Assembly (NCBI GenBank): GCA_028820695.1
Contig: JAPPIB010000042.1
Coordinates: 62,001-126,000 of the forward strand
Direction: 5' to 3'
Source: Acidiferrobacterales bacterium
GTDB taxonomy: Bacteria > Pseudomonadota > Gammaproteobacteria > Arenicellales > JAJDZL01
Length of the DNA: 64,000 nucleotides
The number at the start of each line of letters is the position of its first letter. Positions within the stretch are counted from its first letter, which is position 1. Shown here piece by piece: positions 1-64,000 of the stretch. A program made the position numbers and the translations under genes. The notes below the pieces were generated by a model that was given only the letters and a program-made list of their open reading frames with translations, was not told the DNA's origin and ran no database searches.

Positions 1-315
1 GAGCAGTGCGATGATCACCTTTGATATGTGCACTGGCGATAGATCGCTATTCAAGGCGGAAAAATACTGAGTTTCTGTTTTCGTGCCTTCAGTTGCAATT
101 AGGCAGTGTCTGTCCGAAAACCAATTATGGTCTAATTATGTTAATCATAACAACGATGTAGAGGCAGATAAGCGGCACCGAAAGTATTCCAATTCAAGCC
201 GATTTTCTGCCAAAACGAACTAAAAACACCCGATTCATACCATTTCGGCAAAATCTTCAGGCAAATACCATGCGAAAAGTCGAATCCACCCAGCATGAAC
301 TTGGCGCCAGTTTAT
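1..315. other. Left-edge region without a recognisable complete gene
   Basis: The first 70 bases contain the last 22 codons of a plus-strand frame that is open at the window edge and ends in TGA at 68-70. It is too short to identify. The rest, up to the istB remnant, is A+T-rich and holds no convincing coding frame. If the neighbouring istA/istB remnant belonged to a complete IS21 element, its right end should lie here, but I cannot identify a terminal repeat. Confidence 0.3.
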
Positions 316-642
316 TCACCGAAAGTGCACCACCTGCTTTCGCTCAATGAAGTCCAGGCCGGCCAGTGCCTCGATGCGGTTGCGGTCGAGCGATGGCTGA
401 AAAGCGAAATCAAACGACTCAAGGGATTTGGGCAGCATCAGCCCGGCGGTAGCAATCGACATCCTGATGCGACGGTTCTCGCGATTGGTCAGCTCCTCGG
501 TCAACAATGCATCCATCGCCTCCAACGCATTGAGCTGACCGTCCTCAAGCTGTCTGACAACCCAGGAGAAGTGCTCCAGCGCAAACGGCATCTTCAACCC
601 GACCAGCGTCTGGCCGATATGGTCCAATACTGCGGCACTCAT
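316..642 (-). pseudogene. istB: IS21-family helper ATPase IstB, N-terminal fragment
   Basis: This 108-codon frame matches the N-terminal part of IstB, the AAA+ helper of IS21 transposases. It has the helical start (VLDHIGQTLVGLKMP), the TNRENRRIR segment and the SFDFAFQPSLDRNRI segment followed by LDFIERKQVV. IstB normally continues straight into its Walker A motif; here the frame stops after seven more residues, so the whole ATPase core (well over half of a roughly 250-residue protein) is missing. Its ATG at 642-640 overlaps the stop of the upstream istA remnant in an ATGA junction, the usual istA-istB coupling. The element is dead. Confidence 0.8.
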
Positions 643-730
643 GGGCTCACCTGCTCATCGGCATCCGCCAGTCGCTGCCTGACCGGGTCGGCCGGCCGGA
701 CTTTGCGATGCGTCGGGTCTGTAGATACCG
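639..730 (-). pseudogene. istA: IS21-family transposase IstA, C-terminal tail
   Basis: About 25 codons ending at 639 (THRKVRPADPVRQRLADADE and a few more residues) run into the istB fragment with an ATGA overlap. The position and basic, Pro-rich tail fit the extreme C terminus of IstA. Upstream of about 730 the frame continues into sequence that belongs to the end of the neighbouring ATPase gene, so the rest of istA was lost. The identification rests mainly on the coupling to istB. Confidence 0.55.
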
Positions 731-778
731 GTTTAAAATTCCCCAAAAGTTTGTCGTCGGAAGTGACACTTGGCAGGG

Positions 779-2158
779 TTATCGCTGCAAGGATGACAAG
801 ATCGCGGGCAATTGCTCGATGAGATAGAGCGGAAGTGAGAGCAAGCAATACTGACTGGGCACCTGCTTGCCTCGCACATACACCCGTGTCTTTATATCGT
901 GTACGCTTGCCGCACTGGCGTTAAATCGAACGGCAAGCGGGATGCCTTTTTCGGCAACAAACTGGTGGAGGGATTTGAGCGTGCCTGTCGCACCTGTTTT
1001 GACTTCAATTGGCACAACGCGCCCGTCAATAGCCACCACGTAGTCTACTTCAGCGTTTGATGACTGTCCTTCCCGGAGCCAGTAACTGAGTTCACGATTG
1101 GGGGACTCGGCAAGCAAGTACTGAAGATGCTGGCCGATAAACTGCTCGGCCATAGGCCCCTCGTTGACCAGTTGCAGTTCAGTCGCGCTCTGGATTGACT
1201 CCCAACTGATTCCGCATGCGGCCGTCATCAGCCCGATATCCATATAGATTAGCTTGTAGGTGCGGGAGTCTGAATCCGCTTGCAACGGAAGTCCATTACA
1301 AGAGCTGTGGACCACTTTCGAAAACACGCGCGCCATGCACAGCAATTCGATGTCCGACTTGATGGTTGCTGCCTGATCATCCCTTGAGTAGTGTACGTAT
1401 TTGACTTTCTGCCCGACATTTTGTGCGGCTGAATTGAAAACGTTGACAATGCGTGCAAGGTTACGTGATCCGATGTACTTCGGGAAGTCTTCCCGATAGG
1501 TATCAATGATTGAAGCGTGTACTTCCTGTACAGCTCGCATTTGACGTGTAAGTCTGTACGCTTCAACCGCTTCTGGCATGCCGCCGACAAAGTAGTAATC
1601 ACGTAAGTGTTCGATTAGAAGTTCGTGGATTACCGGGTCCAAACCTTGTTCGATATCAAAATTAATAATCGCACGGGCGAGCCCTTCAGCGCCAACCGCA
1701 TTCAGGAATTCTGTAAAGCTCATGGACCCCATATGCAGGTATGTGATACGGCCTACAGGCATTGACCAATTATGATCGCTCAGGGAGAAGTCAAGCAATG
1801 AACCCGCAGCCAGAACCGGAAGACGGTTCATGTCCTCCTTGAAGTAGCGAAGGGCAGCGATGGCCTCCGGAACGGATTGAATTTCGTCAAGAAACAAAAT
1901 CGAATCGCTTCTGATTGGCTCAATCCTGGGCAATCCCTCCAGAACATTCAATATGTAGGTCGGATCGTTGCGGGCGAACACATCAGCCAAATTGCGATGG
2001 CGTTCCAGATTGATTTCGGTGAGTGGTCGGCGGCAGCGTTCAGCGAACAATCGGACCAGCGCAGTCTTGCCCACTTGACGTGCGCCGCGGATAATCAGAG
2101 GTTTTCGGGTTGTTTGCGCCAGCCAGCGGTCAAGGCGGGTGAATTGTTTTCGATCCAT
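779..2158 (-). CDS. AAA family ATPase with DUF4143 C-terminal domain
   Basis: This 459-residue protein belongs to the AAA_14/DUF4143 family of P-loop ATPases common in bacteria and archaea, whose role is unsettled. The Walker A motif GARQVGKT lies at about residues 25-32, and the Walker B-like strand SILFLDEIQS at about 90-100. The C-terminal half is the DUF4143 region; it contains a D...ExK arrangement (AEVDYVV followed by VPIEVKTG) that resembles the PD-(D/E)xK nuclease fold reported for this family. Length and both ends look complete, and the ATG at 2158 opens directly with the conserved MDRKQFTRLDRWL. It sits between IS remnants, and a second, broken member of the family lies at 9331-9858, so mobility is likely. 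DNA-related or defence roles are possible but unproven. Confidence 0.85.
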   Translation of the reverse strand: MDRKQFTRLDRWLAQTTRKPLIIRGARQVGKTALVRLFAERCRRPLTEINLERHRNLADVFARNDPTYILNVLEGLPRIEPIRSDSILFLDEIQSVPEAIAALRYFKEDMNRLPVLAAGSLLDFSLSDHNWSMPVGRITYLHMGSMSFTEFLNAVGAEGLARAIINFDIEQGLDPVIHELLIEHLRDYYFVGGMPEAVEAYRLTRQMRAVQEVHASIIDTYREDFPKYIGSRNLARIVNVFNSAAQNVGQKVKYVHYSRDDQAATIKSDIELLCMARVFSKVVHSSCNGLPLQADSDSRTYKLIYMDIGLMTAACGISWESIQSATELQLVNEGPMAEQFIGQHLQYLLAESPNRELSYWLREGQSSNAEVDYVVAIDGRVVPIEVKTGATGTLKSLHQFVAEKGIPLAVRFNASAASVHDIKTRVYVRGKQVPSQYCLLSLPLYLIEQLPAILSSLQR

Positions 2159-2224
2159 TATGAATTGTAGAATTCCACTGAAAGGCAGTTGTTAACAGTA
2201 AAAGACAGGTGTGTATTGATAATA

Positions 2225-2639
2225 TTAATAATTATACATAGGTGTGTATGAGTATTTCGAATATTTCAAGTGATGTATTCGATAACGACACCTCGGAATC
2301 AAGCGGAAACTAGCCTCGCTCGCAGCAAAGCCCGAGACTGACCACTGATGGCCCATCACATACCGGTTTGAGACATGGTCATAATGACTCGACACCCCGT
2401 CCATTGATCTGGAACGGCGATGCTTGATTGAATCATCAACCGCAAAACACCAACCGCCCTGATGCATGGCGTTGGTAGAACAGCCTGGCGATTCGTGTCT
2501 GCCAGCCTCGCCAGTTCAAATCGCTGCGTTTCATAAAGTCATAGAGTACATCTTTTTGGACTGTGCAAAACGACTCGACATGGGATAGGCAGAATAGCGA
2601 CACGCTCCTTGAGCGAAGCCAGTGCCAAAGCAACAGCAT
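2225..2639 (-). pseudogene. DDE transposase remnant (IS4/IS701-like) with frameshift
   Basis: Two overlapping minus-strand frames together read like the catalytic N-terminal part of a DDE transposase. The upstream frame gives LNWRGWQTRIARLFYQRHAS then GRLVF, and the downstream frame gives FAVDDSIKHRRSRSMDGVS then SHYDHVSNRYVMGHQ. The DDS motif would hold the first catalytic aspartate. The frames join if one T is removed from the TTTT run near 2440-2445 (coding strand), so a +1 frameshift is present. The gene has lost its N terminus and everything after about 150 residues. It lies between the AAA ATPase gene and an hsdS remnant, which makes the whole 0-3 kb stretch a mobile-element scar. Confidence 0.65.
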
Positions 2640-2643
2640 GTAG

Positions 2644-3003
2644 ATGACAATCTGTGCAACACAGCCGCTACGCTATAAAATCGCAAGGGTCGCCCAAGGT
2701 GATACGGTTGCCCACCTTTATCCAAAGCAGATTTCACAAGTTCCGCTACCCTATCCATTGCGTCTTGAGCAGAAGAAAATCGCCGACTGTCTCGGCTCGC
2801 TGGATGACCTGATCTCACCAACAGGCCGGAAGCTCGAAGCATTACGACAGCACAAACAAGGGCTGATGCAACAGATCTTTCCACAGTCGGGTGAAACTGT
2901 GCCAAAGTTACGGTTTCCGGAGTTTCGCGATTTACCAGCGTGGGAATTTCAGCCGTTAATTGCACACACTGTGATGCAAAGCAGATTTTCCACATTCAGC
3001 TAG
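2644..3003 (+). pseudogene. hsdS: Type I restriction specificity subunit HsdS, C-terminal fragment
   Basis: The 119 codons match the distal part of HsdS, the DNA-recognition subunit of type I restriction-modification. A conserved segment (DTVAHLYPKQISQVPLPYP) leads into the central/distal helical repeat (LEQKKIADCLGSLDDLI, then KLEALRQHKQGLMQQIFP) and the linker KLRFPEFRD. A full HsdS has about 400 residues with two target-recognition domains; only one helical spacer and the end of one recognition domain remain, and no hsdM or hsdR is in the window. It ends in a CTAG that also supplies the stop codon of the convergent mttB-family gene, which suggests a deletion joined the two. Confidence 0.75.
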
Positions 3004-4535
3004 TGCAACACAATATTGAACTGACGCCGTAGTTGCGCATCGACTCTTGAATCGATGTAATCCGGGTGATGATCTGCCAATACCTTTCTCACATGTGCAT
3101 TGGCCTTTTCGCGAATTGTCTGCTTTCCATCTTCCATCCAGGAGTCCGGGTCCTGACGGTTTGAATGCGCGGGATAGTAATAGTCACGTTCCATGGCTGC
3201 CATCGTGTGCTGGCCTCCAAGAAAATGCCCCTCACCGAATACAGCCTCTCGAATTGCCTCAAATCCCATAGTCTCTTCGTTTACTTCGATCCCTCGCATC
3301 AGTCGATAGACATGGCAGAGCATTTCATCATCAATCACGAAAGCTTCAAATGACACGCCGAGCAGACTGGCCATCATGCCAGACGACTCATAGATCAGAT
3401 TACCGCCGGCCAGTCCGGTCGCAGTCGCAGATATCCCTTTTTCGAAACCCATTTGTGCGTCCACCGCTTTCGCATCGGCCATGCTGCTCGCAACTCCTGA
3501 TGGAAGTCCCAGCCAATTCGTGATCTGAGCCGCAGCAGCATTCAAGACAGATATCTCTCCCCCACTGCCCGCAAAAGCACCGGTACGCAAGTCGATGACG
3601 AAAGGCCAATTCGAAAAGATCATCGGATATCCGCTCTCAAACACATTGACCATGATCAGTGCCGCCAGCGTTTCTGCCAATGTTGAAACCAGCATTCCAG
3701 CTGGAGCTGCCGGTGCAGTCGCTCCTGATTGCGCTGCTATGATACAGTTGAGCGGCATTCTGTTCCGCATTGCGGCAATTGCAACGAATACTGCATCCTC
3801 ACCATAGCGCAGCGGCGATACAACCGGACTGATATGAGCCTTGCAGAATGGTCTTTTCCGAAATTCCCCTTCCCCTCCGAGAACAAGATCAAACATCCTG
3901 ACAGCCGGGTCGACATGATCACCAGCGAAGAAACTGGTTCCTACCGGTTTGGTTGTCCCCTTAAGCAACGCGTAAGCGGTATTGATGTCAAGGTCGAAGT
4001 TGTTCGGAATGTCAGTGGCTACACAGCAGCGTGTAAACCACGAAATATTTTTCAGTGTGTCTGCGAGTCGGGTGAAGTCATATAGATCTTTAATTGTCGA
4101 TGGGCGATAGCTGCCGCTTTCAAGATCCATCGTTTGCACAGCGGCACCGCCGGTGCCGAAATAAACCCGGCTTCCACCGACTTCGATGTCATGTTTCGGA
4201 TCGCGACCGAAGAAAACAAACGACTGGCATGCTGTAGCCACAACATCCTCAATCATGCTTCGGGGGAAGCAGAGTCTTCCGGCATCACTCAGATGTGCAC
4301 CGGCCTGCAAAGCCCTGTCAGTCAGATCGCTTGCGGAGTTGTCCATGCCGATCTGTTCTAAAACCTTGACTGCGGTATCAAAGATCGACTCCATCTCATG
4401 CTGGCTGAGTGGTTGATAGTCTCCACCGGTCGTCCCTACAGGACACGGATCGATCACAGGTGGCTGAGCGCGCAACGTACGAATCGCGTCTCTGCCCGAG
4501 CGGCCACTTCGCATGCTGTGTCGCTTGCCCGTCAT
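3000..4535 (-). CDS. MttB-family (trimethylamine methyltransferase superfamily) methyltransferase
   Basis: This 511-residue protein belongs to the MttB superfamily, which demethylates quaternary or tertiary amines. True trimethylamine:corrinoid enzymes contain pyrrolysine encoded by an in-frame TAG; here the frame is continuous without an amber codon, so it is a non-pyrrolysine member, the group that includes glycine betaine methyltransferase MtgB. Recognisable segments are VYFGTGGAAVQTMD, the TIM-barrel strands around KAHISPVVSPLRYGED and MIFSNWPFVIDLRTG, and the C-terminal FGEGHFLGGQHTMAAMERDY. The start at 4535 overlaps the stop of the upstream FAD/GcvT gene by 4 bp (ATGA), so the two are translationally coupled. 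No corrinoid-binding protein or reactivase is nearby, so the methyl acceptor is uncertain; the coupled folate-binding enzyme is a candidate partner by inference. Confidence 0.88.
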   Translation of the reverse strand: MTGKRHSMRSGRSGRDAIRTLRAQPPVIDPCPVGTTGGDYQPLSQHEMESIFDTAVKVLEQIGMDNSASDLTDRALQAGAHLSDAGRLCFPRSMIEDVVATACQSFVFFGRDPKHDIEVGGSRVYFGTGGAAVQTMDLESGSYRPSTIKDLYDFTRLADTLKNISWFTRCCVATDIPNNFDLDINTAYALLKGTTKPVGTSFFAGDHVDPAVRMFDLVLGGEGEFRKRPFCKAHISPVVSPLRYGEDAVFVAIAAMRNRMPLNCIIAAQSGATAPAAPAGMLVSTLAETLAALIMVNVFESGYPMIFSNWPFVIDLRTGAFAGSGGEISVLNAAAAQITNWLGLPSGVASSMADAKAVDAQMGFEKGISATATGLAGGNLIYESSGMMASLLGVSFEAFVIDDEMLCHVYRLMRGIEVNEETMGFEAIREAVFGEGHFLGGQHTMAAMERDYYYPAHSNRQDPDSWMEDGKQTIREKANAHVRKVLADHHPDYIDSRVDAQLRRQFNIVLH

Positions 4536-6949
4536 TGCTTCATCCGCAGATTCTGAGGGTCATACAAGCATCGCGCGGTCACTTCAGCGGGATAGACTTC
4601 ACCGATAATTCCCACTTCCAGACCCGATGCCCGGTCTTTCAGCGCATCGGAGTCGAGATAGGCGTATGCAATATTTTTCTGTACCCTGTGTCCGTAACCG
4701 CCGGAGGTGATGGTGCCGATCAGGTTTCCGTCACAAAAAACCGGGTCCCCGGAATGAGCTGGCGCCGTATCGCAATCGACGGTCATGACTGTGAGTTGCT
4801 GTCTTGCTCCGCGGTCAATTTCACTTTGCAGGGCGTCCTTTCCGACGAAAGTGGACTTGTCCATTTCGATAAATCGTTCCAATCCGGCTTCTATCGGATT
4901 ACGCTCATAGATCAGTTCTGCCTTCCAGTGCAAGTAACCCTTTTCCAGGCGCATGGATTCGCTTGCGTATGAACCAAACTGAATCATATCGAATTGTGTG
5001 CCCGCTTCTGTGACCCTGTCATAGAGTGAAACCAGATGCTCGTTGGCTACGTGCAGTTCATAAGCCAATTCACCTGAATAGCTCAGCCGCATCACCAGTA
5101 CATCCACATCTGCGAACTTCATGCGTTTTGCCTGCAACGGTCTAAACGTCTCGTTTGACCAGCTTTCCCCGGGAGCCAATGACTGCAGCAGGTTTCTTGA
5201 TTGAGGACCGGCAACTACCAACGTTGTATAGGCTGAGGTTATCTCATGCAAGGACACTGAAGCAGGCAGGTGTTGACACAGCCAGTCTCGGTCATGCCAT
5301 TCAGCTGCGGCTGCGGAACCATACCAATAGCGCTCATTGCTGAGTTTGGCAACAGTCGCTTCGGCAAGCAAGTGACCGTTTTCGGTCAGGAAATAGCAAA
5401 GATTGACCTTGCCGGCCTGTTTTGGAATCGTACTGCACGACATGCGTTCCAAGAACTCAACTGACCCGGGCCCCCTTATTTCATATCGATTGAATCCAGA
5501 CACCTCCATAAGTCCAACCGCATTCACAATTCCATTTACTTCATTTGCTACAACCTCAAGGGTCGGCGAAAAGCGGTATGATGGCTGATCCTCGAATTCA
5601 GGCGATGGCTTGAAGAACATCACCCGTTCCCAGCCATTGATCACACCCCAATGACAGTCTTGCCTATCCAGTTCCGCATAAAGGGGTGTCGAGCGAGCCA
5701 ACCGTGCTGCAGGCCGAAATTCGTGAGGAAGATGGTAGTCAAATTCTCTCCGATATTCTTCTACAGCTTTGGCGCAGGTCGCGTCAATAGTCGCCCAATG
5801 TGTCAACCGGCGGGGGTCCAGATACCAAGCATCCCATTCGCACTCTCCGTGGACAATAATTTGTGCAAGGACTTTACCAAGTCCACCGCCTTCCCCAATG
5901 CCGGCACGCAAGCCGAGGCAGGCGTAAACATTGCGCTGACCCGGGACGGGTCCCACCAGAGGTGCGCCGTCGGCGCTGTAAGTGATCGGTCCGTTGATGA
6001 CTGTGTGAATTCCGGTCTCTGTCAGACAGGGGAGACGGCGAAAGATGCGTTCCATGTTGTCCAGACAACGCTCCAGATCGGAGGGACAAAGAGATTTGGT
6101 AAATCCGGGGTCGATTCCGCTCAGACCGAACAACCGGCAATCATGCTCATACACCCCGACTAACAGTCCGGTCTTTTCCTGACGGCTGTAAAAGTTGTCA
6201 AGCGGGTCGCGTATGATCGGCACGCGATAGTCAAGCTGGGCAATCTGTTCAATCGGTTCGGTCAGAAAGTACATATGTTCCATCGAAACGACCGGATGAA
6301 CGACACCGAGCATCGAGCCGACTTCATTGACCCGGTAACCGGAGGCGTTGACAACAATCTCACAGCGAATGTCTCCTTTTGTCGTATGAACAGTGAACTC
6401 CCCATTTTGCTTGCGTGTGATGTTTTCGACTGGATTGAAGCGATAAATTTCACATCCGGAGTTTCGAGCGTGCCTTGCCAGTGAAAATACGAGCTGAGCA
6501 GGATCAATATCACCATCCAGAGGATCCCACCAGGCACCCAAAATACCATCTGTTCCCATCAAGGGATGTCTTCGGCCTGCTTCTGCAGCATCGATATACT
6601 CCATTTCCACGCCGACTCCCGAAGCCATGGCAATATGGTGTCTATATGTATCGACCTGCGATGGTGTATGCGCCAAACGCATGCCACCCGTGATGTGGTA
6701 GTTGATAGGGTATTCAGGATCGCCTGCCAGTTCACGATACAAGTCAATTGAGTGGCGTTTCAGCGCAACCATCGTTTGGTTCGCGCCAAACTGGGTAACC
6801 TGAGCTGCCGCATGCCAGGTCGATCCTGATGTCAGTTCATCCCGCTCCACAAGGACTGCGTCATTCCAGCCTTCCTGGGCAAGATGGTACAAGGTGGATA
6901 CGCCTCCTATACCACCACCGATAATGACGACTCTGGCATGTGCCTTCAT
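4532..6949 (-). CDS. FAD-dependent oxidoreductase/GcvT fusion, dimethylglycine or sarcosine dehydrogenase-like
   Basis: This is an 805-residue two-part demethylase. Residues 1-380 form an FAD-binding DAO domain with the dinucleotide motif VVIIGGGIGG at 7-16 and LTSGSTWHAA, whose His46 corresponds to the covalent flavin attachment histidine of dimethylglycine dehydrogenase. A short FAO_M-type linker follows, and the C-terminal 400 residues are GcvT-like folate-binding domains (ESMRLEKGYLHWKAEL; TSGGYGHRVQKNIAYAYLD). The family oxidises an N-methyl group and passes formaldehyde to tetrahydrofolate. I prefer the ATG at 6949 over an in-frame GTG at 6988 because the family motif begins a few residues later. 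It is co-transcribed with the mttB-family gene downstream (4-bp overlap). A paralogue lies at 18036-20483. The substrate cannot be read from sequence. Confidence 0.88.
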   Translation of the reverse strand: MKAHARVVIIGGGIGGVSTLYHLAQEGWNDAVLVERDELTSGSTWHAAAQVTQFGANQTMVALKRHSIDLYRELAGDPEYPINYHITGGMRLAHTPSQVDTYRHHIAMASGVGVEMEYIDAAEAGRRHPLMGTDGILGAWWDPLDGDIDPAQLVFSLARHARNSGCEIYRFNPVENITRKQNGEFTVHTTKGDIRCEIVVNASGYRVNEVGSMLGVVHPVVSMEHMYFLTEPIEQIAQLDYRVPIIRDPLDNFYSRQEKTGLLVGVYEHDCRLFGLSGIDPGFTKSLCPSDLERCLDNMERIFRRLPCLTETGIHTVINGPITYSADGAPLVGPVPGQRNVYACLGLRAGIGEGGGLGKVLAQIIVHGECEWDAWYLDPRRLTHWATIDATCAKAVEEYRREFDYHLPHEFRPAARLARSTPLYAELDRQDCHWGVINGWERVMFFKPSPEFEDQPSYRFSPTLEVVANEVNGIVNAVGLMEVSGFNRYEIRGPGSVEFLERMSCSTIPKQAGKVNLCYFLTENGHLLAEATVAKLSNERYWYGSAAAAEWHDRDWLCQHLPASVSLHEITSAYTTLVVAGPQSRNLLQSLAPGESWSNETFRPLQAKRMKFADVDVLVMRLSYSGELAYELHVANEHLVSLYDRVTEAGTQFDMIQFGSYASESMRLEKGYLHWKAELIYERNPIEAGLERFIEMDKSTFVGKDALQSEIDRGARQQLTVMTVDCDTAPAHSGDPVFCDGNLIGTITSGGYGHRVQKNIAYAYLDSDALKDRASGLEVGIIGEVYPAEVTARCLYDPQNLRMKQ

Positions 6950-7156
6950 GATTCGACAGAAATGAACCTGATCATAGGAATCATCCACGTGCTGACTGTT
7001 GCCATGAGCGTCAGCCGTCCGACCTCGCTAACGACATGGTTGCAATCGGTAAAATGGATTGAGATGGGGGAGGGGAGGCAGTATGGGAATTCTCACTGAG
7101 TGATGGACGGTACCGGCATTGAGACAGTCTTTTGCGCAACATGAATGCAACGTTCT

Positions 7157-7171
7157 CGGCTCAATGAGCCG
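7157..7171. other. Short hairpin in the divergent intergenic region
   Basis: CGGCTC-AAT-GAGCCG is a perfect 6-bp inverted repeat with a 3-nt centre. It lies between the divergent FAD/GcvT gene and the HAD hydrolase gene, in about 330 bases without any supported gene. It could be an operator half-site pair or a small RNA hairpin; nothing else supports either reading. Confidence 0.25.
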
Positions 7172-7280
7172 TAAAGGCTTATTATAAAATACACATTTCA
7201 CTCCTGCCCGAAGACGATCGTGGTTTTTTTGATTGTAATGAGGTCTCGACAATCGACAAACGTGACAAAAATCTGATTGT

Positions 7281-7988
7281 ATGATGCCAGATTCGATTAT
7301 TGCCGTAATGTTTGATGTGTTCGGTACTGTCGTAGACTGGCGTTCCAGCATCGCGAACGAGGTCAAGTGTGTACCCGGGCTTGAATCGGTTGACGGCCAT
7401 GAGTTTGCGGACTCGTGGCGTGGGAAATACCAGCCGGCGATGGAACGTATCAGGACTGGGGAAAGGCCGTGGACCAAACTGGACGACCTGCATCGGGAAA
7501 ACCTGACCGAGGTGCTTGAAGACTTGGGCATCGGAACACTCTCGCACGCACAGATGGACGACCTGAATCGTGCGTGGCATCGACTCCGACCCTGGCCGGA
7601 CGCGGCTGAGGGGCTGCATCGGCTCAAGAAACGATACATCATTGCGACTTTATCAAACGGTAACGTCTCACTTATCGTCAACATGGCGAAGCATTCCGGC
7701 TTGCCCTGGGACATGGTATTGGGGGCGGAAGTGGTCAGGCACTACAAACCGCAACCCGAAGCCTACCTCAAATCGGCTGAAATGCTTGACCTTCAGCCTC
7801 ATGAATGTATGTTGGTCGCAGCTCATAACTCGGACCTCGTCGCGGCATCCCGATGTGGTTTCAAGACTGCGTTTGTCGCCAGACCGACGGAGCACGGTCC
7901 CGATCAGGATTTCGATCTCAACGCGACGGGTGATTACGATGTGACAGCAAGGGATTTTTTGGAACTGGCGGATCGACTGGGCGCTTGA
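7281..7988 (+). CDS. Haloacid dehalogenase type II-like hydrolase
   Basis: This 235-residue HAD-superfamily protein is most like type II (S)-2-haloacid dehalogenases. Motif I is MFDVFGTVVDW with the nucleophile Asp12, and the cap region follows. Motif II is TLSNGN, motif III is HYKPQPEAYL with its lysine, and motif IV is MLVAAHNSDLVAA, in which the dehalogenase-type AAHxxDL pattern is preserved. The size matches the family (220-240). ATG at 7281 is the start because only a dozen residues precede the first catalytic strand. It is followed after 71 bp by an MFS transporter on the same strand. Genes annotated this way often act on substrates other than haloacids, so activity is uncertain; it may process a product of the adjacent demethylation genes. 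Confidence 0.85.
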   Translation: MMPDSIIAVMFDVFGTVVDWRSSIANEVKCVPGLESVDGHEFADSWRGKYQPAMERIRTGERPWTKLDDLHRENLTEVLEDLGIGTLSHAQMDDLNRAWHRLRPWPDAAEGLHRLKKRYIIATLSNGNVSLIVNMAKHSGLPWDMVLGAEVVRHYKPQPEAYLKSAEMLDLQPHECMLVAAHNSDLVAASRCGFKTAFVARPTEHGPDQDFDLNATGDYDVTARDFLELADRLGA

Positions 7989-8059
7989 GTTGATGAAGGG
8001 ACCACTGCTGGCCGTCTAGGTGTTGATTGTTCCATGAGCCCCTGTGCGTGACCGTTCCC

Positions 8060-9262
8060 ATGCGGTTTTTTCCTCAAGGTTTCGGTACGGTACTGACGAT
8101 GATGCTGACTATGGCAGTCGGCAGTTCGGCGATTTTGTCTGTTGCGGTCAGTGCACCTGATTCTGCACCGGAAATTGGAGTTCGCGCGACTCATGTCGGC
8201 CTATTTACCGGGGCGGTATATTTCGTTGCAATGTTTTCCGGCAGTTTCTGCCCTGGATTCATCGTCAAGTACGGTCCGATCAGGGTATTGCAGGCCACCA
8301 CACTGCTTTCGGTCCTGGGTCTGCTTGTCTTTACCCTGGCTTCGCCGCTCGCAGTGGTCATGTGTGCGATTTTACTTGGGATCGCCTATGGCCCGATCAA
8401 TCCAGCAAATGCACCGGTTCTACTCGCGGTCACGAATTCCGGAAACCGCGCATTCATGTTTTCCATCAAGCAGTCCGGTGTGACGGTTGGCGGCGTAGCC
8501 GCCGCGCTGCTTGTTCCTTTGGTCGCTGTCTGGCTGAACTGGAAGATGGGAATCATTTCGGTAGCTTTGCTTGGTATCGCCACCCTGATAATTCTGCAAC
8601 CGCTGAGACGACAGTTTGACAGCACCCGCATCAACGTACCTTTGGCATGGTCATTTGCTACGTTGATCGGTCCGGTCCGACAAATCATGAGAATTCCCTT
8701 GCTCAGAGGTTTCGCGACGGTCGGATTTACCTACGCAGGTGTTCAAATCTGCATCAGCAGTTTTTTTGTTGTCTTTCTCGTGCAGCAGGGGTTCACTCTG
8801 GTCGAGGCGGGTGTATGTTTTCTTTTTGTCAATATCGGCGGAATTATCGGTCGTATCGCTTGGGGCGGCATTTCTGACAAGTGGCTGACACCCAAATACA
8901 CACTGACCGTGATTGGTGTGATTTCCGCTGTCTCCCTGAGTGGAATTTTTGCGGTTACCGACGGCTGGCACAAGTTTTTCCTATATATATTTTCATTCAT
9001 ACTTGGTTCGAGCACACACGGATGGAACGGTGTATTTCTTTCTGAAGTCGCTAATCATGCACCGCAGGGCGAATCACACAACTGGACCGGCGGGGTTCAA
9101 TTTCTGATTTATGGCGGGGTCGCGGTACTTCCGCCCTTGTTCGGTTTCGTCATCCTGACGACCGGTGGGTATACCGTCCCATTTCTGCTCATTGCTCTTT
9201 GCGTATTTCTAGCAAGCATTTCATTGCTTTGGCTGTATCACACTTACAGTAGTTTTCATTAG
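8060..9262 (+). CDS. MFS transporter
   Basis: This is a 400-residue integral membrane protein of the major facilitator superfamily with about 12 hydrophobic segments. The first helix is near residues 5-28 (GTVLTMMLTMAVGSSAI), and the inter-helix signature IVKYGPIRVLQATTLLSV follows helix 2. A second half begins near residue 210, with the equivalent loop GRIAWGGISDKWLTP around residues 270-285. I take ATG at 8060 rather than an upstream TTG at 8027. The gene lies 71 bp after the HAD hydrolase and may be co-transcribed with it. Substrate is unknown; its position near two amine-demethylase genes makes a small organic anion or betaine-like substrate conceivable. Confidence 0.85.
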   Translation: MRFFPQGFGTVLTMMLTMAVGSSAILSVAVSAPDSAPEIGVRATHVGLFTGAVYFVAMFSGSFCPGFIVKYGPIRVLQATTLLSVLGLLVFTLASPLAVVMCAILLGIAYGPINPANAPVLLAVTNSGNRAFMFSIKQSGVTVGGVAAALLVPLVAVWLNWKMGIISVALLGIATLIILQPLRRQFDSTRINVPLAWSFATLIGPVRQIMRIPLLRGFATVGFTYAGVQICISSFFVVFLVQQGFTLVEAGVCFLFVNIGGIIGRIAWGGISDKWLTPKYTLTVIGVISAVSLSGIFAVTDGWHKFFLYIFSFILGSSTHGWNGVFLSEVANHAPQGESHNWTGGVQFLIYGGVAVLPPLFGFVILTTGGYTVPFLLIALCVFLASISLLWLYHTYSSFH

Positions 9263-9330
9263 GACAAACGACCGCAAGATGGTCACGCTGTCGGTTTCAA
9301 GAGCGGGCGGGACGCAACAGTTGACCGCAA

Positions 9331-9858
9331 TCATGTGTATTCGTTGAACAATACCCCGATGGGTACCGCATAGAGTTTTAGTCCGTCTCGCGAGAACGGC
9401 AAGATTCGATCACCCGTGTAAAACAACACGCCATGAGCGAACCTGTCACCCGAATATTGCGACAAAGCGGCAAGACCCTTAAAGTCGCGGCTGCTTGCAC
9501 TGGCCGATGCCTTGACTTCAACACCGACAATTTTTCCATCACTGCGCTCAAGAACCAAATCAACTTCAAACTGGCGGCGGTCTCGATAGCAGTACATCCT
9601 TGACGCGCTGCGTGCTCAAGTCGCATGCTTGCAGCATTCCATATAGACGAGATTTTCCAGCAGGTTGCCGTAGAATTGGCTGTTCAACAGTTGATCTTCA
9701 GAATTTATCCCGAGCAAATGGCAGGCAAGACCGGTGTCGACAAAATGAAGCTTGGGCATACGGGCGATCTGACGCTTCGCAGGGTTGTTGGTGTATTTTG
9801 CCAGTCGGCGAACAACAAACATGAGTTCCAGCGCTTCGATGTAGGATTTGACGGACTT
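9331..9858 (-). pseudogene. AAA/DUF4143 ATPase, truncated and with an in-frame nonsense codon
   Basis: The frame carries the DUF4143 half of the same family as the gene at 779-2158. It has SVKSYIEALELMFVVRRL, PKLHFVDTGLACHLLG and GNLLENLVYMECCKHAT, then a TGA at 9616-9618. The same reading frame then resumes as YCYRDRRQFEVDLVLE, and ends with the ExK segment VGVEVKAS and a normal C terminus. The family usually has Trp after KHAT, so the TGA looks like a single TGG-to-TGA mutation. The whole N-terminal ATPase half, including Walker A, is missing; sequence above about 9858 is open to 9978 but unrelated. It is therefore dead by both truncation and nonsense mutation. Its intact relative in this window is not closely similar. 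Confidence 0.8.
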
Positions 9859-10124
9859 GTCGTTCAGTGCGAGGCAAAATAGCCGGCTGTCACATCGACT
9901 TGAGTAATCGCATGATACTTGAGCATCGACTCGAATCTGCGATGAACGTTTTGCACCGATCAGCCCGACCATACCCATAGGTAATGTACCTGTATGGAAG
10001 TCAAATACGAGAAGTGGATTTTTTCAACGATTTGGAGTGGAAGACAGCAATCAGTTTCATGTGTAAGTCCGGTTCAGCCAGCGTTCGGACACTTCGCGAC
10101 CCGGCCGGTTCAATGACGTCGCTG

Positions 10125-11447
10125 TCAGCTACAGGGATTGGTCTGCCCCTGCCCGACTCCGACGTACGTGATGTTTTTGGTGTGGAAGTCTTTGGCCTCA
10201 AATAGGTTGTGCAAATCAACGATAACCGGACCGGTCAGGTCTGCGAGCAGTTTGTCGATGTCAACTTTGCGGTAACCGTCCCAAGCAGTCGCAAATACTA
10301 CGGCGTCAGCACCACGAACCGCTTCGAATACGTCGTCGAAGAATGCTACATTTTGCAAGACTTCCTGAGCATTGGCTATTGCGAGCGGGTCATGTGCATG
10401 AACAATGGCACCTAACTCCGTCAGCTTGTTTATGATGGCAATACTGGGGCTATCCCTGATATCGTCGGTACCCGGTTTGAATGCCAGTCCAAGGATGGCT
10501 ATGACCTTGTCGTGTACCGATCCGCCCAACGCTGATTGCACTCGGAGAGCCATATTTATTTTGCGTTGATTGTTGATTTCCACAACCTGTTCCACAATCC
10601 GCACCGGCGAACCTGCGTTTCTGGCTGTCTGTACCAGTGCGATGGTGTCTTTCGGAAAGCAAAGACCCCCATAACCGGGTCCAGCACGCAAGTGTTCCTT
10701 TCCAATGCGCTCGTCGAGACCGATTCCGTACGCCACCCCCCGCACGTCAACACCGGTCAGCTCACACAAGTCGGCAACTTCATTGATAAATGAGATCTTT
10801 GTGGCGAGAAACGCGTTGGAAGCATACTTGATCATCTCCGCTGTTTCAAGATTGGTATCCACAATCGGGACATCCTGAAGAATGAATGGCAGGTACAGTT
10901 CCCTGAGAATTTCTTTCGCTTGCGCCGATTCGGTTCCGATCACAATCCTTGAAGGGTTCATGAAATCATGCAAACTCGTTCCCTCGCTCAGAAATTCAGG
11001 ATTGGAGGCTACATGAATGTCTGCGTCCGGATTGACCGACTCAATCAACTTCCTCACGGTCTGGCCGGTACCGACCGGAACTGTTGATTTGACGACAACA
11101 ACTGTTGAATCGACAATACATTCGGCGATTTGCCGGGTTACTTCCAACACATCAGTCAAATCGGCGCTGCCATCATGGTCCAGTGAAGGTGTGTTGACGC
11201 AGATCATAACGACTTTGGATTCAATGACAGCAGTCTTCAGATCCGTGCTGAACGTCAGACGCCCATTGGTTGAATTGCGTTCCAGAAGTTCCGGCAGCTG
11301 GGTTTCGTGAATCGGGCAGCCGCCCTGATTCAGTTGATCGATTTTTGACTGATTGTTGTCGACGCAAACCACATCGACACCCAATTCGGAAAAGCCCGCA
11401 CCGGTCACCAGACCAACATAACCTGTTCCAACGACTGATATTTTCAT
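10125..11447 (-). CDS. ugd: UDP-glucose 6-dehydrogenase
   Basis: This enzyme oxidises UDP-glucose to UDP-glucuronate with two NAD+ in the cytoplasm, supplying precursors for capsule, exopolysaccharide or lipid A modification. The 440 residues match the family. The NAD-binding motif is VVGTGYVGLVTG at 5-16, the conserved STVPVGT segment lies at about 121-127, KYASNAFLATKISFINE at 207-223, and the catalytic Cys263 in GPGYGGLCFPKD. ATG at 11447 opens directly with the Rossmann strand. The gene stands alone; no glycosyltransferases are adjacent. A 17-bp palindrome 18 bp upstream of the start may regulate it. The gene end at 10125 is followed by short non-coding sequence before the DUF4143 remnant. 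Confidence 0.95.
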   Translation of the reverse strand: MKISVVGTGYVGLVTGAGFSELGVDVVCVDNNQSKIDQLNQGGCPIHETQLPELLERNSTNGRLTFSTDLKTAVIESKVVMICVNTPSLDHDGSADLTDVLEVTRQIAECIVDSTVVVVKSTVPVGTGQTVRKLIESVNPDADIHVASNPEFLSEGTSLHDFMNPSRIVIGTESAQAKEILRELYLPFILQDVPIVDTNLETAEMIKYASNAFLATKISFINEVADLCELTGVDVRGVAYGIGLDERIGKEHLRAGPGYGGLCFPKDTIALVQTARNAGSPVRIVEQVVEINNQRKINMALRVQSALGGSVHDKVIAILGLAFKPGTDDIRDSPSIAIINKLTELGAIVHAHDPLAIANAQEVLQNVAFFDDVFEAVRGADAVVFATAWDGYRKVDIDKLLADLTGPVIVDLHNLFEAKDFHTKNITYVGVGQGQTNPCS

Positions 11448-11804
11448 GCGTGGTGCCGTAAACCCTTATTGAATCAATAAGATATAGCAAATACGGATGG
11501 CAAGCCAACTATACCGATTTTTGAATTGCTGATTTGACCAGATGTCACCGTAAAGCCTGCCCCGGACGAAAGTGAGTGCGGTAGCGCACGTGATGCATTA
11601 TTGTAATGTATGGTCAACCAACGACGGATTCAATCCACGGCGGAATTTTTCTCAAGCGTAAGTATTGACGACAGAATAAAAAACATGTAGTTCTGAACAA
11701 TTTGCCTCGAATTGTTTACACTGTGGTGCATGAATCAGGTAATTTCGCACGACTGGAAAATCCAACAGGGGTGGGTGACAGTCGATGGCTATTGGAGCAC
11801 GTAA
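11448..11804. other. Divergent intergenic region between ugd and the cupin gene
   Basis: About 360 bases hold no supported gene. Two inverted repeats are visible: a 17-bp palindrome next to ugd (11465-11481) and AACAATT-N7-AATTGTT (11696-11716), about 105 bp before the cupin start. Either could be an operator, but no partner regulator is nearby. Confidence 0.35.
11465..11481. promoter_or_regulatory. 17-bp palindrome upstream of ugd
   Basis: CTTATTGA-A-TCAATAAG is a perfect 8-1-8 inverted repeat ending 18 bp above the ugd start codon. Its position overlaps the expected leader or core promoter of ugd, so binding there would be expected to repress. No regulator is identified. Confidence 0.4.
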
Positions 11805-11822
11805 TTGAGTAACGGTAACAAA

Positions 11823-12164
11823 ATGAAACCCATTCAGTCTGACAGGCGAAAGGTTGTAAATATTGACGTCGGGGAGTTCAAACCGCTCGTGGACGACAAC
11901 GGGCGGGTGGACGGCGAGGTCCTGCAGGCCAATGGAAACTATGACTTGGGTTGCGGTTTTCACGTCTATCGTATGCCGCCGGGACATACCACGACACGGC
12001 ATATACACAACGGAGACGAAGACTTTCTGATCCTGGAAGGTGAAATTGTCGACCATGATGGATTTCGATATCGCAAAGGTGATCTGGTGTGGCTGGAGGC
12101 CGGTACCGAACACAACTCGTACACCGAGCATGGCGCGCTGATCGCAGTCTTTTTCCGCAACTGA
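11823..12164 (+). CDS. Cupin-domain protein
   Basis: A small single-domain cupin of 113 residues, with the two conserved metal-binding motifs of the fold. Motif 1 appears as HTTTRHIHNGDEDFLILEGE (histidines and glutamate), and motif 2 as KGDLVWLEAGTEHNSYTEHG. Cupins of this size bind a divalent metal and serve as isomerases, dioxygenases, sensor domains or sugar-binding proteins; nothing here distinguishes them. The ATG at 11823 is used, although an in-frame TTG at 11805 would add six residues. It is a monocistronic gene convergent with the decayed OCD gene downstream. Confidence 0.8.
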   Translation: MKPIQSDRRKVVNIDVGEFKPLVDDNGRVDGEVLQANGNYDLGCGFHVYRMPPGHTTTRHIHNGDEDFLILEGEIVDHDGFRYRKGDLVWLEAGTEHNSYTEHGALIAVFFRN

Positions 12165-12218
12165 GCCGCGTTCGGCTCAGATGACCCGGCGCTTCGGGAT
12201 GATCAGATTGCGACCGGC

Positions 12219-12662
12219 TTATCGAAACTTGTCGTATATATAGCGGGCAGTCATCAGGTCAAGGTGCCCTCCGCTGCCATTTTTGAACAATGTGACGTCC
12301 TGTGTTGAATTCCGTCCGCGGACAGATCCACAGCACAGCTCATACAGATCGCCCCGCACATCTGACTTGGCAATCGCACCGGCTTCGATTTCGACACTGT
12401 CGATATTCATTGAATCTGCGAGCGTCTGTGCGCGAGAAAACGTACGGTTCCAGATGGTTACAGTATCAATCGTCGTATGAACCGCGCAATGGGCACGGAT
12501 GAGATGAGGCGCCATGGCTCCCGCTCCGATCATCGCCATTGACTTGGGACTTGAGTTGGCCAGCAGTTTAGATCCTAAAGCAGAATCAGCAGCGGTCTTG
12601 TAGTAAGTCATTGCGGTTCCGTCGATGACTGCTGCAGGCACACCGACCTTGACTTCGTTCAT
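12219..12662 (-). pseudogene. Ornithine cyclodeaminase/mu-crystallin family gene with internal deletion
   Basis: The 147-codon frame is a contracted ornithine cyclodeaminase-family protein (normally about 310-330 residues). It begins mid-protein at GVPAAVIDGTAMTYYKTAAD, continues through the NAD-binding motif MAMIGAGAMAPHLIRAH, and then near residue 94 jumps directly from VEIEA to GAIAKSDVRGDLYELCCG. The roughly 90 residues that normally lie between these points are absent, although the frame is kept. The N-terminal 110 or so residues are also missing. Its apparent start codon lies in the ATGA at the end of hda, so any product would be coupled to hda translation. The gene cannot be functional as an OCD. 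The in-frame deletion is unusual for random decay. Confidence 0.7.
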
Positions 12663-13357
12663 GTCGAATCCAATCTGAACTCGATGAGTCGTCTGAGAAA
12701 GGGAATCGTGACTTTTCGACGTGTTTCGACTGCAGTGTCAATTTCGTTCAGGAGCCTCATCAGGGAATGGACATCCCGAGAGAATCTGCTCAATATGAAC
12801 TGAATGGCTGACTCCTCAATCGTCAGTCCTCGCCGGGCAGCTTGACGCTCGAGCAGCTTTGCCAGATTCTCATTTGACAGTGGATCCAATTTCAGGGACT
12901 GACGTCCCTGAAATCTATTGACCAGGTCCTTCAGGCTGAATCTCATATCAGCTGGTCGGAATCTGGATGAAACCAGCAGTCGTTGGTTTTGGTTTTCGAT
13001 GCGCTCAAAGAGATCGAACAGAGCGTTCTCCCACGCTGGTTGCGCCGCAATTGAATGCACGTCATCCAGACACACGAGCGTATTTCGGGACAATTCGTCC
13101 AGACAGGAAGGATCAAGATTCAATTCCATAAGTGGAAGATAGATGCTGTCATCCGAAACATTCGCGACAGCAAGCAGCAGATGGGTTTTCCCTGTCCCCA
13201 TCGGTCCCCAAAGGTGACAGACCTTCGAGTTGACTTTGCATTCGAGGAAATCATGCAAGACGGACAATGTGGCAAGGTTCTCACCCGGCAGGAAATTTCC
13301 AAAAGTCGATGGATTACTCAGCCTGACGGGCACAACTGTCTGTTTGGTCATGTTCAC
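12659..13357 (-). CDS. hda: DnaA regulatory inactivator Hda (DnaA-family AAA+ protein)
   Basis: Hda acts with the DNA-loaded beta clamp to stimulate hydrolysis of DnaA-bound ATP and so prevents re-initiation. This 232-residue protein has the DnaA-type AAA+ fold, with Walker A GPMGTGKT near 51-58, Walker B LVCLDDVHSI near 90-100 and a C-terminal lid (FSRDVHSLMRLLNEIDTA). E. coli Hda begins with a clamp-binding QL(S/P)LPL-like motif; here the N terminus reads MNMTKQTVVPVRLSNPSTFG, so the motif is only vaguely kept (QTVVPVRL). It is divergent from purM with pgsA between, the usual gammaproteobacterial context. The stop overlaps the start of the OCD remnant. An alternative start at residue 3 exists. 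Confidence 0.9.
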   Translation of the reverse strand: MNMTKQTVVPVRLSNPSTFGNFLPGENLATLSVLHDFLECKVNSKVCHLWGPMGTGKTHLLLAVANVSDDSIYLPLMELNLDPSCLDELSRNTLVCLDDVHSIAAQPAWENALFDLFERIENQNQRLLVSSRFRPADMRFSLKDLVNRFQGRQSLKLDPLSNENLAKLLERQAARRGLTIEESAIQFILSRFSRDVHSLMRLLNEIDTAVETRRKVTIPFLRRLIEFRLDST

Positions 13358-13372
13358 TTTGGCGGGGTGGGA

Positions 13373-13924
13373 TTACATTGAGTAATCTCTGCGAATCGCC
13401 CAGACCCAGACATATTGTGTACCGCTGGCGATCGTTGATAGCGCAACCGCGATCATCAGGACTTCGGTCAGATACGGGATGAACAGCCACGACGTATTAT
13501 TCAAAAGGACAGCGATGACGTATGTAATTTGCAGGAAGGTATTGATCTTGCTCGTCAAGGTGGGCTGCATCGGAATGCTCCCATTCAATGTTGTCAGTAC
13601 AAGATAACCGCCAACAATGACAAGATCCCGAAAAATCACCAGCATCATCAGCCAAAATGGTATGACATCGAGTATTGTCAACATGCCATATGCTGCAATG
13701 ATGATGATCTTGTCGGCGAGCGGATCCAGGCTTGCACCAAGTTCGGATGTGTAGTTGAAACGCTTGGCAATCCAACCGTCCAGACCATCTGTGAATCCTG
13801 CCAGTATGAACAGAATCAAGGCAAGTTCAAAATTCGCATCCCGAAGCAGCACGATCAGCAACGGAGCCGCGGCGATTCGCGATAATGTCAGAATATTGGG
13901 AATCTGAGATGCAAGAGACGTCAT
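13373..13924 (-). CDS. pgsA: CDP-diacylglycerol-glycerol-3-phosphate 3-phosphatidyltransferase-like protein
   Basis: This is a CDP-alcohol phosphotransferase of 183 residues, predicted to make phosphatidylglycerol phosphate at the inner membrane. The family motif D-x2-DG-x2-A-(R/K)-x9-G-x3-D-x3-D appears as DGLDGWIAKRF followed by GASLDPLADK, with all acidic residues kept. About five to six hydrophobic segments follow (MLTILDVIPFWLMMLVIF; LITYV-type helices near the C terminus). The gene lies 15 bp upstream of hda in the same direction, so the two are probably co-transcribed. Other CDP-alcohol transferases share the motif, so the exact alcohol acceptor is inferred from length and context. Confidence 0.87.
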   Translation of the reverse strand: MTSLASQIPNILTLSRIAAAPLLIVLLRDANFELALILFILAGFTDGLDGWIAKRFNYTSELGASLDPLADKIIIIAAYGMLTILDVIPFWLMMLVIFRDLVIVGGYLVLTTLNGSIPMQPTLTSKINTFLQITYVIAVLLNNTSWLFIPYLTEVLMIAVALSTIASGTQYVWVWAIRRDYSM

Positions 13925-14026
13925 TTTACCTGATGGTTGATTCGCAGTGTCTCGTCGACAAAGTCCTTTATTTTACGGTAAGTTATGCTTTGCTATCCTG
14001 CCAGGCGGAACGATTTTCAAGGTAAA

Positions 14027-15136
14027 ATGACAAATGCTGCACCCGCATGGTGCATCTCGTTGAACCAGTCTCGCACTTGTACCTCAATTTCGAATATTGT
14101 GACAGTTTCTGACCGAAATAAAATTACTTACGAAGACGCCGGCGTTGATATCGATCTGGCCGACAGAATGATCAGGTCCTGGATGCCCCAGATCAGCCGT
14201 ACGTCTAAAGCCGGACAGATCGGGTCGCCCTTGGGATTCGGTGGGCTGTTTGAGGTTCCACCCGGGTATGACTCGCCTGTTCTCGTAAGCAGCACCGATG
14301 GCGTTGGAACAAAACTGAAAATCGCATTTGAACTGGACAAACACGACACAGTCGGTATCGATCTGGTTGCCATGTGTATCAATGACATTATAGTTTACGG
14401 CGCGCAGCCACTGTATTTTCTGGACTACATTGCAACCGGCCAGCTTGACGAGAATGTCGTTGGCCAGGTGATCAACGGGATTGTCGAGGGCTGTGAAATT
14501 GCAGGGGCGGCACTGATCGGAGGAGAGACTGCGGAGATGCCCGGCATGTATGCGTCCGGTGAGTATGACCTCGCTGGATTTGCTGTAGGGATAGTGGAAA
14601 AGTCTGGAATCGTCGACGCCGCGACAATTGAAGTTGGCGATGCAGTCATCGGCATCGCGTCCACCGGGGTGCACTCAAACGGTTTTTCTTTGATCCGAAA
14701 ACTGATCGAAGACCGGCAATTTTCCCTGGCGACTGAGATTGAGGGATGCTCTTTGGGCGAAATCCTGCTGACGCCAACCCGAATTTATGCGAAACCCTTG
14801 CTGAAAATTGTTCAAACCGGCTCAATACGAGCACTGGCGCATATCACAGGTGGCGGACTGGTGGGGAATATCGAACGAGTGATGCCGGCAGGATTATGTG
14901 CAAGATTGGACTCGCGATCCTGGCCCGGTCAACCAATCTTCGACTGGATTCAAAGTCACAGTCATATCGACGACTACGAGATGATGAAAACATTCAACTG
15001 CGGGATCGGCATGGTGGCTGTTGTGCCACACGAGGCAGAGTCGTCCATTCGAAAGGATTTAGACGCGATGCAAATGCCTGCCTATCGGATTGGAGTGGTC
15101 GAGGCGTCGAACGAACCTGCGACCCGGATCGAATGA
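14027..15136 (+). CDS. purM: Phosphoribosylformylglycinamidine cyclo-ligase PurM
   Basis: PurM closes the imidazole ring to give AIR in purine synthesis. The core is unmistakable: ITYEDAGVDIDLADRMI, SSTDGVGTKLKIAFE, the metal- and ATP-binding CINDIIVYGAQPLYFLDY, IGGETAEMPGMY and GVHSNGFSLIRKLI. The proteins usually start just before YxDAGVDI. Several in-frame starts exist: ATG 13985, ATG 14027 (preceded by AAGG, used here, 369 residues) and GTG 14099, which would give the most typical length. The gene ends in ATGA, which starts purN. It is divergent from pgsA-hda with a short promoter region between. No purine-box was recognised. Confidence 0.94.
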   Translation: MTNAAPAWCISLNQSRTCTSISNIVTVSDRNKITYEDAGVDIDLADRMIRSWMPQISRTSKAGQIGSPLGFGGLFEVPPGYDSPVLVSSTDGVGTKLKIAFELDKHDTVGIDLVAMCINDIIVYGAQPLYFLDYIATGQLDENVVGQVINGIVEGCEIAGAALIGGETAEMPGMYASGEYDLAGFAVGIVEKSGIVDAATIEVGDAVIGIASTGVHSNGFSLIRKLIEDRQFSLATEIEGCSLGEILLTPTRIYAKPLLKIVQTGSIRALAHITGGGLVGNIERVMPAGLCARLDSRSWPGQPIFDWIQSHSHIDDYEMMKTFNCGIGMVAVVPHEAESSIRKDLDAMQMPAYRIGVVEASNEPATRIE

Positions 15137-15768
15137 TCAGCCACAATCCACCGATCCGAATTGTTGTATTCGCTTCCGGCAACGGATCGAATCTGCAGGT
15201 TATTGTTGACAAAGCTCAGATTGGAGAGTTGTCCGTTGAAGTTGTCGCTGTTATCAGCGACCAGGAAAATGCCTATGCCCTGGAGCGGGCCAGAAAGGCG
15301 AACATCAGGCCGATATTTGTGAACCCTGACTGCTACCGTAATCGATTGGCGTACGATGAGGCGCTGAAACAAGTCGTTGTCAAACTCAATCCGCAGCTGA
15401 TTGTGCTGGCAGGCTTCATGCGGATTCTGTCGGCAGAATTTGTAGCAGGCTATGAAAATCGCATCATGAATATACATCCATCCCTATTGCCGAAATTCAA
15501 AGGGTTGAATACACATGAACGGGCATTGGCGGCAGGAGAAAGATATCATGGTGCGACTGTCCATTTTGTGACGGCAGATCTGGACGATGGACCGATTATC
15601 GTTCAGCATAAAGTGCCAGTGTTGCCGGATGACTCTGTCGACACGTTGGAGCAAAGAGTGCATGAATGCGAATATGAGATTTATCCTCGAGCCATTCAAT
15701 GGTTCGCAGACGAAGTTTTGAAGTACGGACACGTGCAGTCAGTACCCATCAGTGAGATCAAGTTATGA
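15133..15768 (+). CDS. purN: Phosphoribosylglycinamide formyltransferase PurN
   Basis: PurN transfers a formyl group from 10-formyl-tetrahydrofolate to GAR, the third step of purine synthesis. The 211 residues match the family. The phosphate-binding FASGNGSNLQVIVD is near the N terminus, and the catalytic block NIHPSLLPKFKGLNTHERAL is followed by HGATVHFVTADLDDGPII. The ATG at 15133 overlaps the purM stop (ATGA), which fixes the start and indicates translational coupling. Its own stop overlaps the start of the DUF3108 gene in the same way. Confidence 0.95.
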   Translation: MISHNPPIRIVVFASGNGSNLQVIVDKAQIGELSVEVVAVISDQENAYALERARKANIRPIFVNPDCYRNRLAYDEALKQVVVKLNPQLIVLAGFMRILSAEFVAGYENRIMNIHPSLLPKFKGLNTHERALAAGERYHGATVHFVTADLDDGPIIVQHKVPVLPDDSVDTLEQRVHECEYEIYPRAIQWFADEVLKYGHVQSVPISEIKL

Positions 15769-16523
15769 ATCCAGCGAAAAATGGTATGTTTCAATCCGCA
15801 CTTTACGTAAAGTCCACAATGTGTCTGATCGTATTGTCGATCCTGACGGCGGTTACCCTGGATCAGCCGCAGGCTGAAACCCAACCGATTGGAATCAAAG
15901 TCAGATTTGCGGTTCTATACGGCGATCTGAAAATCGGCGAGAGCATCCGCACTGTTGTCAACGGCAATGACGGATATACCTATGCGGAACATCGCGTGCA
16001 GGTTGGCGGCCTTTTGAGGTTGTTGGGCGAGGAGTCCTACACGCAGGAATCAACTTTTCAATTTCACGGAACTGAGGTTGTTCCGATTCAATTCAAGGTT
16101 ATGGATGAATCCAAAAATGAAGTTGCCAACGGTCAGTTCAACTGGGATGATCGGACAGTTGTGTTCGGGAACGGAACGACAATCGATATGCCAGAGCATC
16201 GAATTCTTGATTGGGAATCATGGTACGTCACAATGATCAATTCGCAGACACGGGATTTGGAAAGCCAGCGTGTCACTGTTGTTGAAAATAACAGGGTAAG
16301 AACATACGAATACCAGGATGTCCAACCTGAACAGATTGACTTCCAAGGTGAGACAGTCGACACGATCAGAATCAAATTGCAGGACGTGAATGATGGGAGA
16401 AGAAGTTATGATGTCTGGATCAGCCCGCAGGTGCTCAACCTTCCGCTTCGTATAGACAAGATCAAGAAAAGTCAGCGGATCAGTTTTGTCGCTCGTTCAT
16501 TCGATTGGGTATATTCCAAGTGA
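15765..16523 (+). CDS. DUF3108-domain periplasmic protein
   Basis: This 252-residue protein of the DUF3108 family sits after purN in many gammaproteobacteria. An N-terminal hydrophobic segment (MCLIVLSILTAVTLDQPQAE) indicates a signal peptide with export to the periplasm. The mature part is beta-rich, with features such as FAVLYGDLKIGESIRTV and SYDVWISPQVLNLPLRIDK, typical of this lipid-binding-like fold. It overlaps the purN stop by 4 bp, so it is the third gene of a purM-purN-DUF3108 operon. Function is not established; the coupling to purine genes is conserved but probably not metabolic. Confidence 0.85.
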   Translation: MNPAKNGMFQSALYVKSTMCLIVLSILTAVTLDQPQAETQPIGIKVRFAVLYGDLKIGESIRTVVNGNDGYTYAEHRVQVGGLLRLLGEESYTQESTFQFHGTEVVPIQFKVMDESKNEVANGQFNWDDRTVVFGNGTTIDMPEHRILDWESWYVTMINSQTRDLESQRVTVVENNRVRTYEYQDVQPEQIDFQGETVDTIRIKLQDVNDGRRSYDVWISPQVLNLPLRIDKIKKSQRISFVARSFDWVYSK

Positions 16524-16566
16524 GATGATCAGGTGAGGCATTTCCAAGCACGGCGACCGGGGCAAG

Positions 16567-17658
16567 TTACGTGACTTGCTCTTGAATGCTCTCACTCATC
16601 CATCTATGCAAAGTGGCTACAGAGTGCTCTGAATTGACCCCGTGATTCGGGTCGATTACCAGTGGTCCGGGTGAGTAGCCTCGTGATTTCAATCCGCGAT
16701 GAACGGATTCGACCAGACGGATGTCTTCTGCCACAGTGGTGTCGCGGTCCTGAATCGCCAACTGACGAATTGCCTCCGTATCTTCGGAGTTTCTTGTAAA
16801 CCAGCCTCGCCAGACTCTTACGTGCTCGGCATCGACCGGTCGCCAGTGGTAAGTGTTGAGAATCTGTCCGGGATACACCTGAAATGAGAACATCGGCCAA
16901 AGGTACCAGCTGGAATAATCATTGGCAAACGGTACGGATGCATCAATCGCATAGGACATTGATTTCTGCGTTCGTGCCTGAGCGGTATGTCTGAGACAAT
17001 AACCTTGTGGCTGGATGTCATAACGGTCCGGTCTGATTACTCCGGTCGAGAAACTGGGGTGATTCAACGCACAGTGATAGCATTCAGAATAGTTTTCAAT
17101 GGAGACTTTCCAGTTACAGTTCTCGTCGATTTCGATCCATTCGATCGGGGTGAGCTCACTGCAGTCGGGCAAGAATTCCTCCATCTGCTCGCGTACTCTG
17201 GGAAACCAGCGGTCCATCGGTTCGCAACTGGAATCCATGTTGACAAATATGAAATTGAGGAAAACTTCTGTCCGAACCTCGGTCAGTCGGATCTTGCTAC
17301 AGTCCAATGCCTTGACTGCCTTCAAGTTCGGTCCGAATCGAAGATTGCCCGAAAGATCATAGGTCCAGGCGTGATAAGGGCATGTCAGATTCGTTACTGA
17401 GCCGCATCCGCTGACCAGAGGATGCGCCCGGTGCTGGCAGACATTGTAGAAAGTGCGGATGCGTGAGTCTTCCCCCATCACGCAGAAGAAGTCCTCACCG
17501 AAGAGCTCGAATGCAAAGTAATCGCCAACTGCTTTCAGTTGGCTGGCATGACCGGCAAATTGCCAGGTCGACGTGAACAGGGTATTGGACTCCCTTTCGA
17601 ATATTTCGGGATCCGAATAATAACTCGGGTCGAGGGCGAATACGAGTCTGTCATTCAT
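16567..17658 (-). CDS. Rieske non-heme iron oxygenase, GbcA/aromatic-ring-hydroxylase alpha-subunit family
   Basis: The 363-residue oxygenase component has an N-terminal Rieske [2Fe-2S] domain with ligands Cys74, His76, Cys93 and His96 (VCQHRAHP and LTCPYHAW). The C-terminal catalytic domain has the iron-binding motif ENYSECYHCALNH, giving Glu192-x2-His195-x4-His200, and the later acidic ligand lies in VAEDIRLVESVHRGL. Members that demethylate quaternary amines (GbcA, and related carnitine oxygenases) have this Glu-Cys-Tyr-His pattern, and the SVxRGL signature is also typical. It is divergent from a dimethylglycine dehydrogenase-like gene, which strengthens an N-demethylase reading. No ferredoxin reductase partner (GbcB-like) is in the window, so the electron donor must be elsewhere. 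The substrate is an inference. Confidence 0.87.
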   Translation of the reverse strand: MNDRLVFALDPSYYSDPEIFERESNTLFTSTWQFAGHASQLKAVGDYFAFELFGEDFFCVMGEDSRIRTFYNVCQHRAHPLVSGCGSVTNLTCPYHAWTYDLSGNLRFGPNLKAVKALDCSKIRLTEVRTEVFLNFIFVNMDSSCEPMDRWFPRVREQMEEFLPDCSELTPIEWIEIDENCNWKVSIENYSECYHCALNHPSFSTGVIRPDRYDIQPQGYCLRHTAQARTQKSMSYAIDASVPFANDYSSWYLWPMFSFQVYPGQILNTYHWRPVDAEHVRVWRGWFTRNSEDTEAIRQLAIQDRDTTVAEDIRLVESVHRGLKSRGYSPGPLVIDPNHGVNSEHSVATLHRWMSESIQEQVT

Positions 17659-18035
17659 GCAGATGTTACTCCGTAAGCCTGTCTGATTCGTTGCGACCGC
17701 ATTATAAGGAAAGTTTTACCCATAGTGGTTGAAACGACTTCAGGCTTCTGTCTGGATTTTCGAGCCATGACTTGTTATCCCGGAGCGGTTTTGAGCCCGA
17801 CCGCACAGTCTTTTCCCGCCCATCGACGACACGGATTTGCGGTTGGCCAAAACAAAATCCGCTGCAGGCGTGGGTTTCGTGATATTCTCACGCGCTTTCA
17901 GGGATCATCCGCTTGTTCTTGCGATGAAAATCATGTTTCCCTGGTGAATTCGTAAGTGCCAACCTCTCGTGACAGCAGGGATATGAGCGATGCGTGAACA
18001 GTCTTACATGCAGCAAGCGGGGGCTGGAATTTCCA
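17659..18035. promoter_or_regulatory. Divergent promoter region between the Rieske oxygenase and the demethylase operon
   Basis: About 380 bases without a supported gene separate two divergent catabolic units. On the minus strand, ATTATA at 17701-17706 reads TATAAT, about 43 bp above the Rieske start, and is a candidate -10 element. An 8-bp palindrome TTGGCCAA lies near 17840-17850, inside a longer imperfect repeat (GGATTT...AAATCC). Such a shared region is the usual place for a substrate-responsive regulator, but no regulator gene lies nearby. Confidence 0.35.
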
Positions 18036-20483
18036 ATGAATGAGCAAGTTATACCATCTCATGCCAGGGTGGTGATAATCGGTGGCGGGATCATGGGTTG
18101 CGGACTTGCCTATCATCTGGCGCATGAAGGTATGCGGGATTCGGTGTTGTTTGAAAAATCCGAATTGACTTCCGGCAGTACCTGGCATGCAGCGGGCCAG
18201 ATCACACAGTCAATCAGCTCGGTCACCCTGGGACGATGTGTGGACTATAACATCGGGCTGTATTCCCGGAAACTGGAATCTGAGACAGGGGTGTCGACGT
18301 CGTGGCACGGTTGCGGCTCGTTGCGACTGGCCTATACGGAAGACGAGAGAGACTGGCTCTTATTTACCATGTCGGTTGGTCGATCGCTGGGATTCCGAAT
18401 GGAAATTGTCGGGCCTGATCGTATCAGACAATTGCATCCTTTCTACAACATGGACGGGGTACTGTGTGCATTGCATACACCAGACGACGGGCATGTCGAC
18501 CCCTCTGGCGTCACCCAGGCACTGGCGGTTGGCGCCAGGAAACTCGGTGTCAGAATAATTCGCCGCTGTCGAGTTGTAAATCTTTCCATGCAAGCCAGTG
18601 GTGAATGGTGCGTGGAGACTGAGTGGGGGGACATCCGTTGCGAGCATGTTGTCAATGCCGCTGGAACCTATGCACGACAGATTGGCGAATGGAACAGTCT
18701 GCAACTCCCCATGACTTCAATGACGCATCACTATTTTGTTACCGACCCGGTGGAGCAGTTTGTGGACCTCGACCGCGAGTTGCCAGTTGTCCGAGACGAT
18801 CGACACGTATCTGGCTACATCCGAATGGAGCAGAAGTCAGGATTGATCGGCATCTACGAAAAAACCAACCCCAGATCAGTATGGGAGGAACATTGTCCGT
18901 GGGAGGCTGAGAATGAGTTGTTTGCGCCTGACTATGAGCGAGTGATGCCTTGGCTGGAACAAGCAATGGATCGCATGCCGATTCTCGGAGAAGTCGGAAT
19001 ACGACGGGTTGTACATGGGGCAATCAGCCACCCACCGGATGGCAATCCACTGATTGGCCCTGTGGCAGATGTTCCAAACTACTGGTGTTGCTGCGGTACG
19101 CAAATTGGCATTGGTTGGGGACCTGGATTGACCCGTGCTCTGGCACAGTGGATGGTCCATGGTTCAGCCGATATCTCAATGCGTGAGTTTGACCCGCGAA
19201 GATTTGGCTCATATGCAGACAAGAGCTGGCAAGTGATCAAGGCCAAGGAGGACTTCAAGCTTCGCCACGAAATCCCGTTTCCTCATTTCAATCGAATGGA
19301 AGGTCGCCCGGTCATCTGTTCGCCGCTCTACAGCCGCCTGAAAGGGAAAGGTGCGGTCTTTGAAGATATCAGCGGTCATGAACGACCCCGTTGGTTCTCG
19401 CGGGATGATGTCCCTCAACGCGACCATTATTCGTTTCGACGTTCACCGGTTCACGATTGTGTAAACGAGGAGGTGGCGGGTGTTCGCAACCGCGTTGGAA
19501 TCATGGATATTTCGGCATTTGCGAAAGTGTTGGTTACAGGAACTGATGCCACGGACTTTCTTGATAAACTGTCTACCAATGTTCTGCCACGCAGCGACGG
19601 GGGAATAGTACTGTCGATGTTTTTGAATCGCCGCGGTCGAATCGAACTGGAAACGGTTATCGTCAGAATCAACCGAGAAAGGTACTACTTGATTTGCGCC
19701 GTTTTCTACGAGCGCAGGCTGCTGGATCATCTTGGCAGGCATCGAACGAACGAGTGCGTTCAATGGGAAAACCTCAGTGAATCGTGGTCGGCCATCGCAA
19801 TCAACGGGCCCCGGTCACGAGATGTGCTCAAAAAGTGTGTTTCTGCAAATTTGGAAAACTCGGAATTTCCCTGGTTCACAGCACGGCAGGTTGAAATCGC
19901 TGGTTATAATGCGCTGTGTCTGCGAATGTCCTATGCCGGTGAACTTGGCTGGGAACTGCATATGCCCAGTCCGGCGGCGTTGCCGATTTATGACGATATC
20001 GCAGAGTCGGGACGCGAGTTCGCAATGGTCGATTACGGTTCATTCGCAATGAATGTTCTGCGACTGGAAAAAGCGTTCAAAGGCGCAGCTGAGCTTACAA
20101 ACGAAGTTTCAGTTGCCGAAGCAGATGTACTTCGATATGTAAAGTTGGATAGATCGTTCGTAGGGATTGGCGCAACTGCACTCGAACCGATCGCTCAGTT
20201 GCGGTGGATATGCGCATACCTGGAAATTGAAGCGGATGGACACTCGGATGGACATGGTGGTGAGACAGTGTTGCTTGGAGACCGGGTGGTCGGATCAGTG
20301 ACGTCAATTGCATACAGCCACACCATGCAGACGATACTTGCCTTCGCATATGTTGATCCCGAAGTCTATACTTCACAGGAACCATTATCGGTAGTCATAC
20401 AGAACAATCTGAGAGACGCCAAATTGCTGAGCGAGCCGGCTTATGATCCGGAGCGTAAGAAACTTCAAATCCAGGAACTATGA
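18036..20483 (+). CDS. FAD-dependent oxidoreductase/GcvT fusion (second dimethylglycine/sarcosine dehydrogenase-like)
   Basis: The 815-residue paralogue of the gene at 4532-6949 has the same order: FAD motif VVIIGGGIMGCG at 12-23, LTSGSTWHAAGQ with His51 at the covalent flavin position, an FAO_M-type middle and GcvT folate-binding domains (MSYAGELGWELHMP; YGSFAMNVLRLEKAFK). It should oxidise an N-methylated amine and transfer the one-carbon unit to tetrahydrofolate. ATG at 18036 has a GGAA spaced normally and is preferred to the in-frame GTG at 17994. It overlaps the next gene by 4 bp (ATGA) and so is the first gene of an operon with a quinone oxidoreductase-like enzyme and probably an aminotransferase. 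Conserved GcvT residues differ between the paralogues, so the substrates probably differ. Confidence 0.88.
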   Translation: MNEQVIPSHARVVIIGGGIMGCGLAYHLAHEGMRDSVLFEKSELTSGSTWHAAGQITQSISSVTLGRCVDYNIGLYSRKLESETGVSTSWHGCGSLRLAYTEDERDWLLFTMSVGRSLGFRMEIVGPDRIRQLHPFYNMDGVLCALHTPDDGHVDPSGVTQALAVGARKLGVRIIRRCRVVNLSMQASGEWCVETEWGDIRCEHVVNAAGTYARQIGEWNSLQLPMTSMTHHYFVTDPVEQFVDLDRELPVVRDDRHVSGYIRMEQKSGLIGIYEKTNPRSVWEEHCPWEAENELFAPDYERVMPWLEQAMDRMPILGEVGIRRVVHGAISHPPDGNPLIGPVADVPNYWCCCGTQIGIGWGPGLTRALAQWMVHGSADISMREFDPRRFGSYADKSWQVIKAKEDFKLRHEIPFPHFNRMEGRPVICSPLYSRLKGKGAVFEDISGHERPRWFSRDDVPQRDHYSFRRSPVHDCVNEEVAGVRNRVGIMDISAFAKVLVTGTDATDFLDKLSTNVLPRSDGGIVLSMFLNRRGRIELETVIVRINRERYYLICAVFYERRLLDHLGRHRTNECVQWENLSESWSAIAINGPRSRDVLKKCVSANLENSEFPWFTARQVEIAGYNALCLRMSYAGELGWELHMPSPAALPIYDDIAESGREFAMVDYGSFAMNVLRLEKAFKGAAELTNEVSVAEADVLRYVKLDRSFVGIGATALEPIAQLRWICAYLEIEADGHSDGHGGETVLLGDRVVGSVTSIAYSHTMQTILAFAYVDPEVYTSQEPLSVVIQNNLRDAKLLSEPAYDPERKKLQIQEL

Positions 20484-21583
20484 TGCAGAGTAATGAAACC
20501 ATGCGGGCTATGGTCCTGTCCGGACATGGTGGGTTGGACCGATTATCACTGAAAACTGACTGGCCGATACCGAAGATCACCAATTCCGAGGCACTGATCA
20601 GGGTCTTGGCTTGTGGATTGAACAACACCGATATCAACACACGTATTGGCTGGTATTCGAGAGAAGTTACCGGAGCGACGGATGACTTGTTGGATGACTC
20701 AATGAACTCCGAGGACGCGACTTGGGGCGGAGTGGCGTTGAAGTTCCCCAGAGTCCAAGGAGCAGATGTCTGTGGCATCGTCGAGCGGGTTGGCAGTGAG
20801 GTGGATTCGGGATTGATCGGCAAACGTGTCCTGATCGATACGTGGCTACGCGACTGGAGCGATCCGCATAATCGAAACAGATGTGGCTACTTTGGATCTG
20901 AGAGCAACGGTGGTTTTGCCGATTTTGTTGCGGTACACGGGAAGAACGTACATCCGATACAAAGTGACCTGAGCGATGCCCAGCTCGCGACATTCGCGAC
21001 GTCAAGCATGACTGCTGAAAATATGCTGAATCGAGCCAACGTCGGCGCAGACGATCGGATATTGATTACCGGCGCGTCCGGTGGAGTTGGCTCCGCACTG
21101 ATTCAGTTGGCCAAGCGACGGGGTGCACAGACGATTGCGATGGCGAGTGTGCAAAAACACGAAGCCTTGCGCAGCGCAGTCGCACCAGACGTGTTACTGC
21201 CCAGAAACTGCGAAAATCTGTCTGATTCGCTCAGACTTGCGACCGGGCACGAGACTGTCAGCGTTGTCGCAGATATAGCAGGAGGCAGGGATTACTGGCC
21301 GAAACTGATCGACGTACTGGAGCGAGGTGGGCGCTATGTTGTCTCCGGTGCGATTGCTGGACCGATCGTCTCACTTGATTTGCGTGACCTGTATCTGAAA
21401 GATCTGACATTTTTCGGTGTGACTGTTCCGCTGCCCGGTGTGTTTGCTGATCTTGTAGGGTATATTGAGCGCGATGAAATCAAGCCTGTTCTTGCTGCAG
21501 AGTACAGACTTGAGGAACTTCGCGAGGCGCAGGCGGCATTTATCGCGAAGAAACATATCGGAAACATCGTGGTTACGATGTAG
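20480..21583 (+). CDS. Medium-chain dehydrogenase/reductase (quinone oxidoreductase/alcohol dehydrogenase-like)
   Basis: This 367-residue MDR-superfamily protein has an N-terminal GroES-like domain (IRVLACGLNNTDINTR; FPRVQGADVCGIVERVG) and a Rossmann domain with the NAD(P) motif ILITGASGGVGSALIQLAKR. The residues that bind catalytic and structural zinc in alcohol dehydrogenases are largely absent (the CGLNNTD position has Asn-Asn-Thr-Asp as in zinc-less quinone oxidoreductases). It is translationally coupled to the demethylase (ATGA at 20480-20483). A 100-nt leader separates it from the aminotransferase. The likely role is oxidation or reduction of a carbonyl or alcohol produced in the same pathway; the substrate is unknown. 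Confidence 0.83.
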   Translation: MMQSNETMRAMVLSGHGGLDRLSLKTDWPIPKITNSEALIRVLACGLNNTDINTRIGWYSREVTGATDDLLDDSMNSEDATWGGVALKFPRVQGADVCGIVERVGSEVDSGLIGKRVLIDTWLRDWSDPHNRNRCGYFGSESNGGFADFVAVHGKNVHPIQSDLSDAQLATFATSSMTAENMLNRANVGADDRILITGASGGVGSALIQLAKRRGAQTIAMASVQKHEALRSAVAPDVLLPRNCENLSDSLRLATGHETVSVVADIAGGRDYWPKLIDVLERGGRYVVSGAIAGPIVSLDLRDLYLKDLTFFGVTVPLPGVFADLVGYIERDEIKPVLAAEYRLEELREAQAAFIAKKHIGNIVVTM

Positions 21584-21680
21584 GATCGGAGCAATTGTCG
21601 GTTCGGTATGGGTTGCGACCTCATCGGTTGTGACCGTCCTAACGCCAATTGTTCAGGATGCGATCCTATAGCGGAGGAAA
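21581..21680 (+). ncRNA. Candidate structured leader RNA before the aminotransferase gene
   Basis: The 100 nt between the MDR and aminotransferase genes can fold into a multibranch structure. The outer stem is TAGGATCG (21581-21588) with CGATCCTA (21661-21668), 8 bp perfect. The next stem is GAGCAATTG (21589-21597) with CAATTGTTC (21646-21654), 8 of 9 pairs. Two small hairpins lie inside: GGT-TGCG-ACC (21611-21620) and CGGT-TGTG-ACCG (21625-21636). The closing strand ends five nt before the Shine-Dalgarno GGAGG at 21673-21677, so folding could control ribosome access. I do not recognise a known riboswitch class. It could also be an RNA-processing or attenuator structure, or chance. Confidence 0.45.
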
Positions 21681-21686
21681 ATTGAA

Positions 21687-22967
21687 ATGGTCGATCTAAG
21701 TCACAATGGCGATTGGGAAGCGCGTGCAAACAGGGTGTTGCCTGCCGGTGACTATGGCAACTTCGGTTCGCCTGTTTTCGTAAAACGAGGTCAGGGCAGT
21801 CGGGTATGGGACGTCAATCGTCGTGAATATATCGATTATCTGATCGGTTCCGGACCCATGCTGCTCGGTCATGCGCATCCCGAAGTGAACGAAGTGGTAC
21901 AAGAGCAGATTTCACTTGGGACGACGTTCTTCACCAGCAATACTCATGGAATCCAGCTCGCGGAAGAGATATGCAATGCGGTTGCTTGCGCCGAACAAGT
22001 CAGGTATGTATCAACCGGCGGCGAGGCGGACATGTATGCGATGCGTCTGGCGCGGGCGTTTACAGGGCGAGACAAGATCCTAAAGTTCGAGGGTGGTTAT
22101 CACGGGATGTCTTCCGAGGCGCAGATGAGTCTGGCACCGGTATCGAAGGCCGACTATCCGCGCGCCCAACCGGACAGTGCCGGAATCCCTCAATCGGTAC
22201 AAGCGGAAATGCTGATCGCTCCGTATAACAATTTGGAATTTGCGGCTTCACTGATCGAACAATACCGAAATCAGATCGCTGCCATCATCGTTGAGCCACA
22301 GCAACGGGTCATACCCGCAGTTCCGGGTTTCTTGGAGATGCTGAGAGCCAAGAGCGATGAATATGGCATCGTGCTGATTTTTGACGAGGTGGTCACGGGG
22401 TTTCGATTCGCATACGGCGGCGCGCAGGAAACTACTGGAGTCATTCCGGATCTCTGTACGTTGGGGAAAGCGATTGGAGGCGGTTTTCCATTGGCGGCAA
22501 TCGCTGGGCGGGAACAGATCATGCGACACTTCGATAAGGAAATTATCGGTGCTGGCAATTGGCTTATGATGGTGGGTACTCTGTCAGGCAACCCTGTCGC
22601 TGCCGTAGCCGGATTGAAGACTCTGGAAATTCTGCGCCGCGAGGGTGCTTATGACACGCTTCGAAAAAATGGCGAAACAGTCAAGCAGATACTGACGAGA
22701 CAGTTGAAGAAAGCTGGTATTCCGCATAAAGTTGTTGGTCATCCAACCGTATTCAACGTCATTTTCGTTGATAGAGACGTCGACGATTACCGTGATCTGC
22801 TGGTGGAAGATGCATCAGCTGCGGCGAAATTCCAATCTCAACTGATCAAGAACGGAATTCTTCGGGCTGCAGGAAAATTCTATGTCAGTCTTGCGCTGGA
22901 GCAACGGGATTTTGATGCGACTGAATCTGCAGTGGAGTCTGTAGTCGAAGCCATCGCACAGTCCTGA
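21687..22967 (+). CDS. Class III aminotransferase (glutamate-1-semialdehyde aminomutase-like)
   Basis: The 426-residue PLP enzyme belongs to the class III aminotransferase family. Asp233 of LIFDEVVTGFRFAYGGAQ contacts the pyridine nitrogen, and Lys261 in CTLGKAIGGGFPLAAIAG forms the Schiff base. The N-terminal YIDYLIGSGPMLLGHAHPEV and the STGGEADMYAMRLARA segment match the GSA-aminomutase-like subgroup. Being outside heme genes and downstream of a demethylase operon, it is more likely a catabolic transaminase than HemL. ATG at 21687 is preceded by GGAGG. It is separated from the MDR gene by a possibly structured 100-nt leader. The amino donor and acceptor cannot be read from sequence. Confidence 0.87.
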   Translation: MVDLSHNGDWEARANRVLPAGDYGNFGSPVFVKRGQGSRVWDVNRREYIDYLIGSGPMLLGHAHPEVNEVVQEQISLGTTFFTSNTHGIQLAEEICNAVACAEQVRYVSTGGEADMYAMRLARAFTGRDKILKFEGGYHGMSSEAQMSLAPVSKADYPRAQPDSAGIPQSVQAEMLIAPYNNLEFAASLIEQYRNQIAAIIVEPQQRVIPAVPGFLEMLRAKSDEYGIVLIFDEVVTGFRFAYGGAQETTGVIPDLCTLGKAIGGGFPLAAIAGREQIMRHFDKEIIGAGNWLMMVGTLSGNPVAAVAGLKTLEILRREGAYDTLRKNGETVKQILTRQLKKAGIPHKVVGHPTVFNVIFVDRDVDDYRDLLVEDASAAAKFQSQLIKNGILRAAGKFYVSLALEQRDFDATESAVESVVEAIAQS

Positions 22968-22981
22968 CTTGGGGTGCGGGT

Positions 22982-22998
22982 CTGACGATCGGCGTCAG
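22982..22998. terminator. Hairpin between convergent aminotransferase and clpA genes
   Basis: CTGACG-ATCGG-CGTCAG forms a 6-bp stem between two convergent genes and overlaps the clpA stop codon. There is no T-tract, so it is at best a weak bidirectional terminator or 3' end stabiliser. Confidence 0.3.
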
Positions 22999-25253
22999 GT
23001 GACTGTACTTTCACCCACCCGGTCGAATTGCAAGCTCAATTCAGTGCGCTTGACGGTTACAAACAGATTTCCACCATTGGATAGGGTGCCGAACAGCAAT
23101 TCGTTTGCCAGTGATTTCTTGATCTTTTCCTGAATCAGACGACTCATGGGCCGTGCGCCCATAGCGGTGTCAAATCCGTTTTCCCCCAGCCACTGCCTGG
23201 CCTTTTCGTCGACATGCAGCTGGACACTTCTTTCCTTGAGCTGCTCTTCCAATTCCATCAGAAACTTGTCTACGACAAGCAATATTGTCTTTTTGTCCAA
23301 TGAGTTGAAACGGATTACGGAATCGAGCCGATTTCGGAACTCGGGGGTGAACAGACGCTTTATGACTTCCTCATCGTCATGTGAATGATCCTGCTCCCGG
23401 AAACCGACTGATGAACGGGAGATCTCAGCGGCTCCGGCGTTGGTGGTCATGACAATAATCACGTTCCTGAAGTCAGACTTCCGCCCATTGTTGTCAGTCA
23501 ATGTTCCGTAGTCCATCACCTGCAACAGGACGTTGAACACATCCGGATGGGCTTTTTCGATTTCGTCCAGCAGCAAGACAGCATGAGGTGACTTGTTGAT
23601 CGCTTCGGTGAGCAACCCGCCCTGATCGAATCCAACGTATCCTGGAGGTGCGCCAATGAGTCTGGAAACTGTATGTCGTTCCATATACTCCGACATGTCA
23701 AAGCGAATCAGCTCGATTCCCAATGTCAGGGCCAGTTGTCGCGATACCTCGGTCTTACCCACACCGGTCGGTCCGCTGAACAGAAAAGAGGATATGGGCC
23801 GATTCGGGTCGCTCAACCCGGATCGTGACAGTTTGATCGCACCAGCCAAGGCGTCTATTGCCTCATCTTGTCCGAATACAACCAGTTTCAAGTCCCGTTC
23901 GATCACTTTCAGAGATTTCACATCATTCGTCGAGACTGATCGCGGCGGAACACGGGCGATGCTCGACACTATTTTTTCTATCTCTTTCACGCCGATTGAA
24001 TTCTTTCGTTTGGAAGGTGGCAACAATCGGGCACGGGCACCGGCTTCGTCTATGACATCAATCGCCTTGTCCGGAAGCTTGCGATCTGTGATATATCGTT
24101 GTGCAAGCTCGGCAGCTGCCCGGATTGCGGGATTGGTGAATCTGACGTCATGATATTTTTCGAACTGTTTTTTCAACCCTCGCAGAATCTTGACTGTCTC
24201 CTCGGTCGTGGGTTCGACGACATCAATTTTCTGGAAACGACGTGACAGCGCCCGGTCTTTCTCAAAAATGCCCCGATATTCCTGATAGGTTGTCGATCCC
24301 ATGCATCGAAGTTCCCCGGAGACCAGGAGTGGTTTGAGGATGTTGGATGCATCCACAGTGCCACCGGATGCCGCCCCCGCACCGATTACTGTGTGAATCT
24401 CGTCGATGAACAGGATTGATCCGGGATTTTTGTGTAATGCCTTGATGACTGCCTTCAATCGCTGCTCGAAATCCCCGCGATACTTTGTTCCCGCCAATAA
24501 CGACCCCATGTCAAGGGTATAGATTGCGCATTCTGCGAGGACGGAGGGAATTTCACCTTCAACAATCCTTTTCGCCAATCCTTCAGCAATCGCGGTCTTG
24601 CCGACGCCGGCATCACCTACCAGCAATGGATTGTTCTTTCTTCGACGACAGAGTATCTGGACTGTACGCTCAATTTCCGATATACGACCGATCAGTGGAT
24701 CAATTTTGCCGTTGAGTGCGGATTCGTTGAGATTGCGGGTGTAAAGCGCAAGCGGGCTACGTTTCGAATCTTCAGGATCTGGCAAATCCTGACTGAGCGG
24801 GTCGTCGTCAGTTTCGAGGTTGGACTTGCTGATTCCGTGCGATATATACCGCACGACATCATAACGCTGAATCTCCTGCGAGTGCAGGAAAAAGACTGCG
24901 TGGGATTCGTTTTCCCCATAAATTGCGATCAATACATTCTTGCAACAGACTTCCTTGTGATTGGCACTTTGGACATGGATCATTGCCCGTTGCAGTACAC
25001 GTTTGAATCCATGGGTCGGCCTAGGCTCGTAGTTTTCCTCTTCTTCTACTGTGGGAATGTTATTGTCTACGAAATTCTGCAGGTCGTTGCGCAGCTCGTC
25101 CAGATCACCGCCGCACGCCTTGAGGATTTCCCGAACCGTGTCATCTTCGATCAGAGACAGCAACAGATGCTCTACGGTTACAAACTCATGATTGCGAAGC
25201 GTAGCAAGGGAAATCGCGAAATTCAGGGAATTGTCGAGGTCGTCTGAGAACAT
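22995..25253 (-). CDS. clpA: ATP-dependent Clp protease ATP-binding subunit ClpA
   Basis: ClpA is the hexameric unfoldase that feeds substrates to ClpP. The 752 residues fit the family. The N-terminal Clp-N repeat domain is at about 1-145, the first AAA+ module has Walker A GDAGVGKT (213-220) and [13 protein letters not shown] (281-293), and the second has Walker A GPTGVGKT (494-501) with [15 protein letters not shown]. The ClpP-binding loop and sensor 2 region ([16 protein letters not shown]) are present. It lies directly after clpS (the clpS stop at 25254 abuts its start), the standard adaptor-unfoldase operon. Confidence 0.96.
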
Positions 25254-25574
25254 TTATTCCGGTTCCATTGTGCACTGAAGGGGGTGTTGGTAGCGGCGAG
25301 CGAACTCAAGCACATCGCGCACCTTCATCTCAGCAACCTCCCGGGCGAATACACCACAGACGCCACGTCCGTTGTTGTGGACATTGAGCATGACTGTTAT
25401 CGCCAGTTCTTCTTCCATGAGGAAAAGATTTCTCAGAACATATACTACAAATTCCATCGGAGTGTAGTCATCATTCAGGAGCACCACCTTGTATAGACGC
25501 GGTTTCTTTAACTTCGGTTTTGCCTGCTTGACGTGACCGACTTCCCTAATCGGAATGATGTCACTCATATTCAA
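25254..25574 (-). CDS. clpS: Clp protease adaptor ClpS
   Basis: ClpS delivers N-degron substrates to ClpAP by binding the ClpA N domain. The 106 residues match the family. The N-terminal flexible tail is followed by PRLYKVVLLNDDYTPMEFVV, in which NDD-x-TPM helps form the N-degron pocket, and the end is VREVAEMKV-type helix and RRYQHPLQCTMEPE. It is translated just ahead of clpA with no gap. A 13-bp palindrome lies 11 bp upstream of its start. Confidence 0.96.
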   Translation of the reverse strand: MNMSDIIPIREVGHVKQAKPKLKKPRLYKVVLLNDDYTPMEFVVYVLRNLFLMEEELAITVMLNVHNNGRGVCGVFAREVAEMKVRDVLEFARRYQHPLQCTMEPE

Positions 25575-25584
25575 CCTCAGTTTG

Positions 25585-25597
25585 CGACATTATGTCG
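25585..25597. promoter_or_regulatory. 13-bp palindrome upstream of clpS
   Basis: CGACAT-T-ATGTCG is a perfect 6-1-6 inverted repeat 11 bp above the clpS start codon. It could be an operator or a small hairpin in the leader. The rest of the 270 bases up to the DUF1989 gene contains no supported gene; the cspD gene often found divergent from clpS is absent. Confidence 0.3.
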
Positions 25598-25846
25598 GAT
25601 TGCAAGGATAGGATTGCTTGATGTGGATATCGCATGGGCGGCTGTCAACTCGCACAGGATTATATATTAGGGACGCAAGGAAATTAACTGTGAAAAATGC
25701 CGACAGACGTATCTCTTTACGGAAAATATTGCGTTTCGCGTTGCAGGCGCATAGCCGTTTTTTTGATGATGTGGCTGCATTGAATCGAATCGACGGATTT
25801 TCGGCATGGTGAATGCTTGCCTACTGCGTGAGGAGATGTAAGGGGG

Positions 25847-26443
25847 TCAGAGAACTTGAAAGTGAGCGTCTTTAATCCTGCCGTCAAGTCCGTTGGTTGC
25901 GAGTATATCGTTGGGGCAGGCTGAGAAAGCAAAAACACAGTCCATCAATGCCTGAAACTGAACGAAATCACCCGGTTTTGTTTGAGGGGGCAGATAAGAT
26001 AAATCCCCGTCATTGGTCCATGGAATGTTCATGAAAACATTGATTGGGCACGGAGTTTCAGAAATATTGAACCCGATTTCTGCCATGCAGCTTGCCAGGT
26101 TGTCGGTGCAGTTGTCGTGGTACTCGATGCAACCGAGCAGCTGATATCGGTAGGCGTCGCAGGCGGACATCAGCATATCATGTATGCCTGGTGACGTATC
26201 CTCCTCGACCTTGACAATCGGCCGTCGCTTATTGGTGTAGAGTGAATCTCCGGGGCGGAAATTCAGATTCAGCAATGTCGGCCGCGTATGCTCATTCGAC
26301 TGAAATTCGTTCAGATCATTTCGATTGAATATCCAAGTGTCGACCACCTGAGAACCGTGGGTATCAATTACGCGAATTGATTGGCCTTCATTCAGGACAA
26401 CGGCCTTTCCCTTTCTTGCTGGGATCACTGACTTATCTGCCAT
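25847..26443 (-). CDS. DUF1989 (urea carboxylase-associated) family protein
   Basis: This 198-residue protein of the DUF1989 family is related to the urea-amidolyase-associated and urea carboxylase-associated proteins UcaA/UcaB. Segments typical of the family are IPARKGKAVVLNEGQSIRVI, the THGSQVVDTWIF strand, PTLLNLNFRPGDSLYTNKRR, GIHDMLMSACD and the C-terminal ACPNDILATNG. The histidine and aspartate-rich sites (HDNCTDN) probably bind metal. The ATG at 26443 is preferred over one five codons upstream. In relatives it accompanies guanidine or urea carboxylase; here no such genes are nearby and it stands alone. A GTGCGC-N8-GCGCAC repeat lies about 30 bp upstream. Confidence 0.78.
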   Translation of the reverse strand: MADKSVIPARKGKAVVLNEGQSIRVIDTHGSQVVDTWIFNRNDLNEFQSNEHTRPTLLNLNFRPGDSLYTNKRRPIVKVEEDTSPGIHDMLMSACDAYRYQLLGCIEYHDNCTDNLASCMAEIGFNISETPCPINVFMNIPWTNDGDLSYLPPQTKPGDFVQFQALMDCVFAFSACPNDILATNGLDGRIKDAHFQVL

Positions 26444-26473
26444 TGCGCTTCTCTTCAAGATGTCTGTTGAGCG

Positions 26474-26493
26474 GTGCGCGGGATACAGCGCAC
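26474..26493. promoter_or_regulatory. Inverted repeat upstream of the DUF1989 gene
   Basis: GTGCGC and GCGCAC flank eight bases, about 30 bp above the start of the DUF1989 gene. The position suits an operator or leader hairpin; no regulator is known. Confidence 0.25.
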
Positions 26494-26609
26494 GGGTTCA
26501 ATTGTACATCACCGTTCCGGCAGCGGGGCTCAGGTGTTCAGGTTATAAACAAATCGACTCTCTCGCACAACCGGTCGTGTCGCGAAATGCAAACGTTTGA
26601 AGCTCTATG

Positions 26610-26987
26610 TCAATTACAGCTAGAACATCGTCCCTTGACTTCGACGATCAGCTTGTGGGGTATAAACTCCTCCCATTCATCAAGTGAGTGAAAACGGCCT
26701 GCTAACTTCAAGTTCGACAATTCTCTCACTGCCCGGCAATTGTTGCAAATGGCCACGGCGAATTGCCCCATATCGTGCTCTTGATTGCAGGCAATATATG
26801 CATTGAGACTTTCCACCTTGTGAATCAGACCACATTCGAGCAGTTTTTTGAGTTCTCGATAAATCTGGCTCGGAGCGCGCAGACCATGCTCTGTGAAAGC
26901 GTCAAGAATGTCGTATGCGCTTTGCGCGGATTTCTTCTCTCGAAGATAGTCGTAAATCAGTTGTTGCCTCTGTGTTATTGGTTTCAT
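26610..26987 (-). CDS. zur: Zinc uptake regulator Zur (Fur family)
   Basis: A 125-residue Fur-family repressor that senses zinc. The N-terminal winged helix is TQRQQLIYDYLREKKSAQSAY onward, with the recognition helix near APSQIYRELKKLLECGLI. The dimerisation domain contains two CxxC pairs (ICNNCRAV and CSSCN at the very C terminus) that bind structural zinc, and the sensing His/Cys/Glu residues lie around CNQEHDMGQ. I choose the ATG at 26987, seven bases beyond the znuB stop, over an upstream start at 27023 that would overlap znuB. It is the last gene of the znuC-znuB-zur transcript and is probably autoregulated through the operator at 28658-28676. Confidence 0.92.
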   Translation of the reverse strand: MKPITQRQQLIYDYLREKKSAQSAYDILDAFTEHGLRAPSQIYRELKKLLECGLIHKVESLNAYIACNQEHDMGQFAVAICNNCRAVRELSNLKLAGRFHSLDEWEEFIPHKLIVEVKGRCSSCN

Positions 26988-26994
26988 GACGAGT

Positions 26995-27825
26995 CTAAAC
27001 CGCCTTGCTGCTACGCCGGCCAAACTTCCTGATTATTGTGGTAGTGATCATGCCGACAATAAAAATCCCAACCGCGTTGACGACAATACTCGGACCCGGT
27101 GGCGTATCGAATTCGACAGACGACAGAATCCCCAGTATTACTGAGATTACAGCAAAAACCGTTGCCAGAGCGGCCATTTGTTCGGGCGATCTTGCAAAAT
27201 GACGAGCTGCCGCCGCCGGAATGATCAGTAATGAAACCGTTAGAATAACACCAACAATTTTCATCGCGATCGCTACAATTGCCGCCATCAGCACCATCAT
27301 CAGCATTCTAGCATTGAACGGCTGCATGTTTTCTGCAGTGGCCAGCTCCTCGTCAACGGTCAGGCTGATCAGGTTGCTCCACTTGCGAATCAGCACGAAG
27401 ATAATCACTACACCACCGCTATATATCATCGCAATTTCGCTCCAACTGACCGCTAGGATGTTACCAAACAGAAAATGGAGTATATCCACCCGAACCCAGT
27501 ACATCAGCGATACTATAACCAGTCCTATGGCAAGAGTCGAATGAGATAGTACACCAAGAGTGGAATCTGCCGAAAGAATTGATTCTTCACCACCACGTCC
27601 GACTATCAATGCGATCAACAAACATATTGCGAAAACTCCAATGAGAAAATTGATGTCCAACGCAAGTGCCAAAGCGATACCGAGCAGTGCGGAATGCGCA
27701 ATTGTGTCACCGAAGTATGCAAGTCTCTGCCAAACTACGAAGCAGCCAAGTGGACCGGCAATGACGGCGAATCCGATTCCAGCAATCAGTGCGCGGCTTA
27801 TGAAATCATCAAAAACTTCGATCAT
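26995..27825 (-). CDS. znuB: Zinc ABC transporter permease ZnuB
   Basis: The 276-residue membrane subunit of the high-affinity zinc importer. It has about eight hydrophobic segments, beginning FISRALIAGIGFAVIAGPLG, and the family loop DTIAHSALLGIALALALDIN that contacts the ATPase. The middle and C-terminal helices (MKIVGVILTVSLLIIPAAAA) contain the conserved PAA pattern of metal ABC-3 permeases. It lies about 35 bp downstream of znuC and just before zur. Function is inferred from the complete znuA/C/B/zur set. Confidence 0.93.
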   Translation of the reverse strand: MIEVFDDFISRALIAGIGFAVIAGPLGCFVVWQRLAYFGDTIAHSALLGIALALALDINFLIGVFAICLLIALIVGRGGEESILSADSTLGVLSHSTLAIGLVIVSLMYWVRVDILHFLFGNILAVSWSEIAMIYSGGVVIIFVLIRKWSNLISLTVDEELATAENMQPFNARMLMMVLMAAIVAIAMKIVGVILTVSLLIIPAAAARHFARSPEQMAALATVFAVISVILGILSSVEFDTPPGPSIVVNAVGIFIVGMITTTIIRKFGRRSSKAV

Positions 27826-27859
27826 CGTTTCGTCTTTCAGGCCAGATTACCGACGCGTC

Positions 27860-28594
27860 TCATTGCAAGACGCCAATGCTGCCATCGGGAAGATGACTAT
27901 GGTCGTGATGATGTCGATAAAGCGCATGCGAACGGGCTGCTTCCTGCCCAAAAAGTTCTTCGAACGATCGATCGTTGACAACATGGACTGGTGTCCCGGC
28001 ACAGCATATATGGCAGTTGATGCATATGACCTCATCGGTTTTGGCCATGACCATGTGCAGATTGTGACTCACCATCAGAATTCCGCAGTTCAGGCGGTCT
28101 CTGATTTCGACGATTTGATTGTAGAGTTTGATCTCCCCCTTGAAATCCAATCCTTGGGATGGCTCATCGAGTAGCAGCAGATCCGGTTTCCTGAGTAGCG
28201 CACGGGCGAACAGTACTCGTTGAAACTCGCCGCTGGAGAGTTCCTGCACGGGTTGGCTGGCTGTATGGAGAATATTCATCTCGTCTAGTGCTTCATCCAC
28301 CTCAATAGCGTCGAATTTCTCGGTCATATTGATCAGGCGGCGCGCGGTCATTGGAAGTGTGGGAGCGATGGTGACGAACTGAGGTACGTAACCAATTCTG
28401 ACGTTATTGTCTCGAAATACCGATCCCTTGTCGGGTTCAATCGAACCCGAAATCACTTTAACGACTGTTGTCTTACCGCTTCCGTTCGGCCCGATCAGCG
28501 AAAGGATTTCGCCTTGCCTGACAGAAAGATCAATGTCTCGAATCAGCCAACGTCCGTTTCGAATCACACCGGCGGATTGTAACCTTGCAAGCAT
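27860..28594 (-). CDS. znuC: Zinc ABC transporter ATP-binding protein ZnuC
   Basis: A 244-residue ABC ATPase that powers zinc import. Walker A is LIGPNGSGKTTVVKV (about 34-48), the signature LSSGEFQRVLFARALLRKP, and Walker B LLLLDEPSQGLD. The C terminus is histidine-rich (LYRHHHDHSHLPDGS), common in zinc and metal ABC ATPases. It is the first gene of the znuC-znuB-zur operon and is divergent from znuA; the Zur operator between them lies 64 bp above its start. Confidence 0.94.
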   Translation of the reverse strand: MLARLQSAGVIRNGRWLIRDIDLSVRQGEILSLIGPNGSGKTTVVKVISGSIEPDKGSVFRDNNVRIGYVPQFVTIAPTLPMTARRLINMTEKFDAIEVDEALDEMNILHTASQPVQELSSGEFQRVLFARALLRKPDLLLLDEPSQGLDFKGEIKLYNQIVEIRDRLNCGILMVSHNLHMVMAKTDEVICINCHICCAGTPVHVVNDRSFEELFGQEAARSHALYRHHHDHSHLPDGSIGVLQ

Positions 28595-28657
28595 TGGAAT
28601 CGTACCGTAATGAATGGTAATTTGAGTGAGATGAAGTTATTCATGCAGAATAGTGTA

Positions 28658-28676
28658 ATGTTATAATATAACATTT
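28658..28676. promoter_or_regulatory. Zur operator in the znuC/znuA divergent promoter
   Basis: AATGTTATAATATAACATT is a perfect 9-1-9 palindrome and matches the Zur box consensus (G-A-A-A-TGTTATA-N-TATAACATTTC-type). It contains TATAAT at 28663-28668, a canonical -10 hexamer for znuA transcription, so zinc-loaded Zur would block the promoter directly. One site would serve both znuA (start 28713) and znuC (start 28594). Confidence 0.9.
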
Positions 28677-28712
28677 TATAACGTCACTAATATAGGGTAA
28701 TTAAGGTCAATT

Positions 28713-29735
28713 ATGAAGCGAATACATTTAGTTTTACTGATTTTGGTCGCATTCGCGAACGCGGCGGTGGCCGACAGCAAGATCGTCGTCACCATCAATC
28801 CGATTCACAGTCTTGTTGCCTCTGTGACAGATGGGTTCGATGTTCCTGAACTCCTGATCGGAGGTGCGAATTCCGTTCACGGATACCAGGTAACGCCTTC
28901 CAATGCAAGATCGTTGGAGAATGCTGATATTGTTTTTTGGATCAGCCCGTCCTTGGAATCCACTTTGACTCCTTCAATCTCCAACTTGTCGGAGGAGACA
29001 ACAGTGATCGAGGTTGGTATGATGCATGGCTTGAAACTTTACGAAACGCGGGAGTCTCCGAATGGACATGATCACGGGCACGGGGGAGGACACGAAGAGG
29101 AACATGGACACGATGATGGACACGAAGAGGAACATCACAGTGAACATGATGATGGACACGAAGAGGAACATCACAGTGATGCGGATGAGCACCATGGGCA
29201 TGATGACGGACACGGGCATGGTCGCTATGACATGCATGTCTGGCTAGACATTGAAAACGCTAAGGCAATCACTGAAGAAGCAGCTGAGCAGCTTGTCCAA
29301 GTCTATCCTCAGCATGAGGCACTGTTTGTGTCGAACATGAACAAAACCCTTCAAAAACTGGATGCTTCGGAAGTGGAAGTACGCAGCTTGTCCAGTTCAT
29401 TTGCAAGTTCACCGTATGTGGTGTTTCACGACGCATATCAATATTTTGAGAAAATGCTGGGATTGAACAATGTTGGCACAGTTACTGTAAATCCAGAGTA
29501 TTCACCCGGAGCGAAGAGGCTGTTGGAACTGCGCGAATTGATCAGCGAGACCGGCGCCACCTGCGCATTCAAGGAACCACAGTTCAGTCCAAGAGCATTG
29601 GAAGTGATCGGTGAAGGTACTGATCTGCAAATCGGAACAATGGACCCTCTAGGGGCAGATGTTGAGCCCGGACCGAATGCTTATTTTCAAATCTTACGCA
29701 ATTTGGCAAACTCTCTGAAAGATTGTCTGGGTTGA
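28713..29735 (+). CDS. znuA: Zinc ABC transporter substrate-binding protein ZnuA
   Basis: The 340-residue periplasmic zinc-binding protein. An N-terminal signal peptide (MKRIHLVLLILVAFANAAVA) is followed by the cluster 9 solute-binding fold. Predicted zinc ligands are His in SVHGYQVTPSN, the His of MHVWLDIENA and the His of VVFHDAYQYFE. A histidine/acid-rich loop of about 50 residues lies between residues 115 and 170 (HDDGHEEEHHS-type repeats). The loop is encoded by 36-bp direct repeats. It is divergent from znuCB-zur and shares their Zur operator. The protein is complete. Confidence 0.94.
   Translation: MKRIHLVLLILVAFANAAVADSKIVVTINPIHSLVASVTDGFDVPELLIGGANSVHGYQVTPSNARSLENADIVFWISPSLESTLTPSISNLSEETTVIEVGMMHGLKLYETRESPNGHDHGHGGGHEEEHGHDDGHEEEHHSEHDDGHEEEHHSDADEHHGHDDGHGHGRYDMHVWLDIENAKAITEEAAEQLVQVYPQHEALFVSNMNKTLQKLDASEVEVRSLSSSFASSPYVVFHDAYQYFEKMLGLNNVGTVTVNPEYSPGAKRLLELRELISETGATCAFKEPQFSPRALEVIGEGTDLQIGTMDPLGADVEPGPNAYFQILRNLANSLKDCLG
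29076..29200 (+). repeat. 36-bp tandem repeats encoding the His-rich ZnuA loop
   Basis: The segment GATGATGGACACGAAGAGG occurs at 29112 and again at 29148, exactly 36 bp apart, with further degenerate copies on each side. Each unit encodes a 12-residue block, HDDGHEEEHHSE, and the repeats stay in frame. Such loops bind or buffer zinc in ZnuA. The near-identical DNA copies suggest recent expansion, and copy number may vary between strains. Confidence 0.8.
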
Positions 29736-30012
29736 TTCGCATCGGCATCTTGAACGTTAAGAATGAGGTATCAGAACAGCGACTCATTTGCCTTCCGAAT
29801 TGGTATTCTTGAAGCTCAATCTGATAAGCCCGTATCCGTGAGGGTGCGGGCAGGTTGCTCTCACGAAGGAAGTCGGCAGATTGTTTACGACAGTCTGCCG
29901 TGCGGTGCGGATGCCATATACCATGAGATCGAACGCGGATTGAATTGCTCTGCTTCAATTCGAAAAAGAGAATGAATCTCCCCGATTGAAGAGATTGATG
30001 CACAAATGACGA
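29736..30012. other. Intergenic region after znuA with no recognisable gene
   Basis: About 280 bases separate znuA from the transposase remnant. A 70-codon plus-strand frame at 29763-29975 is not recognisable and its composition is unremarkable. An imperfect hairpin (GCCCGTA...TGCGGGC) near 29828-29852 may end znuA transcription. Confidence 0.3.
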
Positions 30013-30600
30013 GTGATCACGCTTGATGCGCTGCATTCGACGCACGAGACGGTGGATTTGATATTCGATGGCAAGGCACACTATATGTTCACGCTCAAGG
30101 ACAACACTTCGCTGTAGCTCGACAAGGCAAAGTCGATGCGCTGGTCGAGTCACAAGGTGCGGCATTACTGCGAAGATCTCGACAAGGCGCACGGGCGTTT
30201 GGAGCAGCGTCACATTGCAGTGCTTGAGGTCAATGATCCGAACCGCTTCGATTTCAAACGGGTGCGGCAGGTGTTTCGCATCGAACGGGACCGCGAGGTG
30301 CTCAAAGACCCCGGTAGCGCAAGCGCTGAGACGGTATTTGGCATTACATCGGTAGCGGCTGAAAAAGCGGATGCACAGACACTATTGGCCTGGAACAGAG
30401 GACATTGGCAGATCGAATCAAATCATTACATACGCGACAAAACATTCGGGGAAGACGCCAGTTTGAATCGAACCGGAAACGGGCCGAGCAACCGTGCGAT
30501 GTGTAACAACATTGCACTGGTGCTGATCATCAAACAGAACCGCTTTGATTCCGTTCCACAGGTGCTGCGATCCGCTTGCGGATGCGTTCGCATTCGATAA
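30013..30600 (+). pseudogene. ISAs1-family transposase, 5'-truncated with in-frame stop
   Basis: The frame beginning at the 30013 GTG reads VITLDALHSTHETVDLIF then AHYMFTLKDNTSL, reaches an in-frame TAG at 30115-30117, and resumes as LDKAKSMRWSSHKVRHYCED, GRLEQRHIAVLEV, RQVFRIER, VFGITSVAAEKADAQTLL and AWNRGHWQIESNHYIRDKTF then GEDASLNRTGNGPSNRAM. These are the catalytic-region motifs of ISAs1-family DDE transposases. The N-terminal half is absent, and the C terminus degrades after residue ~140. It sits next to the truncated fbpB gene and probably took part in its loss. The apparent ORF starting at 30136 is only the part after the stop. Confidence 0.8.
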
Positions 30601-30744
30601 GGGCTTGCGCGGCCGTACCGACGCGTACGGCGTGATTTTCAAAATATCCGTCGGAACTGACCGATAATAACCGTCACAGCTGAAGTGATGTTCGTTTTGT
30701 TGAATGCTGCCAGCCGAGGATTTTGGCGTGTAAAAAATAGCATG

Positions 30745-31046
30745 GGAAAGACCTGACCAGGCTGATGGTACACCGAGCATCAAGGTTATGCCGCTCACCC
30801 CCAACATCAGCCAAAGCGAATTGACGATGTAATCTGTCAGAACCGTACTTGCAAGGTGTTGCCATAATTCGGCATTTTCATTGGAACAACATTGGAAAAA
30901 ATGTGCAGCGCAATAAAAATAATTGGAATGGCAACGACACAGGCGATCAATGGCGAGGATGCCTCCAGCACTGTTGACAGGGAAAATGAATATCGAATGC
31001 GACTTATCATGAGGTTTTGCGAGGGCAAAAAAGCAACGCAGGTCAA
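30745..31046 (-). pseudogene. fbpB: Iron(III) ABC transporter permease FbpB, N-terminal fragment with frameshift
   Basis: The first frame runs RYSFSLSTVLEASSPLIACV then VAIPIIFIALHIFSN, the first hydrophobic segment of an FbpB/SfuB-type permease. A second frame takes over near 30862-30880 and gives ELWQHLASTVLTDYIVNSLW then LMLGVSGITLMLGVPSAW, the conserved WQHL...TVL...Y..NSL..M linker and second helix. After about 110 residues of a usual 500-560 the homology stops near 30745. Both a frameshift and a large deletion are present. It follows fbpA in the same direction, as in a normal iron transporter operon, but 290 bp downstream; the start could be ATG 31010. An ISAs1 remnant lies directly beyond the truncation. 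Confidence 0.72.
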
Positions 31047-31338
31047 TCGAATCGGTCGGTGTCAGTAAAGCTCTGTCTTAAGTTAAGGTTGCTAAGAAAG
31101 GGGTTAGTCCGACTTAAAAAACGTTTTTGACAGATTCCAACTCAACTCGATTTAACCTGCGCTAACGTCAAACATTACGCGGCTCGGTGAGGCTTTAAAT
31201 TCTAAATAGTTCTTCTCCTGTCATTTATTGCGCTGTGTTCCCGATACGCATTAATTTCGAAACCGGCAGAGATTGCATGTGCTCACTTTCAAAGGGGATG
31301 TAATCGAAACCAGTAACATTCATTACGCGAGGTGGTTT
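31047..31338. other. Spacer between fbpA and the fbpB remnant
   Basis: About 290 bases, A+T-rich, without a supported coding frame. In intact fbpAB operons the spacer is usually shorter. No strong hairpin with a T-tract is visible. Confidence 0.3.
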
Positions 31339-32385
31339 TTATTTCCACCCGGCGCGATCCATCACCTTAACCGCCTTGCGGTTGTTGACTCCAAGTTTGG
31401 ACAGATTCAGATCGTCGGACTTGAAATCGCCAAATGACTTTAAGATTTCCGAAATTTCAGTTCCCGGAACCACCGGATATTCATGATTGACTGCAGCGTA
31501 CCACTGCTGCGATTGAGGTTCGAGAAGAAATTCAATCAACGCGACAGCATTGTCCAGATTTTTGGTATGCTTGATAATCCCGGCACCGCTGACATTGATG
31601 TGCGTGCCCCGGTCTGACTGATTGGGCCAGAAAACTTTTACACGAGAAGCCAGTTCACGGTCTTCAGATTTTTCGCTGGCAGAAAGACGGCCGAAGTAAT
31701 ATGTGTTTGCGATCGCCAGATCACATTGGCCTGCGGCAACCGCTTTGATCTGATCGGTGTCACCGCCGGTAGGCGGACGGGCGAAATTTGGAACAAACGC
31801 AGTTGCCCATTTTTGTGTTTCCGACTCTCCGATCGCTTCAATCATCGATGAGACCAAAGACTGGTTGTAGATGTTTCCAGATGAGCGTATGCAGACTCTG
31901 CCTTTCCAATGCGGGTCGACAAGCGCCTCGTATGTGGAAAGCTTGCCTGCGTCGACCCGGTCTTTTGCATAGATAATTGTTCGCGCCCGTTTTGAAAGGG
32001 CGGTCCAATAGCCATCAGCATCACGCAGATGCTCTGGAACAGCTGTGTTCACAGCATCGCTATTGAGTTGCATGAACACTTCGGCTTCTTTCGCACGATG
32101 CAAACGACCCGCATCGACGGTAATAAAAACATCTGCAGGGGTCGCCGCTCCTTCAAGCTGAATTCGCTTTAACAATCCATCGGCCTTGCCGGTGACCAGG
32201 TTTACCTTGACATTGTGCTGTTGCTCGAAGCGTTCGAGCAAGGGCAGAATCAGCGCTTCCTTTCGGGCAGAATAGACATTGACTTCACCGGCGTCGGCAG
32301 CAGCCAGACCGGGAACAAAACACCCTGTAATAATAAAAATGCCAACTGTAAGACTGTGGCTAAGTATTTTGAGCTGTTTTTTCAT
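31339..32385 (-). CDS. fbpA: Iron(III) ABC transporter substrate-binding protein
   Basis: The 348-residue periplasmic ferric-binding protein belongs to the FbpA/Fut/Idi class. A signal peptide (MKKQLKILSHSLTVGIF then IITGCFVPGLAAADA) is followed by the mature start VNVYSARKEALILPLLERF. Domain features are TPADVFITVDAGRLHRAKEA, RPPTGGDTDQIKAVAAGQCD and the iron-coordinating tyrosine pair in LAIANTYYFGRL. ATG at 32385 is used; an upstream in-frame ATG at 32430 lies inside one of the Fur-like sites and would put a non-signal sequence in front. A strong Fur operator lies about 90 bp upstream. The permease gene behind it is destroyed, so the protein may act with another permease or be non-functional in uptake. 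Confidence 0.9.
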   Translation of the reverse strand: MKKQLKILSHSLTVGIFIITGCFVPGLAAADAGEVNVYSARKEALILPLLERFEQQHNVKVNLVTGKADGLLKRIQLEGAATPADVFITVDAGRLHRAKEAEVFMQLNSDAVNTAVPEHLRDADGYWTALSKRARTIIYAKDRVDAGKLSTYEALVDPHWKGRVCIRSSGNIYNQSLVSSMIEAIGESETQKWATAFVPNFARPPTGGDTDQIKAVAAGQCDLAIANTYYFGRLSASEKSEDRELASRVKVFWPNQSDRGTHINVSGAGIIKHTKNLDNAVALIEFLLEPQSQQWYAAVNHEYPVVPGTEISEILKSFGDFKSDDLNLSKLGVNNRKAVKVMDRAGWK

Positions 32386-32409
32386 AATAAATTTTCCGAA
32401 TCGCGAATT

Positions 32410-32433
32410 GTAATTGATAATTGTTCTCATTCA
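32410..32433. promoter_or_regulatory. Possible secondary Fur site
   Basis: TGATAAT-T-GTTCTCA in the fbpA leader has one perfect half of the 7-1-7 Fur motif and five of seven bases of the other. It lies between the strong Fur box and the gene start, where Fur arrays often extend. Confidence 0.4.
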
Positions 32434-32474
32434 TGTCCGAAGTCGCATAGCATTTACAGCAACAATTCGAACCT

Positions 32475-32507
32475 TTCTGTAAATGATAATCGTTATCATT
32501 TACAGAA
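32475..32507. promoter_or_regulatory. Fur box upstream of fbpA
   Basis: A perfect inverted repeat with 15-bp arms around TCG; its core, AAATGATAA-TCG-TTATCATTT, closely matches the Fur consensus (GATAATGATAATCATTATC). The position upstream of a ferric-binding protein gene is what the regulator would predict. It indicates that the locus was an iron-regulated importer before fbpB decayed. Confidence 0.88.
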
Positions 32508-32599
32508 GTCAAGTTTTTTAAGGAAATAATATTGATAAGTTGAAACAGTGGCATTTTTAGAATAACTTTCTACTGTCAAAACAGGAGATTAGTTAGATA

Positions 32600-32840
32600 A
32601 GTATTATTGCGGACAAGCGAAAAAGCGACGGGAAACGAGTTGGCCTCTATGAGTTCATGAAGCGATTTGATTCCGAAAAAAACGCGATGACGTACATTGA
32701 ATTTCTCCGATGGTCAGACGGTCGGCAGTGCCCTAAATGTGAGTTGAAAGAAACCAGTGAAGCGACGCACAAATCAATGCCCTATTGTTGCAAGTTGTGC
32801 CGAACGCAAAATCTGGTGAAATATGAACAAGAATCTGGTG
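32600..32840 (+). pseudogene. IS1595-family transposase, N-terminal zinc-ribbon fragment
   Basis: About 70 codons (possibly beginning before the ATG at 32657) match the N-terminal region of IS1595-like transposases. A lead-in VGLYEFMKRFDSEKNAMTYI is followed by the zinc ribbon FLRWSDGRQCPKCELKETSE and CCKLCRTQ, with two CxxC pairs. The frame then runs into a degenerate 22-bp repeat and ends at 32867-32869. The catalytic DDE part is lost. Confidence 0.7.
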
Positions 32841-32892
32841 AATACGAACGCGATTCTGGCGAAATATGAACGCGATTCCGGTGAAAATGAAC
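32812..32892 (+). repeat. Degenerate 21-22-bp tandem repeat
   Basis: Units beginning TCTGGTGAA start at 32812, 32834, 32855 and 32877. They read TCTGGTGAAATATGAAC (plus AAGAA), TCTGGTGAATACGAACGCGA, TCTGGCGAAATATGAACGCG and TCCGGTGAAAATGAAC. The first is 22 bp, the second 21, the third 22, and the last is partial. The repeat straddles the end of the IS1595 fragment. It might be an element-end or a local slippage product; I know of no function. Confidence 0.7.
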
Positions 32893-32956
32893 ATCGCAGT
32901 TGTTCACCGAACTGCAAACCGTTAGAGGTCCGTTAACGCCCGCTTTTCTCAGCACA

Positions 32957-33001
32957 ATTTGACTATGTTGACGCCTTTGGTTTCAATCGTAGATTTGACT
33001 A
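32957..33001 (+). repeat. Repeated ATTTGACTA motif at an IS21-type left end
   Basis: ATTTGACTA occurs at 32957-32965 and 32993-33001, 36 bp apart, directly ahead of an istA-like gene. IS21 elements carry multiple terminal repeats near their ends for transposase binding, so these may be the left-end binding sites. The true terminus is not identified. Confidence 0.4.
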
Positions 33002-33028
33002 CGCAAATCAACCAAGAGGATAGTAGAC

Positions 33029-33440
33029 ATGAGCAGAAGGAGAGTTGTGATGAGAAATCATTTGGAGATACTGCGCTTACGACATGATTGCGGCCTGACG
33101 GTACGCCGCATAACGGAGGTATTGGGGCTGAGCACCGCAGCGGTGCACAAGGTGTTCAAAGCGACAGGACAAACCGGTATAAAGTGGCCGTTGCCGGGCG
33201 GTTTTGATGAAGATCAGTTAGGGTTGCTGCTGTATGGCAAGTCGTCACAGGCGGCTTCGTCGTTTGAAACTGACTTTGACTGGGTACACCGGGAAAAGCA
33301 GAAAAAGGAGGTCACGTTGCGGCTGTTGTGGTATGAGTTGCAGCAGCAGGGGTTAGGCTGCAGTTATTCGCATTCTTGCGAGTTATATTTGCGCTGGAAG
33401 AAAACCAGGCAGCTGTCCATGCATCAGGTTCAGCTGTGGA
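33029..33440 (+). pseudogene. istA: IS21-family transposase IstA, N-terminal fragment
   Basis: The frame starts MRNHLEILRLRHDCGLTVRR and carries the helix-turn-helix region (ITEVLGLSTAAVHKVFKATG), then IKWPLPGGFDEDQLGLLLYG and FDWVHREKQKKEVTLRLLWY. It ends in the family segment KKTRQLSMHQ. These are the IS21 IstA DNA-binding motifs. The DDE domain is missing; after about residue 138 the frame reads unrelated sequence through 33541 and reaches the G+C-rich block. It is thus cut by the junction with the giant surface gene, and may mark the insertion or recombination point of that block. Confidence 0.75.
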
Positions 33441-33551
33441 TACCGGATGAACTGACCCCGCCATGTCGGGCATCGGCAATGGGACAGGAAACCGGAAACG
33501 ACCTGCATGGCGGCACTGCCACTGTCCCCGGTGGAGGATGATAGCCTGAGT

Positions 33552-33579
33552 GCGCCCGGCGACGCTTACCACCGGGCGC
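33552..33579 (-). terminator. Hairpin overlapping the end of the giant surface gene
   Basis: GCGCCCGG at 33552-33559 and CCGGGCGC at 33572-33579 form a perfect 8-bp stem with a 12-nt loop that contains the TAA stop (33566-33568) of the minus-strand gene. There is no T-tract, so termination would be weak or factor-aided; it may protect the 3' end of the long mRNA. Confidence 0.45.
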
Positions 33580-36500
33580 TGAACTCAAAGCCTATGCGGT
33601 CTAACGGGTCTGCGGCATCGCTGTGCCTTCGCGTCGCCTGGATGTCGAAGGAAAAGTCCACGGCACCGGCCCGGGAGGCAGGAGTCAGTTTCCATCCGAG
33701 GCGGTAATCGCGAACGCCGGTGGCGCGGCCGAGTTCCATATTCGGGCTGCCGGTGAAGCGTCCCGAGAAGACCGGGAAGCCGTAGGCCGCCTCCATCGAC
33801 CAGCGGGTGGCGGTGCTGCTAGGGGAACGCTCTGCCACCGGATCGGGGGCGAACAGCGCATCGAGGCCGCCTTCGGCCTGTCCGCCCCAGTTCTGGCGAA
33901 GCGCGAGCGACGGGCCGCGTGCCGAGACCGGGTCAGGATCAAAGGCGAGCGAAGCCGAGTAGCCGCGCTCCTTGAAGCCATCGGCGTCGTGGGTGACCAG
34001 CCTTCGGCCTGACATTTCGAGCGCAAGGCCAAGGGCCGGGTCGCTCCACGCAATGCCGCCGCCCAGTTCGATGCCAAAGCCGGTTTCGGCATCGCCGCCG
34101 TCATGGCGCACGCCGGCCTCCAACTTCGTCTCGATCCGGCTGCCGGCTTCAAGTTCGGTCCGGTAGCTGCCTTCCAGGCCGAAGCGAAGGCGCGTCACTT
34201 CGGAATCCGATGCCGCCAGCCTGTTCGTCCTGTCCGAGACGGTGCGCGTCCACAAGCCGTCCGAGGTCACCGCCAGCGCGGGACCTGATCCGTGCGCCTG
34301 CGGCTCAATCACCTCGCCGCGCAGGCCCGCTGCCGCCATCGTCCAGGCCAGATCAGAGCGGTACGAGCCGCCCGAGTCTGGCTTCAGCGTCATCTCGCCG
34401 CTGCCGTAGCCGGCTGCGCCCCACAGATTCAACCGCTCCGAGACCTTAAGCGCCGCATAAGGCACCGCCGAAGTCAGCGCCGCCTTGACATCGCCGTCGC
34501 CATGCCGCACGGCACCGTTGCAAACAACCGTGCTGCCGGGACAGGCTTCAGGCCCGGTGGCGGAATCCGCATACCCGCCCTTGCCGCTCGTTTGCATCAA
34601 AATCAGCCCGACCAGCGAGTCGTCGCGGGCATAATCCGCACCAAGCATGACGTTGGCGGCGTCGCCATCAAGCGAGAAGCCGCCTTCCTTGCCATTGAAC
34701 TCCGACTGCGCCGCCCGGCCCCAAACGGCCAGGCTGCCGCCCGCACCGTCCTTCTTCCCGGTCAGCGTGAAGCTGCTGCCAAGCAGCACCTCGCGGGGCG
34801 TCATGGAATACGACTGCACTCCGGTGTCGCGGCCGGAGCCGAGCCTGTGTGCGCCAGCGCCAATCCCGCCATCGCCCCGGACGACGCTGCCGGAAGCAAA
34901 GGCGCGGGTGACCCGACCCGGCATTTCATTGCCGCCCGCCGCCGGTTGCGATCCGGAACCGAAGTTCAGTGCCTGTCCGGCGAGGGTACTCTGCATGCCT
35001 TCGATACGCGGCGCCGCCATGCGCCCGGCAATACCGTCGAGCGCCTGTTCCGCCGCAGCGCGACCGAAGCGCGACAGCCACGCCGCCGGCATCGGATCCG
35101 AATTCACGATCGTACCCACCGCAACCCCGTCATCGATTACCGCACCGCTTGGACTGTACAGCTCCACCTCAAATGTCTCCGCCCCCTCATCGTGACTGTC
35201 ATTGTAGATATAGACCCAGAACCGCTTCTCAGTCTGGCCCGCCCACAACTGCAGCACCTGGTCCATCGCAAAATAGTCCTGGCCCTCCTCGGCCGACACC
35301 GGCGTGGACTCGCGCGTGCGCCAGTACACCGACACCGCCTGCTCCGAGGCGGAGGAGAGCTTCACAGTGAACCACATCAGCTTGTCCTTCTCGTTGACGC
35401 TCTCATCGCCGATCGTTAAAACCGGACCGGTGCCCGAGACGTCGTTGTCACTGACCTTGACCGATGCCGCATCGTCAGGCGCGGCCGCTACCGTGTAGCC
35501 GGTGCCGGGATCAAGCGTCGCGGTGATCGAACCGTCGGCTTCGTCCGCGCTGTCGTCGTCTGTCGCCACCGAAAACGCAGCGCTGCCGGAGACCGGAATG
35601 CTCACGGTTATCGATCCGGTTGCGCCCGACGCGGCGAAGTCGCCCGTCTCGGTGACCGTCACGGTCACATCGAGCGCCGCCGACGGCGCCGGGCTGGCCG
35701 TGATCGTAAAAGTGGCCGAAGCGCCCTCTGTCACCGCATCGCCGGCCGCGATGCTGACTTCGGACAGAGACTCAGCTTCGTCATTGTCGCGCACCGTTAC
35801 CGAGGCGCTCGCCTCACCTGCGGCCACCGTGTAGCCGGTGCCGGTATCGAAAGTCACACTCACCGAGCCGCTGGCCTCGTCCACGGCATCGTCGTCTGTT
35901 GCAACCGTCAAGGGGGTTTCCGCCTGCCCGGCCGGTATCGTCACCGTGCGGCTGCCCGCACCGGGTGCGGCGAGCACCGCACCGCTCTGGGCGACGGTGT
36001 ATTCGACCGTCAGGTCGGATTGCGGAGCCGGGACCGCCTTGAGCAGGAAGCCCGCCGCCACACCTTCTGTCACTTCACCGCCAATCGTGCCAGACACCAC
36101 GGCCACCACCGGCACGGAATCCTGCTTCACCTGTGTCGGCTGAACTGCCGCCGTCTCCAGGCATTCGAGCGCCGTCAGGAAAGGCTCCCAGCCGTGCCAC
36201 GACTTCTCCCGCTCACGCGCCTCGGCGGCGGTGAACGGTGTCAGGGTGCGGCCATCCGCCGTCCAGTCCGACGCCTTGCGCTCGCCAAAGGCCATCAGCA
36301 CCCGGAACCACCTCGCCCCTCGCACCGAATGGGTCTCGTTCATGTCATAGTAGTGCTCGGCGGTGGCCTTGAGCTCGTCGGACGCGCAGGCTGCCCGGGT
36401 GTCGGCGCTTTGCTGTGTGCCGAGCGGCGCCACATCGAGCGTCGCCGTTCGGGCAAGGCTGTCGAGCGGCTGCACCTGGCTGTTCCCGTCCAGGTACTGG

Positions 36501-39500
36501 GGCGTCACCGTCACGGTGAGCGTCATCGGCTCCGAAGACTCGTGCCGGATGGTCGCCGAGGTGCCCGTCACGTCGGGCACGGTGCCGGTCAAAGGCGCCA
36601 GCGGGTCGCTGCCCACGGCCTTCCACGACACCCCGTAGGAGGTCGCATGCTCTACCGCATCCCAGGTCACTGTTGCACTCGCATCGTCCACCGCAGCGAC
36701 ATTGACGTTGGAGACCGCCGCGGTGGGAATCTCAACCGCGGGTGCGCTGTTCGTCTGGGGAGCCGCCTGGCCGGGCTCGAAGACCGTCACCGGCCATGTC
36801 AGCCGCCATGAGTGCGTCCCGTCCCTTCCCCAGGTCAGGTTGATCGCCGTGACCCGCAGTTCGGTCCTGTCCGGCGACGGACAGGCACCGCCGTTGTCGG
36901 TGGTGCAGCCGCCGGTATAGCTCGCGCTGTGGCCGCGCAGGCGCACCACATGCTCGCGCTTCGAGGCTGTAAAGGTCAGATTGTCGTCATAGGTTCCGGC
37001 AGGGAGTGCCTGCCCGTCCCGCCGGGTGGCGCTCGCCACCCCTTTTAACCAGGTGCCGACATAGACACCGATCCGCTTGCGGCTGCCATCGGGAATGAGT
37101 TGCTTGCTGACGCGGATCCGAAACTCCTTGTGACGGCCCTCTTCGACGGCAATCTCCCCGCCCGCCGGAGGCAGGTCCAGGACCTCGATCGGCGGATCGT
37201 TCTCCCTGACATCGACCGACACCGTCCAGCTTTTGCCGGTGGCGCCGGGATACACGTCGTTGGTGACCGTGCCGTCGCGCGTCACCGGATACATCGCCCG
37301 CACGGTGTGCAGGAGCGGCACTGGCTTCAGGTAATGGTCGGCGCAGGCAACCCTCGCCTTGACAGTCTGCCACTCGTTCCAGTTGCCCGGCGTGAAGGTC
37401 AGCCACAAGCCCTTGCGGTTGCGGCCACCGTCATTGTTCCCGACGAAAACGCGGTTCATCTCCGCCCCGGGGGTGCGTGAGCCGAAGCGGTCGTTGGGAT
37501 CCTGCACGACAACCGGCACCTCGCCCGGCGGTTCTGTCCGCAGCTTCACCTTGTAGCTCGGCCCGTGATTGCCGTCGCAGCCGTCGGCCTCGTTCCAGGT
37601 GAGGTGCGTGCGGTCAAACACCAGACCCGGAACCTCCCCGATCGGCGGCTCGATGATGCCAAGCGCAACTCCCGTGCCCCGCGTCACGCCGGCGGGAAGG
37701 CTGCCGGGGACGATGACCAGGTCGAACCGCTCCTCCCCTTCCTTCAGCGAATCCGCGACGGTGGAGATCGTCGCGGTCGCGCTGGTCCGAAGCGGCCGGA
37801 TGGTGAGCGCGATGTCGCTGCTGTCGTAATCGACGCCGTGGCCGGTTGCGCCACCAATGGGCGAGCTCATCGCGATCCGGACCGGCGTGGCCGCAAGCCG
37901 CGGGCTCGACAGCGTCACCGTCACCTGCATCCCGCCGCCCTCGCGCACGCGGTACTCCGGCTGCGAGAAGGACACGGTCCAGGTGTTCGCCATCGTGAAG
38001 CTGTTGTCGTTGGTGTCGCCCCTTCGCACCGTGTCGAGCGCGTTGCCTTCGGAGTCCTCGATGTTCTGATCGCTCGCGAAACCGAGCGTCACCGTGCCGT
38101 TGAGGTCGTACAGGTCGCCGCCGGAGACGAAGACGTGGTAGACCTCAGCGGAGATCTTCGCCACCCCGGTGATCCGGGCCGTGGTGCCCGAGACCTCGAA
38201 GTCGGCCGCGTCCACGTTAAGCGGCGCCTTGGAGAATGTCACCCGCCAGGTCAGGACGTCGGAATTCGTCGTCTCCGCAGTCGGCTCGCGACGCTCCATC
38301 GCACTCACGAAGAAGTTGGCGTTGTCAATCACGTAGGTGTTGTCGTTGGTGCCCGTGGGCGTGGTGTTGGAAAGCGCGTTGCCGGCCTCGTCCTCGATGT
38401 CCTGGGCACTCGCGAAGCTCAGCGTCACCGTGCCCTTGAGATTGTCCAGATCGCCGCCGGAGACGGTGACGTCATAAGCGTTGGTTTCGCCGACCTGCGA
38501 GGCGCCGGTCACCGTGGCGGTGGTGCCCGAGACCTCGAAGTCCGCCGCGTTCACGTTCAACACCACCCCGTCGAAGGTCACCTGCCAGGTCAGGCTGTCG
38601 GCATCGGTCGGCGAGGTGGTCGGGGACTGGCGCTCGACCGAGGAAACCACCGGCGCGATGCGGTCCACTTTGAAGCTGTTGTGGTTGTCGCCCGTGGGCG
38701 TGGTGTCGGAAAGCGCGTTGCCGGCCTCGTCCTCGATGTCCTGGGCACTCGTGAAGATCAGGTAGACAGTGCTAGAATCGAGGCTTGTCGAGGCGGCGAC
38801 GTCGTATGCGTTCGTGCTCTCCACCTGCGACACGGCCAGCGTGATGTTGCCGCCGGGCGCAACGTTGGAGTTTGGAACGAGTGAAACGGCGAAATCCGCC
38901 GCGTTCACGTTCTGCACCGCCTCGTCGAAGGTCACCCGCCAGGTCAGGCTTCGGCTGTTGGTCGGCGAGGAGGACGGGGACTGGCGCTCGATCGAGGTCA
39001 CGCGGGGCGCGGTCGTGTCGGAGTCGTCGTCCTCGACCGTGTAGGTCGCGGTGGACGTGCCCAGGGTCACACCGGTTGGGGGACTGACCAGGGACAGCGT
39101 GGCGATGATCGTCTCGTCGGACTCAGCGGTTGTGTCGCCATTGATCCGCATGCCGAAAGTGGTGAAGCTGGTTTGTCCGGCAGAAAAGGCAACATTTGAG
39201 CAGGCCAGGTTGTTGACCGATCCGCCGAGCAGCTTCTGGTAGTCATCGCCTGCGCTTGCGCCCCGGGTTGCCGTGCCGCTGTAGCAGACCCGTGTCTGGA
39301 CCGTGGACGAAACCGCATCCGACAGGCTCACCGTGAAGGACTTGTCCGTCGTGCCCGTATCCCCCTCGGCCGCATCGACGGGAGCGCTGATGGATGCCGT
39401 CGCCGTGTCGTCGTTCTTGATCGTGTAGGTCGCCGTGGCGGTGCCCAAGGTGACGCCGGCGGGGGGATTGCCAAAGAAGGATATGGTGGCGATGACCGTC

Positions 39501-40808
39501 TCATCGGACTCGACGGTGGTGTCGCCGCGGACCCGTATGCCGAATCTCGTTTCGGACGTCTTTCCCGCAGACACGGCGGTATTCGTGCACCTGCTTGTGT
39601 TGGGCGCGCCGCTGACCAGTCTCCGATAGTCATCGCCCGCGCCGTTTCCCCGGGACGCCGTGCCGCTGAAGCAGATCTGATAAGAGACGATACTCGACAC
39701 GCTCTGCGACAGACTCACCGTGAAGGTCTTGTCCGTCGTGCTCGAATCTCCCTCGTCCGCATCGGCGGGGGCGGTGATGGACAGTGCCACCTCGTCGTCA
39801 TCCTCGACCGTCACCGTGGCCGAGGACGGGTTGCCCACACTGTAGCCGGTGCCGCTGTTCAGCGTCACCGTCACGCTGCCGTTCGGTTCATCCGTGGTGT
39901 CGGCCTGCGTGGCGACGGTATAGGACGCGGAGGACTGGTTGGCGGGGATCCGCACGGTCTTGGAGCCCAGGTTGCCACCCGCCACGAAAGACCCGCTCTG
40001 GGTGACGTTCACGTCGACATCCAGGTTCGCGCTTGGCTCCGGGTCGGACTTCACCGTGAAGGTCGCCGCCGTGCCCTCCGTCACCGCCGGACCGCCCGAG
40101 ATCGTCACATACGGGTCGTCGTCGTTCTGGATCGTGTAGGTCGCCGTGGAGGTGCCGAGCGTCACACCGGCTGGTGGGTTGACCAGGGAGATCGTGGCAA
40201 TGATCGTCTCGCTGGGCTCGCTGGTGGTGTCGCCGCGGATGCGGATGAAGGCTCCGTCGTATCTTGTGTTTGTGCTGAAATCATAGTCTTGTGTGGAGCA
40301 GCCGGGAAAGAGAAAACCAGTCGACCCAAATGTGATGTAGTCTTCAGCACCGGAAAACGTAAATGCAGAGACGTTAGGGGAACCGGTTTGTGGGGTGGCC
40401 CTGGTCGCCGTTCCTCCGCTGATGCACAATTGTACTGTGACATCCTGCGACAAGGTCGACGAAGAGGTAATGTGGAAGACCTTGTCCGTCGTGCCCGAGT
40501 TGCCCTCGTTGGCATCGGCATCCGCGCTGAGGGACACCGTGATGTTCGTCTGCGCAGCGGCCGGGGCGGCGAGGCCGAAAAGCAGGGGCAGGGAGAGTAG
40601 CAGTGCGGCCGCTAAACGGCGCAGGCAGCGAGTGGAAGGGGAATAAAAACTATCGGAGGAAGAAGTGGGTCGGGGGGGGGCGGAGTGCCTTAGACGGTGC
40701 CGCCGCGAAGACGCAGGAAAGGCGGTTCGACTTTATTGTCCTCGTCAAAACACTGCCACATCCCAACGCTTGTTGCAATCGCGCCCATACCGTCCGCTTC
40801 GAATCCAT
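33566..40808 (-). CDS. Giant Calx-beta/Ig-like repeat surface protein with C-terminal beta-barrel, frame broken at a C-tract
   Basis: The main frame (40651 region down to 33566, with no ATG/GTG/TTG before residue-level position 40537) encodes about 2,320 residues of exported repeat protein. Its order is: Calx-beta-type blocks with DDD/DNDE ends (about 1-510); three Ig-like copies marked SLTWRVTF and AADFEVS (510-850); further Calx-beta-like and other domains; a fibronectin-like stretch (1275-1370); a YYDMNETH/WFRVLMAFG segment (1395-1460); two AVTEGASATFTITASPAPSA repeats; a last Calx-beta block (1705-1800); and a roughly 500-residue C-terminal region with beta-barrel strands ending in FEFSARW, an outer-membrane type terminal aromatic. 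A signal peptide (CLRRLAAALLLSLPLLFGL, cleavage after APAAA) lies upstream in the same frame. The only well-placed start is ATG 40808, with GGAGGG 7 bases upstream, but it is in another frame and runs through nine C to a stop at 40650. Deletion of one C gives a 2,413-codon gene; a CTG at 40624 is an alternative start. High G+C indicates transfer. Confidence 0.85.
40672..40680 (-). repeat. Nine-C homopolymer tract near the 5' end of the giant surface gene
   Basis: The coding strand has exactly nine C between CTCCG and GACCC. Tract length 9 sends the ATG-40808 frame to a stop at 40650 after 52 codons, whereas 8 (or 11) C would join it to the giant frame, giving PPRPTSSSDSF then the signal peptide. 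A run of this length, at the 5' end of a surface-protein gene, is a typical slipped-strand phase-variation site. It could also be a homopolymer base-calling error. Confidence 0.75.
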
Positions 40809-41134
40809 CACAATTCCCTCCGTTCTGGACCCCAAGGCCCCAAATATCGTACAGCCCAAAATGCTAACGCCCCGAAGAGCGTGCCGCCGAATGTAGCCGC
40901 AGTATATCAAAAACCCAAAGCATCAAGTAAGACTTTCCCACGCTAAAAAAAGATAAAAAATTGTACAACCGCCGCAAAAATTTACCTGCGGGGCTGGCTC
41001 TTTTCGTTCGAATTTAGGGACCTGCAGTCGAGGATTTTGCAAGGTAGGCGCATGATATAATTTCGCATCAGTGTACCCATGACAGAATTGAGCCGAATCA
41101 TCGCGTTCAACGACCTAGATCAACACGTGAATTC

Positions 41135-42619
41135 GTGCATCCACTCCCTATCCATTCAACTCAGCAGTCGATAGAAATTGAGGATCTCGTAAGGCGGGAT
41201 TACGGTATTTCTGGCTACGAACTGATGCAGCGCGCAGGCCGCGGAGCGTTCGCGAAGTTGCGGGAATTATGGCCGCAGTGCCGGAAAATCGCCGTCCTTT
41301 GCGGATCCGGCAATAACGGCGGAGACGGTTATGTTTTCGCATCCGAGGCACTCGACGCTGGAATGGATGTCGAGGTTCGCTTTACCAACGAACCGAAGAC
41401 AACACAAGCACGTACGGCGAAAGAGAAGTTCCAAGATCGCGGGGGTAAACTTGCGCCTGACCGCCTTGACAGCGGATGTTCGGAGTTTGATGTTGTGATC
41501 GATGCGTTGCTTGGTATCGGATTGAACAAGAAAATTACCGGTCGGATGGCTGATGCGGTGAATGTGGTCAATCGAACTTCTAAACGGGTGATGTCGCTGG
41601 ATGTTCCAACCGGGGTGGATTCGGATTCAGGCGCGCTGGTTGGTCCTGCGGTCGTCGCTGGCGCTACCGTGACATTCATTTCGCCCAAGTTGGGCTTGTT
41701 CTGTCTCCCGGCGAGCGAACACGTCGGTCGCCTGTACATCGATACTCTTGATGTACCGAAAGACGCGTATGGCAAGGTCGGAAACGTCGCAAGTCTGGTG
41801 GATCCGAACGAGTTTGGCCCCAGGATTCCAATTCGAAAGCGTGCTGCCTACAAAAACAGCGTCGGCCAGGTCTTGATCATCGGTGGGAGTGAGTCAATGG
41901 AAGGTGCCGCCTTGATGGCAGCACAGGCTGCCTATCGCTCCGGTGCCGGCTTGGTGTCAATTGCGACGTTGGGTGGCGGAACGTCTCTCGTCCCCCTGCA
42001 CTCAGTGGAGGTCAGGATTCACAATGTTGCTGAAACGTCCGATCTGGAAAGGCTGATCGAAATTCACGACGTTATCGGCATTGGTCCCGGACTCGGACTG
42101 AGCGATTTGGCTCGCAAGAGTGTTGAGATTGTTGGAAAGTCGGACAAGAGGATTGTTGTGGATGCAGATGGGTTGACAGCACTTGCTGGAACCGGACTGG
42201 CAAGCGACAATTGGATACTGACCCCGCATCTTGGCGAGGCCGCCAGATTGCTGGGAACGACGACAGATATGATCAGAACAGAACGATTGAACACGGCATC
42301 CAAAATCGTCGAACGATACGGTGGAGTCTGTGTGCTCAAAGGCCAAAACACCGTCATCTCAACGAATGAGGAGAACTGGATTTGCATGCGAGGAAATCCC
42401 GGAATGGCGACCGCAGGAATGGGTGATGTGCTCACCGGTGTGATCTGCGGTATCTGGGGTGCAGGAACAAATATGGCAGTTGCAGCCAGGGCCGGCGTGT
42501 GGATACATGCAGTTGCAGGAGACGAGAGTGCGGCCGATCAGGGTCAGGTCGGGTTGATGGCAACCGATTTGTTGCCCGGAATCCGAAGAGCCGTCAACCA
42601 TGTACTCGACGATGCTTGA
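41135..42619 (+). CDS. nnr: Bifunctional NAD(P)H-hydrate epimerase/ADP-dependent (S)-NAD(P)H-hydrate dehydratase
   Basis: This metabolite-repair enzyme returns hydrated NADHX/NADPHX to NAD(P)H. The N-terminal YjeF epimerase domain has the motif AVLCGSGNNGGDGYVFA and FDVVIDALLGIGLNKKITG. The C-terminal ribokinase-like dehydratase has GQVLIIGGSESMEGAALMAA, IGIGPGLG, VLKGQNTVI and the nucleotide site GNPGMATAGMGDVLTGVI. The 494 residues match E. coli nnr (yjeF). The start is a GTG at 41135. It overlaps the earliest possible tsaE start and begins a long, tightly spaced run that includes tsaE, amiC, mutL, miaA and hfq. Confidence 0.93.
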   Translation: MHPLPIHSTQQSIEIEDLVRRDYGISGYELMQRAGRGAFAKLRELWPQCRKIAVLCGSGNNGGDGYVFASEALDAGMDVEVRFTNEPKTTQARTAKEKFQDRGGKLAPDRLDSGCSEFDVVIDALLGIGLNKKITGRMADAVNVVNRTSKRVMSLDVPTGVDSDSGALVGPAVVAGATVTFISPKLGLFCLPASEHVGRLYIDTLDVPKDAYGKVGNVASLVDPNEFGPRIPIRKRAAYKNSVGQVLIIGGSESMEGAALMAAQAAYRSGAGLVSIATLGGGTSLVPLHSVEVRIHNVAETSDLERLIEIHDVIGIGPGLGLSDLARKSVEIVGKSDKRIVVDADGLTALAGTGLASDNWILTPHLGEAARLLGTTTDMIRTERLNTASKIVERYGGVCVLKGQNTVISTNEENWICMRGNPGMATAGMGDVLTGVICGIWGAGTNMAVAARAGVWIHAVAGDESAADQGQVGLMATDLLPGIRRAVNHVLDDA

Positions 42620-42641
42620 ATCGGGGCGTAGCGAGCTGGAC

Positions 42642-43082
42642 ATGCAGACACAATGGATTATCAACTCTCGGCGCAAAGTTACGGACCTGAGCGAATATCT
42701 GGCGCATAATGTTCGATGCGGTAGTTGCATGTATTTTGAAGGCGATCTCGGGGCTGGGAAAACGACGTTGGTCCGTTCGGTTTTTCGAAATTTGGGTATA
42801 ACCGGAGCGATTCCGAGTCCGACATTCTCAATCATGGAGACATACACGACGCCTGACGGTCTGGAATTGCTGCACCTCGATCTTTATCGGATTGAGAATC
42901 CACAGGAACTGGCTCTGATTGGACTCGATGAGTTCACAAAGGATGATTGGGCGTGGTTTATCGAGTGGCCGCAAAACGGTGCTGACATCATTCCGGACGC
43001 GGACATGCGCATTGGCCTGCGTCACGCCGGGGACGCAAGAATTGTGGAATTTCCTCGTGAGTCAGATGGAGTGCTGGAGTGA
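42642..43082 (+). CDS. tsaE: tRNA threonylcarbamoyladenosine biosynthesis protein TsaE
   Basis: TsaE is the ATPase partner of TsaD/TsaB in making t6A at position 37 of ANN-decoding tRNAs. The P-loop is FEGDLGAGKTTLVRS, followed by the switch region PSPTFSIMETY, then LLHLDLYRI and IEWPQNGADIIPDADMRIGL, all diagnostic. I use ATG at 42642 (146 residues), because the P-loop then falls at about residue 34 as in E. coli. An in-frame ATG at 42600 would overlap nnr by 20 bp. The stop (43080-43082) lies one base before the amiC start codon. Confidence 0.93.
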   Translation: MQTQWIINSRRKVTDLSEYLAHNVRCGSCMYFEGDLGAGKTTLVRSVFRNLGITGAIPSPTFSIMETYTTPDGLELLHLDLYRIENPQELALIGLDEFTKDDWAWFIEWPQNGADIIPDADMRIGLRHAGDARIVEFPRESDGVLE

Positions 43083-43083
43083 G

Positions 43084-44247
43084 ATGGCAAGCAAGTTGGA
43101 TTCGGTATTCATTCGTCTGATCCTGCTGTCATGTTTTGCGATGCCATCGTCGCAGCTTTGGGCGGCAACCGTCACCGACGTCAGAGTCTGGAACTCGCCT
43201 GAACGAACCCGAGTTGTTCTTGACGTCAGTGACAGCGTCTTTTACAACATTTTTGAACTTGACAATCCCTCTCGTATCGTCATCGACATTGCACCGGGAG
43301 AGTTTGTCGGCAAAGTACCGGCCAAATCAAAACTTGGCCCCCTGATCAGCTCATTCAGGGTCGGTGGCCAGGAAGGTACTGTACGTTTCGTGCTGGATCT
43401 CAACTCTAAAGTCAGCCACGAGCACTTCACTTTGCGCCCAAATGACATTTACGGTGACAGGTTGGTTGTTGACATCAGTTCGCCGACGCAGCCGAAGCGA
43501 ATTGAGCCGAAACAGAAAGTTGCCAACAAAACCGACTTTCTGGTCGTGATTGATGCAGGCCATGGCGGTGAGGACCCGGGTGCGATTGGCGCAAGAAAGA
43601 CCTATGAAAAGCATCTTGTCCTGCAAATATCAAAGAAACTAAAGAGGTTTATTGACAGCCAGGCCGGATTTCGTGCTGAACTGACCAGAAAAGGGGACTA
43701 CTATATTCCACTGCGCAGACGCACTCAGATCGCAGAAGAGAAAAATGCCGACCTGTTTATTTCGATCCACGCGGATGCATTCACCCGAAGAAGTGCACAT
43801 GGTGTTTCAGTATTCGCACTGTCAACCAAAGGTGCAACCAGTGAACGTGCGAGGGCGATCGCGAACAAGGAAAATTCAACCGATTTGCTCGGCGGCGAGA
43901 ATTTGTCCGGTTACGACGATGCTGTCGTCGATGTAATGGCCGGCCTCGCACTCGACAAGCAGATCGAACGCAGTCTTGATATTGGCGCAAAAGTCAGATT
44001 GCGACTCTCAAGCATCGCCAGGATGCATGGCAATATGGTCGAACAGGCCGGCTTTGTGGTGCTCAAGGCACCGCAGATTCCTTCCATTCTGATTGAGGTC
44101 GGATTCATCTCGAATCCTGCAGAGGAGAAGAAACTGAAAACCGATGCCTATCAGGACCGGCTGATCAAGGGTATCGGCAAAGCTGTTGTACAATTTGTCA
44201 GGGAAAACTCCTGGACTCAGGATGATTGGAGAACTGCCAGTAATTGA
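43084..44247 (+). CDS. amiC: N-acetylmuramoyl-L-alanine amidase AmiC-like
   Basis: A periplasmic zinc amidase that splits septal peptidoglycan during division. The 387 residues begin with a signal peptide (VFIRLILLSCFAMPSSQLWA), then an AMIN domain (VTDVRVWNSPERTRVVLDVS onward), then the amidase_3 domain. Catalytic/zinc motifs are VVIDAGHGGEDPGAIGA, LFISIHADAF and the C-terminal glutamate in SILIEVGFISNPAEEK. ATG at 43084 leaves one base after tsaE. The stop shares TGA with the mutL start ATG (TGATG), so translation is coupled. The sequence does not show whether EnvC- or NlpD-type activation is used. Confidence 0.94.
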   Translation: MASKLDSVFIRLILLSCFAMPSSQLWAATVTDVRVWNSPERTRVVLDVSDSVFYNIFELDNPSRIVIDIAPGEFVGKVPAKSKLGPLISSFRVGGQEGTVRFVLDLNSKVSHEHFTLRPNDIYGDRLVVDISSPTQPKRIEPKQKVANKTDFLVVIDAGHGGEDPGAIGARKTYEKHLVLQISKKLKRFIDSQAGFRAELTRKGDYYIPLRRRTQIAEEKNADLFISIHADAFTRRSAHGVSVFALSTKGATSERARAIANKENSTDLLGGENLSGYDDAVVDVMAGLALDKQIERSLDIGAKVRLRLSSIARMHGNMVEQAGFVVLKAPQIPSILIEVGFISNPAEEKKLKTDAYQDRLIKGIGKAVVQFVRENSWTQDDWRTASN

Positions 44248-46058
44248 TGGCTACCACTACACAAACCCCATTTCGTCAAGTGCCGCCTAAGTCGAGAATC
44301 AGAGTTCTTGACGACAATGTAATCAACAAGATCGCCGCCGGAGAGGTGGTGGAGCGTCCTGCTTCGGTACTGAAAGAGCTGATTGAGAACAGTATCGACT
44401 CCGGTGCCCGCAATATAGAGATACAAGCGCATTCCGGCGGCACCCAGAGCCTGCTGGTACGGGACGATGGCTGCGGAATCCCGCATGATGAGATAGAACT
44501 CGCCCTGTCCCGTCATGCCACCAGCAAGTTGAATCAATTCGATGACATTGAATTGATCGAGACTATGGGATTTCGCGGTGAGGCTCTGCCAAGCATCGCT
44601 TCGGTCGCCCGGGTCAACCTGTCAACCCGAACTGCTCAGGATAGTCATGGCTGGCACGTGCGTTGTGAGGGGGACGGTATGCTTTCGCGACCACAACCCA
44701 TTCAGCACGAGGTTGGTACCACTGTAGAGACTATGGACCTGTTCTTCAATGTTCCGGCCCGAAGGAAATTTCTGAGAGCGGAAAACACAGAGTATTCTCA
44801 TCTGGATCGGCTCGTAAGACAGATGGTTTTGGCGCGCACCGATATCCATTTCGTGTTCACCCACAACAAGAATCGTGCAACCCGATACCAGGCGGTCTCC
44901 GATGAGGACTCCATGCGCACACGTCTGGCAACGGTTTTGGGAGATGACTTCGGCGACACTTGCATCCGGGTGGAACTGACTTGGGACGATATGAAAATAA
45001 GCGGATGGGTGAGCACGCCTGATCAGACCCGCTCCCAGCCGGACCGTCAATACCTGTTCGTAAACGGCCGTAGCATCCAGGATCGCCGGATCATGCATGC
45101 TGTCCGGCAGGCATACGTGGACGTACTGTATGATTCATCGAGATTTCCTCTGTGTGTGCTGTATCTGGAGGCCGATCCGAAGTCAGTCGATGTCAATGTA
45201 CATCCGACCAAGTCGCAGGTTCGTTTTCGCAGGCACAACGATGTCTATCGGGCAGTGCTTCGCGCTGTCAGCGGTGCTCTGAGAAGTGAGCGACCGGGTC
45301 TGCGCATATCAACGGCCGCATCATCGCAACCTCATACTCACCACTCCTTTCCAACTCCCTTGCAGGGATCATTCCCGCTGCGGCCCGACAGCGATTGGAC
45401 TGCGTTGTCCGGCGGACGTCCGGGTATCGGGCATTCGTCCTTGTCCGGTACTGAAACTGCGACCGATGCGGACATTCCTCCGCTTGGTTTCGCGCTGGCT
45501 CAACTCGGTGGAGCCTACATACTTGCCGAGAACGAAAAGGGGCTGGTTATAGTTGATATGCATGCCTCGCACGAACGGATCACGTATGAACAACTGAAAA
45601 GAGACTTTGAGAATTCGCAACTGAAGTCTCAGGAATTGATTGTGCCGATCATCGTAATGATGACAACACAGGAAGCAGACGCTGCCATGAATTACAGCGA
45701 AGCGCTGGCCCATCTCGGATTCGACATAACCATTTCTGGTGAGAATGTTGTCTGCATACGTTCAGTGCCGGAATTTCTGGGCGACACCGACGCCGGGCAG
45801 ATCGTGCGCGATATCATCGCGGATCTGATCGAACACGACGACTCCAAGCGGGTGGAGCACATTCGGAACGAGATCTTGGCCTCGATTTCCTGCCACACCG
45901 CGATTCGGGCGAATCATCAACTCAGCATTCCTCAGATGAACGGATTGTTGCGGCAGATGGAAGCGACGGAGAATTCCGGTTATTGCAGTCACGGTCGACC
46001 CACCTGGAAGCAGTTTTCCATCGACGAACTTGACAAGTTGTTCTATCGAGGACGCTAG
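44247..46058 (+). CDS. mutL: DNA mismatch repair protein MutL (with endonuclease motif)
   Basis: MutL couples mismatch recognition to strand incision. The 603 residues comprise an N-terminal GHKL ATPase (IAAGEVVERPASVLKELIEN; DDGCGIPHDEI; TMGFRGEALPSIASVA), a central linker rich in Ser/Pro/His, and a C-terminal dimerisation domain. The C-terminal part contains VDMHASHERITYEQ at about 436-450, which closely follows the DQHA-x2-E-x4-E endonuclease motif found in MutL of MutH-less bacteria; E. coli MutL lacks it. That suggests strand discrimination without MutH. ATG at 44247 overlaps the amiC stop; an in-frame TTG one codon earlier is less likely. Confidence 0.95.
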   Translation: MATTTQTPFRQVPPKSRIRVLDDNVINKIAAGEVVERPASVLKELIENSIDSGARNIEIQAHSGGTQSLLVRDDGCGIPHDEIELALSRHATSKLNQFDDIELIETMGFRGEALPSIASVARVNLSTRTAQDSHGWHVRCEGDGMLSRPQPIQHEVGTTVETMDLFFNVPARRKFLRAENTEYSHLDRLVRQMVLARTDIHFVFTHNKNRATRYQAVSDEDSMRTRLATVLGDDFGDTCIRVELTWDDMKISGWVSTPDQTRSQPDRQYLFVNGRSIQDRRIMHAVRQAYVDVLYDSSRFPLCVLYLEADPKSVDVNVHPTKSQVRFRRHNDVYRAVLRAVSGALRSERPGLRISTAASSQPHTHHSFPTPLQGSFPLRPDSDWTALSGGRPGIGHSSLSGTETATDADIPPLGFALAQLGGAYILAENEKGLVIVDMHASHERITYEQLKRDFENSQLKSQELIVPIIVMMTTQEADAAMNYSEALAHLGFDITISGENVVCIRSVPEFLGDTDAGQIVRDIIADLIEHDDSKRVEHIRNEILASISCHTAIRANHQLSIPQMNGLLRQMEATENSGYCSHGRPTWKQFSIDELDKLFYRGR

Positions 46059-46060
46059 AG

Positions 46061-47026
46061 CTGAAGTTACCCAAGAACGCGACCCCTGAAAGCGATACTC
46101 GACCCTATGTCGTCTTCATTCTGGGACCGACGGCAGTCGGGAAAACCGGACTCGCCATTGACATCGCCTCAAGAATGTCGGTGGATGTCATCAGTGTTGA
46201 CGCTGCGCAAGTGTATCGCAGTATGGATATCGGGACGTCAAAGCCATCGGCAGATATTCTCGCCCGCATACCACACAGGTTGGTCGATATTTGTGACCCG
46301 TGGGAGCGCTATTCGGCTGGGAGATTCCGTACCGATGCCCTGAACTGCATCCAAACTGCCATCTCACAGGGTCGCGTGCCCTTATTCGTTGGTGGAACCA
46401 TGTTCTATTTCAAGGCGCTGCAAGACGGATTGTCTGACCTGCCGCCGCGATCCGAGGAGTACGGCGATAACATCAGGAAGGTTGCGAGTGTCCACGGATG
46501 GCCTCATCTGCATGACGAATTGTGCATGATTGATCCGGACGCAGCACAAAGGATTTCACCCAATGACACCCAGAGAATCGAGCGGTTGCTGCAGATATAT
46601 CGGCTTAGGGGTATTCGGCCCAGTAAGTTGATGCAGGCCAGTCAGCCGACGCCGCTATCGTTCAACATCCTGAAAGTGGCGGTGGTCCCCAGTGACAGAC
46701 AGAATCTGAGGACACTGATACAGGATCGATTCCAGGATATGCTGAATCGCGGGTTCATCAATGAGGCGCATCAGCTTTTCCGCTCACCGAAATTCGATCG
46801 TTCATTGCCGTCGATGCGCAGTGTCGGTTACAGGCAGGTCTGGCGGTATCTTGAAGGTGAAATAAACAAGGAAGAACTGACCGAAAGTGTCGTCACCGCA
46901 ACGTGTAATCTCGCCAAGCGCCAGCTGACCTGGATTCGCAGCATGTCAGATGTATTCTGGGTGACTCATGATCTGAATTGCCCGACGAAATCCATTTGCA
47001 ACTTGTACGAAAATATCTCAGGCTGA
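46061..47026 (+). CDS. miaA: tRNA dimethylallyltransferase MiaA (probable CTG start)
   Basis: MiaA transfers a dimethylallyl group to A37 of tRNAs reading UNN codons. It has the P-loop ILGPTAVGKTGLAIDIASR, DVISVDAAQVYRSMDIGTSK then PHRLVDICDPWERYSAGRF, VGGTMFYFKALQDGLSDLPP and VGYRQVWRYLEGEI. No ATG, GTG or TTG lies in frame ahead of the P-loop: the frame is closed by TGA inside the mutL end, and the first ATG (46175) would delete the P-loop. A CTG at 46061 has GAGGA (46048-46052) eight bases upstream and gives 321 residues, 20 residues ahead of the P-loop, matching E. coli MiaA. The CTG start is therefore the best reading. It follows mutL by two bases. Confidence 0.88.
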   Translation: MKLPKNATPESDTRPYVVFILGPTAVGKTGLAIDIASRMSVDVISVDAAQVYRSMDIGTSKPSADILARIPHRLVDICDPWERYSAGRFRTDALNCIQTAISQGRVPLFVGGTMFYFKALQDGLSDLPPRSEEYGDNIRKVASVHGWPHLHDELCMIDPDAAQRISPNDTQRIERLLQIYRLRGIRPSKLMQASQPTPLSFNILKVAVVPSDRQNLRTLIQDRFQDMLNRGFINEAHQLFRSPKFDRSLPSMRSVGYRQVWRYLEGEINKEELTESVVTATCNLAKRQLTWIRSMSDVFWVTHDLNCPTKSICNLYENISG

Positions 47027-47049
47027 CAGATTGGAATGACTATTCGCGT

Positions 47050-47055
47050 TATAAT
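47050..47055 (+). promoter_or_regulatory. Possible hfq promoter -10 hexamer
   Basis: TATAAT lies in the 112-bp gap between miaA and hfq, about 85 bp ahead of the hfq start. No -35 element with good spacing is evident, so the promoter is tentative; the gap and the small size of hfq make a separate transcript plausible. Confidence 0.35.
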
Positions 47056-47138
47056 TGGCACATACCGATGCTCAAGAAGGAAGCAGGCATCGGTTTCAAT
47101 AAACAAGTGCCAACCTAACAGACTGATATGGAAATTGT

Positions 47139-47369
47139 ATGAAGAATCATCAAAAGGGATCATTGTTGCAGGAACCATTCTTAAATGAGCTGCGAAGACA
47201 GAAAGTACTGGTATCGATTTACCTGGTCAATGGCATAAAACTCAAAGGACAGATCGAATCGTTTGATAGATTTGTCATTCAGTTGAAAGCGAGTGTTACT
47301 CAGATTGTCTACAAACACGCAATCTCAACGATTGTGCCGGACCGACCCATTCAGTATGAATCGGATTGA
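47139..47369 (+). CDS. hfq: RNA-binding protein Hfq
   Basis: Hfq is the hexameric Sm-like chaperone that pairs small RNAs with mRNAs. The Sm1 and Sm2 motifs are intact: [39 protein letters not shown] and [11 protein letters not shown]. At 76 residues it ends soon after the core and lacks the long E. coli C-terminal tail, as in many gammaproteobacteria. GGAA precedes the ATG. It is followed by hflX, the usual order. A TCGGAC-GTCCGA hairpin (47413-47429) lies between them. Confidence 0.97.
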
Positions 47370-47412
47370 AGAGCTGAGTATCGATACCAAGGTTAATTTT
47401 TCCGGGCGCATA

Positions 47413-47429
47413 TCGGACAATCAGTCCGA
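47413..47429. other. Hairpin between hfq and hflX
   Basis: TCGGAC-AATCA-GTCCGA forms a 6-bp stem with a 5-nt loop. No T-tract follows, so it is more likely an mRNA-stability or attenuating feature than a full terminator. Confidence 0.35.
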
Positions 47430-47466
47430 CACCGTACGAGAGCGGATCGGATAGAAAAAATCTCGT

Positions 47467-48807
47467 GTGGCGAAGTTTCAGCTAGGCACCGAGCGACCAG
47501 AATCGCAGAACGACGAGGAATTCGCCGTCATTGTGCGGCAGGATTCCTCTCCGATCAGTGTTGCGTTGGATAATCTTGAAGAGATTCAACTGCTGGCTGA
47601 GGCAGCCGGTGCGCAGGTTGTCGGTACAGTTGTGTCGAGACGCGCCCGTCCGCACAGCGGCCTATTCGTGGGCAAAGGCAAAGTAGATGAACTGCATTCA
47701 CTTGTAGCTTCGACATCAGCGACGATTGTGATCGTCGATCATGCAATCACACCGGTGCAGGAGAGAAATCTCGAAAACGCTCTGCAGTGCCGTGTGATTG
47801 ATCGCACCCGACTCATTCTCGATATTTTTGCCCGAAGAGCCTCAAGTCGTGAAGGTAAACTCCAGGTCGAACTTGCACAGCTCAAGCACTTGTCGACCCG
47901 TTTGGTACGAGGTTGGACCCATCTGGAGCGGCAAAAAGGTGGTATCGGACTGCGGGGTCCGGGTGAGACTCAGCTCGAAACAGACCGCCGTTTGATCGGG
48001 CGTCGCATCAAGACCCTCACACAACGTTTGGAGAAAATCCGCACCCAGCGGGAACTGCGGCGAAAGAGCAGAAAGAAGGTACCCATTGCCACAGTGGCGC
48101 TCGTCGGCTATACCAACGCCGGCAAGTCCTCACTTTTCAATCGGCTTTGCGGTGCCTCTGTCGTTTCCAGAGACATGCTGTTTTCGACGCTTGATACGAC
48201 CATGCGTCGTCTTGAACTGCCTGGATTCGGACCGGTAATTCTATCGGATACTGTGGGTTTTATCCGAGAATTGCCGCATGGCCTGATTTCGGCATTTCAT
48301 GCGACGCTGGAGGAAGTGTCGAGTGCTTCAATCCTGTTGCATGTTGTTGATGCTTCGTGCAATGATGCCGATGATCGCATCGAAAATGTCGAAGCTGTTC
48401 TCAGTCAGATTGGCGCAGACGAGGTCCCCCGGGTCCTGGTCTATAACAAGGTGGATCTGACTGACCATCAAATTGGCCGTAGAAAGAGTGTAAACGATGA
48501 GTTGGGTCGCGTTTGGCTGTCGTCCCTGACCGGACAGGGCATCGACGCGTTGATGGGGATTCTGGTCGATCATTTTTGCGCCAAGCGCCTGTTCGGACGA
48601 ATCCGAATACCCGTCACAGCAGGTAAATTACGTTCGTATGTGTATCAGCATATGGAGGTGCTGAACGAAAGCTACGGCGAAACTGGCGAATGTGTTCTGG
48701 ACCTGGAGGTTTCTGTAAGTGATGCCGATTGGCTTGAATCAAATCAGGAGTTCAAGGACGAATACTGGCAGGTTCGCCCCGAACTTCATGCGAAGGCTCT
48801 TCAATAA
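47467..48807 (+). CDS. hflX: GTPase HflX
   Basis: A ribosome-associated GTPase that splits stalled or stressed 70S ribosomes. The 446-residue protein has the HflX N-terminal domain (VVSRRARPHSGLFVGKGKVD; ERNLENALQCRVIDRTRLIL) and a helical linker with HLSTRLVRGWTHLERQKGG. The G domain has G1 LVGYTNAGKSSLFN, G3 DTVGFI and G4 NKVD. The start is a GTG at 47467, which gives a typical length. It follows hfq in the order conserved from E. coli onward. There is a gap of about 195 bp before hflK with a TATAAT at 48871-48876. Confidence 0.95.
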   Translation: MAKFQLGTERPESQNDEEFAVIVRQDSSPISVALDNLEEIQLLAEAAGAQVVGTVVSRRARPHSGLFVGKGKVDELHSLVASTSATIVIVDHAITPVQERNLENALQCRVIDRTRLILDIFARRASSREGKLQVELAQLKHLSTRLVRGWTHLERQKGGIGLRGPGETQLETDRRLIGRRIKTLTQRLEKIRTQRELRRKSRKKVPIATVALVGYTNAGKSSLFNRLCGASVVSRDMLFSTLDTTMRRLELPGFGPVILSDTVGFIRELPHGLISAFHATLEEVSSASILLHVVDASCNDADDRIENVEAVLSQIGADEVPRVLVYNKVDLTDHQIGRRKSVNDELGRVWLSSLTGQGIDALMGILVDHFCAKRLFGRIRIPVTAGKLRSYVYQHMEVLNESYGETGECVLDLEVSVSDADWLESNQEFKDEYWQVRPELHAKALQ

Positions 48808-48870
48808 GACAATTTTCGTCCGCTTCACAAACGTCTTGGAACTTCGGGCTAATTCTCCGCATAATGTTCG

Positions 48871-48876
48871 TATAAT
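48871..48876 (+). promoter_or_regulatory. Possible hflK promoter -10 hexamer
   Basis: TATAAT lies in the gap between hflX and hflK, about 125 bp upstream of the hflK ATG at 49002. No matching -35 hexamer at standard spacing was found. It would make hflKC-DUF2065 a separate unit from hfq-hflX. Confidence 0.35.
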
Positions 48877-49001
48877 GAACCGAAACAGTTTCGAATACCA
48901 CCATATTTCCCGCCTGACTCAGTTTGAGATTTTGAGTTTGAAATGTAATTTCATCCATGATGTTGTGGGATTGATATTGAATTTAAGAGGTTAATGACCC
49001 T

Positions 49002-50246
49002 ATGCCATGGGATGATTCAGACCCTGGAAACAGAAAACCTAAAGATCGGCGCGGCGGCCGTAGCGAGCCACCTGATCTTGATGAAATTGTGAGCGATTTT
49101 CGCAATTCAGTTTCACGTTTATTCGGCGGACTGGGCAAGAGTGGATCGGGCGGATCAGGAGATTCGTCCGGCGATTCACACGGAACCGGTACACCTGCCC
49201 GAAAACCGCGTGGCCGTCAATTCATCATTACGCTTGTTGCGGCCATTGCGTTTGTCGTATGGGTTACCAGCGGGCTATATGTCGTAGAGCAAGGCGAGCA
49301 GGGCGTGGAACTGCGATTCGGCAAATACACCCAGACCACAGGAGCCGGTCTTCGCTGGCACATGCCCATGCCGATTGAAGAAGTCCTGATTGTCAATGTC
49401 CAAAAAGTCAATACTGTTGAGGTCGGTTACAGAGTCAATGAACAGAACCGCCAGCTCAACCCGGTTACTCGTGAAGCACTCATGCTTACAGCCGATGAGA
49501 ACATCATCGATATCCAGTTTGCGGTTCAGTACGACATCAAGGACCCGAAGGATCTGCTGTTCAACGTCAGTGATCCGTTGCACCTGGTCGTGAGACAGGC
49601 GACTGAGAGTGCCGTTCGGGAAATCGTCGGCGGAAATTCAATGGATTTTGCCATTACTGAGGGTCGGGCAGAAATTGCCCAGGGTACCAAGGTCTTGTTG
49701 CAGGAGATTCTGGATCGTTACAAGACTGGTGTCAATATCCGTGCTGTCGAGATGCAAAATGCGCAACCGCCTGCAGAAGTCAAGGCGGCGTTTGATGACG
49801 CAGTCAAGGCCCGTGAGGATGAGGAGCGTCTCAAGAACGAGGCGGAAGCCTATTACAATGATGTAATTCCGAGAGCCCGGGGGCAGGCTGCCCGCCTGCT
49901 CCAGGAAGCCGATGCATACAAGGAGAGCATCATCGCACGCGCAGAAGGTGAGGCATCCCGCTTTGAGCAGATTTTCGAGGAGTATGAGAAGGCTCCTCAG
50001 ATTACGCGCGTCAGACTCTATCTCGAATCGCTCGAACAGGTACTGAACAATTCCACAAAACTGCTCATTGACCAGACGAATGGAAACAACATCATCTATC
50101 TGCCTCTCGATCAGATTATTCAGCGTCAACAGGATCGGGACGGCAATTCGAGCAGGAGCGGTAGTGCATCGAACCCAGGATCAACATCCAATTTCGTCGA
50201 ATCTTCTAACCGCGGTACAGGCCGAAGCGGCCGTATCCAAGGATGA
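49002..50246 (+). CDS. hflK: FtsH protease modulator HflK
   Basis: HflK is an inner-membrane SPFH/stomatin-type protein that with HflC forms a cage around FtsH. The 414 residues start with a Gly/Ser-rich cytoplasmic segment (DLDEIVSDFRNSVSRLFGGL and GSGGSGDSSGDSHG), followed by one membrane span near 70-95 (FIITLVAAIAFVVWVTSGLY), then an SPFH domain (EQGEQGVELRFGKYTQTTGA) and a long alanine- and glutamate-rich coiled coil (EDEERLKNEAEAYYNDVIPR). It ends with a Ser/Gly-rich tail. It precedes hflC by 34 bp. A complete gene. Confidence 0.95.
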   Translation: MPWDDSDPGNRKPKDRRGGRSEPPDLDEIVSDFRNSVSRLFGGLGKSGSGGSGDSSGDSHGTGTPARKPRGRQFIITLVAAIAFVVWVTSGLYVVEQGEQGVELRFGKYTQTTGAGLRWHMPMPIEEVLIVNVQKVNTVEVGYRVNEQNRQLNPVTREALMLTADENIIDIQFAVQYDIKDPKDLLFNVSDPLHLVVRQATESAVREIVGGNSMDFAITEGRAEIAQGTKVLLQEILDRYKTGVNIRAVEMQNAQPPAEVKAAFDDAVKAREDEERLKNEAEAYYNDVIPRARGQAARLLQEADAYKESIIARAEGEASRFEQIFEEYEKAPQITRVRLYLESLEQVLNNSTKLLIDQTNGNNIIYLPLDQIIQRQQDRDGNSSRSGSASNPGSTSNFVESSNRGTGRSGRIQG

Positions 50247-50280
50247 GTGGAACTACGCGGAATAACTGAGGAAAATCAAA

Positions 50281-51198
50281 ATGTCGGCTAAGTCCATAAT
50301 TTTAGGTGTTGTCTCGATCATCGTGATCGTGCTGGCCTACGAGACAGTTTATTTTGTCGATGAGCGCGAAAAAGCGATCATTTTTCAGTTCGGGCGAATT
50401 GTGCAATCCCACGATCAGCCTGGATTGCATTTCAAGAAACCGTTTATCAACAGTGTGCAATTCTTTGATGCACGTATTCAGACCATGGATGCTGACCCGG
50501 AACTTTATCTGACCGGAGAGAAGAAAAATCTGGTCGTGGATTCATTCGCCAAGTGGCGGATTCGCGATGTCGCCAAGTACTATGTGACAGTCGGTGGACT
50601 TCAGTCGAACGCTCGTGCACGACTTGCGCAGAGAGTGAATGACAGCCTGCGTCAGGAGTTTGGTAAACGGCAGGTTCAGGAAGTGATTTCCGGCGACCGC
50701 GCTGAGATCATGGAATTTGTGCGTCTTGCAGTAGACAACGAAGCTGCGGAGTTTGGAGTGGAAGTCGTTGACGTACGCCTGAAACGAGTCGACCTTGACC
50801 CGGAAGTCAGTGAACGTGTGTACAGCAGAATGGAAGCTGAACGTGCCAGAGTCGCCAAGGAATTGCGAGCGAAGGGCGCGGAAGCAGCCGAACGGATTCG
50901 GGCGGACGCCGACCGGCAACGCGAAATTACAATCGCTAATGCTTATCGTGAGGCGGAGAAAGTTCGCGGTGAGGGTGATGCGACAGCCACACTGACCTAT
51001 GCGAATGCCTTTGGACGAGATACCGAATTTTTCAAACTATACAGAAGTCTGAATGCATACCGAACCACATTTCAGTCGAAAAATGATTTTCTGATTCTTG
51101 AACCGAACTCGGAATTCTTCCAGTACTTCAAGGGGAATATCGCAGATAGCAGTACGATGGCAGCGCAGGATGCGACCATGACCGTAACCGGTCAGTGA
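50281..51198 (+). CDS. hflC: FtsH protease modulator HflC
   Basis: HflC is the partner of HflK in the membrane complex that controls FtsH. The 305 residues have an N-terminal membrane anchor (SIILGVVSIIVIVLAYETVY), then the SPFH domain (VDEREKAIIFQFGRIVQSHD through YYVTVGG), the helical region ERARVAKELRAKGAEAAERI and the C-terminal SKNDFLILEPNSEFFQYF. It begins 34 bp after hflK and is followed by a DUF2065 gene one base beyond its stop. Confidence 0.95.
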   Translation: MSAKSIILGVVSIIVIVLAYETVYFVDEREKAIIFQFGRIVQSHDQPGLHFKKPFINSVQFFDARIQTMDADPELYLTGEKKNLVVDSFAKWRIRDVAKYYVTVGGLQSNARARLAQRVNDSLRQEFGKRQVQEVISGDRAEIMEFVRLAVDNEAAEFGVEVVDVRLKRVDLDPEVSERVYSRMEAERARVAKELRAKGAEAAERIRADADRQREITIANAYREAEKVRGEGDATATLTYANAFGRDTEFFKLYRSLNAYRTTFQSKNDFLILEPNSEFFQYFKGNIADSSTMAAQDATMTVTGQ

Positions 51199-51199
51199 A

Positions 51200-51394
51200 A
51201 TGACATGGAAGGTCTTTGTTGCTGCACTGGGTCTGGCATTTGTAATCGAAGGAATTGTTTATTTCACCATACCTGATATTTCTCGTAAGCTCATAGCCTG
51301 GTTGTTGGGGTTGGAACCGAGTGTTGCGAGACGAATAGGGTTGTTTTCCATCTTATTCGGACTTGTGGTTTTGTGGATTGCGAGTTCATTCTAG
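51200..51394 (+). CDS. DUF2065-family small membrane protein
   Basis: A 64-residue protein with two hydrophobic helices (KVFVAALGLAFVIEGIVYFT and RIGLFSILFGLVVLWIASSF), matching the DUF2065/YjeT family that sits after hflC. It overlaps nothing and starts one base beyond the hflC stop. Function is not established. Confidence 0.85.
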   Translation: MTWKVFVAALGLAFVIEGIVYFTIPDISRKLIAWLLGLEPSVARRIGLFSILFGLVVLWIASSF

Positions 51395-51494
51395 CAATCT
51401 ATCGTCCTCCTTTGACAAACACCTTGAACGGCAGGAATGCCGTATTGTTGTGAGTTTGAATTTTCCCTGAATTTGATCGGTTGGCCGGCATACT

Positions 51495-53983
<2,489 letters not shown>

Positions 53984-54083
53984 TTGAGTTGCAGATGGAT
54001 TGAGTCGGTCGCAATAATCCTTTCGGATTTGAGGGACGACGTGTGCATCTTGCGGCGAAAACCGCATCCGGTGATATCAGGAT

Positions 54084-54551
54084 TCAGATGATAATCTTAT
54101 CATTGACTTGTATTTTTCCGCTTTTTCGAATCTGTGCGCGCAATCCAGCTCGGTGCAGCCATTGCTTGACAAGTTTTGGATGGCCAGTCAGCCCGCTCAG
54201 GTAGGCACACGGCTCACATAAACGAATTCCGGTCAGTGTCACTTCGCCGACCGTGAAAGTCTTGCCAACCAGACTGTTCAAGTCAACGCCGCGCGTGAGG
54301 ATATTTCTTCTCGATTGCGAATAATCTAGTTCGATGGCGTGGTCTTGCTTGAGTTCCTCAAAAGCTTCCAATTCAATCAGCGACACTTCCTGATCGGGTT
54401 CAATCTCCGGCTTTGAGAACGTGCCGGACAGGGAATAATACCGGTCTCCCATCAATCCCCGTCCTTCCACAGCGGAAACCGAATCGACAGAATTCATTTC
54501 TCCACCGGATTCTGGAGTGGTGAAGATTTTCATTACGATTGCTGCAGTCAT
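54084..54551 (-). CDS. MOSC-domain protein
   Basis: A 155-residue MOSC-domain protein, a family that carries sulfur from a conserved cysteine or binds molybdenum cofactor. Visible features are KIFTTPESGGEMNSVDSVSA, VEGRGLMGDRYYSLSGTFSK, VSLIELEAFEELKQ, RNILTRGVDLNSLVGKTF and the cysteine loop IRLCEPCAYLSGLTG. ATG at 54551 or 54533 starts the domain; longer frames upstream are unlikely to be coding. Its 3' end carries an ATGATAA-TC-TTATCAT palindrome inside the codons. The role, perhaps in sulfur or Moco chemistry or in iminosugar-like modification, is unknown. Confidence 0.82.
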   Translation of the reverse strand: MTAAIVMKIFTTPESGGEMNSVDSVSAVEGRGLMGDRYYSLSGTFSKPEIEPDQEVSLIELEAFEELKQDHAIELDYSQSRRNILTRGVDLNSLVGKTFTVGEVTLTGIRLCEPCAYLSGLTGHPKLVKQWLHRAGLRAQIRKSGKIQVNDKIII

Positions 54552-54728
54552 TACGATATGTCGCCTGATTTCAGAAGAATGTCCGTTGGTTGGTCTCAAG
54601 CCACAGTAGTATACATTTATCTGCCAATTGACGGTTCGCCGTGCACCTTGGAGGCAACAAATTGCGCAGTACGACGGAACTTCAGAGTAACATTGAAACA
54701 TTGATTTGAATCAGTCATAGCAGTTCAG

Positions 54729-55265
54729 ATGAACCTTTTCAAGGCAATCTCGCAATTTATCGTCAGTCTCTTGTTGCATCTGTTCAATCTTGCGAAATCT
54801 TTCCTTGGGTCTCGAAAGAGTTTCGTTGAAGCGGGAAGTCAGAGTTACCGGAGGTTTCGTCATATGGACGAGAACCTTCCCGACGATATTGAAGATGTAC
54901 TTGAACTGTCGGCGATCTTGGAAGTCAGGGAATATGATCTATTCGGACTTGCATATCAATGGTGGTTTGGACATCCGGCAAACAATCGTGTACTGGAGTC
55001 TCATTTTGGAAGATATATGTTCAACAAGATCGTTCCGCATTGGATGAGACACTATAGCAGGATGTTGCTTGAGATGCGCGAACAGGGAATTTTGGATAGA
55101 GAGAAATTGGGGATAAGCAGGCTGCCGAATGCAACGCCTCAATCTGTACGGGCGGGACTTCGCTATACAGTCATTATATTTTCCCTGTTGGGATTGCTGA
55201 TTTTGATTGCAGAGATGGCGGTAAAGTTCACCGCATTTACCTGCATGTTTCCTCCCTGTTACTGA
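54729..55265 (+). CDS. Hypothetical protein with a C-terminal membrane anchor
   Basis: 178 residues of no recognised family. The N terminus contains a hydrophobic helix (FIVSLLLHLFNLAKSF), then a charged domain with EDVLELSAILEVREYDLFGL and FGHPANNRVLESHFGRYMFN, and a strong C-terminal membrane segment (YTVIIFSLLGLLILIAEMAV) followed by a Cys-containing tail. It looks like a membrane-tethered cytoplasmic protein. A second small membrane protein follows after 16 bp. Function is unknown. Confidence 0.68.
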   Translation: MNLFKAISQFIVSLLLHLFNLAKSFLGSRKSFVEAGSQSYRRFRHMDENLPDDIEDVLELSAILEVREYDLFGLAYQWWFGHPANNRVLESHFGRYMFNKIVPHWMRHYSRMLLEMREQGILDREKLGISRLPNATPQSVRAGLRYTVIIFSLLGLLILIAEMAVKFTAFTCMFPPCY

Positions 55266-55281
55266 TTTTCCTGATTGGTCT

Positions 55282-55446
55282 ATGGATATTATTTTCCTGA
55301 TCGTCACGGGCGTTGTTGCGGTTCATGCCCTTACATATCGAACGGAAGATGGTGAAAGAGATACCGTTCGGCTGCTGTTCGGCTGCATAGCTCTACTGTT
55401 TTTCTTTCGAGTCCTGTTTGCCGACGTTCTGGAGGTATGGAACTGA
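55282..55446 (+). CDS. Small two-helix membrane protein
   Basis: A 54-codon frame with ATG at 55282 begins 16 bp after the preceding gene and ends in TGA at 55444-55446. It reads as two hydrophobic helices (IIFLIVTGVVAVHALTY and LLFGCIALLFFFRVLFADVL) joined by a charged loop (RTEDGERDTV). The layout and tight spacing suggest a real co-transcribed gene missed by length cutoffs. No family assignment. Confidence 0.55.
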   Translation: MDIIFLIVTGVVAVHALTYRTEDGERDTVRLLFGCIALLFFFRVLFADVLEVWN

Positions 55447-55514
55447 CCCGAATCGCAATTTTTCTGGCGCAGACCGATTGACAGGGCCTTGCGCCCATGT
55501 TTTGGGTCAGTCAG

Positions 55515-55530
55515 ATCCAGGAATCTGGAT
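55515..55530. terminator. Hairpin between convergent small membrane and TPR genes
   Basis: ATCCAG-GAAT-CTGGAT is a perfect 6-bp stem in the short gap between two convergent genes, preceded by a second weak GGGC...GCCC hairpin near 55485-55498. Neither has a long T-tract, so this is a weak bidirectional terminator at best. Confidence 0.3.
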
Positions 55531-55561
55531 GTCGTGGCCGTTTTACCGCTGATGGTCGGTA

Positions 55562-56158
55562 CTATTTTTTGTAGGAACGCTGTTCGGCATCTATTTCCGG
55601 AACCTTGAGCAGACGATCCGATTCCGGCTTTGCCAGTTCTGCGGCGATGTAAGCTGCTCGTTCCGCTATTCCAGGTGGTCGCTCCGGCTGATTTCTCAGA
55701 AATCGTGTCAGCCAGTGAGGCCCTTCAGTAATTTCCGGGTCCAGCTGAAGCGCGGTCACATAATCCTGCAATGCCAGTTCATGATGCCCCATCCGGTCGT
55801 GCAGAATGCCCCGATTGGCATAAGTTCCGGCAAAATTCGGTTCAAGTGCGATGGATTCGTCAAACACCTTGAGGGCGTCTTCAAATCGATCAAGTTGCAT
55901 AAGCGAGCGCGCCCGCCCTCTCATTGCATGGATGTGTCGGGGGTCCTTCCCCAAAGCAGCTTCATACGAACTCAGCGCCCGTGCATAAGCTGCATCCTCG
56001 AACAGTTTGTTCGCTGCGTGATATTCAGTATCTCCAGGCGCACGTTCCTTGAAGAATCCATCATAAATTCCCCATGCCAACCATCCGAGTGCCAACACAA
56101 TCGCTGTGTACTTGAGAAATTGATACAAACGGGGATCCACAGTCGTGTCAACCAGCAT
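55562..56158 (-). CDS. TPR-repeat membrane-anchored protein
   Basis: A 198-residue protein with one N-terminal membrane helix (LKYTAIVLALGWLAWGIYDG) followed by three tetratricopeptide repeats. Repeat signatures are ARALSSYEAALGKDPRHIHA, EDALKVFDESIALEPNFAGT and ELALQDYVTALQLDPEITEG. Such proteins act as periplasmic scaffolds. ATG at 56158 overlaps the end of the upstream small gene by 11 bp, favouring it over the upstream ATG at 56206. The partner proteins are unknown. Confidence 0.78.
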   Translation of the reverse strand: MLVDTTVDPRLYQFLKYTAIVLALGWLAWGIYDGFFKERAPGDTEYHAANKLFEDAAYARALSSYEAALGKDPRHIHAMRGRARSLMQLDRFEDALKVFDESIALEPNFAGTYANRGILHDRMGHHELALQDYVTALQLDPEITEGPHWLTRFLRNQPERPPGIAERAAYIAAELAKPESDRLLKVPEIDAEQRSYKK

Positions 56159-56381
56159 CAAGCAGACGGAAATTGAATAGCATGGAAAATGCAAGACAAA
56201 CGACAATCGCTACGAAATAGGCGCGTCTTTTCTGCCCCTGTAATTCTTCCGGAGAAAGATTTTTTTGGAGTCTTCGTTGCATTCTTCGCACGCTCACAGT
56301 CCAGATCAGCTGCCCTACGGGGTAAAGCAGAGCGGCCGTCATAGCGATTACCCACAGGTAATATGACGTCAGTGCTGACAT
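56148..56381 (-). CDS. Small membrane protein upstream of the TPR gene
   Basis: 77 residues with two membrane helices (YLWVIAMTAALLYPVGQLIW and AYFVAIVVCLAFSMLFNFRL) flanking a basic loop (SVRRMQRRLQKNLSPEELQG). No family recognised. It overlaps the TPR gene by 11 bp and probably forms a two-gene operon with it. Confidence 0.6.
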   Translation of the reverse strand: MSALTSYYLWVIAMTAALLYPVGQLIWTVSVRRMQRRLQKNLSPEELQGQKRRAYFVAIVVCLAFSMLFNFRLLDAG

Positions 56382-56441
56382 TTCGGCTGTTGCTGATCTA
56401 ATGATCGATGGGGGTCGCTTCGTGCTTTGTCAGATTAGAAA

Positions 56442-56467
56442 AAAAGGGAGGATTGCTCCTCCCTTTT
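56442..56467 (-). terminator. Strong rho-independent terminator after the sodium:solute symporter gene
   Basis: AAAAGGGAGGA-TTGC-TCCTCCCTTTT is an 11-bp perfect stem with a 4-nt loop. On the minus strand the stem is followed by seven T, as expected downstream of the symporter gene that ends at 56486. Confidence 0.92.
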
Positions 56468-56485
56468 CTACGCAACAAATGCTGG

Positions 56486-58435
56486 CTAGGCTTGCGATCC
56501 CTCAATGTCTCCAATATCATCCTGGAGCACCTCGATCTCGCTTTCGTGCAATGTGGACATCTCCATCTTGTAAGCAAGAAACCACATCATGCCGACACCA
56601 AGTACCCACCAGAGTATCTGCCAGGCCCATATTGAAGGCATTCCAAAGAGCCATGTTGCGGCATCATTGGGGTTGCCGAAAATTGTGTTTCCGATCACAG
56701 CACCGGGACCAATTCCGAAGAAGAACCAGACCAATGTGATAATCCACGCGATGGGAAGCATTCCTCGCTTGGCAGCGGATAAACCCGCATGTTCTGCCAA
56801 GAAGTCGTGATACTTCATCTTGTGCGCATAGTCGGCTTTATTCTGGGTCATCGAAGACACAATAATCGCGACACCCAGATTGAAGATGATTCCCCATCCA
56901 GCCGAGTGGATTGTCCACGGCCATCTACCCCAGGCAGTGATGCCGAGATTCTGACCAACTGCTTCAGTACAGACCACAGCGACCAGTCCGACAGCAAGTC
57001 CGATATTGATACCGGCCCGCGTCAGCCACGGAAAATAGCATACTGCAAGCAAGGCCGGCCACATCTGAAATCCGAAAGCGACTGCCAGGCCGCCCAGCAG
57101 AACCAAAGCATCTGTGGATGTGGTTGCGACAACGAGTGCTGCAAAAACAATGATGGCAACACCAATTCGACCAAACAGTTTCTGCTGGCTGTGCGTAACG
57201 TTCGGCATGACGAAGTGCTTGAGCAGATCACGTGTAAGCATCGCACCGGCAGTTGACATGTATGCCGCACCAGTTGACTGCATCGCAGCCAGTGCACATA
57301 CCGACAATAACCCAACAAGCCATGGTGCAGTTTCCTGCATGACCCTGATCAACTGTGGCACCAACATTCCTTGCTTGCCCGCTGAATCCATCAGGTCTTT
57401 GCCGCCCAAGCCTGCCTGGAGAACATTGTTGGTAGCGTCTGGATATGCCGCAAGATATGCGGTATCGGCACCAAGAAAGTGTCCGCCCATGCCCTGCATG
57501 GCGGCAAAGAAGAATAGAATGAATCCGATTCCAAGGGACGAGGCCCACACCTGCTGAGGTGCAAACGGCTTGGGATCGTGATTCGAAAACGCCCACATTG
57601 AAAACGCTGGGGAGGATTGAATTCCCATCAGCGCGAACATGTAGGACAGAATCATGATTCCGGTCCATGCGCCACCGACGGCTGACGGACCGGACGAGAC
57701 GAATTGGATTACACCAGGTACCGCAATGTAATGACTGTATCCGTCGAGAGTTCGTTTCTCATCCAATGCAGCCAGATTTGCTATACCTTCGTTCAGTTCC
57801 GTCCATCCGCCTACCAGATTCAACGAAATGATTCCAATGACAATAATACCCAGCGCCAGCAGAATGCATTGCAAGGTATCAACGTAAGCCACAGCCCTCA
57901 AGCCACCTGACGCGACATAAATGAACACCACGGCAGAGAGCAGCCACATGCCGACATTGACTCCCAATGCGCCATCTGTAAGAACATTAAACAAAAATCC
58001 TGAAGCCCTGAGCTGGACTCCCAGGTAGGGAACCGAGAAACACAGTGCGACAAGAACAACCAGAATCCGAATCAGATCGGATTTGAAATAGTGCGACAGC
58101 ATTTCTCCGGGTGTAACAAAACCAAATCGTTTCCCCAGCATCCACTGTCGTTTAAGAAAGATTACACCCGTAAACGGAATCGTAATCGCATAGAAAGCGG
58201 CGTAGGCGTACTGAAACCCATCTCGATACAACAAACCCGGATGTCCCACGAAAGTCCATCCGGAAAATGATGTGGCCGTCGCGGCCAGTACGAATACCCA
58301 CAGGGACAAACGCCGGCCTGCAATGAAATAATCACTTGCAGTCCGGGCTGACATTGCACCCCGAATGCCCCAGTATATGCAGTAGACCCAATATAGAACT
58401 ACGAATATAAATAACCAGACAATTTTGGCGTCCAA
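56486..58435 (-). CDS. Sodium:solute symporter family transporter
   Basis: The 649-residue transporter of the SSS family (acetate, proline or betaine-type) has about 13 hydrophobic helices. The first is VWLFIFVVLYWVYCIYWGIR, followed by ASDYFIAGRRLSLWVFVLAA, the typical helix 1-2 motif. The TATSFSGWTFVGHPGLLY segment and the AVAYVDTLQCILLALGIIVI region match the sodium-binding fold. The C-terminal 150 residues extend beyond the minimal SSS core. Substrate cannot be read; a carboxylate or quaternary ammonium compound would fit the neighbouring demethylation genes. A 20-bp palindrome lies 66 bp above the start and a strong terminator follows. Confidence 0.88.
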   Translation of the reverse strand: MDAKIVWLFIFVVLYWVYCIYWGIRGAMSARTASDYFIAGRRLSLWVFVLAATATSFSGWTFVGHPGLLYRDGFQYAYAAFYAITIPFTGVIFLKRQWMLGKRFGFVTPGEMLSHYFKSDLIRILVVLVALCFSVPYLGVQLRASGFLFNVLTDGALGVNVGMWLLSAVVFIYVASGGLRAVAYVDTLQCILLALGIIVIGIISLNLVGGWTELNEGIANLAALDEKRTLDGYSHYIAVPGVIQFVSSGPSAVGGAWTGIMILSYMFALMGIQSSPAFSMWAFSNHDPKPFAPQQVWASSLGIGFILFFFAAMQGMGGHFLGADTAYLAAYPDATNNVLQAGLGGKDLMDSAGKQGMLVPQLIRVMQETAPWLVGLLSVCALAAMQSTGAAYMSTAGAMLTRDLLKHFVMPNVTHSQQKLFGRIGVAIIVFAALVVATTSTDALVLLGGLAVAFGFQMWPALLAVCYFPWLTRAGINIGLAVGLVAVVCTEAVGQNLGITAWGRWPWTIHSAGWGIIFNLGVAIIVSSMTQNKADYAHKMKYHDFLAEHAGLSAAKRGMLPIAWIITLVWFFFGIGPGAVIGNTIFGNPNDAATWLFGMPSIWAWQILWWVLGVGMMWFLAYKMEMSTLHESEIEVLQDDIGDIEGSQA

Positions 58436-58500
58436 CTTGACTTACCTCGCTAACTTGTGAAAGCGAATCATTTCGCCATTTTTATTGTTTTAATAATAGT

Positions 58501-58520
58501 TGTGCAACGGGAATTGCACA
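58501..58520. promoter_or_regulatory. 20-bp palindrome upstream of the symporter gene
   Basis: TGTGCAA-CGGGAA-TTGCACA is a perfect 7-bp inverted repeat 66 bp above the symporter start codon. The half-site type (TGTGCAA) resembles sites for GntR- or LysR-like regulators, and it probably controls the symporter. No regulator gene is linked. Confidence 0.5.
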
Positions 58521-58719
58521 GCAAATTATAGTTGAATTCCAATGGGTCAGTTTTAGAAGTTGAAAATTGCGCAAACCCCGAAAAGAACTTCCGGAATCGT
58601 GCAGATTTCGTTGGCATGCACAATCCAGAGCCTTGGTTGGTTGCGAATCCGACTTCACCGACGATCAGCCCGGTCGGGCTTTTGCTGCTTGTCGTGATTG
58701 TTCGTAATGCGCCCTGTAT

Positions 58720-58758
58720 CAATCTGAAAAAAAAGCGGGGTGTGACGCCCTTTTTTCA
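58720..58758 (-). terminator. Terminator-like inverted repeat after livF
   Basis: CTGAAAAAA and TTTTTTCAG (arms of 9) enclose AAGCGGGGTGTGACGCCC, in which GGG can pair with CCC. Read on the minus strand after livF, it ends in a run of eight T. It is a fair, not perfect, rho-independent terminator. Confidence 0.65.
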
Positions 58759-58759
58759 G

Positions 58760-59635
58760 TCATCCACCCAGAAATAATTCACCGACTTTGGGGTTTGCCA
58801 GTAGTTGGTCGCCTGTCCCCGCGATTGCCAGTTCTCCGGATACCAGAACATAGCCAATATCAGCGAATTCAAGTCCTTTTTTTGCGTTCTGCTCGACCAT
58901 AATTATGGTTTTGCCTTCCTTATGCTGCAGATCAGAAAGAATCTCAAACACCATATCGATGAATCTGGGTTCCAGACCGATTGATGGCTCATCGACCAGG
59001 AGCAGCTGGGGTTCCATCACCAGAGCGCGGGTGATTTCCAGCAGTCTGCGCTCTCCTCCCGACAGGACTTTTGCCTGGTGTTTGCGCCTTGCGGCCAAAC
59101 GAGGATATCTGTCGAGAATAGCTTCGGCCGACTGCTTGGCTTGCGCAGGCTGATCTTTTAGAAATCCGCCCATCCACAGGTTTTCCTCAACTGTCATGCT
59201 GGGGAATATTGACTTATCCTGCAGAATATATGCGATACCCGCGTCAGCGAGTTTCTGGTTCGGTGTCAGTTTTGTAACGTCCGCTGCATTGGAACCCGAA
59301 CCGATCCTGATAGATCCGGAGAAGATACTTGTAAATCCAAAAATAGAATGCAGGATTGTCGATTTTCCGGCACCATTGGGTCCTATTAGACACAGAGACT
59401 GGCAGTGTCCGACACGCAAGTTGAAGTTGTGCAGAATTTCCATTTTGCCGTATCCGGCATTGAGGCTGTCAATGGAGACAAAGGGTTCGTTTCCAGCCAG
59501 TTGATCAAGCTCATCAATCGAAACATGCTCTGCAATCTGTGCAGCCTGTCGGGTGACCTCATCAACAGAGATCACAGCGTCAACGCCTCCCTCCTCGTAG
59601 GTTTTTGCTTCGCTGGATTTGGACGAATGAGTCAT
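58760..59635 (-). CDS. livF: Branched-chain amino acid ABC transporter ATP-binding protein LivF
   Basis: The second ATPase of the Liv-type importer. The ABC domain begins near residue 52 (FVSIDSLNAGYGKMEILHNF) and includes Walker A LIGPNGAGKSTILH, signature LSGGERRLLEITRALVMEPQ and Walker B LLLVDEPSIGLE. The 291 residues exceed the usual 230-240 because of a 50-residue N-terminal extension (acidic, YEEGGVDAVISVDEVTRQ) that I do not recognise. It is the last gene of livKHMGF, 17 bp after livG. Confidence 0.92.
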   Translation of the reverse strand: MTHSSKSSEAKTYEEGGVDAVISVDEVTRQAAQIAEHVSIDELDQLAGNEPFVSIDSLNAGYGKMEILHNFNLRVGHCQSLCLIGPNGAGKSTILHSIFGFTSIFSGSIRIGSGSNAADVTKLTPNQKLADAGIAYILQDKSIFPSMTVEENLWMGGFLKDQPAQAKQSAEAILDRYPRLAARRKHQAKVLSGGERRLLEITRALVMEPQLLLVDEPSIGLEPRFIDMVFEILSDLQHKEGKTIIMVEQNAKKGLEFADIGYVLVSGELAIAGTGDQLLANPKVGELFLGG

Positions 59636-59652
59636 GTCGCGATCTGACGGAA

Positions 59653-60396
59653 TCAGTGGGTGCCAAGGTAGGCATCAATGACGCTCTGATTGTTTTGGAT
59701 GTCATTCGGTGAGCCTGATGCGAGCAGCTTGCCGTGCGCAAGGCAGTAGATGGTGTCGGCGAGATTCATGATGACCCGCATATTGTGTTCGATTACGAAC
59801 AGCGTAATGCCAAATTCCTGATTGGCTTTTTTCAATCTGTCAATCAGACCGTTGATTAGAGTTGGATTGATACCTGCGGTCGGTTCGTCCAACAGCAAGG
59901 TGCTGGGTTCGTTCATCAGGGCCATGGCGAACTCCAGCAGTTTCTGTTGGCCAAACGAAAGCGACCCTGCGGTCAGATAGCGTTTTTCGTAGAGTCCTAC
60001 AAACTCCAGCAGGCGACCAGATTTTTCGATGTCCCGTTGGCTGAAACTGCGCAGCGACTCGGCGAATCGCATTTTCCTGTGCGGCATGGAGATCAGCATA
60101 TTCTGTACACAGTTCATTTTCCCATAAATGCGCGTTTGCTGAAATGTGCGAATCAGTCCCATGCGGGCGATTTCCTGTACCGATCGTTTTGATATTTCCT
60201 GCCCGTCGAAACGTATGGCTCCGCTATCGATGGGGTGATAGCCGACGATTGAATTGAAAAGAGTGGTCTTTCCAGACCCGTTCGGTCCGATCAATCCCGT
60301 AATGCTTCCTTGCTCAACGTCCATTGAAACCGCATTATTTGCCACAACTCCGCCGTATGTCTTGGTGACTTGTTCGACTTCGATGATGTGTTTCAT
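59653..60396 (-). CDS. livG: Branched-chain amino acid ABC transporter ATP-binding protein LivG
   Basis: The first ATPase of the importer, 247 residues. Walker A is LIGPNGSGKTTLFN, the signature LSFGQQKLLEFAMALM and Walker B LLLDEPTAGINP. The LivG-specific extension (FVIEHNMRVIMNLADTIYC) is present. The start overlaps the livM stop (ATGA at 60393-60396). Confidence 0.94.
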   Translation of the reverse strand: MKHIIEVEQVTKTYGGVVANNAVSMDVEQGSITGLIGPNGSGKTTLFNSIVGYHPIDSGAIRFDGQEISKRSVQEIARMGLIRTFQQTRIYGKMNCVQNMLISMPHRKMRFAESLRSFSQRDIEKSGRLLEFVGLYEKRYLTAGSLSFGQQKLLEFAMALMNEPSTLLLDEPTAGINPTLINGLIDRLKKANQEFGITLFVIEHNMRVIMNLADTIYCLAHGKLLASGSPNDIQNNQSVIDAYLGTH

Positions 60397-61436
60397 GATG
60401 CAGTCTCCGTGCGGTCAGCCGTCTCGACGCGGATGCCGAACCATGCCGGTCGCACGCGCTGAAGCCAACCCATGAGTCCTTCCCTGAAGTAGACTACTGT
60501 CACGACGATCAATACCCCCAGCGCCACCCATTGCCAGCCTAGCAGGTAGTTCCAGGTCACTTCCTTGAACAGGTGGAATACTATGGCGCCGACGACCGGC
60601 CCCCATAGAGTACCCTTGCCACCCAAAAGCACGCATACGACCATGAAGATACCGAGATTGATAGTCTGGTAGGCAGTTTCCAGAGGTTCGAAATGGATCA
60701 GTTGGAATGCTGATATGCCACCGGCAACGCCGACAAAAAAAGCGGCCATCGACCAAGCCGTGAGTTTATAGCGCATTGTATGAATGCCCATCGCCTCGGC
60801 TTTTTCCTCATCATCCCGAATCGCGTTCAACGCAGCCCCAAAGCGTGTACGGTAAAGCCACTTGGCGAAAACGAATACGCCGACTCCAGTAACTGCGAAC
60901 AGGTAATAGAACATCAGCTTGCCCAATTCCAGGTCATACGGAAACACCGGCAGTGAAATTCCCTGTCCGCCACCCACCCAATCCCAGTTGGATACCAGTT
61001 CGCCCGCCGCGATCGCAACACCAAGAGTGCCAATCGCAAAATAAGGTCCGCGCAGTCCAAAGGTGACATAGCCGATAATCACGGCACAGATCGCACAGAA
61101 AAGTCCGGCTCCGATAATCCCCAGAAAAGCGCCAACAAAGTATTCAGTGTCTGAGAACTCATAAACGGTGTCGCTGAACGCATTGGTGTAATCTCCTACG
61201 TCAAAGGGTATGGCAATGGCTATGACAGCTGCAACGTACATTCCCGTACCATAGAAGAATATATTGCCGAGCGAGTTGTATCCCATTTGTCCGCCCGTAA
61301 TGTCCCATGTGATTGCAACGATGATCATCAGCCAAAGGGTGGCAAGCTGAGTTTTCAGGTCTCCGAATATGAATGGTGCTGTCAGCGTAAACATCACCAG
61401 CCCGGCGTAAATCAGAAGTCGTCGCGGTCTTGTCAT
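60393..61436 (-). CDS. livM: Branched-chain amino acid ABC transporter permease LivM
   Basis: The second permease of the Liv importer, 347 residues with about nine to ten membrane helices. Motifs are GQMGYNSLGNIFFYGTGMYV, GLRGPYFAIGTLGVAIAAGE and the coupling segment ALNAIRDDEEKAEAMGIHTM. ATG at 61436 begins MTRPRRLLIYAGLVMF, 11 bases after the livH stop; a longer upstream frame would read through livH sequence. It is coupled to livG by a 4-bp overlap. Confidence 0.93.
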   Translation of the reverse strand: MTRPRRLLIYAGLVMFTLTAPFIFGDLKTQLATLWLMIIVAITWDITGGQMGYNSLGNIFFYGTGMYVAAVIAIAIPFDVGDYTNAFSDTVYEFSDTEYFVGAFLGIIGAGLFCAICAVIIGYVTFGLRGPYFAIGTLGVAIAAGELVSNWDWVGGGQGISLPVFPYDLELGKLMFYYLFAVTGVGVFVFAKWLYRTRFGAALNAIRDDEEKAEAMGIHTMRYKLTAWSMAAFFVGVAGGISAFQLIHFEPLETAYQTINLGIFMVVCVLLGGKGTLWGPVVGAIVFHLFKEVTWNYLLGWQWVALGVLIVVTVVYFREGLMGWLQRVRPAWFGIRVETADRTETAS

Positions 61437-61447
61437 GTCAACCTTTC

Positions 61448-62359
61448 TTACTGCAGACTTTTTCGGGCGCGTTTTTGCTGCATCATTCTGATCAGCAACA
61501 CGATCAGCAGTAACAATACTGCGACTGCCTGCTGATAGCCGATGCCAAAAATATGCGCGCCGTACTGCTCCAGCGCACCGATGCCCAGTCCCGCTACAAT
61601 CACGCCCGGCAGATTGCCGAGCCCGGCAGCGGTGACAATGACGAAAGCGCGGATTGAGTGTGTGATTCCGTAAAATGGCTGGATTACCCAGACCATGACA
61701 ACGAGGGCGCCTGCGGCACCGCAAATCGCGGAGTTCAGTGAAAATGTGAAAGCGTAGACCTTTTCGGTATTGATACCGAGCACACGGGCGGCGCGCGCGT
61801 CCTGAGCGGTTGCGCGAATCGCCTGACCCATGCGACTGACTTTCATGAATACGACTACAACAACTGCAAGAACTGCAGCAGCCAGCACGCCAACCAGCTT
61901 GGCAATCGGAACATCAATGAACCCATCGGCGAAAAAGAGCGTTTCGTATTTGAGTGCAATAGCCTGGGTGTCGGAACCAAATATCAGATTCAGTACCTGC
62001 GCAATGATGATCGCGATGCCAAACGTAGCCAGCAGCGAGGTGAACAAATCCCGTTCAATCACACGTGAGATCACCAGTTTGTAGATGACCCAACCGATGA
62101 CCCACATTACAGCAAAAGCGCAAAAGACACCGATGAATGGATGAATGCCATGCTGCGAAAGCCACCATGCAACGTAACCTCCAGCGATGACGAGGTCGCC
62201 CTGTGCCAGGTTCTTGACGTTCATGACGCCCCACACCAAAGCCAGTCCGTAGGCGACCAATGCGAACAATGCACCGATCATGATCCCATCGATAACGATC
62301 TTCAGGTTGACGATCGGAAATTGGGAAAGCAATGAAATATTGGAAGCGATCTGATCCAT
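61448..62359 (-). CDS. livH: Branched-chain amino acid ABC transporter permease LivH
   Basis: The first permease, 303 residues and about eight helices. Motifs are VYGLALVWGVMNVKNLAQGD, SLLATFGIAIIIAQVLNLIF and the coupling EAA-like loop RATAQDARAARVLGINTEKV. It follows livK after a 12-bp-stem hairpin, and precedes livM by 11 bp. Confidence 0.93.
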   Translation of the reverse strand: MDQIASNISLLSQFPIVNLKIVIDGIMIGALFALVAYGLALVWGVMNVKNLAQGDLVIAGGYVAWWLSQHGIHPFIGVFCAFAVMWVIGWVIYKLVISRVIERDLFTSLLATFGIAIIIAQVLNLIFGSDTQAIALKYETLFFADGFIDVPIAKLVGVLAAAVLAVVVVVFMKVSRMGQAIRATAQDARAARVLGINTEKVYAFTFSLNSAICGAAGALVVMVWVIQPFYGITHSIRAFVIVTAAGLGNLPGVIVAGLGIGALEQYGAHIFGIGYQQAVAVLLLLIVLLIRMMQQKRARKSLQ

Positions 62360-62397
62360 CGGGGGTATAGGCCGGGTTGCACCGATTGCAGACTTCA

Positions 62398-62432
62398 GTC
62401 AGCTGGGCGCATAACGCATACGCCCAGCTGAC
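62398..62432 (-). other. Stem-loop between livK and livH
   Basis: GTCAGCTGGGCG and CGCCCAGCTGAC form a 12-bp perfect stem with an 11-nt loop, just after the livK stop. Without a T-tract it is not a classical terminator; such stems after binding-protein genes usually protect the abundant upstream mRNA and reduce downstream expression. Confidence 0.75.
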
Positions 62433-62440
62433 AGCTATGA

Positions 62441-63670
62441 TTACTGTCGCGGCCAGTTCAGCTTATGTGAAGCGAACTGTGACGGTGCGACGACGTTGTA
62501 CTCACCATCCTGAATCTGACGCAGCACCATCGGTTTGGCGATATTGTTGCCGAACTCGGAAAACTTGATCTGTCCATAGAATGTAGCCAGGTCAGTCGCC
62601 GCAATGGCATCTCGTACCGCTTCCTTATCCAAGGTGCCTGCACGTTCAAAAGCATCCTTGAAGACGTATACCGCGGCCGAAGCCTGTGCGGTCTGATAAG
62701 GCACTTTCTTGTCGGAGTATTCTGGATAGGAAGTCTTGAAGTCCTGCTCGTAGGTGGAGGCGGTGCCAAAGATTTCGTCGCTGTAAGTCAAAGTTTCGGC
62801 CCACTGAGTCGAACACAGGATATCGTTTGCGGCCTCACCAAAATTACCCACAACATCGGCTGATTCACAGTGCGTAATGGCAATCATCGGAACTGAGACG
62901 TTCTGTTCCTCGATCTGTCGCACAGCAGTCGCCGCGCCCTTGGAGTGCCCGCTTACCACCAACACATCGGGTTTTAGAAGTTTCACCTTGGTCAGGATTG
63001 CACTCATGTCCGAAAGGTCACGTGGCAGTTGCTCATCGACCACAATTTTCATGTTGTATTTAGAGGTATCTTCGAGTACGCCGGCGCGGATGTCCAGTGA
63101 AAATGGATCGTTTTCGACCGCAACTGCAACCTTGACGTCGGACGGGCTCATTCCGGAACCTTCTGCCATTTCCGCTGCCAGCACAACTGCCGATGCCAGG
63201 TATTGCTCTGAAGTTGAGAGCACGGCAAACAGGTACTTATATCCCTGATTGAACAGTGAGCGGCTTGCGCCTTCTGCTTCCACCATCGGAATTTGGTATT
63301 TTTCCGTAACCGGCGCAATGGCTTTGGTGAGTCCGGATGAATACGGACCGAGCATATACTGAACCTTATCCTGGTTGATCAGGCGTTCCGCCAAAGTTGC
63401 GCCTCGGTCACCCTTGGACTCGTCATCATAGTAGATGACCCGAAAGTTGTAACACTTTCCGTCTACCATAATGCCACCGTGTTCCCTGATCTTCTCAATG
63501 GCGAATTCATAGCCATTTTTTGCGTGAACACCGTTGGTAGCATACTTTCCGGTTAAGGAAATGGCTGACCCCAGTACGATTTCATCGCACTCGTCCGCTA
63601 CCGCGGATTGAGCAGCGAACAGTGCCAGAAAACTGACAATAGCCACCCTAAACCAATTGGATATCTGCAT
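62441..63670 (-). CDS. livK: Branched-chain amino acid-type ABC transporter substrate-binding protein LivK
   Basis: The 409-residue periplasmic receptor has a signal peptide (FRVAIVSFLALFAAQSAVAD) followed by the type I solute-binding fold: EIVLGSAISLTGKYATNGVH, YFNFRVIYYDDESK-like strand, QYMLGPYSSGLTKAIAPVTE and MVEAEGASRSLFNQGYKYLF. AAGGAG precedes the ATG. It heads livKHMGF. Such receptors bind leucine, short amides, urea or other small polar compounds, so the substrate is uncertain; two-carbon amine derivatives from the demethylation genes would be possible. Confidence 0.92.
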   Translation of the reverse strand: MQISNWFRVAIVSFLALFAAQSAVADECDEIVLGSAISLTGKYATNGVHAKNGYEFAIEKIREHGGIMVDGKCYNFRVIYYDDESKGDRGATLAERLINQDKVQYMLGPYSSGLTKAIAPVTEKYQIPMVEAEGASRSLFNQGYKYLFAVLSTSEQYLASAVVLAAEMAEGSGMSPSDVKVAVAVENDPFSLDIRAGVLEDTSKYNMKIVVDEQLPRDLSDMSAILTKVKLLKPDVLVVSGHSKGAATAVRQIEEQNVSVPMIAITHCESADVVGNFGEAANDILCSTQWAETLTYSDEIFGTASTYEQDFKTSYPEYSDKKVPYQTAQASAAVYVFKDAFERAGTLDKEAVRDAIAATDLATFYGQIKFSEFGNNIAKPMVLRQIQDGEYNVVAPSQFASHKLNWPRQ

Positions 63671-64000
63671 GATTTACTTTCTCCTTTCAATATGAGTCAT
63701 TGATTCAGTTCTGCATACGGCACAATCAGCGCCCGACATGCGTTGTTGACAATGATTGCGCGCTTTACATTGCACGTGAACACAAAGAGGGGCAATCCGA
63801 CTTGTCTGAGTTGCATTTTATGCTGGTTCCGCTGGCGATTGTCCAATTTTCGAGATTACCGCAATCCTGAGTGCAGTGGTCGATTTATACTTATAAGTTA
63901 TTGTTTATATTCTATTATCTGATTCACGAAATACTTTCTACTAGCGCGGTTGATTTTCAGTTTTTGCTCCATGTTGTCGAATTGAAGGCCGAGTCGCATG
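63671..64000. promoter_or_regulatory. Upstream region of the liv operon and window end
   Basis: The 330 bases above livK contain no recognisable gene. The livK Shine-Dalgarno (AAGGAG) lies immediately above its ATG. Beyond about 63885 the sequence is A+T-rich (TTATTGTTTATATTC). The promoter itself was not identified. Confidence 0.35.

Follow-up and report, generated by a model that had tools for sequence, protein, structure and literature searches.

Here we show data pointing to a giant autotransporter-like gene, apparently acquired horizontally, whose expression is most probably switched by slipped-strand mispairing at a tract of nine C's (C9) located ahead of its signal peptide (SP). The gene lies in a 64,000-nucleotide stretch of DNA (hereafter, the window) from a gammaproteobacterium that is related to marine-sponge symbionts. 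The first-pass annotation had proposed phase variation by slippage at this tract, and the proposal is supported by the presence of tracts in phase-variable gene classes of the same genome and genus, as well as by repeat-bearing homologues from several phyla. The strongest evidence for switching comes from the family of genes that share the C-terminal barrel of the product.

Reading frames, product, and origin of the giant gene

The main open frame of the gene comprises 2,388 codons from stop to stop (33566..40732, minus strand, as are all features of the gene given below) and carries the SP (RCLRRLAAALLLSLPLLFGLAAPAAAQ). The SP itself, RCLRRLAAALLLSLPLLFGLAAPAAA followed by Q (40553..40630), was recognized by eye and hydropathy, and it is separated from C9 (40672..40680; context CTCCG-C9-GACCC) by a linker, PTSSSDSFYSPST (40631..40671), which is homologous to PASSSDSF of a relative (L130) in the SP frame. 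As claimed earlier, this frame contains no ATG, GTG, or TTG ahead of the SP; the first such codon is a GTG at position 40537, after the SP. The only good start is an ATG at 40806..40808, preceded at a spacing of 7 nt by the Shine-Dalgarno (SD) sequence GGAGGG (40816..40821; scored 5/6 as CGGAGG), and this upstream start-plus-SD pattern recurs in the homologues. As read from the sequence, translation from this ATG would enter C9 in the wrong frame and end at position 40650 after 52 codons (MDSKRTVWARLQQALGCGSVLTRTIKSNRLSCVFAAAPSKALRPPPTHFFLR followed by the stop; 40650..40808). The assertion that deletion of one C joins the frames also holds, in that the two frames are offset by a single base, and either C8 or C11 yields a frame of 7,242 nt that encodes 2,413 residues plus a stop.

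In the mechanism that we propose, translation would start at the ATG at 40808, and nine C's would direct the ribosome into the other frame and to the early stop (OFF), which is the state of the assembled sequence. A tract shortened by one C or lengthened by two would place the ribosome in the SP frame and give rise to the full-length protein (ON). The tract length would be expected to vary in the population, the ON form would be made, and switching may serve adhesion, immune evasion, or phage avoidance in an animal host. This scheme has the sequence logic of a contingency gene, namely a short repeat, within the translated 5' region, whose copy number determines whether the gene is in frame, and homologues likewise have repeats ahead of the SP, with our tract at a different exact position.

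C9 is the sole run of at least seven C's or G's in the 7.2-kb gene, whose other C runs measure 1-6 and whose longest G run is 5. Taking the gene's own first-order Markov model as the homopolymer null, a C/G run of such length is expected 7e-4 times in a 200-nt leader. C8 is expected 1.24 times per 64 kb in the dinucleotide-shuffled whole window, which is less surprising than under the gene model, and the case for C9 therefore rests on its position plus its length. Nine C's constitute a modest tract, which weighs against a switch, and our analysis of the switch is based on assemblies. A search of 40600-41300 for a sigma-70-like promoter or a terminator yielded neither.

The product is most likely a giant autotransporter-like outer-membrane protein, with a long leader, an SP, Calx-beta-type repeats, and a C-terminal barrel, and it is predicted to be surface exposed. 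The passenger contains at least two Calx-beta stretches (PF03160), the best of which spans residues 1778-1863 (35144..35401; E 1.7e-22 for the whole protein), and it is followed by a 494-residue outer-membrane beta-barrel domain, putatively of autotransporter type (33569..35050), that ends in ...FEFSARW. Among 35 close aligned relatives of the barrel, 21 match TIGR01414, the family model of the autotransporter barrel, and 2 match PF03797; our own sequence matches none. An AlphaFold2 model (pLDDT 74) has the form of an outer-membrane barrel preceded by a helix, with seemingly ~18 strands versus 12 in classical autotransporters. The structural matches of this model are EspP (Z 15.2), NalP (Z 14.7), and EstA (13.7), and equally Fiu (16.5) and CymA (16.1), and no sequence relative of the barrel was found among the solved structures of the PDB.

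The gene is divergent from the cluster nnr-amiC-mutL-miaA-hflX, and positions 33029-46058 of the window hold, in order, an IS66 TnpA/IS21-like fragment that adjoins the giant gene (33029..33541, plus strand), the gene itself, and this conserved cluster. The GC content of the gene is ~66%, as against ~51% in the window. The nearest genus-mate has an nnr that is 80% identical, and its nucleotide similarity to the window ends just before this gene; different genes lie upstream, so that the orthologous site of the giant gene is unoccupied there. In a tree of barrels, ours falls among alphaproteobacterial, acidobacterial, and gammaproteobacterial sequences and apart from the paralogues of its own genome. 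Since the GC contrast, the IS fragment, the genus-mate site, and the barrel tree are all consistent with lateral acquisition, we regard the gene as probably acquired in this way. With the genus-mate G004, nucleotide similarity starts only at nnr. Among the points against a switch are the lack of homologues closer than ~65% identity and the unoccupied site in the nearest genus-mate.

Leader repeats in the barrel family

Relatives of the barrel domain are present in other sponge-type metagenome-assembled genomes (MAGs). Their sponge origin was deduced from bin names that match the sponges of a reef-sponge study (COS, CAR, RHO, IRC, APA; PMC8163846), and bins jk18, p16, and SB were assumed to be of similar origin. 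Because the family was sampled by barrel similarity, within genomes already holding a member, the fractions given below are not prevalence estimates. The survey of leader repeats covered barrel-family genes whose 5' end lies on the contig, and the 5' regions of L202, L205, L206, L211, L215, L216, L254, and L255 were excluded as not being true gene starts.

Many of these genes contain perfect tandem repeats between the start region and the SP, including GGTCGCCG (x11), GCCGGGTC (x5), ATCGCCGG (x7), AGCCGCCG (x5), TCCGCGCT (x6), GCTGGATC (x15), and ACCCGCAG (x10). Others carry 7-mers (AGCCAAG x9, AGCGCCG x8, AGCCGAG x11, ACCGCAG x7, and TCCGTCA x16), 5-mers (AGCCA x15, GAGCC x12, GCCAA x20, and AAGCC x27), or homopolymers (G13 and C18). 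In the first set of barrel-family loci (893 kb), 18 repeats passed a strict threshold, and 10 lie within the 15 visible leaders, whereas 0.05 would be expected from the rest of the 893 kb. The length of the leader repeat unit (5, 7, or 8 bp) is not divisible by 3 in 18 of 18 cases with units of at least 2 bp; three hexamer repeats outside the leaders are multiples of three, as expected of in-frame coding repeats. Repeat-bearing leaders were found in sponge-type MAGs of at least four phyla, and a single genome may host multiple members of this kind, such as G081 (5-, 7-, and 8-mer), G077 (two 5-mers), and G062 (7- and 8-mer).

The position of the start codon relative to the SP frame differs between members with and without repeats. 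Upstream starts with a strong SD are in frame in 10/10 repeat-free members versus 2/9 repeat-bearing ones, the gene of the window included (Fisher p=0.0007, a value that is only indicative because related sequences are not independent). Reading from an ATG with an SD stays open into the repeat in 7/12 cases, compared with 6.4% at random points. According to the first-pass annotation, an in-frame ATG just ahead of the SP in relatives would speak against the switch; upon inspection, the in-frame ATGs of the repeat-free relatives proved to lie a long way upstream of the SP, in most cases behind a good SD, and a long translated leader is thus supported. The same annotation had called the long N-region of the ON form unusual, and here the comparison points the other way: the relatives and a paralogue from the same genome have ~30-100 residues from start to SP.

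The linker between repeat and SP shows protein-level conservation in the SP frame, with dN/dS values of 0.30-0.77 in 8 of 9 pairs and 1.11 in the remaining one. For example, the linkers of a gammaproteobacterial member (L144) and a Rhodospirillaceae member (L223) share 36/46 residues (dN/dS 0.39) behind different 7-mers. Since the linker is conserved in this frame, the ribosome would normally arrive from upstream of the repeat. This bears on unswitched expression of our gene, either from a CTG start just ahead of the SP or by programmed ribosome or polymerase slippage on C9, to which we give hardly any credence. The CTG in question (within RCLRR) does have a counterpart Leu in L130 and L123, but no SD precedes it, L145 has Ala and L148 has Val at this site, and protein-level conservation in the SP frame extends upstream of it; CTG initiation is therefore unlikely.

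The main rival to a C9 switch, although itself unlikely, is a locked-OFF remnant, in which an ancestral upstream 8-mer switch (as in L130, L123, and L145) has been lost, the start has been left out of frame, and C9 is incidental. Such a remnant is conceivable because C9 does not lie at the position of the relatives' 8-mers: in a DNA alignment, it corresponds to an unrepeated 9-nt stretch in L130 and L123, whose 8-mer repeats are located further upstream. In addition, with C9 unchanged, the segment just upstream of it (PASSRRHRLRHS) still aligns with the SP frame of the relatives, and the present frame break may therefore reflect the disappearance of an upstream repeat that the ancestor had. 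The giant gene may have lost its ancestral repeat and then either gained C9 as a new switch or been locked in the OFF state. A locked-OFF locus is, however, at odds with a frame that is still open across 2,388 codons, with the low chance expectation of such a tract in the leader (see above), and with the likely role of C/G tracts as switches of other genes in this genome and genus (see below). Given the intact 7-kb frame, the improbable tract, and the tract use in the genome, we favor a new C9 switch.

Three further observations were made during the survey. A Nitrospira MAG (L229, G073:C24) contains a barrel-family frame of ~7,013 codons with G13 just ahead of the SP. Contigs end inside the 5' repeats of L136, L150, L177, L267, and L272, a place where assemblies are prone to break, with loss of the ATG. 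Finally, in a Silicimonas MAG, GGCCAAC x13 (L191:6190-6280) occurs at the 5' end of a gene for a Mod-like DNA methylase, which is probably another phase-variable methylase, of the 7-mer type.

C/G tracts elsewhere in the genome and genus

Away from contig ends, the 2.77-Mb genome contains about a dozen runs of at least nine C's or G's. Poly-C/G at contig ends (L012, L236, and L249) and an N-gap in L204 are possible assembly artefacts and were left uncounted. Tracts of G9-G12 are found in or beside genes for type III Mod methylases (L003, L012, and probably L013), two glycosyltransferases (L005 and L006), a ResIII protein (L007), and an N6 methylase (L010). At least two tract genes are frameshifted exactly at a G9, namely the type III Mod gene of L003 (1198-2973, minus strand), with G9 at its 5' side, and the N6 methylase gene of L010 (314-3444, plus strand), with G9 at 3014-3022; both are likely phase-variable restriction-modification (R-M) genes. 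In contrast, the tracts in the glycosyltransferase gene of L006 and in L009 are read through, and such a division is as expected of a population frozen in mixed ON/OFF states.

These data also bear on a homopolymer sequencing or assembly error, with a true tract of C8 and a gene that is simply ON, which we consider quite improbable. The genome is a draft MAG of 58 contigs, and some contig ends carry obviously artefactual poly-C/G (C37 start, C41; L012). However, relatives with clean 5-, 7-, and 8-bp tandem repeats are likewise out of frame, the genes broken at tracts in the same genome belong to the R-M class, which is a classical phase-variable class, and even a slippery C8 could still switch.

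The genus-mates have similar C/G tracts, mostly in R-M genes. One of them (G005; L098, G005:C23) harbors C13 (reverse complement 3005-3017) directly ahead of the SP of a protein with Trypsin and Autotransporter (PF03797) domains, of which no homologue was found in the other genus-mates. The complete genome of another (G002; L107, L108, and L111) contains several copies of the element gtaggaaacgcgttaccgcg-C11..13-gcacagatccgtgcgtgcac, a repeated sequence with a poly-C tract, and a small hairpin-like element, tgtacc(a/c)(t/c)tttatcccggtac, comes after a C10 tract in both L097 and L102, which are from two genus-mates.

Known systems and biological significance

Repeat-driven phase variation is known mostly from vertebrate pathogens and commensals. 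The Opa proteins of Neisseria, for instance, have CTCTT repeats in the region that codes for the SP; our family resembles them in having its repeats, pentamers included, at the 5' end near the SP, but it consists of giant barrel-anchored repeat proteins, whereas Opa proteins are small porin-like adhesins. Autotransporters switched by poly-C or GCAA are already well known. NalP and MspA of Neisseria meningitidis are switched by intragenic poly-C, with tracts of 6-15 in nalP (ON at 7, 10, and 13) and 6-14 in mspA (ON at 6, 9, and 12) (PMC3723659). The gene described here is like these in that a poly-C tract would switch an autotransporter-like protein, and it differs in that its tract precedes the SP within a long leader and its passenger is of the Calx-beta type, whereas NalP and MspA have solved or typed passengers and come from one pathogen. 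Autotransporters of the Lav/AutB type are switched by frameshifting short repeats, GCAA(n) in Lav (PMC9022572, PMC5118866); theirs are tetramers, while our family has homopolymers, 5-, 7-, and 8-mers, in sponge bacteria of several phyla.

A study of reef-sponge MAGs described sponge-enriched adhesion genes (cadherin and fibronectin III) and R-M systems, as well as lateral transfer between lineages (PMC8163846), and our findings share this setting, these gene classes, and lateral transfer. The words "autotransporter" and "phase" are absent from its text, and phase variation is not considered there. We came across no description of phase variation for sponge symbionts in the literature that we searched.

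Collectively, the sequences suggest that sponge microbes, like some human pathogens, may randomly turn their surface proteins ON and OFF. It seems reasonably likely that lateral transfer has spread a family of giant surface proteins with barrel anchors among sponge symbionts from several phyla (Alpha- and Gammaproteobacteria, Nitrospirota, and Acidobacteriota), that frameshifting repeats arose repeatedly ahead of the SP, and that several independently switching members per genome give rise to community-wide stochastic surface variation. If true, this helps explain why such genes break at contig ends and possibly are misannotated as start-less fragments or pseudogenes, and it would help account for the escape of symbionts from phages, grazing, or immune recognition by the sponge. 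If such switching is common across unrelated phyla of sponge symbionts, random surface switching would be part of an ancient partnership between animals and microbes.
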